From: an uncultured Eubacteriales bacterium
Lineage (GTDB): Bacteria > Bacillota > Clostridia > Oscillospirales > Acutalibacteraceae
Assembly (NCBI GenBank): GCA_900317085.1
Contig: ONFJ01000007.1
Span: 1 to 34,982 of the forward strand
Direction: 5' to 3'
DNA: 34,982 nt
The number at the start of each line of letters is the position of its first letter. Positions within the stretch are counted from its first letter, which is position 1. Of this stretch, positions 1 to 34,982 are shown one piece after another. The notes beneath the pieces are model-generated. The model was not told the origin of the DNA, made no database searches, and saw only the letters and a program-made list of their open reading frames with translations. The translations under genes and the position numbers were made by a program.

Positions 1-1
1 G

Positions 2-1072
2 AAACTCGACAAAAAGAAACTCGGCCGGACCGAACTGCCGGAGAAGATCGAAGGTTTCTGGTCGAAGGAACTCCCGAAGGAGTGGGAGCGGAAGGGGAGC
101 GGCTCTTACAAAAAGAAGACGGTCGCGAAACAGCCGGAAGAACCAGTGGCCCCGACGCCGACCCCGCTGACCGCGTCTGACAAGCCCGTCGCCGAAACGA
201 CGAAGACTCCGGAAGTGGAAGCGGCTGTCGAGGAACTGAAGCGCGAAGCGTTCGCCGAACCGGCGGCTCCGAAGGCTCCGGAAGCGCCGAAAGCTGCGGA
301 AACGCCAAAGGCAGAAGGTCCCGTGCCCTATGTCCGCAAGGCAGACCGCCCGGCGGAGGAGCCAAAACCGGAGCCCGTCAAAATAGTCGAACCGCAGGAG
401 GAACTCCCGGTGGTCGAAGACCTTCCGGTCGTGCCCTTCTCCGAAGAGACCGAACTGCCGGACTTCCGCATCATCGGCGAAGCGTTCAAGACGTACATCC
501 TCGTCGAACTCGAAGGTAAGATGCTGATGGTCGACAAACACGCGGCCCACGAACGGATCCTCTACGACCGGCTCATCGCCAACAAGGAACCGGTCCAGTC
601 CCAGATGCTGCTGATGCCCGTGACCGTCTCCCTTTCCAAGGAAGAGTATTCCGCGGTCCTAGAGCACACCGACCTCATGAAGGAAGCGGGCTTTGACGTC
701 TCAGACTTCGGTCCCGGCCTCGTCGCGGTCCGGGAAGTGCCGGTCATGCTCATCAAAGAGGACGTCACCCAGCTCATCTCCGAGATCGCCGGGCGTCTTC
801 TCGACAAGAGCGACCCGACCCCGGAGAAGCTCAACTGGATGTACAAGAACATCGCCTGCCGCGCCGCGGTCAAAGCCGGGGACGACACCCCGCCCGCCGA
901 GCAGGAGAAGTTCATCGAATATGTCCTGTCCCACCGCGATGTACGGTACTGTCCCCACGGACGCCCCATCCTCATCGAGATGACGAGACCGGAACTGGAG
1001 AAGACCTTCGGGCGCATCCAGCTGAAGACCGGCCCGAGCATCCGGCAGACCGTTCGCAGGAAGAAAAAATAA
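2..1072 (+). CDS. mutL: DNA mismatch repair protein MutL, C-terminal part (5' end outside window)
   Basis: The reading frame is open from the left edge, so the N-terminal GHKL ATPase domain lies outside the window. What remains is a Lys/Pro/Ala/Glu-rich linker (roughly the first 150 codons) followed by the MutL C-terminal dimerisation and endonuclease domain. That domain shows the metal-binding motif DKHAAHERILYD at 533-568, then ACRAAVKAGD, and CPHGRP near the end, all in the order expected for endonuclease-type MutL. MutL couples MutS mismatch recognition to strand incision. The last acidic position of the DQHA(X)2E(X)4E motif is Asp rather than Glu. The linker is long and low in complexity, as is usual in the family. 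No start codon is visible; the GTG at 146 lies inside the linker and is not a real start. Confidence 0.95.
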   Translation, partial: KLDKKKLGRTELPEKIEGFWSKELPKEWERKGSGSYKKKTVAKQPEEPVAPTPTPLTASDKPVAETTKTPEVEAAVEELKREAFAEPAAPKAPEAPKAAETPKAEGPVPYVRKADRPAEEPKPEPVKIVEPQEELPVVEDLPVVPFSEETELPDFRIIGEAFKTYILVELEGKMLMVDKHAAHERILYDRLIANKEPVQSQMLLMPVTVSLSKEEYSAVLEHTDLMKEAGFDVSDFGPGLVAVREVPVMLIKEDVTQLISEIAGRLLDKSDPTPEKLNWMYKNIACRAAVKAGDDTPPAEQEKFIEYVLSHRDVRYCPHGRPILIEMTRPELEKTFGRIQLKTGPSIRQTVRRKKK

Positions 1073-1101
1073 TTGACAAAGTTTTCCACAGGGACTATAA
1101 T
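1073..1101 (+). promoter_or_regulatory. Consensus sigma-A promoter for glnN
   Basis: TTGACA at 1073-1078 and TATAAT at 1096-1101 are separated by 17 bp, a perfect housekeeping consensus. The -35 box begins directly after the mutL stop codon. Transcription is expected to start near 1108, which leaves a leader of about 60 nt before glnN. Confidence 0.9.
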
Positions 1102-1113
1102 TCTCGCAGAAAC

Positions 1114-1129
1114 ACAGCAAAGGCGCTGT
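1114..1129 (+). promoter_or_regulatory. ANTAR-type hexaloop hairpin in the glnN leader
   Basis: ACAGC (1114-1118) and GCTGT (1125-1129) form a 5-bp stem closed by the six-base loop AAAGGC. Loop position 1 is A and position 4 is G, the hallmark of RNA hairpins bound by ANTAR-domain antiterminators. Its 3' arm is also used by the 5' arm of the following terminator, so the two folds exclude each other. Known ANTAR targets have two such hairpins in tandem; I see only one after the predicted start. An ANTAR protein is encoded directly downstream of glnN, which supports the reading. Confidence 0.72.
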
Positions 1130-1157
1130 ACCACCGCGGTACAGCGTCTCTTTTTTT
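1124..1157 (+). terminator. Intrinsic terminator (attenuator) in the glnN leader
   Basis: CGCTGTACC (1124-1132) pairs perfectly with GGTACAGCG (1138-1146) around a 5-nt loop. The stem is followed by TCTC and seven T residues (1151-1157). The hairpin lies between the glnN promoter and its ribosome site (AGGAGG, 1158-1163), so if it forms it should stop transcription before glnN. Overlap with the ANTAR-type hairpin suggests regulated readthrough. Confidence 0.85.
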
Positions 1158-1170
1158 AGGAGGAAACCAT

Positions 1171-3279
1171 ATGGGAATGAACAATGTTCCGGAGATCTTC
1201 GGCAGCCTCGTCTTCTCGGACGAAGTCATGCATGAACGGCTCCCCAACCAGACCTATCGTGCGCTGAAAGAGGCGACGGCCAACAACCAGCCCCTGGACC
1301 CGGACATCGCACAGCAGGTCGCCAGCGCCATGAAGACCTGGGCCGTGGAAAAAGGTGCCACGCACTACACCCACTGGTTCCAACCCATGACCGGTGTCAC
1401 CGCGGAGAAGCACGACAGCTTCATCACTCCGGTGGGCGACGGCAAGATCATCATGGATTTCTCCGGTAAAGAGCTCATCCGTTCGGAACCGGATGCCTCG
1501 TCGTTCCCGTCGGGCGGCATCCGTTCCACTTTCGAAGCGAGGGGCTACACCGCCTGGGACCCGACCTCTCCGGCCTTTATCAAGGATGACACCCTGTGCA
1601 TCCCGTCCATCTTCTGCTCCTACGGCGGACAGGTCCTCGACAAGAAGACCCCGCTGCTCCGCTCCATCCAGGCGATGGACAAGCAGGCCATGCGCATCGT
1701 CAACATCTTCGGCAACCCCACCGGCGCGAAGCACTGTCACTCCTCCGTTGGCGGTGAGCAGGAGTATTTCCTCATCGACCGCGACCTCTTCAACGAGCGG
1801 GAAGACCTCGTCACCACCGGCCGCACGCTCTTCGGCGCCAAGCCCCCGAAGGGTCAGGAGATGGAAGACCACTACTTTGGTACCATCAAACCGGCGGTCA
1901 AGGCGTTCATGGCAGACCTCGACGTCGAACTGTGGAAACTGGGCGTCTACGCCAAGACCGAACACAGCGAAGTCGCTCCGTCTCAGCACGAGATGGCGCC
2001 GATCTATACGGAGACCAACGTTGGTACCGACCAGAACCAGCTGACGATGGAGATCATGAAATCGGTCGCGAAGAAACACAACCTCGCGTGCCTCATCCAT
2101 GAGAAACCCTTTGCCGGCATCAACGGTTCCGGCAAGCACAACAACTGGTCCATCACGACCGACACCGGCATCAACCTGTTCAAACCCGGTAAGGACCCGT
2201 ACAACAACCTCCAGTTCCTCGTCATGCTGGCCGCCGTGGTCAAGGGCGTCGACGAGTACCAGGACCTGCTCAGAGCCTGTGTCGCGAGCCCCGGGAACGA
2301 CCACCGTCTCGGCGCCGATGAGGCACCGCCCGCCATCGTCTCCATCTACCTCGGCGACGACCTGCTGGCCCTGGAGACCGCCATCGAAGCCGGCGAGCAG
2401 ATGGAAGCCATCAAGGCTTCCGAGATGAAGTCCGGCGTCAAGTTCATCCCGAAATTCAAGAAGGACAATACGGACCGCAACCGTACATCGCCCTTTGCCT
2501 TCACCGGCAACAAGTTCGAATTCCGTATGGTGGGCTCCTCCGCGTCTCTGGCGGGCCCCAACACCATGCTGAACACCATCCTCGCCGAAGAGCTCGAAGG
2601 CTTTGCGGACATCCTGGAAGGCGTTCCGGAAGAGGAACTCGAAGAGCGTGTCCGTGCCCTTGTGCGCAAGACGTTCAAAGAGCATTCCCGCATCATCTTC
2701 AATGGCAACAACTACTCCGATGAGTGGGTCGTCGAAGCGGAGCGCAGAGGCCTCGAGAACCTGCGGACCTGCGCGGACGCGTTCCCGGCCTACATCCGTG
2801 AGAAGAACCTCGCCCTCGTCGAGAAGCACAAGATCTACACCCGCGAGGAACTTACCTCCCGGTACGAGATCTCGATGGACACCTACTGCAAGACCCTGCA
2901 CATCGAGGCCCTCACCATGGCAGACATGGTCAAGAAGAGCATCTACCCGAGCGTCCTTGCATACATGACGACCGTCGCCGACTCCATCCGGGTGAAGGAG
3001 GCCATCTCGACGAACGTGCCCCACGAGAGCGAGAGCGAACTGCTGACCTCTCTGGCAGCCCTGTCCGACAGCCTCATGAAGAAGTGCAAAGCGCTCGAGG
3101 CGGCTCTCTCCAGTGCGGAGAAGAGCGAGGACATCAAGGTCGAAGCCATCTACTACCGGGACAACGTTTTCCCGGCGATGCAGGAGATGCGCGCGGTGGC
3201 CGACGAACTCGAGACCATCACCGCCAAGGACTACTGGCCGTTCCCGACCTACACCGACCTCATCTACAGCGTCAACTGA
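1171..3279 (+). CDS. glnN: Type III glutamine synthetase
   Basis: This cytoplasmic enzyme makes glutamine from glutamate and ammonia with ATP, the entry point of nitrogen assimilation. At 702 residues it has the length of the large GSIII class rather than the 440-470 residues of GSI. It starts with the GSIII-like segment FGSLVFSDEVMHERLP and carries the central catalytic domain with PSQHEMAPIY, NGSGKHNNWS and FAFTGNKFEFRMVGSS motifs. The ATG at 1171 follows AGGAGG (1158-1163) by 7 nt. Expression probably passes through the leader attenuator at 1114-1157, and a terminator lies just after the stop. The next gene encodes an ANTAR regulator, a pairing also known from other clostridial glutamine synthetases. 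Class assignment is firm; the regulation is inferred from the leader. Confidence 0.97.
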   Translation: MGMNNVPEIFGSLVFSDEVMHERLPNQTYRALKEATANNQPLDPDIAQQVASAMKTWAVEKGATHYTHWFQPMTGVTAEKHDSFITPVGDGKIIMDFSGKELIRSEPDASSFPSGGIRSTFEARGYTAWDPTSPAFIKDDTLCIPSIFCSYGGQVLDKKTPLLRSIQAMDKQAMRIVNIFGNPTGAKHCHSSVGGEQEYFLIDRDLFNEREDLVTTGRTLFGAKPPKGQEMEDHYFGTIKPAVKAFMADLDVELWKLGVYAKTEHSEVAPSQHEMAPIYTETNVGTDQNQLTMEIMKSVAKKHNLACLIHEKPFAGINGSGKHNNWSITTDTGINLFKPGKDPYNNLQFLVMLAAVVKGVDEYQDLLRACVASPGNDHRLGADEAPPAIVSIYLGDDLLALETAIEAGEQMEAIKASEMKSGVKFIPKFKKDNTDRNRTSPFAFTGNKFEFRMVGSSASLAGPNTMLNTILAEELEGFADILEGVPEEELEERVRALVRKTFKEHSRIIFNGNNYSDEWVVEAERRGLENLRTCADAFPAYIREKNLALVEKHKIYTREELTSRYEISMDTYCKTLHIEALTMADMVKKSIYPSVLAYMTTVADSIRVKEAISTNVPHESESELLTSLAALSDSLMKKCKALEAALSSAEKSEDIKVEAIYYRDNVFPAMQEMRAVADELETITAKDYWPFPTYTDLIYSVN

Positions 3280-3297
3280 ACAAAACACGATGAATAC

Positions 3298-3327
3298 AGC
3301 CGGCCCGCAAAGGGTCGGTTGTTTTTT
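3298..3327 (+). terminator. Intrinsic terminator after glnN
   Basis: AGCCGGCCC (3298-3306) pairs with GGGTCGGTT (3312-3320), with two G-U pairs and loop GCAAA. It is followed by G and six T residues (3322-3327). It separates glnN from the ANTAR gene, which must be reached by readthrough or by its own promoter; a weak TATATT box at 3337-3342 is the only candidate I see. Confidence 0.8.
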
Positions 3328-3386
3328 GGCCGCTTCTATATTAGAATGGATAGACGACCATTACGGAAGGAAGGGGGGAGAGCGCT

Positions 3387-3971
3387 ATGAAACTGCTGCT
3401 CATCTGCGACCGGGCAGACATTTCGGAAAAATTGACATCTGTACTGGCAGCCTGGGCCGAGACGCAGCCGGAAAAGACGGCCCGGGTCTACACCGCCTCC
3501 TCGAGCGTCGAAGGCCGGACCCTCGCACAGGAACACGACTGCGACGTCATCCTTCTCTATTTTCCCCTCGAAGGGGCTCTGGGCGATGAACCGGCCGTAC
3601 AGCTCTCACGCCTCACGGGAGCTTCCGTCATCGTCATCACGCCGGAGAAAGTCGCCGAACAGATGCGGGAGAAACTGGCGGGGAAGGGCGTCCTCCTGGC
3701 GACGACTCCGCTGCGCAAGCACGAGTTCTTCAGCACCCTGACCGCCGGCGTCGTCCTCAGCAAACGGACCCGGGGGCTGCAGGAGGAGAACGAACGGCTC
3801 CGGGCGAAGCTTTCCGAGCAGAAGACTGTCGAGCACGCGAAGCTCCTTCTGGTCGAGTGTCTCAAACTCAGTGAGGAACAGGCCCACAAGTACATCGAGC
3901 GGGAAGCGATGGAGCTCCGGGAGAGCCGGGTGGAAGTCGCCAGGCGCATCATCAGCACCTATCAGAGCTGA
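3387..3971 (+). CDS. ANTAR-domain RNA-binding antiterminator with degenerate receiver (NitR-like)
   Basis: A 194-residue protein. Residues 1-120 have the fold pattern of a response-regulator receiver (MKLLLICDRADI, DCDVILLYFPL, VIVITP). A short charged coiled coil follows (about 124-147). The C-terminal helices (about 148-192; AKLLLVECLKLSEEQAHKYI then AMELRE and VARRII) match the ANTAR domain, which binds hexaloop RNA hairpins and prevents terminator formation. At the usual phospho-acceptor position I read Tyr58 instead of Asp, and the conserved Lys-Pro near the end is Thr107-Pro108, so phosphorylation control looks lost. The ATG at 3387 follows an AGGAAGGGGGGAG ribosome site. The likely target is the glnN leader just upstream. 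Related clostridial proteins downstream of glnA are called NitR. The ANTAR call is strong; the ligand or partner that controls the protein is unknown. Confidence 0.88.
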   Translation: MKLLLICDRADISEKLTSVLAAWAETQPEKTARVYTASSSVEGRTLAQEHDCDVILLYFPLEGALGDEPAVQLSRLTGASVIVITPEKVAEQMREKLAGKGVLLATTPLRKHEFFSTLTAGVVLSKRTRGLQEENERLRAKLSEQKTVEHAKLLLVECLKLSEEQAHKYIEREAMELRESRVEVARRIISTYQS

Positions 3972-4018
3972 ACGCCCGGAAGTGTCTTAAAAAACTGACA
4001 TAGAAATGCCCCGTTGCC

Positions 4019-4047
4019 TTGAATCCTTTGTGCAACTTGGGTATAAT
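4019..4047 (+). promoter_or_regulatory. Promoter for the small P-loop gene
   Basis: TTGAAT (about 4019-4024) and TATAAT (4042-4047) are spaced by 17 bp. The start is predicted near 4054, leaving a leader of about 30 nt before the ATG at 4086. Confidence 0.7.
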
Positions 4048-4085
4048 AGAACCAAGAAAATAATAGTAAGTGGAGGATAATCATT

Positions 4086-4502
4086 ATGATATCTCTGATC
4101 ATTGGCAATAAAGGTTCCGGAAAGACCAAGCACCTCATCGACGAAGTCAACAAGGCCCTTGCTTCTTCCAACGGACACGTCGTCTGTGTGGAAAAGATGA
4201 TGAAACTGACCTATGAGATCAAACCGCAGGTCCGTCTCATCAACGCCGACGAGTTCCTCGTCAGCGGCTACGACATGTACTATGGCTTCCTCGCCGGTCT
4301 CTGCTCCAGAGATGCCGACATCACGGACATCCTTTGCGACGGTACTCTTCGCATCGGCGGCCGCGATCCGGAAGACCTTGCCAACTTCCTCGAAAAGGTC
4401 GACAAGCTGTCCAAGATCACCGGTGTCAAATTCACCTTCACCATCTCCGAAGACGAGTCCGAAGTTCCGGAACGCGTGTTCGAGTTCTGTGAAAAAATCT
4501 GA
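4086..4502 (+). CDS. Small P-loop ATP-binding protein, function unknown
   Basis: A 138-residue cytoplasmic protein that opens with a Walker A motif, GNKGSGKT (residues 7-14), on a first beta strand. A strand resembling Walker B or an adenylate-kinase-like core is less clear. Short proteins beginning ISLIIGNKGSGKTK are common in Clostridia and are often loosely labelled as ATPases or PilT-like; I know of no established role. The ATG at 4086 follows GGAGG (4072-4076). It has its own promoter and a strong terminator, so it is a single-gene unit. No membrane segment or signal peptide is visible. Confidence 0.85.
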   Translation: MISLIIGNKGSGKTKHLIDEVNKALASSNGHVVCVEKMMKLTYEIKPQVRLINADEFLVSGYDMYYGFLAGLCSRDADITDILCDGTLRIGGRDPEDLANFLEKVDKLSKITGVKFTFTISEDESEVPERVFEFCEKI

Positions 4503-4515
4503 CCCTGAAACCCTG

Positions 4516-4556
4516 CGGCGGAGAAAAGCAAAATCGGCTTTTCTCCGCCGTTTTTT
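4516..4556 (+). terminator. Strong intrinsic terminator
   Basis: A perfect 14-bp stem (4516-4529 with 4537-4550) closes a 7-nt loop and is followed by six T residues (4551-4556). It ends the P-loop gene transcript 14 nt after the stop codon. Confidence 0.93.
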
Positions 4557-4559
4557 CGG

Positions 4560-4588
4560 TTGACAAACCCATTTGCAGACCGTATAAT
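4560..4588 (+). promoter_or_regulatory. Consensus sigma-A promoter for DUF177-rpmF
   Basis: TTGACA (4560-4565) and TATAAT (4583-4588) are separated by exactly 17 bp. This strength suits a ribosomal protein operon. The predicted start is near 4595. Confidence 0.9.
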
Positions 4589-4638
4589 ACTACTCGCATG
4601 TTTGACTGTAACGAATGCACGGCAAAGGAGTGACCCCT

Positions 4639-5103
4639 ATGTTCAAAGTGGAACTCGAAGCCATCTTCAACCGGGTCGGGGAACAGCTCACGCTGGACCG
4701 CGAGACCACGTTTGGAGAAACTCCCGTGCACATCCACGGTGTCATCCGAAACACCGCGGGAGTCGTTTACAGCGACGCGACCATCGAGACGGAACTGCAT
4801 ACCGTCTGCGACCGCTGCGCATGCGACGTGGTACGACCTCTCAAAGTGCCCTTCGTCCACACCTTCGTTCCGGAAGTCCAGAACGAAGACACCGACGACT
4901 ACATCGTGCTCCCGGACCTGGTCCTGGACCTCGATGCACTGGCCGAAGAGGACGTCGTACTCAACCTTCCGTCGAAGGTCCTCTGCAAAGAGGACTGCAA
5001 AGGTCTCTGCCCTCAGTGCGGCAAGAACCTGAACGACGGTCCCTGCGACTGCAAGGAGCCTGTGGACCCTAGGCTCGCAGGTCTTCTAGATTTATTAAAT
5101 TGA
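4639..5103 (+). CDS. yceD: DUF177 (YceD-type) rRNA accumulation protein
   Basis: A 154-residue protein of the DUF177 family, linked in bacteria and plastids to 23S rRNA accumulation and almost always found directly before rpmF, as here. It contains the CDRC motif in the middle (CDRCACDVVRPL) and a second Cys cluster near the C-terminus (CKEDCKGLCPQCG, then CDC), probably metal-binding. I chose the ATG at 4639 because AAAGGAG lies 7-8 nt upstream of it; the in-frame ATG at 4615 has no ribosome site. rpmF begins 16 nt after the stop. The exact biochemical role is not established. Confidence 0.92.
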   Translation: MFKVELEAIFNRVGEQLTLDRETTFGETPVHIHGVIRNTAGVVYSDATIETELHTVCDRCACDVVRPLKVPFVHTFVPEVQNEDTDDYIVLPDLVLDLDALAEEDVVLNLPSKVLCKEDCKGLCPQCGKNLNDGPCDCKEPVDPRLAGLLDLLN

Positions 5104-5118
5104 GGGGGTAACTGTAAC

Positions 5119-5298
5119 ATGGCAGTACCGGCAAGAAAGACTTCCAAAGCCAGAAGAGACAAGAGACGTTCCAACGTCTGGAAGATGGATGCACCTGAGC
5201 TCGTCAGATGCCCGCAGTGCGGCGAGTACAAGAGACCGCACAGAGTATGCCTGGAATGTGGCTACTATAACGGCAGAAAAGTCATCGACAAGGACTAA
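5119..5298 (+). CDS. rpmF: 50S ribosomal protein L32
   Basis: A 59-residue basic protein starting MAVPARKTSKARRDKRRSN, the typical L32 N-terminus. It has a zinc-ribbon pattern with Cys31-x2-Cys34 and Cys44-x2-Cys47 (CPQC and CLEC), the zinc-binding form of L32. It is part of the large ribosomal subunit. The ATG at 5119 follows a GAGGGGG ribosome site that overlaps the end of the DUF177 gene. The two genes share the promoter at 4560. The usual downstream neighbour plsX is absent; der follows instead. Confidence 0.97.
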   Translation: MAVPARKTSKARRDKRRSNVWKMDAPELVRCPQCGEYKRPHRVCLECGYYNGRKVIDKD

Positions 5299-5327
5299 GA
5301 CGTTTCTGTTCATACCTACGGCGAATC

Positions 5328-5359
5328 AAGGTGGAGAAGAGCATCCTTCCCCGCCTTTT
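5328..5359 (+). terminator. Probable intrinsic terminator after rpmF
   Basis: A 12-position stem (5328-5339 with 5346-5357) has one G-U pair and one A-C mismatch. It is followed by only four T residues (5356-5359), so it may be leaky toward der. Confidence 0.55.
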
Positions 5360-5394
5360 AGTCGTTATATCGATAATTTTGGAGGTGTGCGAAC

Positions 5395-6735
5395 ATGTCA
5401 AAACCGGTCGTTGCGATCGTCGGCAGACCGAACGTGGGCAAGTCCACCTTATTCAACAAACTGATCGGCCAGCGGCTCTCCATCGTCGATGACACGCCCG
5501 GTGTCACCCGGGACCGCATCTACGGAGACTGCGAATGGCTTGGACATACCATGCTGCTGGTGGACACCGGCGGCATCGAGCCCTATTCCGATGACATCAT
5601 CCTGTCCCAGATGCGCCGTCAGGCCCAGCTCGCCATCGACAGCGCCGAGGTCATCATCCTCGTCACCGATGTCCGGGACGGCGTGGTCGCCACCGATCTC
5701 GAAGTGGCATCCATGCTCCAGAAGAGCGGAAAACCGGTGGTCCTCTGCGTCAACAAGTGCGACGCGGTGGGTGAACTGCCGGCCGACTTCTACGAGTTCT
5801 ACAACTTAGGGCTCGGCGACCCCATCGCGGTCTCGTCCGTCCACGGCAGAGGCACGGGCGATCTGCTGGATGCCGTATTACAGCATCTGCCCGCAGATGC
5901 CGGCACCGAGGAAGAGGACTTCGTCATCAAAGTCGCCGTCATCGGCAAACCCAACGTGGGCAAGTCTTCGCTCGTCAACGCGCTGTGCGGGGAAGAGCGG
6001 ACCATCGTCTCGAGCATTGCGGGCACCACCCGTGACTCGACCGACACACTCATTGAAAACGAGAACGGTTCCTTCCTGTTCATCGATACCGCGGGCCTTC
6101 GCCGTAAATCGCGCGTCGACGAACGCATCGAGAAGTACAGCGTCATCCGGGCGAAGATGGCCATCGAACGGGCGGACGTCTGTGTCATCATGATCGACGC
6201 TCTGGAAGGGTTCACCGAACAGGACAGTAAGGTCGCGGGCCTCGCCCACGAAGCGGGTAAAGCCTGCATCATCGCCGTCAACAAGTGGGACGCCTACGAA
6301 AAAGACGGCAAGACCATGCAGAACTACCGCAAGAAGCTCGAGAACGACTTCTCCTTCATGTCTTACGCGCCCATCGTCTTCATCTCCGCGAAGACCGGTC
6401 AGAGGCTGAACAACCTCTACGAACTCATCACGTTCGTCAACGACCAGAACAGCATGCGCATCTCGACGGGCAAGCTCAACGACGTGCTCGCCATGGCCAC
6501 CGCCAGGGTGCAGCCTCCGACGGACAAAGGCAAGCGTCTGAAGATCTATTACATCACCCAGGCGTCGACCCGTCCGCCCACATTCGTCTGCTTTGTAAAC
6601 AAAAAAGACCTTTTCCATTACAGCTATCAGCGGTATATTGATAATCAAATCCGCGAGGTCTTCGGCCTTGACGGTACCCCGACCCGCTACATCATCCGTG
6701 AGCGGGATCAGAAGGGAAAGAACAGCACAAAGTAG
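5395..6735 (+). CDS. der: Ribosome assembly GTPase Der (EngA)
   Basis: A 446-residue protein with two tandem GTPase domains, unique to the Der family, which acts in 50S subunit maturation. Domain 1 has G1 GRPNVGKST near residue 10, DTGG (G3) and NKCD (G4). Domain 2 has GKPNVGKSS near residue 184, DTAG and NKWD. The C-terminal part forms the KH-like domain. Length is normal. The ATG at 5395 has GGAGGT 9 nt upstream. A DAHP synthase gene follows after 18 bp, so the two are probably co-transcribed. I found no clear promoter in the gap after rpmF. Confidence 0.98.
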   Translation: MSKPVVAIVGRPNVGKSTLFNKLIGQRLSIVDDTPGVTRDRIYGDCEWLGHTMLLVDTGGIEPYSDDIILSQMRRQAQLAIDSAEVIILVTDVRDGVVATDLEVASMLQKSGKPVVLCVNKCDAVGELPADFYEFYNLGLGDPIAVSSVHGRGTGDLLDAVLQHLPADAGTEEEDFVIKVAVIGKPNVGKSSLVNALCGEERTIVSSIAGTTRDSTDTLIENENGSFLFIDTAGLRRKSRVDERIEKYSVIRAKMAIERADVCVIMIDALEGFTEQDSKVAGLAHEAGKACIIAVNKWDAYEKDGKTMQNYRKKLENDFSFMSYAPIVFISAKTGQRLNNLYELITFVNDQNSMRISTGKLNDVLAMATARVQPPTDKGKRLKIYYITQASTRPPTFVCFVNKKDLFHYSYQRYIDNQIREVFGLDGTPTRYIIRERDQKGKNSTK

Positions 6736-6753
6736 AACAGGAGTTGCTTCCCC

Positions 6754-7788
6754 ATGGAAATGCAAATGGAATTCGCGCGCAAACTGCCGACCCCGCTGGA
6801 GCTCAAGAACCAGTTCCCGGTCAGTGAGCGTGTGAAACAAGTGAAAGAAGAACGCGACGCAGAACTTGCCGACATCTTTGAAGGCCGCAGCGACAAACTG
6901 TGCCTCATCATCGGCCCCTGCTCCGCAGACCGCGAAGACGCGGTCGTCGACTACATGAACCGCCTCGCGGGCGTCTATGAGAAGGTCAAGGACAAGGTCT
7001 TCATCGTCCCGCGTGTCTACACGAACAAACCTCGTACCATCGGCCTCGGCTACAAGGGCATGCTGCACCAGCCGGACCCGGAGAAGGGGGAGGACCTGTT
7101 GGAGGGCATCATCGCCATCCGTGAGATGCACCAGCGCATCGCCAACGAGACTGACTTCACCTGTGCCGATGAGATGCTCTACCCGGAGAACCACCGGTAC
7201 CTCTCGGACCTCCTGTCCTATGTGGCAGTCGGGGCCCGTTCCGCGGAAGACCAGCAGCACCGCATCGTCGCCAGCGGCGTCGGTGTGCCCTGCGGCCTCA
7301 AGAACCCCACGAGCGGCGACCTGTCCGTTATGATGAACTCCGTCATTGCGGCGCAGAACGGCCACCGGTTCCTGTACCGCGGCTGGGAAGTCCAGACCGA
7401 AGGCAACCCGAGAGCCCACGCCATCATGCGGGGCCGGGTCGACAAATTCGGCCACAACCACCCGAACTATTACTACGAAGACCTCCTCACGGTCCAGCGC
7501 CTTTATGAAGAAGCCGGTGCCGTGAACCCGGCGGTCATCGTCGACACGAACCACGCGAACTCCGGAAAGCAGTACAACGAGCAGATCCGCATCGCGAAGG
7601 ACGTCATCCACAGCGCTCACTACGACAGCACTGTCCGGAAACTCGTCAAGGGTTTCATGGTCGAGAGCTACCTCGTGGACGGCTGCCAGCCCGTCGGCGG
7701 CGGTGTGTACGGTCAGTCCATCACCGACCCCTGCCTCGGCTGGGAAAAGACCGAAAGACTCATCTACGATCTCGCGGAGATCTGGTAA
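6754..7788 (+). CDS. aroF: 3-deoxy-7-phosphoheptulonate (DAHP) synthase, class I
   Basis: It catalyses the first step of the shikimate pathway, joining phosphoenolpyruvate and erythrose 4-phosphate. The 344-residue length and motifs fit the class I AroFGH type: CLIIGPCSADRED near residue 50, PRVYTNKPRT, GARSAEDQQHR, and the C-terminal run of GFMVESYLVDG and GQSITDPCLGWE. The ATG at 6754 has ACAGGAG about 10 nt upstream; Met3 and Met5 are possible alternatives. The gene follows der by 18 bp and precedes a 97-residue unknown by 14 bp, ending at a shared terminator. I cannot tell which aromatic amino acid gives feedback inhibition, so the symbol is indicative only. Confidence 0.95.
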   Translation: MEMQMEFARKLPTPLELKNQFPVSERVKQVKEERDAELADIFEGRSDKLCLIIGPCSADREDAVVDYMNRLAGVYEKVKDKVFIVPRVYTNKPRTIGLGYKGMLHQPDPEKGEDLLEGIIAIREMHQRIANETDFTCADEMLYPENHRYLSDLLSYVAVGARSAEDQQHRIVASGVGVPCGLKNPTSGDLSVMMNSVIAAQNGHRFLYRGWEVQTEGNPRAHAIMRGRVDKFGHNHPNYYYEDLLTVQRLYEEAGAVNPAVIVDTNHANSGKQYNEQIRIAKDVIHSAHYDSTVRKLVKGFMVESYLVDGCQPVGGGVYGQSITDPCLGWEKTERLIYDLAEIW

Positions 7789-7802
7789 ACAGGAGGACCA
7801 CT

Positions 7803-8096
7803 ATGACACTGAAAGAGGGAAAAGAGATCGCCCAGCAGAAGTTCCTGGAACTCATGGGAGAAGAGTGGGTCGAGCGCAATGCCCGCACTATTTTTGAGTC
7901 GGTGAAGAAGGCCGACAACGACCCGGATATGGTCGTCTACACCCTCTATCAGGCCCTGTATGACGGCTCGTCTCCCGCCAAGGAACTCTGGATGCGGCTC
8001 AAGGCCATCCAGGAGGTGCCGGCGAACCCGGAGCACAAGACCGTCTTCGTCCTGGACCTCAAACATGACCGCGTGGAGATCGCGGAAACGTATTGA
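7803..8096 (+). CDS. Small hypothetical protein
   Basis: A 97-residue acidic, mostly helical protein without signal peptide, membrane segment, Cys pairs or a motif I recognise. It is supported as a real gene by the AGGAGG site upstream (about 7791-7796), good spacing to the ATG, codon use like its neighbours and a terminator 3 nt after the stop. It is co-transcribed with the DAHP synthase, but nothing in the sequence ties it to aromatic biosynthesis. Confidence 0.8.
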   Translation: MTLKEGKEIAQQKFLELMGEEWVERNARTIFESVKKADNDPDMVVYTLYQALYDGSSPAKELWMRLKAIQEVPANPEHKTVFVLDLKHDRVEIAETY

Positions 8097-8098
8097 AC

Positions 8099-8129
8099 AA
8101 AAAAGCAGTCCTTCCGGGGCTGCTTTTTT
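8099..8129 (+). terminator. Intrinsic terminator before the pyr operon
   Basis: AAAAGCAGTCC (8101-8111) pairs with GGGGCTGCTTTT (8117-8127, one G-U) and runs into a six-T tract (8124-8129). It closes the der-aroF unit. Confidence 0.9.
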
Positions 8130-8142
8130 ACGTGCGGGCCAA

Positions 8143-8170
8143 TTTACTTTTCTGTGAAATCATATATAAT
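8143..8170 (+). promoter_or_regulatory. Promoter of the pyrimidine operon
   Basis: TATAAT at 8165-8170 sits in an AT-rich stretch. A weak -35, TTTACT (8143-8148), lies 16 bp upstream. The start is expected near 8177, giving a leader of about 30 nt, too short for a PyrR-type attenuator. Confidence 0.65.
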
Positions 8171-8191
8171 ATTAAAAACAAGAATTAGAGA

Positions 8192-8204
8192 AGTACGAGG
8201 TACT
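8192..8204 (+). promoter_or_regulatory. Small hairpin covering the pyrC ribosome site
   Basis: AGTAC (8192-8196) pairs with GTACT (8200-8204) around loop GAG. The only Shine-Dalgarno-like sequence for pyrC, GAGG (8197-8200), lies in the loop and first stem base. A fold here could limit pyrC translation. The stem is short, so its effect is uncertain. Confidence 0.4.
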
Positions 8205-8207
8205 GCT

Positions 8208-9428
8208 ATGAAGTTTTCCATGAGGGACCTTCTGGTCCATGCTGACAATCTCATGACTGACGATTTCGTCGCCGGCGGCCCCCGTGTTTCCGACGTGAAT
8301 GGCTATTCGTTATTTCCCGGTTTTTTTGATGTGCATGTGCATTTCAGAGAGCCGGGTTTTTCTTATAAAGAGACCATTCTGACCGGAAGCCAGGCAGCGG
8401 CCCACGGCGGTTTCACCGGTGTCGCCACCATGCCGAACCTCGACCCGGTGCCCGACAGCCTTGAGCACCTGAAGGTCGAGCAGGACATCATCGACCGGGA
8501 CGCCGTCATCGACTGTTACCCCTACGCCTCCCTGACGGTGGGCGAACTGGGGGAGGAAATCGTCCCCATCGAGGAACTGGCACCCCATGTCTTCGCCTTC
8601 TCCGACGACGGCCGGGGCATCCAGACCGCCGACATGATGAAAGAGCTGATGACCAGAGCTGCCGCGGTCGACAAGATCGTCTGCGCCCACTGTGAGATCA
8701 ACAAGTTCTCCGACAAGGGGTACATCCACGCGGGCAACTATGCAAGACTTCACGGCCACCGGGGGCAGAACCCCGAGAGCGAGATCGCCGAGATCCGCCG
8801 GGACATCATCCTCGCGGAACAGACCGGCTGCCGTTACCACGTCTGCCATGTGTCTGTGGCGGCAGGCCTGGACCTCGTCCGCAAGGGAAAAGAGCGGGGC
8901 GTCGACGTCTCCTGTGAGACCGGTCCCCACTACATCGTCCTCGACGACAGCAAACTCCTCGAAGAGGGCCGGTTCAAGATGAACCCGCCGCTGCGTTCCT
9001 CGGAAGACCGCGTCTCCATCATCGACGCCATCAAGGACGGAACCATCGACATGATCGCCACCGACCACGCGCCTCATTCCGAAGACGAGAAGGACAAGGG
9101 CCTCGCGAACAGTGCCTTCGGCATCGTCGGCATCGAGACCTCGTTCCCGATCTGCTATACCTACCTCGTCAAACCCGGCCACATCACACTCGACCGTCTC
9201 ATCGAGCTGATGGCCATCAACCCGAGAGTCCGCTTCGGCGTCCCCTTCAAGAAGGGCGACTTCACGGTCTGGGACCTGAACGACAAGTACGCGGTAAACC
9301 CCGACGAGTTCCTCTCGAAGGGCCGTGCCACTCCCTTCACCGGCATGGAAGTCTACGGACGCTGTCTTCTGACCGTCCATGAAGGAAAAGTCGTTTACCA
9401 GGCGGACGATGTGGAGGTCACCGAATGA
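8208..9428 (+). CDS. pyrC: Dihydroorotase
   Basis: A zinc amidohydrolase that cyclises carbamoyl aspartate to dihydroorotate, the third step of UMP synthesis. The 406-residue protein shows the metal-binding HxH in DVHVHFREPG near residue 42 and the late DHAPH motif, in the class I (PyrC/AllB-like) arrangement. I place the start at the ATG at 8208 (MKFSMRDLL); the in-frame ATG at 8154 lies upstream of the -10 box. The stop overlaps the pyrK start as ATGA (9425-9428), indicating translational coupling. It is the first gene of a seven-gene pyr operon. Confidence 0.96.
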   Translation: MKFSMRDLLVHADNLMTDDFVAGGPRVSDVNGYSLFPGFFDVHVHFREPGFSYKETILTGSQAAAHGGFTGVATMPNLDPVPDSLEHLKVEQDIIDRDAVIDCYPYASLTVGELGEEIVPIEELAPHVFAFSDDGRGIQTADMMKELMTRAAAVDKIVCAHCEINKFSDKGYIHAGNYARLHGHRGQNPESEIAEIRRDIILAEQTGCRYHVCHVSVAAGLDLVRKGKERGVDVSCETGPHYIVLDDSKLLEEGRFKMNPPLRSSEDRVSIIDAIKDGTIDMIATDHAPHSEDEKDKGLANSAFGIVGIETSFPICYTYLVKPGHITLDRLIELMAINPRVRFGVPFKKGDFTVWDLNDKYAVNPDEFLSKGRATPFTGMEVYGRCLLTVHEGKVVYQADDVEVTE

Positions 9429-10171
9429 TTCAGAACACTTTCACGGTCTGCTCCAACCGGGCACTGACCGATACCGTATACCGCATGGTGCTGGAGGGTC
9501 CCCTCGAGGGCTCCATCACCGCACCGGGCCAGTTCGTGAACCTGAAGCTGCCCGGGTACTACCTGCGCCGTCCTATCTCCGTCTGTGAGTGGACGGAGGA
9601 CACCGTGACGCTCATCTACAAAGTGGTGGGCCACGGGACGGAAGCCATGGCGGCCACTCCGGTGGGTGAGTCCTTCGACCTGCTTGCCGGTCTCGGCAAC
9701 GGTTTCAACACCGCGCTCTCGGGCGATGCACCGCTCCTCATCGGAGGCGGCGTCGGCATCCCGCCGCTCTACGGTTTGTGCAAGGTACTGCTGGCGGAGG
9801 GGAAGAGCCCCAGCGTCATCCTCGGCTTCAACACGGCGGAGGAGATCTTCCTGAAAGAAGAGTTCGAAGAACTGCTGAAGGACACGGACGGCAATGTCTA
9901 TGTGACCACCGTCGACGGGTCCGCCGGCACGAAGGGCTTCGTGACCGACGTCATGAAAGACCTCGACTACACGTTCTTCTACACCTGCGGCCCCATGCCG
10001 ATGTTCCGGGCCATCGAGTCGGTGGCGAAGACCTCCGGCCAGTACAGCTTCGAAGAGCGGATGGGTTGCGGATTCGGCGCCTGCATGGGCTGCTCCATCC
10101 AGACGAAAGAAGGAAACAAGAGGGTCTGTAAAGACGGCCCGGTGCTGATGAGGGAGGAGATCTTATGGTGA
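9425..10171 (+). CDS. pyrK: Dihydroorotate dehydrogenase B, electron transfer subunit
   Basis: A 248-residue flavin and iron-sulfur subunit that passes electrons from dihydroorotate oxidation in PyrD to NAD. It shows the FAD-binding RRPIS motif (residues 48-52), the nucleotide-binding GGGVGIPPL, and a 2Fe-2S ligand set Cys215, Cys220, Cys223 and Cys235 near the C-terminus. Length is normal. The gene overlaps pyrC by 4 bp and pyrD by 7 bp, so the subunits are translated together. Its presence marks the NAD-dependent type 1B enzyme. Confidence 0.97.
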   Translation: MIQNTFTVCSNRALTDTVYRMVLEGPLEGSITAPGQFVNLKLPGYYLRRPISVCEWTEDTVTLIYKVVGHGTEAMAATPVGESFDLLAGLGNGFNTALSGDAPLLIGGGVGIPPLYGLCKVLLAEGKSPSVILGFNTAEEIFLKEEFEELLKDTDGNVYVTTVDGSAGTKGFVTDVMKDLDYTFFYTCGPMPMFRAIESVAKTSGQYSFEERMGCGFGACMGCSIQTKEGNKRVCKDGPVLMREEILW

Positions 10172-11076
10172 ACACGAAAGTGACCCTGTCCGGTCTCGAA
10201 CTGGACAACCCGGTCATCCCCGCCAGCGGCACCTTCGGCTTCGGCTACGAGTTTGCCGACCTCTACGACATCGACTGCCTCGGCAGCATCGCCCTCAAGG
10301 GCACGACCCGGGAACCGCGGTTCGGAAACCCCACGCCGCGCATCGCCGAATGCACCGAGGGCCTCATCAACTCGGTGGGCCTGCAGAACCCCGGCGTCGA
10401 CAAAGTCATCTCGGAGGAACTCCCGAAGCTTGCGAAGGTGTTCCACAAACCGGCCGTCGCGAACATCTCCGGCTTCTCGGTCGAAGACTATGTGGTGGCC
10501 TGCGAGAAACTCGACAAGGAAGACCAGATCGGGCTCCTGGAAGTCAACATCAGCTGTCCCAACGTCCACAATGGCGGCATGTCCTTCGGGACGGATCCGA
10601 ACAGTGCGGCGGAGGTGACGAAGGCCGTCAAGGCCGTGACCACCAAGCCCGTTTACATGAAGCTGAGCCCCAATGTCACCGACATCGCGGAGATCGCCTG
10701 CGCCTGCAAAGAGGCGGGGGCCGACGGCATCAGCCTCATCAATACACTCATGGGGATGCGTATTTCCCTGAAGACACAGAGACCCGTCATCGCCAACAAG
10801 ATGGGCGGCTTTTCCGGCCCCGCCATCTTCCCGGTCGCGGTGCGCATGGTCTGGCAGGTCTATGAGGCCACCGGACTGCCCATCATCGGCATGGGCGGCG
10901 TCCAGAGCGCGGAAGACGTGTTGGAACTCATGCTGGCCGGTGCCACGGCGGTCGAAGTCGGCGCGGCGAACCTCGTCGATCCGATGGCTTCGAAAAAGAT
11001 CATCGAAGCCCTGCCGGAGACCATGGAGAAATACGGGTTCACAAGCCTTACGGATATCATAGGAGGAGCACACTAA
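10165..11076 (+). CDS. pyrD: Dihydroorotate dehydrogenase B, catalytic subunit
   Basis: An FMN enzyme that oxidises dihydroorotate to orotate. The 303-residue protein has the PASGTFGFGYE and NSVGLQNPG substrate segments and the catalytic Cys131 within NISCPNVHNGG, as expected for type 1 enzymes (type 2 uses Ser). FMN-phosphate contacts (GMGGV) appear late in the barrel. The ATG at 10165 lies inside the end of pyrK, with AGGGAGGAG upstream. It ends as TAATG with pyrF. Confidence 0.97.
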   Translation: MVNTKVTLSGLELDNPVIPASGTFGFGYEFADLYDIDCLGSIALKGTTREPRFGNPTPRIAECTEGLINSVGLQNPGVDKVISEELPKLAKVFHKPAVANISGFSVEDYVVACEKLDKEDQIGLLEVNISCPNVHNGGMSFGTDPNSAAEVTKAVKAVTTKPVYMKLSPNVTDIAEIACACKEAGADGISLINTLMGMRISLKTQRPVIANKMGGFSGPAIFPVAVRMVWQVYEATGLPIIGMGGVQSAEDVLELMLAGATAVEVGAANLVDPMASKKIIEALPETMEKYGFTSLTDIIGGAH

Positions 11077-11771
11077 TGGGTAAAGACGTCATCATCGCCT
11101 GCGACTTCGCGGGCCGCGATCAGACCATCCGCTTTCTGGAACAGTTCGGGAACGAACGGCCGTTCGTCAAGATCGGCATGGAGCTGTTCTACGCCGCCGG
11201 TCCGGACATCGTCCGGGAACTGAAGGCCAGAGGCCACAAGGTCTTCCTCGACCTCAAATGCCACGACATCCCGAACACCGTCGGCAAGACGATGAAGGTC
11301 CTGTCCACACTGGGCGCCGACATCGTGAACCTGCACGCGGCGGGCACCCGTGCCATGATGGAAGCCGCCATGGAGGGCGTCACCCGTCCCGACGGCAGCC
11401 GTCCGCTGGTCATCGCCGTCACGCAGCTGACTTCCACTTCGGAAGAGCGCATGCGCAGTGAACTCCTCATTGACGCCGGCATGCAGGAGACCGTCCTGCA
11501 CTACGCCGAAAACGCCAGAGACGCCGGGCTCGACGGGGTCGTCTGTTCTCCGCTGGAGGCAGAGGCCATCCACAAGCGCTGCGGCGATATGTTCCTGACC
11601 GTCACGCCGGGCATCCGCTTCGCGGACGGCGACGTCGGGGATCAGGTCCGGATCATGACCCCGGACAAAGCAAGAGCCAATTCCGACTACATCGTGGTCG
11701 GGCGTCCCATCACCGCTGCCGATGATCCGGTGGCCGCCTGGAGACGCTGTGTCCGCGAATTCGTCGATTGA
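11076..11771 (+). CDS. pyrF: Orotidine 5'-phosphate decarboxylase
   Basis: It converts OMP to UMP, the last step of the pathway. The 231-residue barrel has the catalytic tetrad segment DLKCHDI (Asp59, Lys61, Asp64), KIGMELFY, and the late phosphate-binding GRPI. This is the PyrF type common in Bacillota rather than the longer group 2 form. The start ATG shares one base with the pyrD stop; AGGAGG at about 11061-11066 is the ribosome site. Confidence 0.97.
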   Translation: MGKDVIIACDFAGRDQTIRFLEQFGNERPFVKIGMELFYAAGPDIVRELKARGHKVFLDLKCHDIPNTVGKTMKVLSTLGADIVNLHAAGTRAMMEAAMEGVTRPDGSRPLVIAVTQLTSTSEERMRSELLIDAGMQETVLHYAENARDAGLDGVVCSPLEAEAIHKRCGDMFLTVTPGIRFADGDVGDQVRIMTPDKARANSDYIVVGRPITAADDPVAAWRRCVREFVD

Positions 11772-11791
11772 TTACAGGGAGGATTATGAAC

Positions 11792-12430
11792 ATGAGCAAA
11801 CAGATCGCGAAAGACCTTCTCAGCATCCGCGCGGTGTTCCTGAGACCGGACGACCCCTTCACCTGGGCTTCCGGCATCAAGAGCCCCATCTACTGTGACA
11901 ACCGCCTGGTCCTGTCCGACCACAAGGTCCGCACCGATGTGGAAACAGGTCTTATGGAGGTCATAAAAGAAAACTACCCTGAGGTGGAAGTCCTGATGGG
12001 CACCTCCACCGCCGGTATTGCACACGCGGCGATCATCGCCCAGATGATGGAACTCCCCATGGGTTATGTCCGCGGCGGCAATAAGGACCACGGCAGACAG
12101 AACCGCATCGAAGGCAAACTGGAGGCCGGCCAGAAGGTCGTCGTCGTCGAAGACCTCATCTCCACCGGCGGCAGCGTCATCGATGTCGTCGACGCCCTGA
12201 GAGAAGCCGGTGCCGATGTCCTCGGTATCGTCAGCATCTTCACCTACGGCATGCAGAGATCCGTCGACCGCCTCGCCGCGGCCGATGTCAAGAACGTCAG
12301 CCTGACCAACCTCGACACGCTCATCGAAGCGGCCGTCGAGGAGAACTACATCCAGCCCGGCGATGCCGACCGCATCCGCAAGTTCCGCGACAACCCCTCG
12401 GACGAGAGCTGGATCGGAGGAGACGAATAA
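11792..12430 (+). CDS. pyrE: Orotate phosphoribosyltransferase
   Basis: It joins orotate to PRPP to make OMP. The protein of 212 residues has the PRPP-binding motif [13 protein letters not shown] (residues 116-128) and the flexible loop [11 protein letters not shown] chose the ATG at 11792 because AGGGAGG (11776-11782) is 9 nt upstream; the ATG at 11786 is only 3 nt from it, and a TTG at 11768 has no site. In the pathway this enzyme acts between PyrD and PyrF, and the genes are contiguous. Confidence 0.96.
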
Positions 12431-12431
12431 G

Positions 12432-13349
12432 ATGACCAAAGATCTGATCGATATCCTGCAGCTGAGCCGGGAAGAGATCGATGAGCTCATCGCGACCGCG
12501 GGGGACATCATCGAGCACCCGGACGTCTATGCGCACAAGTGTGACGGCAAGAAGATCGCCACGCTGTTCTATGAGGCTTCGACCCGCACCCGTCTGAGCT
12601 TCGAGTCCGCCATGATCGAACTGGGCGGCAACGTCATCGGGTTCTCCTCGGCCACCGACAGCTCCGTCTCCAAAGGCGAGAGCGTGGCCGATACCGCGCG
12701 GACCGTCGAGTGCTTCGCCGACATCATCGCGATGCGCCATCCGAAAGAGGGCGCTCCCTATGTGGCCGCGAACAACGTCGACATCCCGGTCATCAACGCG
12801 GGCGACGGCGGACATAACCATCCGACCCAGACCCTGACCGACCTCCTGACCATCTCCCGGGAAAAGGGCCGTCTCGACAACCTCGTCATCGGCTGCTGCG
12901 GAGACCTCAAGTTCGGCCGGACCGTCCATTCGCTCATCGCCGCCATGGCCCGGTATGAGAACGTCAAATTCGTCCTCATCTCTCCGGAAGAGCTGAAGAT
13001 CCCGGAGCATGTCCGCACCGAGATCCTCGACAAGGGCCACATCGAGTACGAGGAGACTGACTCCCTCGAGAACGCGATGCCGAACCTCGACGTCCTCTAC
13101 ATGACCCGTGTCCAGAGAGAACGCTTCTTCAACGAAGCCGACTACCTGCGTCTGAAGGATACCTACATCCTGACGCCGGACAAGCTGACCTACGCCAAGT
13201 ACGACCTGTCCATCCTGCATCCGCTGCCCCGTGTCAACGAGATCTCCGTCGAGATCGACAAGGACCCGCGCGCCTGCTACTTCAAACAGGTCCGTTACGG
13301 AAAATACATCCGCATGGCACTCATTCTGAAACTTCTGGGGGTGGACTGA
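12432..13349 (+). CDS. pyrB: Aspartate carbamoyltransferase, catalytic subunit
   Basis: It makes carbamoyl aspartate from carbamoyl phosphate and aspartate, the committed step. The 305-residue protein carries the carbamoyl-phosphate site STRTR (residues 50-54), the SSVSKGES loop, and HPTQTLTDL. The ATG at 12432 follows GGAGGAGACG, which overlaps the end of pyrE. An in-frame ATG at 12363 inside pyrE gives a non-homologous extension and was not used. pyrI follows after 1 bp, so the holoenzyme is probably the c6r6 type. Confidence 0.97.
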
Positions 13350-13350
13350 C

Positions 13351-13779
13351 ATGATCATAGGCACTATCGTAGACGGTCTCGTCATCGACCATATCCCCGC
13401 CGGGAGAGCGATGGAACTGTACCACTACCTGGGGCTCGACCGCCTTCAGTGTGAGGTCGCCATCATCAAGAACGCGTCCAGCGAAAAGCTGGGCCGCAAG
13501 GACATCATCAAAATCGGTGAAGTCATCGACCTCGACCAGGATATCCTCGGCTTCATCAGCCCCAATATCACGGTCAACGTCATTCGCAATGGAGAGAAAG
13601 TCGACAAGATGCACCCGGAACTGCCCGAGAAGATCTCGGACGTCATCCGCTGCCGGAACCCCCGGTGCATCACGTCCATCGAGCAGGAACTGCGTCAGGT
13701 ATTCAAGCTGACTGACCGGGAGACTGCGACGTATCGGTGCATCTACTGTGACACGAAGGCGCCGAAACAGAAATTCTAA
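13351..13779 (+). CDS. pyrI: Aspartate carbamoyltransferase, regulatory subunit
   Basis: A 142-residue nucleotide-binding regulatory chain that binds CTP or ATP and holds catalytic trimers together. The N-terminal allosteric domain is followed by a zinc site with Cys101, Cys106, Cys130 and Cys133 (CRNPRC and CIYC). Its presence indicates feedback control by end products. The stop codon overlaps the ribosome site of the ABC transporter gene that follows. Confidence 0.97.
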   Translation: MIIGTIVDGLVIDHIPAGRAMELYHYLGLDRLQCEVAIIKNASSEKLGRKDIIKIGEVIDLDQDILGFISPNITVNVIRNGEKVDKMHPELPEKISDVIRCRNPRCITSIEQELRQVFKLTDRETATYRCIYCDTKAPKQKF

Positions 13780-13791
13780 GGAGGACTCCTT
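13778..13791 (+). promoter_or_regulatory. Self-complementary ribosome site of the ABC transporter gene
   Basis: AAGGAGGACTCCTT contains the Shine-Dalgarno AAGGAGG and its own complement, so the site can fold into a 5-bp hairpin (13778-13782 with 13787-13791). Spacing to the TTG start is 8 nt. Ribosomes finishing pyrI would open the hairpin, suggesting coupled translation. Confidence 0.5.
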
Positions 13792-13793
13792 CG

Positions 13794-16700
13794 TTGCTTG
13801 AAGTCAGAAATATCTGCAAAAAGTATGTGACCGGCGACCTCACGCAGGTCGCACTCGACAACGTCTCTCTGACGCTGAGAGACAATGAATTCGTCGCCAT
13901 CCTGGGCCCCAGCGGGTCCGGGAAAACGACGCTTTTGAACGTCATCGGCGGACTCGACCGGTATGACTCCGGCGACCTCGTCATCGACGGCGTCTCAACA
14001 AAAGAATACAAGGACAAGGACTGGGACTCCTACCGCAACCATACGGTCGGGTTCGTGTTCCAGAACTACAACCTCATCGCGCATCAGAGCGTGCTTGCCA
14101 ACGTCGAACTGGCGCTGACCATCTCGGACGTGCCCGCCTCTGAACGGAAGGCCCGCGCGAAAGAGGCGCTGGAGAAAGTCGGCCTCGGGGACCAGACCCA
14201 CAAGAAGCCGAACCAGCTTTCCGGCGGACAGATGCAGCGTGTCGCCATTGCCCGTGCCCTCGTCAACGACCCGGACATTATCCTGGCCGACGAGCCCACC
14301 GGCGCCCTCGACTCGAAGACCTCGGTGCAGATCATGGACCTTCTGAAAGAGGTGGCCGAAGACCGCCTCGTCATCATGGTCACCCATAACCCGGACCTCG
14401 CGAACGAGTACGCGACCCGGATCATCAACCTGAAAGACGGTCAGATCATCTCGGACTCCATGCCCGTCGAAGCCGGGGAACAGGAGACGGTCCATGAAAA
14501 ACCGCCCAAGACCAGCCTCGGGTTCCTGACGGCGCTGAGCCTGTCCATCAACAACCTGATGACCAAGAAGGGCCGTACCTTCCTGACCGCCTTTGCCGGC
14601 TCCGTCGGCATCATCGGCATCGCCCTCATCCTGGCGCTCTCCAACGGCGTCAACGACTACATCCGAGGCATCGAAGGCCAGATGCTGGGCTCTTATCCGG
14701 TCCAGCTTACCCAGTCGTCCCTCGACCTCGAGAGCATGATGAACACGGAAGAAGGGGGAGGCGACCTGTTCGGCAGTTTCTCCTCGTCCTCCGATGAAGA
14801 AGAGGACAGTGGTTCGCGACGGACCACCCGCGCGAAGAGCAAGGAAGACGTCGCGAAGGAAGACGGCTTCGAGTCCTACAACATGGTGGCCGGTTCCCTC
14901 AGTGCCACCGAAGAACTCCTGAAGACCAACGACCTCAAGACCTTCAAGAAATACCTCGACGCGAACCAGAGCAAACTGAAGGACAGTATCACGGCGGTCG
15001 AGTACAACTACAACCTGACCCCGCAGATCTTCCGAAACGACAAAAAGAACGGCCTCGTCAAAGTCAGCCCGGCAACGCTGTCCGTCCAGAACGTGACCGG
15101 TGTCGACTACTCCGAACTGTTCGGAGACTTCGGCTCGAACTTCGGCGGCCTGTCCTCCACCTGGACCCAGCTCGTCTCCAACCAGTCCCTGCGTGAACAG
15201 CAGTATGATCTGGTGGAAGGGGAGTGGCCCTCCTCGAAGAACGAAGTGGCCCTCATCCTGAACTCCCAGAATCACGTGTCCGACTATGTCCTCTACACCA
15301 TCGGCATGCTCGACATCAGCGACATGAACAAGATGGTCGAGAAGGCCAAGGCCGGCAAAACGGTCAAGGACGAGACCCACAAGTTCGACTACAACGACGC
15401 CATCGGCCTCAAGTTCCGTGCGTTCGCGCCGGCGGAACTCTACCGCAAGTCCGGCGATGTCTACGTCGACAAGTCCGAGGACTCCAAGTTCGTCACCTCC
15501 AAACTGAAGGACGGCGACGGTGTGGAACTGACCATCACCTGTGTCCTCCGGGCCGATGAAGACGCCAATGTCGGCAGCGGTGTCGGCTACGATGCCGCCC
15601 TTACGAGCTACCTTCTGGACACCACGGCGGAGACCGGTGTCGTGAAGGCTCAGCTGAAAAACAAGAAGACCAACGTCCTGACCGGCAAGAAGTTCTCCGA
15701 CGAACAGAAGGCCTCTCAGGAAAACAATATCCTGTTCTCGTCCGGCATGTTCCCGATGCCGACCGCCCTCGTGAACGAGACGCCCGCGGCCGAGCCCCTC
15801 GGCTTCTACCAGGGTGATGTGAACCCCACCGACGTGTCGTTCCTGCTGCCGGGCAAAGGCCCCGCGTCCAAGGTCATCTCGGACATCGAGGACTTCCTGT
15901 TCCAGACCCTCACGGACCTGTTCCTGAAACTGTTCCAGGACCTCGTTCCCCAGGACCTGGTCGGGAAACTCGTCCAGCGCTATCTCGACAGTCTGACCGA
16001 CGAACAGAAGGCGCAGATCGCCCAGCAGTTCATGGGCAGCTTCACCGAGGCGGACCTCGAGCAGCTGGTCAAGGACTACGCTTCCCAGATGAGTGAAGAG
16101 GACATGGCCGCCATCATCCAGCAGGTCATGGGTTCCTTCAGCCAGGAAGACATCCAGAAGCTGGTGAAGCAGTATGTGGACAGCCTGTCCGAGCAGGACA
16201 TCCAGAACATGATCGCTGCGGCGATGGGCGATATGTCGGAAGAAGACCTTGCCAATATGGTCCAGAGCTACCTCGGTTCCATGGACCAGGCGCAGATCCA
16301 GAAGATGCTGCAGGACTACATCATGCAAAATCAGGACATGATCGCCGAAGCCATCCGCACCATGATGAGCGAGGAAGACCTCGAAGCCCTCGTCGCCCAG
16401 TTCACCGGCGCCAGCGTCAACACCTATGAAGGCGTGCTCCAGAAGCTCGGCTACCACACGAAGGACGAACCTTCGATGATCTCCATCTATCCCTCCAACT
16501 TTGAAGGGAAGGAGGCCATCGTGAAGTTCATCGACGAGTACAACGCACAGATCAAGGACGACTCGGAGAAAGTGACTTACACCGACCTCATCGCGACGGT
16601 CACGTCCTCCATCACGAAGATCGTTGATACGATCAGCTACGTGCTCATCGCGTTCGTGGCCATCTCCCTGATCGTCTCGAGCATCATGATCGCCATCATC

Positions 16701-17033
16701 ACATACATCTCCGTTCTGGAGCGGACCAGAGAGATCGGCGTCCTGCGCGCCATCGGTTCGTCGAAGAATGACATCTCGAAGATCTTCAACGCCGAGACCT
16801 TCATCGAGGGCCTGTTCTCCGGTATCCTCGGCATCGTGGTCACGATGCTGCTGTGTATCCCGGCGAACGCCATCGCGCGACAACACGTCGACATCGACCG
16901 GGTCGCGCATCTGCCGCTGCAGTATGCGCTGGTGCTCATCCTCATCAGTGTCATCCTGACGTTCATCGCCGGTTTCATCCCGTCGCGGATCGCCGCGAAG
17001 AAAGACCCTGTGGCAGCTCTGCGCAGTGAATGA
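13794..17033 (+). CDS. Fused ABC ATPase / FtsX-type permease with repeat-containing extracellular domain
   Basis: A 1079-residue protein related to MacB-type transporters. Residues 1-225 are an ABC ATPase of the LolD/MacB class: Walker [10 protein letters not shown], signature [15 protein letters not shown], Walker [14 protein letters not shown] and a late TH. A first membrane helix follows (about 260-285, [20 protein letters not shown]). Then comes a large extracytoplasmic region of some 650 residues, starting with a Gly/Ser/Glu-rich stretch. Three C-terminal helices include the FtsX signature [15 protein letters not shown]. Residues 719-874 hold 16-residue repeats. The TTG start at 13794 is supported by AAGGAGG at 8 nt. 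The gene lies 14 bp after pyrI and may be read from the pyr promoter; a TetR gene follows. Such exporters usually act on envelope molecules or peptides rather than importing nutrients; the substrate is unknown. Confidence 0.93.
15948..16415 (+). repeat. 16-residue repeat array inside the ABC/FtsX protein
   Basis: Eight consecutive units of exactly 16 residues (residues 719-846), a 12-residue partial unit and a further unit (859-874). Examples are [48 protein letters not shown] and [16 protein letters not shown]. Two types alternate, one ending M-G-S-F and one ending Y-x-D-S-L, giving a 32-residue super-repeat. The pattern suggests paired amphipathic helices. Confidence 0.9.
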
Positions 17034-17111
17034 TCCTTTCCGTTATTTATACGTGAGAAAAAAAGTGTAAAAAAAGTTGTACGAAACTATGGAATTCAGC
17101 GCTTTTGTGTG

Positions 17112-17136
17112 CTAAACTATTTTTTAAGTTGTTTAG
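17112..17136. promoter_or_regulatory. Imperfect inverted repeat upstream of the TetR gene
   Basis: CTAAAC (17112-17117) and GTTTAG (17131-17136) form inverted arms around a 13-bp AT-rich spacer, 33 bp before the TetR start. The size is normal for a TetR-family operator, and the position suits autoregulation. This is inferred from location only. Confidence 0.4.
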
Positions 17137-17169
17137 AATTTGGACACAAAAATAACGGAGGTTACGGGA

Positions 17170-17730
17170 ATGGCACAGAGAACTGAAAAAGCCATTGCGA
17201 ATGCGCTGAAGAAGCTGCTTGCGAAACGTCCCCTGAACAGGATCACCATCAGTGATATTGCGAATGAATGCGGCATCAATCGCATGACCTTCTACTATCA
17301 TTATCGCGATGTGTATGATCTCATTGAATGTATCGCCGACGAGGAACTGAAAGGTGCCCTCGAAGGGAAACGGACGCTGGCCGACTGGCAGGAGGGCATC
17401 CTCAAGCTGATGACGGTCATGAAAAAAGACAAGGCGTTCTACACCGGCGTGTACAACTCCCTCGACCAGCACAAGACGTTCGACTATGTCTACAAACTGG
17501 TGGCAGACCTTCTTCAGGAAGGGTTCGACCAGGTCCCGTCCACGGTACGGGTCTCGGCGGAGGACAAACAGTTCATTGTCGACTTCTACGCCTACGCGTT
17601 CTGCGGGCTTCTGCTCCAGTGGGTACGCAGAGGCATGAAAGAAGAGCCGGCTGTATTGGTCGAACGGATGGGCAAACTCGGAAAGGGCGGTCTTGGAAGA
17701 GGCCTCGAAGCGTTTTCGGAGACCATCTGA
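17170..17730 (+). CDS. TetR/AcrR-family transcriptional regulator
   Basis: A 186-residue DNA-binding regulator. The N-terminal helix-turn-helix reads ITISDIANECGINRMTFYYHY (first 20 shown by positions 26-45), typical of TetR proteins, followed by a helical ligand or dimer domain with a hydrophobic C-terminal helix pair. The overall look resembles the DhaS-like branch. I chose the ATG at 17170 because GGAGG (17157-17161) precedes it; an upstream in-frame ATG at 17140 lies in AT-rich leader. It may control itself and the preceding exporter, but the exporter has no matching operator that I can see, so the target is open. Confidence 0.88.
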   Translation: MAQRTEKAIANALKKLLAKRPLNRITISDIANECGINRMTFYYHYRDVYDLIECIADEELKGALEGKRTLADWQEGILKLMTVMKKDKAFYTGVYNSLDQHKTFDYVYKLVADLLQEGFDQVPSTVRVSAEDKQFIVDFYAYAFCGLLLQWVRRGMKEEPAVLVERMGKLGKGGLGRGLEAFSETI

Positions 17731-17801
17731 CCGACGAACTCGCCCAATGTTTTGTTCATTTTATCGTTTGAATAGCATTGTATATTTCATTTAGACAGTT
17801 G

Positions 17802-17815
17802 TCAGTTTAAACTGA
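17802..17815. repeat. Perfect palindrome in the tetR-addA gap
   Basis: TCAGTTTAAACTGA is a 14-bp perfect palindrome in the 228-bp gap between convergent genes. A second inverted repeat, AGTTCT-TTCC-AGAACT, follows at 17821-17836. The region is AT-rich compared with its neighbours. I see no complete gene here; function unknown. Confidence 0.6.
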
Positions 17816-17904
17816 TAGGTAGTTCTTTCCAGAACTTTCTTACACTCACTTGCTCGGGTATCCGCTGAAGGTAAGCGCCAATATCTTCCGTGAGGTATTA
17901 CGAG

Positions 17905-17939
17905 AAAAAAGCAGCCCCCGTTTCGGGGGTTGCTTTTTT
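17905..17939. terminator. Bidirectional intrinsic terminator between tetR and addA
   Basis: A 16-bp stem with one G-T pair (17905-17920 with 17924-17939) closes a three-base loop. It begins with six A and ends with six T, so it works for both the plus-strand tetR and the minus-strand addA. Confidence 0.93.
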
Positions 17940-17958
17940 ATGCTTTGATGATCGGTGT

Positions 17959-20900
17959 TCACAGACGGACTTCCTGCCCGAGGTGGAATGAGTAGAGAGA
18001 TACTTCCCGGACCGGCAGGCCGAGGGTCTCTTCCAGCGCGACCTTGTAGAGATCCAGCTGGTCCCGGTACCGCTCCGCCAGTTCCTCACCGTTTTTCACC
18101 CGGTCGGTCTTGTAGTCGAGGAGGACCATGGTGCCGCTCTCTTCGAACGCGCAGTCGATGATCCCCTGGATGAGGACTTCCTCTTCAGCGTCCGCGCCGC
18201 TGAGGGTCTCATCGAACTGACCTGCCGGCAGCAGGATGGCGAACTTGTGCTCCCGCAACACGCGGGGGCTTTTTTTCATGCGCTCGGCGATGGACGACGA
18301 GAAGAACTCTCGAACCTGCGCGGGGTCGATGACCGCCGCCTCGTCCGGGAGCAGGAAGCCCCGGTCGACGAGCCGCTGTTTTTCGGTTTCCGCATCCTGT
18401 TCCGCGAGGGAAAAGTCCGCGTACTGCATGAACTTGTGGAGACAGGTGCCTCGCTCCGCCGGCGTCATCCCGAGACGGGACAGGGACTCCGGACGGCTCT
18501 CCGCGAAGAATTCGGTGGAGAACGGCTTTTCCGCGAGGTGAGAGGCACTGCGCTTGGACAGCGATGCGGCCAGCGCGGCGTGGAGGTACGTCCAGGACAT
18601 CCGGTCTTTCAGGTCGGAGACCATGGTCTCGTCGACCGGGACGTCTTCGGAAAGGACTTCTTCGGCGGCCTCTGCGTCAGCAGCGTCTTCGCCGTTGTCG
18701 ATTTCAAAGACGACCGGTGCCGCCTCTTCATTGTTGACGAGCGGCAGCAGGGCGACGGGGCCTTCCGCGTCTCTGGCCCGCAGGAGTTTCGCGTCGGGGT
18801 GCTGCAGGAACGCGAGCAGGACCCACTGGTAGAAGCTGCTGCAGCGGAGGACTTCCATCGGCGGGACGACGTCGCCGCCGTAGAGCTTTCCGGCCGCGGA
18901 GCGGATGGAAGCGGCGAGGGAGTCGTTCGTACTGTTTTTGTTCGGCGCGTCGAACGCGGTCAGGACCAGCGTCTCCCGGGCTCTCGTCATGGCGACGTAG
19001 AGCACCCGCAGGGCTTCGGAGCGCTCACTGCGGAGGCTTGCCTCCCGGATGGCGCTGTGGCACAGCGTGGGGTAGGTGAAGCCGGTGTCCGGCTGCCGCC
19101 CCTGCAGGCCGATGCCGAGTTCCGGATGCAGGATGAGTTTTCGGTTCAGCTCCGAGTCGTTGAACTTGTGGTTCAGGTCCGCGACGATGCAGACCCGGAA
19201 CTCGAGTCCCTTGGACTTGTGGATGCTCATGATCTGCACGACGTTCGCATTGGGGGACAGCGTGGCCGCGGTGTTCAGCGAACTGTCCTGTTCACCGAGC
19301 CGGTCCATGTACCGGACGAACCCGGAGGCGCCGTAGGAGCTGTTCGCGTCGTAGCTGTCGGCGTACTGCAGGAGCATCTGAAGGTTCGCGACCCGCTGCT
19401 CGCCGAGGGGCATGGCCCCGACAATGGCGTCATAGGACGTTTCCTCGTAGATGCGCCGCAGGAGTTCTCCGGCTCCCATGGAGACGGAGAGGGTGCGGAA
19501 CCCGCGCAGGGCTTCGAGGAAGGACACACAATGTGCATCGCCCCGTTCCTCGCCCGCGAGGACTGCTTTGTAGAGGTTGGTATAACGGCTCCCGATGCGT
19601 AAGGCGGCCACTTCGTCTTCCGTGAACCCGAAGAGCGGGGACAGGAGGACCGCCAGCAGGGGCACGTCCTGGACCGGGTTGTCGATGACGCTCAGGAAGG
19701 AGAGCATGGTCATGACTTCCGGCGTCTCGAGGAACCCGCCGCCCTGCTCCGCGTAGACGGGGATGCCCGCCTCGCTCAGGGTCTTGCGGTAGACGTTCGC
19801 GGTGTTCTTCGTGCTGCGCAGGAGGATGGCGAAGTCCCGGCAGGTGAGGGGTTTTTCGGTGCCCTGACTCTCCCGGATGGCCTTGGCGATGTACCGCGCG
19901 ATGTGCCGTGCCTCCGCCTCCTTTTTGTCGGCGCCGGCTTCCGGGGTGACGATGTGGAATTCCACATCGGGCTCTTCCCGGTCCGCGTACGCGTCCTTCG
20001 CGCCGAAGTTCAGCTGTTCGTGTTCATCGTAGGTGATCTCGCCGACCGCTTTGCTCATGAGCCGGGAGAACGTATAGTTGACCCCGTGGAGCACGCCCTT
20101 GCGGCTGCGGAAACTGCAGCCGAGGATGACCGTGGCGGGGTATTCGTCTTTTTCGGTGTCGTAGAGGGGGTATTCCTCTTTCTTGCGGAGGAACAGCTCC
20201 GGCATGGCCTGCCGGAAGCGGTAGATGCTCTGCTTCACATCGCCGACCATGAAGAGGTCGTCTTTCGAGAGCGCCGCGAAGATGGTGTCCTGGAGCTTGT
20301 TCGTGTCCTGGTACTCGTCGATGAGGATCTCCTCATACTGCTCCCGCAGCGTCTCCGCCAGTTCTTTCCGGGTGAAGGGCTCCGCGGCCGGGTCTTTCAC
20401 CAGAAGCTTCAGGGCAAAGAGCTCCGTGTCCGCGAAGTCGAGGGCATTCTCCTCCCGCTTCTTCTCCGTGTAGACTTCGTCGAACCGGAGGACGGTGTCC
20501 ACCAGTTTCCGGGCGAGGGGTTTCAGCAGCGCGTTGTCGACGGCGACGTCAGCTTCGTCGCTGAGGGCAAACTTCTGGAAGGCCCCGGGGAGCTTCGCAG
20601 GGGTGAAGTCTTCCTTCAGTTTGCTCGCGAGCGCCAGCGCGGGCGAGGAGTAGTTCTTTCGTTTGTTCTCCGGGTCTTTCGGCTTTTTCAGACCAGGGAT
20701 CGATATATTCTGTACGGCCGTCAGGAACCCGTTCCAGTCTTCCGCGTCCAACAGTTTGTTCAGCGTGTCCAGTTCGGCGATGTACCCCCGGATGCATTCG
20801 ATCGTTCCGTCGAAACTGACTTCCGGAGGCGTCCGCTCCGCTTCCAGCTGGCGGATGGCGTTCTCCCACTTGAGGACCCAGCTGTCCAGCAGTTCCTGAA

Positions 20901-21543
20901 GGCTCTCCTTCAGGATGCGGTAGGCGCGGGAGGGCTCGTCGTAGAGGCTCAGCGCGTTCTGTAACCAGTGCTCCGGAGAGGGGTAGGCTCTCGAATAGGT
21001 GTGGAGCCGCAGGATGTTTTCTTCGATGGAGGCGTCGTCCCGGCCGGTGGCCAGGAGTTCGACCAGTTTCAGGAAGTCGGGATCCTGTTCCGTATAGAGT
21101 TCTTCGAGGACTTCTTCGAGGGCCGCCTGCTGCAGCACGCTGACTTCGGTCTCATCCAGCATCCGGAAGTCCGGGGAGAGGCCGAGCTGTTCGAAGTTCT
21201 CGCGCACGAGGTTGCCGCAGAAGGAGTCGATGGTGCAGATCTGCGCCGAGGGAAGGAGCATCTGCTGCTTCTGGAGGTGTTCGTTGGTCGGGTCCTCCCG
21301 CAACTTTTTGGCGACGGCTTCCGCGAGGCGGGAGCGCATCTCCGCGGTGGCAGCTCGCGTGAAGGTGACGATGAGAAGGCGGTCGGCGGAGCAGGGATGC
21401 TCGGTGTCGGTCAGGCGGCGGATGCAGCGTTCGACGAGCACTGCCGTTTTACCGGAACCGGCCGCGGCGGAGACGATGAGGGTGCCGCCTCTGGCGTCGA
21501 TCGCTTTTTCCTGGTCAGGGGTCCAGCTCATCTTCTTAGCCAT
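17959..21543 (-). CDS. addA: ATP-dependent helicase/nuclease subunit A (AddA)
   Basis: The 1194-residue helicase-nuclease subunit of AddAB, which resects double-strand breaks and loads RecA, the counterpart of RecBCD. It has a UvrD/Rep-type helicase core: Walker A SAAAGSGKTAVL (about 25-36), IVTFTRAATAEM, LIDEYQDTN, GDVKQSIYRFR, and HKSKGLEF plus YVAMTRA in the second half. A RecB-family nuclease domain ends the protein, with DCAFE and Asp1143-Tyr-Lys1145 (LLDYKTDR). Length is usual. The start overlaps addB by 8 bp, implying coupled translation of the two subunits. Confidence 0.98.
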   Translation of the reverse strand: MAKKMSWTPDQEKAIDARGGTLIVSAAAGSGKTAVLVERCIRRLTDTEHPCSADRLLIVTFTRAATAEMRSRLAEAVAKKLREDPTNEHLQKQQMLLPSAQICTIDSFCGNLVRENFEQLGLSPDFRMLDETEVSVLQQAALEEVLEELYTEQDPDFLKLVELLATGRDDASIEENILRLHTYSRAYPSPEHWLQNALSLYDEPSRAYRILKESLQELLDSWVLKWENAIRQLEAERTPPEVSFDGTIECIRGYIAELDTLNKLLDAEDWNGFLTAVQNISIPGLKKPKDPENKRKNYSSPALALASKLKEDFTPAKLPGAFQKFALSDEADVAVDNALLKPLARKLVDTVLRFDEVYTEKKREENALDFADTELFALKLLVKDPAAEPFTRKELAETLREQYEEILIDEYQDTNKLQDTIFAALSKDDLFMVGDVKQSIYRFRQAMPELFLRKKEEYPLYDTEKDEYPATVILGCSFRSRKGVLHGVNYTFSRLMSKAVGEITYDEHEQLNFGAKDAYADREEPDVEFHIVTPEAGADKKEAEARHIARYIAKAIRESQGTEKPLTCRDFAILLRSTKNTANVYRKTLSEAGIPVYAEQGGGFLETPEVMTMLSFLSVIDNPVQDVPLLAVLLSPLFGFTEDEVAALRIGSRYTNLYKAVLAGEERGDAHCVSFLEALRGFRTLSVSMGAGELLRRIYEETSYDAIVGAMPLGEQRVANLQMLLQYADSYDANSSYGASGFVRYMDRLGEQDSSLNTAATLSPNANVVQIMSIHKSKGLEFRVCIVADLNHKFNDSELNRKLILHPELGIGLQGRQPDTGFTYPTLCHSAIREASLRSERSEALRVLYVAMTRARETLVLTAFDAPNKNSTNDSLAASIRSAAGKLYGGDVVPPMEVLRCSSFYQWVLLAFLQHPDAKLLRARDAEGPVALLPLVNNEEAAPVVFEIDNGEDAADAEAAEEVLSEDVPVDETMVSDLKDRMSWTYLHAALAASLSKRSASHLAEKPFSTEFFAESRPESLSRLGMTPAERGTCLHKFMQYADFSLAEQDAETEKQRLVDRGFLLPDEAAVIDPAQVREFFSSSIAERMKKSPRVLREHKFAILLPAGQFDETLSGADAEEEVLIQGIIDCAFEESGTMVLLDYKTDRVKNGEELAERYRDQLDLYKVALEETLGLPVREVSLYSFHLGQEVRL

Positions 21544-24500
21544 CGTTCTCCACCTCCTTTGTCATTTCTTCCATGAGGGTCTCACGGTCCGTGATCTTTT
21601 CGATGACACGGGTCGTCGGCTCTTCCGGCCGGCAGACCGCGCGGTAGTCGCAGTAGGAGCAGGGCAGGTAGCCGTTCTGCTCGGCGGGCGTGGCGGGAAT
21701 GGCCCCCTCATGGAGGCTGGTCGCCATCTTTTTCAGCAGGAAGTCGATCCGCTTGTGGAGCTGCCCGAGCTCCTGCAGAGAGGCCAGTGTCTTGACCGGG
21801 GTCAGGCTGGTCTCGCCATCCTTCTTGCGTTTCAGTTTGACGGGGATGTAATTGCCTTCGAGGCCGTGTTCCATGGCGTCGAGGACCTCGAGGTCTCCGA
21901 GCAGGAGGCCGTTCTGCGCGTTTTTGCCTTTGTTGTCGACGTCTGCCTCCTCAGGCGGTGCATCGCGACGGGTGGTGGTGCCGTTTGCCCGCTTGGCGGG
22001 GTAGTAGAGGATGCCGGCGGGGACCGCGTCTTCATACTTGCCGGTGCCGTTCTGCTCGATGGTGAACAGGTAGAGGAGCATCTGCAGGTTCAGACCGTAG
22101 AGGATGTCCGAGAGTTCGAACTCCTTGCCGCCGCTCTTGTAGTCGACGACGCGGACATAGGTCTTGCCGTCTTTTTCGCAGAGGTCCACCCGGTCGACGG
22201 AGCCCCGGACCGCGAGCGTGCCGCCGTCGGGGAGGTCCAGTGTATACGACTCCACCTCAGCCTCGTTGCCGATGGAGAGTTCGAAGTCGGAGGGCACGAA
22301 GTCCGAGACCTTCAGCTCGTCCTGCAGCCGTTCCGCCACATCGTAGAGGATGATGGTCAGGCGGCGGTACAGGTACTGGAATCGGGTCGTCTTGTCGTCA
22401 AGGCCGCCGAGTTCGGTCTCCGCGTACACCTGCAGCCAGTGGTCCACTCGTTCGTGCAGCTGGGTCCGGGTGAGGGAGACGAAGGTCTGCTTGTCGGACT
22501 CTTTCAGCAGCTGTTCGAGGACATAGTGGATGATGGTGCCGTAGTGGTTCGCACCGAGAGTAGCCCGTTTCCGGGGCTCAGCATTCAGACCGTAGCGGCA
22601 GAAGTACTGGAAGGCGCAGTGGTAGTAGTTGTCGACCCGGGAGGCGGACAGGGACATGTCCTTCCGGAAAAGGTCGGTGGCGATGGACGGATCGTGGATC
22701 GCGAACACACGGGGCACCAGAGCCCGGTCCAGAGAGGCGAGCTTTTTCCCGTAGGTGCCGTCGTCATCGAGGGACGCGAGGGCTTCCCGGACACTGCGGA
22801 CCGGGACCGGGTCCTCCGCCCGGATGTGTTCGGCGTAGGATTTATAGGCGGAAGCTTTCGTCTCCGCATAGTAGTCGGCGTTCAATTTGCCGGCGTCGAG
22901 GTCGTTGTAAAGAGGGGTCTCTGCGTCCTCTTCCACTTTCGTGAAGAGGCTCTGGACCGCGGTGATGAGTTCCGAGGGCAGATGACTGCTGCCGGAGGCG
23001 TCGAGGCGGTGCCAGGAGAGGTACAGCCGTTCCCGGGGCGCCGTGACCGCGGAGTAAGTGATGAAGCGCTCTTCGCTGGCCCGGAGGTCTTCCGGGAAGG
23101 AGAGTTCCAGCCCCTGGTTCCGGAGAAGTGCACGCTCGTGGAGCGTGAAGAGTCCGGACTGGCCGATGACCGCGGGGAACACGCCCTCTTCGAGACCTGC
23201 CACGAACACGGTGTTCGGGGAGGAGAGGCGGACCCGGTCGGCGGAGGACACCGAGACCTCATCGAGGCCCTGGGGGATGCTGCCGAGGTCGGTCATGGAG
23301 AGGATGGCGTAGAACAGGTCGGCATACTGCTTCATGTTCCGGACCGGCTCTTCATCGTAGACGGCCGTCAAACGGTCGATGACCGAGATGACGACGTCCC
23401 AGACGCGGTCCTGCTCGCCGGCGAGGTCGGGAAGACCGGATTCGTCCAGCGCGATGGCATATTCTTTCAGATGCTCCGGGACTTTCGTGCGGACGAGGAA
23501 GTCATAGAACGCCTCGCCGACCTCCCGGAAGCTCTTTTCCTTACAGTTGCTGCGCAGTCTGACCAGAGGGCCGATGACCCGGGCGCGGGTGTCGTTCAGG
23601 AGGGCCAGGGCCTCGTCCGCCTCCGCTTCACTGCGGAAGTTCGCGTCGAGACCGAAGGGGTTCCAGGGGAACGGGTCCTGCCAGCTGCGGCCCTTGACGT
23701 CCCAGGTGAAGATGTAGTTCTCCAGCTCCGCGACCTCTTCGGGGCCCACGCCGGCGAGTCCCGTCTTCAGGTACTGAAGCAGGTTCTCGGAGGTGAAGCC
23801 CTGGGCGAGGAGGGAGAGGACCGTACGGCAGAGCACGACCAGCGGCTGGTTTTCCACCGGCTGGCGGGCATCGTCGAAAAACGGGATGTCATACCGCCGG
23901 AACGCGCCCAGCAGTTCTTTCTTGTAGTCTTCTTCGTTGCGGACAATGACCGCGATGTCTCTGGCCCGCAGCCCGTCTTCCCGCAGGAGTTTACGGATGG
24001 TGGCGGCGATCCACTCACACTCCTCAAAGAGGCTCTGGCTCTCACAGATGGTGATGTGGTCGGCCGCTTTATCGTAGACGCGGTCGGCGGGGTAGAAGAG
24101 GTTCTCTTCGAGGAACGCGAGTTCCGGGGCGATGTACCGCGCGCCGTTTCGGATGCCCGCTTCCTCTTTCTTGACTTCAAAGACACGGACATTCCGTTCC
24201 TTCGCCATGTTTTCCAATCGCTTCTTCGTCTCTTCGACGGAGTGGAAGATCATGGAGGGATCCTTGCCGTCGGTGCACAGCGTGACATAGACGTCCTTCG
24301 CCTGGGAGAGGATGCGCCCCAGAAGGGACAGCTCCTGCCCGGTGAAGCTCTTGAAGCCGTCGATGGCGAACGTGTAGCCGCTCAGGAACTGTGTGTCGTC
24401 GAGGACCCGGCAGAGTTTTTCGATCTGCAGGTCTTCGTCCGCGTAGCGCTGCCGGAACATGGCATCGTATACATCGTAGATGAGGAAGAGTTCCTTCAGC

Positions 24501-24955
24501 TTCCGGGAGAGGACCGGACTGTCCACGGCTTCCGCCGCCTCTTCGAGCTTGAGGAGGCCCGCGCCGGACTGGCGCACTTCCCGGAAGATGGCGATGAGCT
24601 CCTTCGCCAGACGCACGTCATCGCGGTATTTCGCGTAGTATTCGAGTTTGTCCGCCACGGCGGCCATCGCCCGCAGCATGAGGATGAGACGGGTGCCGTC
24701 GTCGGCGACGATGCCGGCATTGCCGCCCGTGGTGCGGAAGACGAAGTCGGTGAGACGGGTGAAGCTCAGCACCTCGACGTGCTGGGCCGCCGCATTGCCG
24801 AACGTCTTCAGCATGGCCCGCTCGGAGTCATAGGAGTACTGCTCCGGCACGATGAGGATGAGTTTGTCCTCGCCCTCCTGCGCCAGAGTCCCGAGGACCC
24901 TGCGGACATATTCAGTTTTCCCGGAACCGGAACGTCCGGTAACAAGTTGAAGCAT
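21536..24955 (-). CDS. addB: ATP-dependent helicase/nuclease subunit B (AddB)
   Basis: The 1139-residue partner of AddA. It begins MLQLVTGRSGSGKTEYVRR with a Walker A motif, contains a degenerate helicase core (for example GYTFAIDGFKSFT), and ends in a RecB-like nuclease domain (GSVDRVDLCEKDG, VVDYKSG). Four cysteines typical of the AddB iron-sulfur cluster are present: one or more near residue 790 (YYHCAFQYFC) and Cys1099, Cys1102 and Cys1108 in CSYCDYRAVC. I chose the ATG at 24955 because GGAGA lies about 7 nt upstream and the protein then starts at the conserved motif. A longer frame to 25072 only adds a stretch that belongs to the structured leader. Confidence 0.97.
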   Translation of the reverse strand: MLQLVTGRSGSGKTEYVRRVLGTLAQEGEDKLILIVPEQYSYDSERAMLKTFGNAAAQHVEVLSFTRLTDFVFRTTGGNAGIVADDGTRLILMLRAMAAVADKLEYYAKYRDDVRLAKELIAIFREVRQSGAGLLKLEEAAEAVDSPVLSRKLKELFLIYDVYDAMFRQRYADEDLQIEKLCRVLDDTQFLSGYTFAIDGFKSFTGQELSLLGRILSQAKDVYVTLCTDGKDPSMIFHSVEETKKRLENMAKERNVRVFEVKKEEAGIRNGARYIAPELAFLEENLFYPADRVYDKAADHITICESQSLFEECEWIAATIRKLLREDGLRARDIAVIVRNEEDYKKELLGAFRRYDIPFFDDARQPVENQPLVVLCRTVLSLLAQGFTSENLLQYLKTGLAGVGPEEVAELENYIFTWDVKGRSWQDPFPWNPFGLDANFRSEAEADEALALLNDTRARVIGPLVRLRSNCKEKSFREVGEAFYDFLVRTKVPEHLKEYAIALDESGLPDLAGEQDRVWDVVISVIDRLTAVYDEEPVRNMKQYADLFYAILSMTDLGSIPQGLDEVSVSSADRVRLSSPNTVFVAGLEEGVFPAVIGQSGLFTLHERALLRNQGLELSFPEDLRASEERFITYSAVTAPRERLYLSWHRLDASGSSHLPSELITAVQSLFTKVEEDAETPLYNDLDAGKLNADYYAETKASAYKSYAEHIRAEDPVPVRSVREALASLDDDGTYGKKLASLDRALVPRVFAIHDPSIATDLFRKDMSLSASRVDNYYHCAFQYFCRYGLNAEPRKRATLGANHYGTIIHYVLEQLLKESDKQTFVSLTRTQLHERVDHWLQVYAETELGGLDDKTTRFQYLYRRLTIILYDVAERLQDELKVSDFVPSDFELSIGNEAEVESYTLDLPDGGTLAVRGSVDRVDLCEKDGKTYVRVVDYKSGGKEFELSDILYGLNLQMLLYLFTIEQNGTGKYEDAVPAGILYYPAKRANGTTTRRDAPPEEADVDNKGKNAQNGLLLGDLEVLDAMEHGLEGNYIPVKLKRKKDGETSLTPVKTLASLQELGQLHKRIDFLLKKMATSLHEGAIPATPAEQNGYLPCSYCDYRAVCRPEEPTTRVIEKITDRETLMEEMTKEVENDG

Positions 24956-24970
24956 AACGATTCTCCGTTT

Positions 24971-25131
24971 ATTGCCCGGGAACCGATCGGTTCCGTTTTT
25001 TCGTCCGTTTTTGCTTGCCATGCCATACCACGCGAGCGCCTGGAAAGAGGGGCGCTCTTTCCCCCTGCGCAAAAACGTTCCGAAAAAACTCCCCTCGCCT
25101 CATGTTTATACAAGGTGGGTCCCCGGGCAAT
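24971..25131 (-). ncRNA. Candidate structured RNA (6S-like or addB leader)
   Basis: Nested inverted repeats would fold a minus-strand transcript into a rod. The outer stem is 14 bp (24971-24984 with 25118-25131); its one imperfect pair is G-U on the minus strand but A-C on the plus strand. Two inner stems of 9 bp follow (24995-25003 with 25081-25089, and 25006-25014 with 25069-25077), split by a small internal loop. The top carries an 8-bp hairpin (25042-25049 with 25055-25062). A large one-sided bulge separates the outer and inner stems. A TATAAT box at 25159-25154 would start an RNA near 25147, about 180 nt before the addB ribosome site. Length and shape resemble 6S RNA, but I see no terminator between it and addB, so a 5' leader is an alternative. 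Confidence 0.5.
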
Positions 25132-25153
25132 TTATTTTCTTCATTTTAGCACA

Positions 25154-25159
25154 ATTATA
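25154..25159 (-). promoter_or_regulatory. -10 box for the addB-side transcript
   Basis: Minus-strand TATAAT at 25159-25154, with no good -35 match at 16-18 bp. It lies about 200 nt from the addB start, with the inverted-repeat element in between. The 308-bp gap 24956-25263 holds this box, the structured element and the murC promoter, and no other gene that I can see. Confidence 0.5.
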
Positions 25160-25217
25160 AACGGCGGTATATTCCATTTATTGGACACCAGCCCTTTTAT
25201 TATTAAGGGAGTTTTGG

Positions 25218-25223
25218 TATAAT
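25218..25223 (+). promoter_or_regulatory. -10 box of the murC promoter
   Basis: TATAAT at 25218-25223 with a poor -35 (TTTTAT, 25195-25200) at 17 bp. The -35 area lies in a small inverted repeat, CCCTT (25192-25196) and AAGGG (25205-25209). The start is expected near 25230. Confidence 0.6.
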
Positions 25224-25263
25224 CTAATACTGGAATTCTAGCAACTTTATGGAGGAACCCATC

Positions 25264-26673
25264 TTGAAAATCGATGACGTTTTGAAAACAGCCAAACGAG
25301 TCCATTTCATCGGGATCGGCGGTTCCGGCATGACGCCCCTGGCAGAGATCCTTCTCGCCAACGGCTACCACATGACCGGCTCCGACAACAATCCCGGAGA
25401 CAATATCGACAAGCTCCGGACCCTGGGCGCCGAGATCATCCTCGGCCAGAAGGCAGAGAACATCGAGCTCTGCAAGCCGGACATCATCGTCTACACCGTC
25501 GCCATCCTCAAGGACAACCCCGAACTGGTGGCCGCCAAGGCTTCCGGCATCCCGTGCTTCGAGCGTGCCGACCTCTTTGGTGCCATCTCCAGAATGTATG
25601 ACGACTGCATCTGCATCTGCGGTACCCACGGCAAGACCACGACGACGGCCATGCTGTCCCAGATCATGATCGAGGCGGGCAAGGACCCGACCCTCGTCGT
25701 CGGCGGACGGCTGCCCCTCATCGACAGCCACGGAAGAGCGGGGGACACCCCGTACATGGTCGCGGAGGCCTGCGAGTTCCAGGACCACTTCCTGACCCTG
25801 TCTCCCGACACCACCGTCCTCCTCAACGTGGATGACGACCACATGGAATACTTCAAGACCATGGACAACATGATCCAGTCCTATACCACGTTCGTCAACA
25901 TGACGACCAGCCTCGTTGTCTACAACGGAGACGATGAGAACACCTGCAAAGCCATCGAGCGGGCCGAGCGCCGGGACGACCAGACGTTCCTGACCTTCGG
26001 TCTGTCGCCGGAGCGGGATTACTACGCCGAGAACATCGTATATAATCGCGGCGCGTTCCCCGAGTTCGACGTCATGCACGCCGGCAAGCTCGTCTGCCAT
26101 GTGGCGCTGGGTGTCCCGGGCAAGCACAATGTCCTCAACGCCCTCGGCGTGGTCGCGGCGGCCCTCTGGAACGGAGTGGCACCCGAAGACATCGCGACGT
26201 ACATCGCGGGCTTCAAGGGAGCGGGCAGACGGTTCGAGGTCCTCGGTGAGTTCAACGGAATCACCATTGCCGACGACTATGCCCACCATCCCACCGAACT
26301 GACGGTGACCCTCGAAGCGGTCATGGCGATGGGGTATCATGAAGTCTGGGCCGTGTTCCAGCCCTTCACGTATTCCCGCACCTACATGCTCATGGACGAC
26401 TTCGCGGAAGCGCTGAAGATCCCGGACCATGCGGTCATGACCGAGATCATGGGCTCCAGAGAAGTCAACACCTATGACGTCTACACGTCCCAGCTCGCGG
26501 AAAAGATCCCGGGCAGTGTCTGGTTCGAAAACCGTTCTGACGTCGTCGACTACGTTATGGAACACGCGGTCCCCGGCGACCTCATCATCACCCTCGGCTG
26601 CGGCGACATCTACAAGGAAGCCAAGCAGATGGTCGAACGCTATAAGGCCCAGGCGGAAGGAGACGCGGAATGA
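25264..26673 (+). CDS. murC: UDP-N-acetylmuramate--L-alanine ligase
   Basis: An ATP-dependent ligase that adds the first amino acid of the peptidoglycan stem peptide. The 469-residue protein has the N-terminal UDP-binding segment VHFIGIGGSGM, the ATP loop GTHGKTTTTAM, the central AEACEFQDHF, and the C-terminal DDYAHHPTE, all Mur ligase hallmarks of the MurC branch. I place the start at TTG 25264 because GGAGG (25251-25255) precedes it by 8 nt. The ATG at 25249 overlaps that site and has none of its own. The stop overlaps the next start as ATGA. Confidence 0.95.
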   Translation: MKIDDVLKTAKRVHFIGIGGSGMTPLAEILLANGYHMTGSDNNPGDNIDKLRTLGAEIILGQKAENIELCKPDIIVYTVAILKDNPELVAAKASGIPCFERADLFGAISRMYDDCICICGTHGKTTTTAMLSQIMIEAGKDPTLVVGGRLPLIDSHGRAGDTPYMVAEACEFQDHFLTLSPDTTVLLNVDDDHMEYFKTMDNMIQSYTTFVNMTTSLVVYNGDDENTCKAIERAERRDDQTFLTFGLSPERDYYAENIVYNRGAFPEFDVMHAGKLVCHVALGVPGKHNVLNALGVVAAALWNGVAPEDIATYIAGFKGAGRRFEVLGEFNGITIADDYAHHPTELTVTLEAVMAMGYHEVWAVFQPFTYSRTYMLMDDFAEALKIPDHAVMTEIMGSREVNTYDVYTSQLAEKIPGSVWFENRSDVVDYVMEHAVPGDLIITLGCGDIYKEAKQMVERYKAQAEGDAE

Positions 26674-27539
26674 CTCAGAGAATGAAACGCGTCATCGCGC
26701 TCCTCATGACTCTCGTCCTCGTCGGCTGCATGCTCGGCATGACCGGCTGCCACCGGAAGGACAAGGCCGAAGACGCTGCCACGGCAGTCGCGGTCGAAGA
26801 AGAGACGAAGAAGGACGGGAACTTCCTGTCGGACCTCCTCGGGAAAGAGAAGGAAGAAGACGCTTCCGAAACGACAAAGACCTCCGCGAAGACTACCGAA
26901 AAGACCACGGAAAAAGCAGACCCGAACACGACGGTCGCGGCCACCACCGGCACGACGTCCCGTGACACGACCGCTGCCACCACTATGTCCTCCGGCCTCT
27001 TCCAGGTCTCCCAGGACTACAAGAATTCGCACCCGTACTGTGTCGCGGTCAACACGTCACAGAACATCGTCATCGTTTACGCGAAGGACGCGACCGGCAA
27101 CTACACGACACCGGTGAAAGCGATGGCCTGCTCCTGCGGCCGCGCCGGCCACGAGACCCCCTCCGGTCAGTACACCGCTATGACGAAACAGCGCTGGCTG
27201 TACCTCATCGACGGGACCTACGGCCAGTACTGCACGAAGTTCAAGGAACACTACTGGTTCCACTCCGTCCCGTATTACAGCCAGAGCCCCTCCGACCTCG
27301 AGTGGCCGGAATACAACAAACTCGGCAATAATGCCTCCGCCGGCTGCGTCCGTATGTGTGTCAGAGACGTCAAATGGGTCTACGACAACATCAGCCTCGG
27401 CACCGTCATCCGCGTCTATGCCTCTTCGGCAGCAGAACCGATGGCGAAACCGGCCTCCATCCGTATCGATACCAGCGATGCCAACGCAAATCGCGGCTGG
27501 GACCCCACCGATCCCGACCCGGCAAACCCCTATCGCTGA
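26670..27539 (+). CDS. Lipoprotein L,D-transpeptidase (YkuD family)
   Basis: A 289-residue exported protein. The N-terminus has a basic start (MTQRMKR), a hydrophobic core and a lipobox, LVGC at Cys20; a second candidate is MTGC at Cys27. A low-complexity Thr/Glu/Lys linker (about 35-108) should span the wall region. The catalytic YkuD domain follows, with His198 (WFHS) and the nucleophile Cys226 in SAGCVRMC, and Arg228. Such enzymes form 3-3 cross-links or anchor proteins to peptidoglycan. Translation is coupled to murC by a 4-bp overlap, which fits a cell-wall role. Confidence 0.92.
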   Translation: MTQRMKRVIALLMTLVLVGCMLGMTGCHRKDKAEDAATAVAVEEETKKDGNFLSDLLGKEKEEDASETTKTSAKTTEKTTEKADPNTTVAATTGTTSRDTTAATTMSSGLFQVSQDYKNSHPYCVAVNTSQNIVIVYAKDATGNYTTPVKAMACSCGRAGHETPSGQYTAMTKQRWLYLIDGTYGQYCTKFKEHYWFHSVPYYSQSPSDLEWPEYNKLGNNASAGCVRMCVRDVKWVYDNISLGTVIRVYASSAAEPMAKPASIRIDTSDANANRGWDPTDPDPANPYR

Positions 27540-27578
27540 TCTGTCAATAAAATCTCACTTGCAAAGGAGATGTCAGAA

Positions 27579-29594
27579 ATGAAATCATCCTCCCAGCTCT
27601 ACCGTGTCCGCCATATCGAAGATTTCCGCGATATGCTCGACCAGAGCGCCACGCTCTTCGCCAACGAACCCGCGTTCAAACTGAGAAACAAAGATGGTTC
27701 CTACACGACCATCAACTACACGAAATACAGAGAGGACGTCCGCTCCATCGGTACCGCCCTCTGGGCAAAAGGCTACCACGGGAAGCACATCGCCCTCATG
27801 GGAGCCAACTCCTATAACTGGGCCACCGTATACTTCGCCGTCACCTGCGGCCTCGGTGTGCTCGTGCCCATCGACAAGGAACTGCCCTTCGACGACGTGA
27901 AGAACATCCTCGAAGAGTCTGAGTCGAGCCTCCTCATCATCGACAAGAAACTGGTCCGCAAGTTCGCGGCTCATATGTCTCAGCTGCCGGAGGACCTGGA
28001 GATCATCGTGATGAATGAGCCAAAACCGGCCCACGGCATGCTTTCCTACGAGGACGTTTTCGAAGAGGGCCGCGCCCTCAAGGAGTCCCGGGACCAGAGC
28101 TATCTCGACTACCTGGTCGCTCCCATCGACCCCGATGCCATGAGTGTCCTCATCTACACCTCCGGCACGTCCGGACGGGCCAAGGGCGTCATGCTGTCCC
28201 AGCGGAACATCTGCTTCGTCGTCATGTCGAACAGTTCCATCGCCAACGTCGGCCCCGGAGACCAGATGCTGGCCATCCTTCCGATGCACCATACCTTCGA
28301 ATGCTCGCTCGGGTTCCTCGCGGTCGTCTACAACGGCTGCTGCAACGCGTTCCCGACGAGCCTTCTGCGTCTGACCCGCGACATGCAGGAAGTCAAGCCG
28401 ACCGTCATCTTCACGGTCCCGCTGCTGGTCGAAAAGATGCATGACAAGATCGTCGAGACCCTCGATGAGTCGAAACCCGGACAGATGCTCTTCAAGTACG
28501 GCGGAAAACTCGTCAACTGGACGAACGACAAGTTCGGCATCGACCTTTCCCGGAAGGTCTTCAGCCTCGTTCTGAAGAACCTCGGCGGCCGTCTGCGCCT
28601 CTTCATCATCGGCGCCGCCGCCATCAACCCGGACGTCGTCAAGAACTTCGAGACCTTCGGTGTCGAGTCCTACCTCGGCTACGGCCTCACGGAGTGCGCT
28701 CCGCTGGTCTCCTGCAACTATGACGGCCACACGACCCTCGACACGGTCGGTATGCCCATTCCCGGCGTCGAAGTCAAACTGGATGACGTCAACGAAGAGG
28801 GCATCGGCGAACTGCTCGTCAAGGGCCCGAACGTCATGCTCGGCTACTACAAGAACGAAGAAGCCACCCGTGAAGTCCTCGACGAGGACGGCTGGCTCCA
28901 CACCGGCGACCTTGCCAATGTCGACGACAAGGGCAACATCCGCCTGACCGGTCGGAAGAAGAACGTCATCGTCACGAAGAACGGCAAGAACATTTATCCG
29001 GAAGAACTCGAAGACGCTCTGAACGGCAACCCGTTCATCCTCGAGTCCATGGTCGTCGGCACCGAGAAGGAAGAGGAGGACGACACCGTCGTCGAAGCGA
29101 AGATCTTCCCGGACGTCAACGCCATCAGGGAAGCCCTCCAGAACCCCGACCTGACCACGGAGGACATCTTCAACTACATCTCCGACATCGTCAAGGACAT
29201 CAACACGAAGTTCCCGAGCTACAAGAAGATCCGCGCGGTCAGCATCCGGAACACCGAGTTCATCAAGACGACCACCCAGAAGGTCAAACGTTACGCCAAC
29301 ATGGATGATGGTGCCACCGAGGCCAGCGGCGAAGTCCCGGCCAGGGAGACCCTGACGCATCAGGCAGCCGAGGCCATCGGCGTCGCGGTCGAAGCGGTCA
29401 AGGAAACCGTCGAGAAGACCGTCGAAGCAGCCGGTACCGCCTATGAAGCGGTCAAGGAGTCTCTGGCGGCCGCCAAGGAAGAGGCGGAGGAAAAGAAGGC
29501 TGCAGAAGCGGAAGAGACTGCTGCGGAAACGGCGGAGGAAACCGCTCCGGAAGCCACGGAAGAAACTAGCGAAACCAAGGAGGACCAGCAGTGA
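27579..29594 (+). CDS. Long-chain fatty acid--CoA ligase (AMP-binding family)
   Basis: A 671-residue adenylate-forming enzyme that most likely activates fatty acids to acyl-CoA. It has the phosphate loop IYTSGTSGRAKG near residue 195, YGLTECAPL near 367, GWLHTGDL near 440 and GRKKNVIVTKNGKNIYPEE, as in FadD-type synthetases. The last 90-95 residues form an Ala/Glu/Thr-rich acidic tail (from about 578) that is not part of the family fold. I chose the ATG at 27579 because AAGGAG (27564-27569) lies 9 nt upstream; the ATG at 27570 overlaps that site. The next gene overlaps the stop as GTGA. Substrate chain length cannot be read from sequence. Confidence 0.92.
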   Translation: MKSSSQLYRVRHIEDFRDMLDQSATLFANEPAFKLRNKDGSYTTINYTKYREDVRSIGTALWAKGYHGKHIALMGANSYNWATVYFAVTCGLGVLVPIDKELPFDDVKNILEESESSLLIIDKKLVRKFAAHMSQLPEDLEIIVMNEPKPAHGMLSYEDVFEEGRALKESRDQSYLDYLVAPIDPDAMSVLIYTSGTSGRAKGVMLSQRNICFVVMSNSSIANVGPGDQMLAILPMHHTFECSLGFLAVVYNGCCNAFPTSLLRLTRDMQEVKPTVIFTVPLLVEKMHDKIVETLDESKPGQMLFKYGGKLVNWTNDKFGIDLSRKVFSLVLKNLGGRLRLFIIGAAAINPDVVKNFETFGVESYLGYGLTECAPLVSCNYDGHTTLDTVGMPIPGVEVKLDDVNEEGIGELLVKGPNVMLGYYKNEEATREVLDEDGWLHTGDLANVDDKGNIRLTGRKKNVIVTKNGKNIYPEELEDALNGNPFILESMVVGTEKEEEDDTVVEAKIFPDVNAIREALQNPDLTTEDIFNYISDIVKDINTKFPSYKKIRAVSIRNTEFIKTTTQKVKRYANMDDGATEASGEVPARETLTHQAAEAIGVAVEAVKETVEKTVEAAGTAYEAVKESLAAAKEEAEEKKAAEAEETAAETAEETAPEATEETSETKEDQQ

Positions 29595-29863
29595 GCGCAC
29601 TGAATATTTCGCTGCCCCGGTTCGATTACATGTGCCAGAAGAACACATACTCCGGCAGCCAGGGACGGTTCCGTTACAAATTCTTCCCCGAGAAGAAAGA
29701 TGACGTCGATACCGTTCTGGTCGCCGCCTGCTACTTCGACAACTGCTACGAAGTGGAGCTGGAGGCCGGTCGTGTGACCCGTCAGGAGTTCGAATACTCC
29801 AACGAGGGCATCGACGCCGCCCAGGCGTGGCTTTCGGCACAGTATGACGAAACTCAGAAGTAA
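29591..29863 (+). CDS. Small hypothetical protein
   Basis: A 90-residue soluble protein with a GTG start that overlaps the stop of the acyl-CoA ligase gene. AAGGAGG lies about 9 nt upstream, so the start is well supported. It is rich in aromatic and acidic residues (for example RFRYKFFPEKKDD and CYFDNCYEVELE). I recognise no family. Its place between a lipid gene and lepA gives no clear hint. lepA follows after 18 bp. Confidence 0.78.
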   Translation: MSALNISLPRFDYMCQKNTYSGSQGRFRYKFFPEKKDDVDTVLVAACYFDNCYEVELEAGRVTRQEFEYSNEGIDAAQAWLSAQYDETQK

Positions 29864-29881
29864 ATCGCCAAAGGAACCAGA

Positions 29882-31690
29882 ATGTCAGACTACAGAAACA
29901 ACATCCGCAATTTCTCGATCATCGCCCACATCGACCACGGGAAATCCACCCTGGCCGACCGCATGCTGGAACTGACCGAGTCCGTCTCCAAGCGGGAGAT
30001 GGAGGAGCAGCTCCTCGACAACATGGACATTGAGAGAGAACGCGGCATCACCATCAAAGCCCGGGCCGTCAAGCTCGAGTACAAGGCCCAGGACGGGGAA
30101 GTCTATGACCTGAACCTCATCGACACCCCCGGCCACGTCGACTTCAACTACGAAGTCTCCCGGTCTCTGGCCGCCTGTGAAGGCGCGGTCCTCGTCGTGG
30201 ACGCTACCCAGGGCATCGAGGCCCAGACCCTCGGCAACACGTACCTGGCCCTCGACCACGACCTCGAGATCTGCCCGGTCATCAACAAGATCGACCTGCC
30301 GGCCGCCGACCCCGAACGGGTCAGCGCGGAAGTGGAAGAGGTCATCGGCCTGCCCTGTGAAGAGGCGCCCCGCATCTCCGCCAAGACCGGCGAGAACGTG
30401 GAGCAGGTCCTCGAGGAGATCGTGAACTTGGTCCCGGCACCCACCGGAGACCCGGACGCGCCCCTGCGTGCCCTCATCTTCGACTCCGTCTACGACAGCT
30501 ACCGCGGCGTCATCGTCTATGTCCGCCTCATGGAAGGCACCATCAAGCCCGGCGACACCATGCGCATGATGGCCACCGGCGCCGAGTTCAACGTCGTCGA
30601 AGTCGGCTACATGCGGGCCCGCTCGCTGGAGCCTGCCAAGTGCCTCCGGGCCGGAGAAGTCGGATACATCACTGCCTCCATCAAGACCGTTTCGGAAGCC
30701 CGGGTCGGTGACACCGTCACCCTGGCCACCCGCCCGGCGAGCGAACCGCTGCCCGGTTACCGCAAGGTCAACCCGATGGTGTTCTGCGGTGTCTACCCGG
30801 CCGACGGCGCCGACTACGAGAACCTGAAAGAGGCGCTGGAAAAACTCCAGCTCAACGACGCGGCCCTGTCCTTCGAACCGGAGACCTCCGGAGCCCTCGG
30901 CTTCGGATTCCGCTGCGGCTTCCTCGGACTGCTCCACCTCGAAATCATCCAGGAACGCCTCGAGCGGGAATACAACCTCGACCTCGTCACCACCATCCCG
31001 AGCGTCATCTACAAGATCCATATGGCGAGCGGGGAAGTGCTGAACATCGACAACCCCTGCAACTATCCGGACCCCGCCGACATCGACTTCTGCGAGGAGC
31101 CGATCACCAACGCGCACATCTTCGCGCCGCCCGACTATGTTGGCCCCATCATGGAGCTCTGCCAGGAGCGCCGCGGCACGTTCAAGGACATGCAGTACCT
31201 GGCGGCGGACCGTGTGGACATCCACTACGAACTGCCCCTCAACGAGATCATCTACGACTTCTTCGACGCCCTCAAGTCCCGCACCCGGGGCTACGCGTCC
31301 CTCGACTATGAGATCCTCGGCTACCGGCAGTCTGAACTCGTCAAGCTCGACGTTCTCCTGAACGGCGAACAGGTCGACGCCCTGTCCTTCATCATCCACC
31401 AGGAGAAGGCCTACGGCCGCGCCCGGAAGATCGCCGAGAAGCTCAAGGAGCACATCCCGAGAACGCTCTTCGAGATCCCCATCCAGATCGCCATCGGCGG
31501 CAAGGTCATCGCCCGCGAGACCGTCAAGGCCCTGCGGAAGGACGTCCTCGCCAAGTGCTACGGCGGCGACATCACCCGTAAGAAAAAACTGCTCGAAAAG
31601 CAGAAGGAAGGTAAGAAGCGCATGCGTCAGTTCGGCTCCGTCGAAGTGCCGCAGGAAGCCTTCATGGCCGTCCTGAAGCTGGACGAATAA
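29882..31690 (+). CDS. lepA: Elongation factor 4 (LepA)
   Basis: A 602-residue ribosome-associated GTPase that can back-translocate stalled ribosomes and aids 30S assembly. It has G1 AHIDHGKST near residue 15, RERGITI, DTPGH and NKIDLP, then the EF-G-like domains and the LepA-specific C-terminus ([33 protein letters not shown]). Length is typical. The ATG at 29882 has AAAGGAA upstream. hemW follows after 15 bp, a conserved order in Bacillota. Confidence 0.98.
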
Positions 31691-31705
31691 GAGAGGAACC
31701 TGTAT

Positions 31706-32776
31706 TTGGAACCCATCGGACTGTACCTGCATGTCCCGTTCTGTGCCTCCCGATGCCCATATTGCGACTTCTTTACCCAGTGGCCCGTGGGCGATGCACT
31801 GACCGTGTATGCGGAAACGATGAAAACCGAATTGCGGGACACCCGTGACCAACAGATCTGTGCCGACTCCGTCTACTTCGGAGGCGGCACTCCTTCTGTG
31901 CTGCCCGGAGCCGTTTTTGCGGACCTCCTCAGCACCGTGCGGGACTGCTTCACCGTGACCCCGGACGCCGAGACGACCGTGGAGTGCAACCCGTCCTCGG
32001 ACCTCGAAACGTTCCTGACGGCAGCGGTGGAAGCAGGTGTGAACCGCGTGTCCCTCGGCATGCAGTCCGCGGTCGACGCGGAGCGCCGAAAGCTCGGACG
32101 TACCTCGGACCGGAAACGGGTCGAAGAGGCGCTGTCCATCGCCCGGAAGTGCGGCATTCAGAACCTGACGCTGGACGTCATGCTGGGCGTCCCCGGGCAG
32201 ACGCTGCAAAGTCTGCAGGAGACCCTGCAGTTCCTCATCGACAGCGGCGTGCCCCATGTGAGCGCTTACATGCTGAAGCTGGAAGAGGGGACGGTCTTTT
32301 ACAAACGCGCCGCCTCTCTGGACCTGCCGGGCGAAGACCTGGTGGGGGACATGTACCTGCAGACCATCGAGACGCTGGAGGCGGCCGGTCTCAAACAGTA
32401 TGAGATCTCGAACTTCGCCCGCCCGGGCTTCGAGAGCCGGCACAACCTCAAGTACTGGCACTGTGAAGAGTACCTGGGCTTCGGCCCGTCGGCCCACTCC
32501 TTCTTCCGTGGCGAGCGGTTCTACCGCAAAGCAGACTGGGAGGCCTTTGTCTCCGGAGCGCCTGTCGTCCCGGACGGACTCGGCGGCAGCTTCGAAGAAC
32601 GCCTCATGCTGGCCCTTCGCCTGACGGAAGGGTACCGGGGCGACATCCCGGACGAACTGCGGGAAAAGGCCTCTCAGCCCCTGTTGAGACCGTTCCTCGA
32701 AGTGGGGGACGGTTTTATCCGTCTCACGAAGGAAGGCTTCCTCGTGTCCAACACGGTCATCGCCGAACTGCTCTGA
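31706..32776 (+). CDS. hemW: HemW-type radical SAM protein (coproporphyrinogen oxidase-like)
   Basis: A 356-residue radical SAM protein with the cluster motif Cys13-x3-Cys17-x2-Cys20 (CASRCPYC), then GGGTPSVL, NRVSLGMQS and LDVMLGVPGQT. The family is often labelled oxygen-independent coproporphyrinogen oxidase, but HemW proteins are thought to be heme chaperones; its place after lepA supports the HemW assignment. The start is TTG at 31706, with AGAGGAAC about 7 nt upstream. A terminator follows 31 nt after the stop. Confidence 0.93.
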   Translation: MEPIGLYLHVPFCASRCPYCDFFTQWPVGDALTVYAETMKTELRDTRDQQICADSVYFGGGTPSVLPGAVFADLLSTVRDCFTVTPDAETTVECNPSSDLETFLTAAVEAGVNRVSLGMQSAVDAERRKLGRTSDRKRVEEALSIARKCGIQNLTLDVMLGVPGQTLQSLQETLQFLIDSGVPHVSAYMLKLEEGTVFYKRAASLDLPGEDLVGDMYLQTIETLEAAGLKQYEISNFARPGFESRHNLKYWHCEEYLGFGPSAHSFFRGERFYRKADWEAFVSGAPVVPDGLGGSFEERLMLALRLTEGYRGDIPDELREKASQPLLRPFLEVGDGFIRLTKEGFLVSNTVIAELL

Positions 32777-32807
32777 CCGTACATCGCCAAAACGAATAGA
32801 AACAGAA

Positions 32808-32845
32808 AAGAGGCTCCTCGGGAAGAGAAGCCTCTTGTTGTTTTT
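32808..32845. terminator. Bidirectional terminator between hemW and the XRE gene
   Basis: AAGAGGCT (32808-32815) pairs with AGCCTCTT (32829-32836), with further pairing inside. A T-rich tract (32837-32845) serves hemW. The A-rich 5' flank gives the T tract for the minus-strand gene. Confidence 0.8.
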
Positions 32846-32848
32846 GTA

Positions 32849-33175
32849 TTATGATCTGCCGCGTCTCGGTTTCTGGAGTTCTTTGATCATGGCGAGGAGG
32901 ATCTTTACATGGCTCGGTTCCGCCTTGCGGACGAGCGCAAAGAGTTCCTGCTGATCCAGTGTCAGGTCCTCCTGTTCCCGGAAGAATTCGGAGGGGACGA
33001 TGTCGAGGAGTTCGCAGAAGTACAGGACCTCGTCCAGCTTCGGCTCGAAACGGCCGTTGCCGACGCCGCTGATGTAGTTGTCGCGGTGTCCCATCTTTTT
33101 GCTGATCTCTGCCATCGACTTCGAGGACTGCCTGGCATATTCCATCATTCGCTTTTGCACAAACGACTTGTCCAT
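32849..33175 (-). CDS. XRE-family helix-turn-helix regulator
   Basis: A 108-residue protein. Residues about 10-65 are a Cro/C1-type helix-turn-helix (SMAEISKKMGHRDNYISGVG, then LDEVLYFCELLDIVPSEFF). A short helical tail with a basic end (KPRRGRS) follows. The ATG at 33175 or the one at 33181 can be the start; GGAG at 33189-33186 is 10 or 4 nt upstream, and I prefer 33175. A longer frame to 33631 runs through the operator array and is rejected. Four palindromes lie directly upstream, so it probably regulates itself. No toxin partner is adjacent. Confidence 0.88.
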   Translation of the reverse strand: MDKSFVQKRMMEYARQSSKSMAEISKKMGHRDNYISGVGNGRFEPKLDEVLYFCELLDIVPSEFFREQEDLTLDQQELFALVRKAEPSHVKILLAMIKELQKPRRGRS

Positions 33176-33208
33176 TTCCATACGTCTCCAAAAACTTGTT
33201 AATGTCTG

Positions 33209-33237
33209 CCTATAGTTTACCGTAAGAGGTGTGGAAA
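33209..33237 (-). promoter_or_regulatory. Probable promoter of the XRE gene
   Basis: On the minus strand TTTCCA (33237-33232) and TATAGG (33214-33209) are spaced by 17 bp. The start is predicted near 33202. The first palindrome of the array begins 3 bp upstream of the -35 box. Confidence 0.5.
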
Positions 33238-33240
33238 ACC

Positions 33241-33257
33241 GTCTTCCCACAGAAGAC
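33241..33257. promoter_or_regulatory. Palindromic operator copy 1
   Basis: GTCTTCCCACAGAAGAC, inverted arms GTCTTC and GAAGAC around 5 bp. It is centred about 47 bp upstream of the predicted XRE start. Confidence 0.7.
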
Positions 33258-33271
33258 AAAATGAAAATAGT

Positions 33272-33288
33272 ATCTTCTGAGAGAAGAT
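33272..33288. promoter_or_regulatory. Palindromic operator copy 2
   Basis: ATCTTCTGAGAGAAGAT, a perfect 7-3-7 inverted repeat. It starts 31 bp after copy 1, about three helical turns. Confidence 0.72.
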
Positions 33289-33326
33289 TTAAATTAGTCT
33301 TAGAACCATACAGATGCGAAAAAAGT

Positions 33327-33345
33327 GTCTTTCTTTCGAGAAGAC
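33327..33345. promoter_or_regulatory. Palindromic operator copy 3 (degenerate)
   Basis: GTCTTTCTTTCGAGAAGAC keeps the right arm but has a 2-bp longer centre and one base changed in the left arm. It is followed by CATAATGG, similar to the flank of copy 4. Confidence 0.6.
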
Positions 33346-33359
33346 ATAATGGTGGTAAT

Positions 33360-33376
33360 ATCTTCTCACAGAAGAT
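33360..33376. promoter_or_regulatory. Palindromic operator copy 4
   Basis: ATCTTCTCACAGAAGAT, a perfect 7-3-7 repeat, starting 33 bp after copy 3. A plus-strand TATAAT (33376-33381) overlaps its right end. Confidence 0.72.
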
Positions 33377-33385
33377 ATAATGGAA

Positions 33386-33430
33386 GTCCAGGGACGGACA
33401 GGGGAACGGTCCGATCGTTCCCTCCTGGAC
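33386..33430. repeat. Long inverted repeat between operators and symporter terminator
   Basis: GTCCAGG (33386-33392) pairs with CCTGGAC (33424-33430), and inside it GGGAACG (33402-33408) pairs with CGTTCCC (33416-33422). It could fold on either strand. It lies in the 316-bp gap 33182-33497 together with the operators and the symporter terminator; no protein gene is visible in that gap. Confidence 0.65.
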
Positions 33431-33471
33431 AAAAAAGCTCCGGCCCGGAAGCACATGCTTTCGGACCGGAG
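33431..33471 (-). terminator. Intrinsic terminator of the symporter gene
   Basis: On the minus strand a 14-position stem (33471-33458 with 33451-33438) is followed by six T residues (33436-33431). It lies 27 nt after the symporter stop. On the plus strand the same stem is followed by a T-rich run, so it may act both ways. Confidence 0.85.
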
Positions 33472-33497
33472 TCTTGTTTTCTATTCCTTTGGGCGAT

Positions 33498-34982
33498 TTA
33501 CTCGTCGTTCTCGGGATCGGTCGCCTTGTCGAAGATGGCGACGACTTCAGCCGAGGGAGCCTTCGTGAGAAGGGTGACGACCACAGCGCAGAGCATGCCG
33601 ACCACGAAGCCGGGGAACAGCTCATAGACACCGGTGGTGGAGGACAGCAGGTTGTACCAGAGGATGTCGGTCACAGCACCGCCGACGACGCCGGCAACGG
33701 CGCCCCAGTAGTTGAACCGCTTCCAGAAGACGGAGAGCAGGACGACGGGACCGAAGGCGGAACCGAAGAGGCCCCATGCGTTCTCGACCATGTCCATGAT
33801 GGCCTGTGCGCCTTCGCCTCTGGCGCTGGCAAGGAAGTACGCGATGATGGCGACGACTGCGACGACACCGCGGGCGACCCAGACGAGCTCCTTGTCGGAA
33901 GCGTTCTTCCGGATGAGGGGCTTGTAGATGTCATTGGTAAAGGACGAGGACGCGACCAGCAGCTGGGAGTCCGCTGTGGACATGGACGCCGCGATGATGG
34001 CTGCCAGCAGGATGCCGGACAGGAACGGCGGGAAGAAGCGTCTCGCGAGGTGGATGAAGACTGTGGCCTGGAGACCGTCGGGAAGGAGTTCACCGGCGAC
34101 GATCATACGGCCGAGGTATGCGATGATGAGGGAAGCTGCCAGGGAGATGGTGACCCAGATGATGGCGATGGTGGCAGACTTCTTGATTTCAGACGGCTTG
34201 CGGATGGCCATGAAACGGACCAGGATGTGGGGCATGCCAAAGTAGCCGAGACCCCAGGCAAGGCCGGAGATGATGTCCTGCCAGGATGCCGAGAAGACGT
34301 TCGGGACGAAGGCATACTCCGTGCCGTCATTGAGGTTGGTGTAAACGGTGTTGACTGCGGTCGGGTCGAGGTCTTCGACGAGGACGCAGACGATGGGGAC
34401 TGCCAGCAGGGCGATGAACATCAGGGTGCCCTGGAAGAAGTCCGTCCAGCTGACCGCCTTGAAGCCGCCGAGGAAGGTGTAGAGAAGGATGACGGCCGCG
34501 AAGATGATCATGGCAGTCTCTCTAGTCAGACCGGGGACCAGGGACACGAAGACCGTGGTGCCGGCGACGAAACCGGAGGCGACATAGATGGTGAAGCTGA
34601 CGAGGAAGACGATGGCCGTGAGGATGGACAGAACGGGCGTCTTCGCAAGGAAGCGGTTCTGCAGGTACTCCGGCAGGGTGATGGAGTCGTTCGCGGCCTT
34701 CGAGAACTTTCTCAGACGTTTGGCGACGAAGATCCAGTTGAGGGCGGTACCGATGGCGAGACCGATGCCGATCCAGGCTTTGCCGAGGCCGAAGGCCAGG
34801 ACGGAGCCGGGGAGACCCATGAGGAGCCACGCGGACATGTCAGAAGCCTGTGCGCTGAGGGCAGTGACCCAGGGGCCCATCTGACGGCCGCCGAGGAAAT
34901 ACTGCTTTTCGCTGTCTCCGTCTTTCCGGGTACGGACGAAGAAGAACAGTCCGATGCCGAGAACGAGGACGAAGTAGAGCAC
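33498..34982 (-). CDS. putP: Sodium/proline symporter PutP-type (N-terminus outside window)
   Basis: A membrane transporter of the sodium:solute symporter family, cut by the right edge; about 15-25 residues are missing. The visible 494 residues hold some 12-13 hydrophobic helices. ALSAQASDMSAWLLMGLPG near residue 43 and the LGGFKAVSWTDFFQG and AASMSTADSQLLVASSSF segments match PutP, in which the Ser/Thr of the latter bind sodium. The first visible codon is GTG, but the frame is open to the edge, so I do not treat it as a start. It faces the XRE gene in the same direction, 316 bp apart. Proline is the likeliest substrate; related sugar or pantothenate carriers are less similar. Confidence 0.92.
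   Translation of the reverse strand: MLYFVLVLGIGLFFFVRTRKDGDSEKQYFLGGRQMGPWVTALSAQASDMSAWLLMGLPGSVLAFGLGKAWIGIGLAIGTALNWIFVAKRLRKFSKAANDSITLPEYLQNRFLAKTPVLSILTAIVFLVSFTIYVASGFVAGTTVFVSLVPGLTRETAMIIFAAVILLYTFLGGFKAVSWTDFFQGTLMFIALLAVPIVCVLVEDLDPTAVNTVYTNLNDGTEYAFVPNVFSASWQDIISGLAWGLGYFGMPHILVRFMAIRKPSEIKKSATIAIIWVTISLAASLIIAYLGRMIVAGELLPDGLQATVFIHLARRFFPPFLSGILLAAIIAASMSTADSQLLVASSSFTNDIYKPLIRKNASDKELVWVARGVVAVVAIIAYFLASARGEGAQAIMDMVENAWGLFGSAFGPVVLLSVFWKRFNYWGAVAGVVGGAVTDILWYNLLSSTTGVYELFPGFVVGMLCAVVVTLLTKAPSAEVVAIFDKATDPENDE

Follow-up and report, generated by a model that had tools for sequence, protein, structure and literature searches.

A putative single-hexaloop ANTAR attenuator upstream of glnN and its recurrence at nitrogen genes of Clostridia

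Results

The glnN leader

The stretch of DNA analysed here (34,982 nucleotides, hereafter the window) is contig C60 of a 1.94 Mb draft genome (G000, referred to below as the own genome), and it presents, in order, mutL, a promoter, a leader, glnN, a terminator and an ANTAR gene (Table 1). The glnN product carries the Pfam domains GSIII_N (5.7e-80), Gln-synt_C-ter and Gln-synt_C. An earlier note on this DNA had placed a hexaloop hairpin, with A at the first and G at the fourth loop position, behind a consensus promoter. Both were confirmed: the promoter agrees with the consensus at 12 of 12 positions, and the hairpin lies precisely where it had been placed, with a 5-bp stem and the loop AAAGGC, in which A1, A2 and G4 are nucleotides 1119, 1120 and 1122. 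From the promoter consensus the transcript would be expected to start at approximately 1107-1109. The terminator described in the same note is likewise present and shares the 3' arm of the hairpin, but the extent given for it (1124-1146) was too short; nucleotides 1121-1129, which include that arm, are common to both structures, and the terminator pairs the loop G4.

Table 1. Features of the glnN leader and its surroundings, with the second ANTAR locus of the own genome. Positions are those of the window unless a contig is named.
Feature	Position	Strand	Remarks
Promoter TTGACA-17-TATAAT	1073..1101	+	consensus 12/12; directly after the mutL stop codon; TTGACA 1073-1078, TATAAT 1096-1101, 17-nt spacer
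Candidate antiterminator hairpin ACAGC-AAAGGC-GCUGU	1114..1129	+	5 bp; fold, stem covariation, loop conservation
Intrinsic terminator stem-loop	1121..1149	+	12 pairs; fold predictions
Terminator U tract (T7)	1151..1157	+	
glnN ribosome binding site AGGAGG	1158..1163	+	by eye
glnN, glutamine synthetase type III, 702 aa	1171..3279	+	Pfam; start ATG 1171
Terminator-like stem-loop between glnN and ANTAR gene	3296..3322	+	loop GCAAA, no hexaloop
ANTAR protein, 194 aa, lineage-specific candidate regulator	3387..3971	+	Pfam ANTAR PF03861, 7.9e-14
Second own ANTAR gene, behind 398-aa type I glnA and divergent from amtB-PII	G000:C84 (L063), 481-4466		

The proposal that the leader has two mutually exclusive folds also held. 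RNA ending just after the hairpin (1107-1135) is predicted to adopt the hexaloop hairpin at -6.2 kcal/mol, a stability that 8 of 200 shuffled sequences equal, and the hairpin by itself is therefore unremarkable; RNA reaching the U tract (1107-1155) is predicted to adopt the terminator at -21.1 kcal/mol (z -5.15), which none of 200 shuffles equals. A search of the window against Rfam returned no match at the gathering thresholds, and around the leader only four sub-threshold matches (E 1.6-4.6). Further downstream, at 4086-4502 of the window, is a gene for a 138-aa P-loop-like protein (GNKGSGKT, by eye) that has no Pfam match and is kept 3' of glnN in the related genomes G003, G004 and G007.

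Conservation of the hexaloop across glnN leaders

Two sets of glnN leaders were examined. The first comprised 63 glnN starts from 50 of 60 genomes, the own genome counted, and in 32 of these a hairpin with an A1/G4 hexaloop lies over a terminator; the next most frequent loop class was found in 8, and dinucleotide shuffles of the same leaders led us to expect 1.0. At least two of the 32 (G054:C29 and G017) resemble chance matches, and the same scan found the hairpin missing from 18 of the 47 glnN leaders of ANTAR-bearing genomes. The second set, of 79 named glnN loci (one of 80 was dropped as too short), had the A1/G4 hexaloop over a terminator in 43 leaders and any other class in at most 4, the carriers including records titled Oscillospiraceae, Lachnospiraceae, Blautia and Claveliimonas, and among them the culturable Blautia schinkii DSM 10518 (L279). 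The hexaloop over the terminator is far above chance.

When all 143 glnN leaders were pooled (with an overlap of at least one locus between the sets, L217, which is G007:C166), the hairpin was present in 76, of which 66 have a promoter scoring at least 9 of 12; the remaining 10, without a promoter, were left out of the loop and distance counts. Promoter scores reach 11-12 of 12 in 60 of the 66 promoter-bearing leaders, the loop consensus of which is AANGGC, with G at position 5 in 60 of 66 and A at position 2, on which no selection had been made, in every one (66/66). The stems covary with a score of 0.580 against 0.305 for shuffled alignments (41 hairpins), a value reached in none of 500 shuffles; as the hairpins that seeded our covariance model, R1, were picked for pairing and for A1/G4, their paired fraction and the constancy of those two bases are partly circular. 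Of the 76 hairpin leaders, the 74 with a loop beginning AA were also folded, and the predicted fold rules out the hexaloop hairpin in 72 of them and pairs the loop G4 in 69. The loop A and G and their overlap with the terminator persist in close and distant relatives; the loss of these features from close relatives, which the earlier note had named as evidence against its reading, was not observed.

Recurrence at other nitrogen genes

The R1 model was trained on glnN hairpins only, the leader of the window among them, and within the window it gives one strong match (26.1 bits at 1109-1134, the next best being 13.1). Its use alone as a genome-wide finder was dropped, as it matches in all 60 genomes at E values up to 0.3. 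Forty R1 sites were inspected, and by script 20 of these lack a terminator, although two of the latter may be real: L170, which is a gdhA leader, and L159, which is cut by the end of its contig. Three sites that do have a terminator (L161, L183 and L186) resemble chance matches within coding sequence, and a nadE-like site (L148, G000:C71), which has a terminator but no upstream promoter, was set aside.

In the own genome, the module is present upstream of gdhA and glmS, and in relatives it is present upstream of asnA, glnA and purC. Five of these loci were named with NCBIfam (L147, L149, L158, L162 and L169); the remaining gdhA, glmS and asnA leaders were named by eye. The leader of the own amtB-PII gene (G000:C84), whose product joins an ammonium transporter to a PII domain, has a tandem pair of A/G hexaloops; the first, on a stem of just 3 pairs, gives no R1 match, and the second matches R1 at 20.1 bits. 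As a separate matter, the own glmS gene with its hexaloop leader (L147, G000:C18, 1205-1400) has a reading frame whose start is disrupted in the draft, unlike the glmS genes of the relatives L151, L153, L155 and L156, which read through.

Candidate ANTAR regulators

The genome encodes two ANTAR proteins. The one that the earlier note had recognized just after glnN has a C-terminal ANTAR domain that scores above the Pfam cut-off, and its receiver-like domain is not matched by Pfam. Its relatives in the PDB are AmiR, EutV and Rv1626, of which AmiR (1qo0) is the best match, and it has a Tyr at the position of the phosphorylated Asp. Among 31 aligned ANTAR proteins, the own two included, this position is occupied by Asn in 24, Tyr in 3, Ser in 1 and Asp in 3 (L010, L021 and L023), such that the Asp is lost in 28 of 31. 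All 31 have His at the position of EutV Tyr164, as does AmiR, and all 31 keep Met172 (EutV numbering). In the EutV structural study, Tyr164 stacks on G4, which is the base read by EutV (PMC8934654).

One assignment would make the ANTAR gene directly 3' of glnN the sole regulator of the leader; the earlier note had inferred that "this regulator controls glnN". We regard such an assignment as doubtful. In its favor, the gene is adjacent to glnN in G000 and G003 and is a divergent neighbor in G006. Against it, the leader is kept in genomes that lack the gene at this position: in G004 and G007 no ANTAR gene intervenes between glnN and the gene after it, and G002 keeps the leader with no local ANTAR match. 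A tblastn search of the stretches from G002, G004, G007 and G013 for an ANTAR remnant found none, and in G001 the contig stops inside glnN, which puts the neighborhood out of view. Furthermore, another ANTAR gene, unlike that of the window, is present in G001, G002, G003, G004, G006 and the own genome, where the two ANTAR proteins are 27% identical and the second is the glnA-linked paralogue. The sole ANTAR proteins of G001 and G004 closely resemble this glnA-linked protein, and that of G002 also sits behind a glutamine synthetase gene. By hand count, a glutamine synthetase gene lies within approximately 1 kb upstream on the same strand in at least 18 of 37 ANTAR-bearing relatives, a lower bound given that the glutamine synthetase query was glnN. 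Because the leader is kept without the adjacent gene, and because ANTAR genes pair with glutamine synthetase genes, the glnA-linked ANTAR protein appears to be at least as good a candidate for the regulator of the glnN leader as the product of the neighboring gene.

Co-occurrence with ANTAR genes

A loose promoter-hexaloop pattern, which includes chance matches, was run over 295 genomes of the order and gave 485 matches, versus 44 for the reversed pattern used as a control. At least one match was found in 157 of the 168 genomes with an ANTAR gene and in 62 of the 127 without. When the ANTAR label was shuffled within families (227 genomes at least 90% complete), the observed difference was reached in none of 5000 trials, although one family, f10, is reversed, its two ANTAR-negative genomes averaging 2.50 matches and its eight positives 1.88.

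These data also bear on whether a factor besides ANTAR proteins might read the hexaloop, which we think unlikely. That reading draws on the excess of the pattern over its control in genomes with no ANTAR match (a mean of 0.85 loose matches versus 0.13), and on G007 (95% complete) and G013 (96% complete), which keep the leader while no ANTAR gene was detected in either. We rechecked 16 ANTAR-negative genomes, namely 13 with at least three loose matches together with G005, G007 and G013. In two of the 16, both scored as negative by the domain search, the glnA-linked ANTAR protein has a cut or shortened relative: in G319 (L326, G319:C19) the regulator is truncated, and in G122 (L327, G122:C21) it lies at a contig end. 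A part of the excess in ANTAR-negative genomes is therefore due to missed genes. The strict form of the pattern matched in 5 of the 16. Besides these two exceptions with truncated ANTAR-type regulators, the tracking of ANTAR genes by pattern matches within families weighs against a reader of another kind, as does the structure itself, for ANTAR targets are known by their A1/G4 hexaloop lying over a terminator (PMC3369931, PMC8934654).

A single hairpin

The published ANTAR targets have two hexaloop hairpins, P1 and P2 (PMC3369931). EutV requires both (PMC3369931; PMC8934654): deletion of P1 or alteration of the linker impaired EutV-dependent induction in vivo (PMC3369931), and lengthening the linker by 20 nt abolished antitermination by EutV in vitro (PMC8934654). 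The glnN leader lacks a tandem pair of hexaloop hairpins with a short linker between them; it has a single hairpin. A search of positions 1040-1113 of the window for an A/G hexaloop on a stem of at least 3 bp found none, nor did the same search upstream at the sister locus L217 (G007). This P1 scan had no informative positive control, as the stretches scanned around eutP in this order did not take in the leaders of those operons.

It is conceivable that the leader is nonetheless a canonical dual-hexaloop target, with a transcript that starts further upstream and a P1 concealed in what appears to be the promoter. The requirement of EutV for both hairpins would favor such an arrangement (PMC3369931, PMC8934654), and among the 43 hexaloop leaders of the second set, seven (L220, L229, L252, L256, L262, L286 and L292) have an A/G hexaloop of at least 3 bp upstream. 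Each of the seven, however, has a 3-bp stem, or overlaps or precedes the -10 box, or, for L292, lies within a first attenuator. Moreover, in 63 of the 66 promoter-bearing leaders a promoter of 9-12/12 has its -10 box only 7-16 nt ahead of the stem (39-48 nt in the remaining three), and at this spacing there is no room for P1: a transcript that starts approximately 7 nt past the -10 box would have at most about 9 nt ahead of the stem, and the smallest P1 needs 12. Where room does exist, in glmS leaders with 33-38 nt free after the -10 box, none of five has an A/G hexaloop there; the glmS promoter is weaker (9/12) and farther from the stem. With no hexaloop upstream in the window or at L217 either, we judge a concealed P1 to be quite improbable.

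Tandem A/G hexaloops do exist in nine glnN leaders of eight genomes (G014, G021, G024, G039, G050, G051, G054 and G055), where they are 65-119 nt apart, and by script both hexaloops have a terminator in four of the nine. As the glnN leader of the window has one hairpin and not two, we have not filed it in the dual-hexaloop family, although it would be expected to work like a member. The best reading of the sequence is that it represents a single-hexaloop variant of ANTAR attenuation. The ANTAR-controlled attenuator of the earlier note is thus upheld as to type, by conservation and co-occurrence, but the second hairpin of the published target is absent.

Discussion

Conservation of the loop, covariation of the stem, recurrence at nitrogen genes and co-occurrence with ANTAR genes together provide good support for an ANTAR-controlled attenuator. 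That the terminator is instead a plain, unregulated structure acting as a fixed brake on glnN is highly improbable, for although it is by far the stabler fold and the hairpin alone does not stand out from shuffled sequences, a fixed brake would give no reason for the invariant loop bases of the weaker hairpin or the covariation in its stem, nor for its appearance at other nitrogen genes.

We consider it likely that an ANTAR attenuator close to the promoter, operating through a single hexaloop hairpin, governs glnN. RNA initiated at the consensus promoter would fold this hairpin near its 5' end, and the hairpin is mutually exclusive with a strong terminator just 5' of the glnN ribosome binding site. 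Under nitrogen shortage, the emerging A1/G4 loop would be bound by an ANTAR protein, whether the product of the gene linked to glnA, of that linked to glnN, or both; the bound protein would hold the hairpin until polymerase has cleared the U tract, and glnN would be made. With nitrogen in ample supply, the protein would be inactive, the terminator would form and bury G4, and transcription would end after approximately 50 nt. The recruitment hairpin P1 would play no part in this process, and the same module would control an ammonium-assimilation regulon. The binding, the direction of control, the nitrogen signal and the sensor are inferred. Because the phosphorylated Asp is missing from the receiver-like domain of the regulator, a protein partner or a ligand is the probable signal, and as ANTAR genes repeatedly pair with glutamine synthetase genes, glutamine synthetase itself is a candidate for the sensor, which may be regarded as a weakly supported suggestion.

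NasT likewise has a pseudo-receiver. The ANTAR protein of the window resembles AmiR and NasT in being response-regulator-like and without a phosphorylation site, and the resemblance to AmiR extends to the best PDB match (1qo0) and to the His that both have at the G4-stacking position. AmiR and NasT are ANTAR proteins released by a partner, AmiC (PMC8934654) and NasS (PMC3795266), respectively, whereas the neighbors seen beside the ANTAR genes here are glutamine synthetases. With the EutV target RNAs (PMC3369931, PMC8934654), the glnN leader shares the A1/G4 hexaloop, the short stem, the 3' arm within an intrinsic terminator and the association with nitrogen-related genes. It differs in having a single hairpin, where EutV targets have two joined by a linker of 5-12 nt, and in that this hairpin begins within a few nucleotides of the probable transcript start; the proteins differ from EutV in that most lack the receiver Asp and in having His for Tyr164. 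A further likeness is to NitR of Clostridium saccharobutylicum (Stutz et al. 2007), which is described (PMC6316151) as an ANTAR protein tied to glutamine synthetase that brings about antitermination of GS/GOGAT genes under nitrogen limitation. The leader of the NitR system may already have a single hairpin.

According to two studies of EutV, antitermination requires two hexaloops in close tandem (PMC3369931, PMC8934654). The structural study notes that one loop is bound at a time, calls for work on single-hexaloop targets, and expects such targets where the time limit imposed by polymerase is missing (PMC8934654). The leaders described here are natural, recurrent single-hexaloop sites in attenuators, where that limit applies, and as short, ready-made leaders they make the role of P1 directly testable. 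They also provide a concrete candidate for the control of ammonia assimilation in many Clostridia, including those of the rumen and gut. No description of single-hexaloop attenuators was found in the open-licence full-text literature; the work of Stutz et al. (2007) may already contain one.

A broader proposition, which we offer tentatively and with something less than even confidence, is that single-hexaloop attenuators at the transcript start (in tandem in some leaders) constitute a separate class of ANTAR control in Clostridia, one that would run an ammonium-assimilation regulon by way of ANTAR proteins with mostly pseudo-receivers, with glutamine synthetase as a possible sensor. If this is true, the P1 recruitment hairpin is dispensable for ANTAR antitermination. 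The members would be glnN, glnA, gdhA, amtB, asnA, glmS and purC, and possibly also asnB, purF and GOGAT. The strict promoter-hexaloop pattern, run regardless of genes and with its reverse as a control, matched in 10 of 299 genomes of a phylum-wide sample, the own genome included, and the control in none. Its 13 places beyond the own genome were, by eye, before 7 glnN genes, 3 GOGAT-like genes, 1 asnB-like gene, 1 purF-like gene and 1 gene for a membrane protein. Two further observations were made with promoter-hexaloop patterns. The own genome has a third match at G000:C102:1058-1107 on the minus strand, and at L305 and L307 (G378:C32 and G569:C24) there are divergent promoter-hexaloop pairs, one side of which lies before a GOGAT-like amidotransferase gene.
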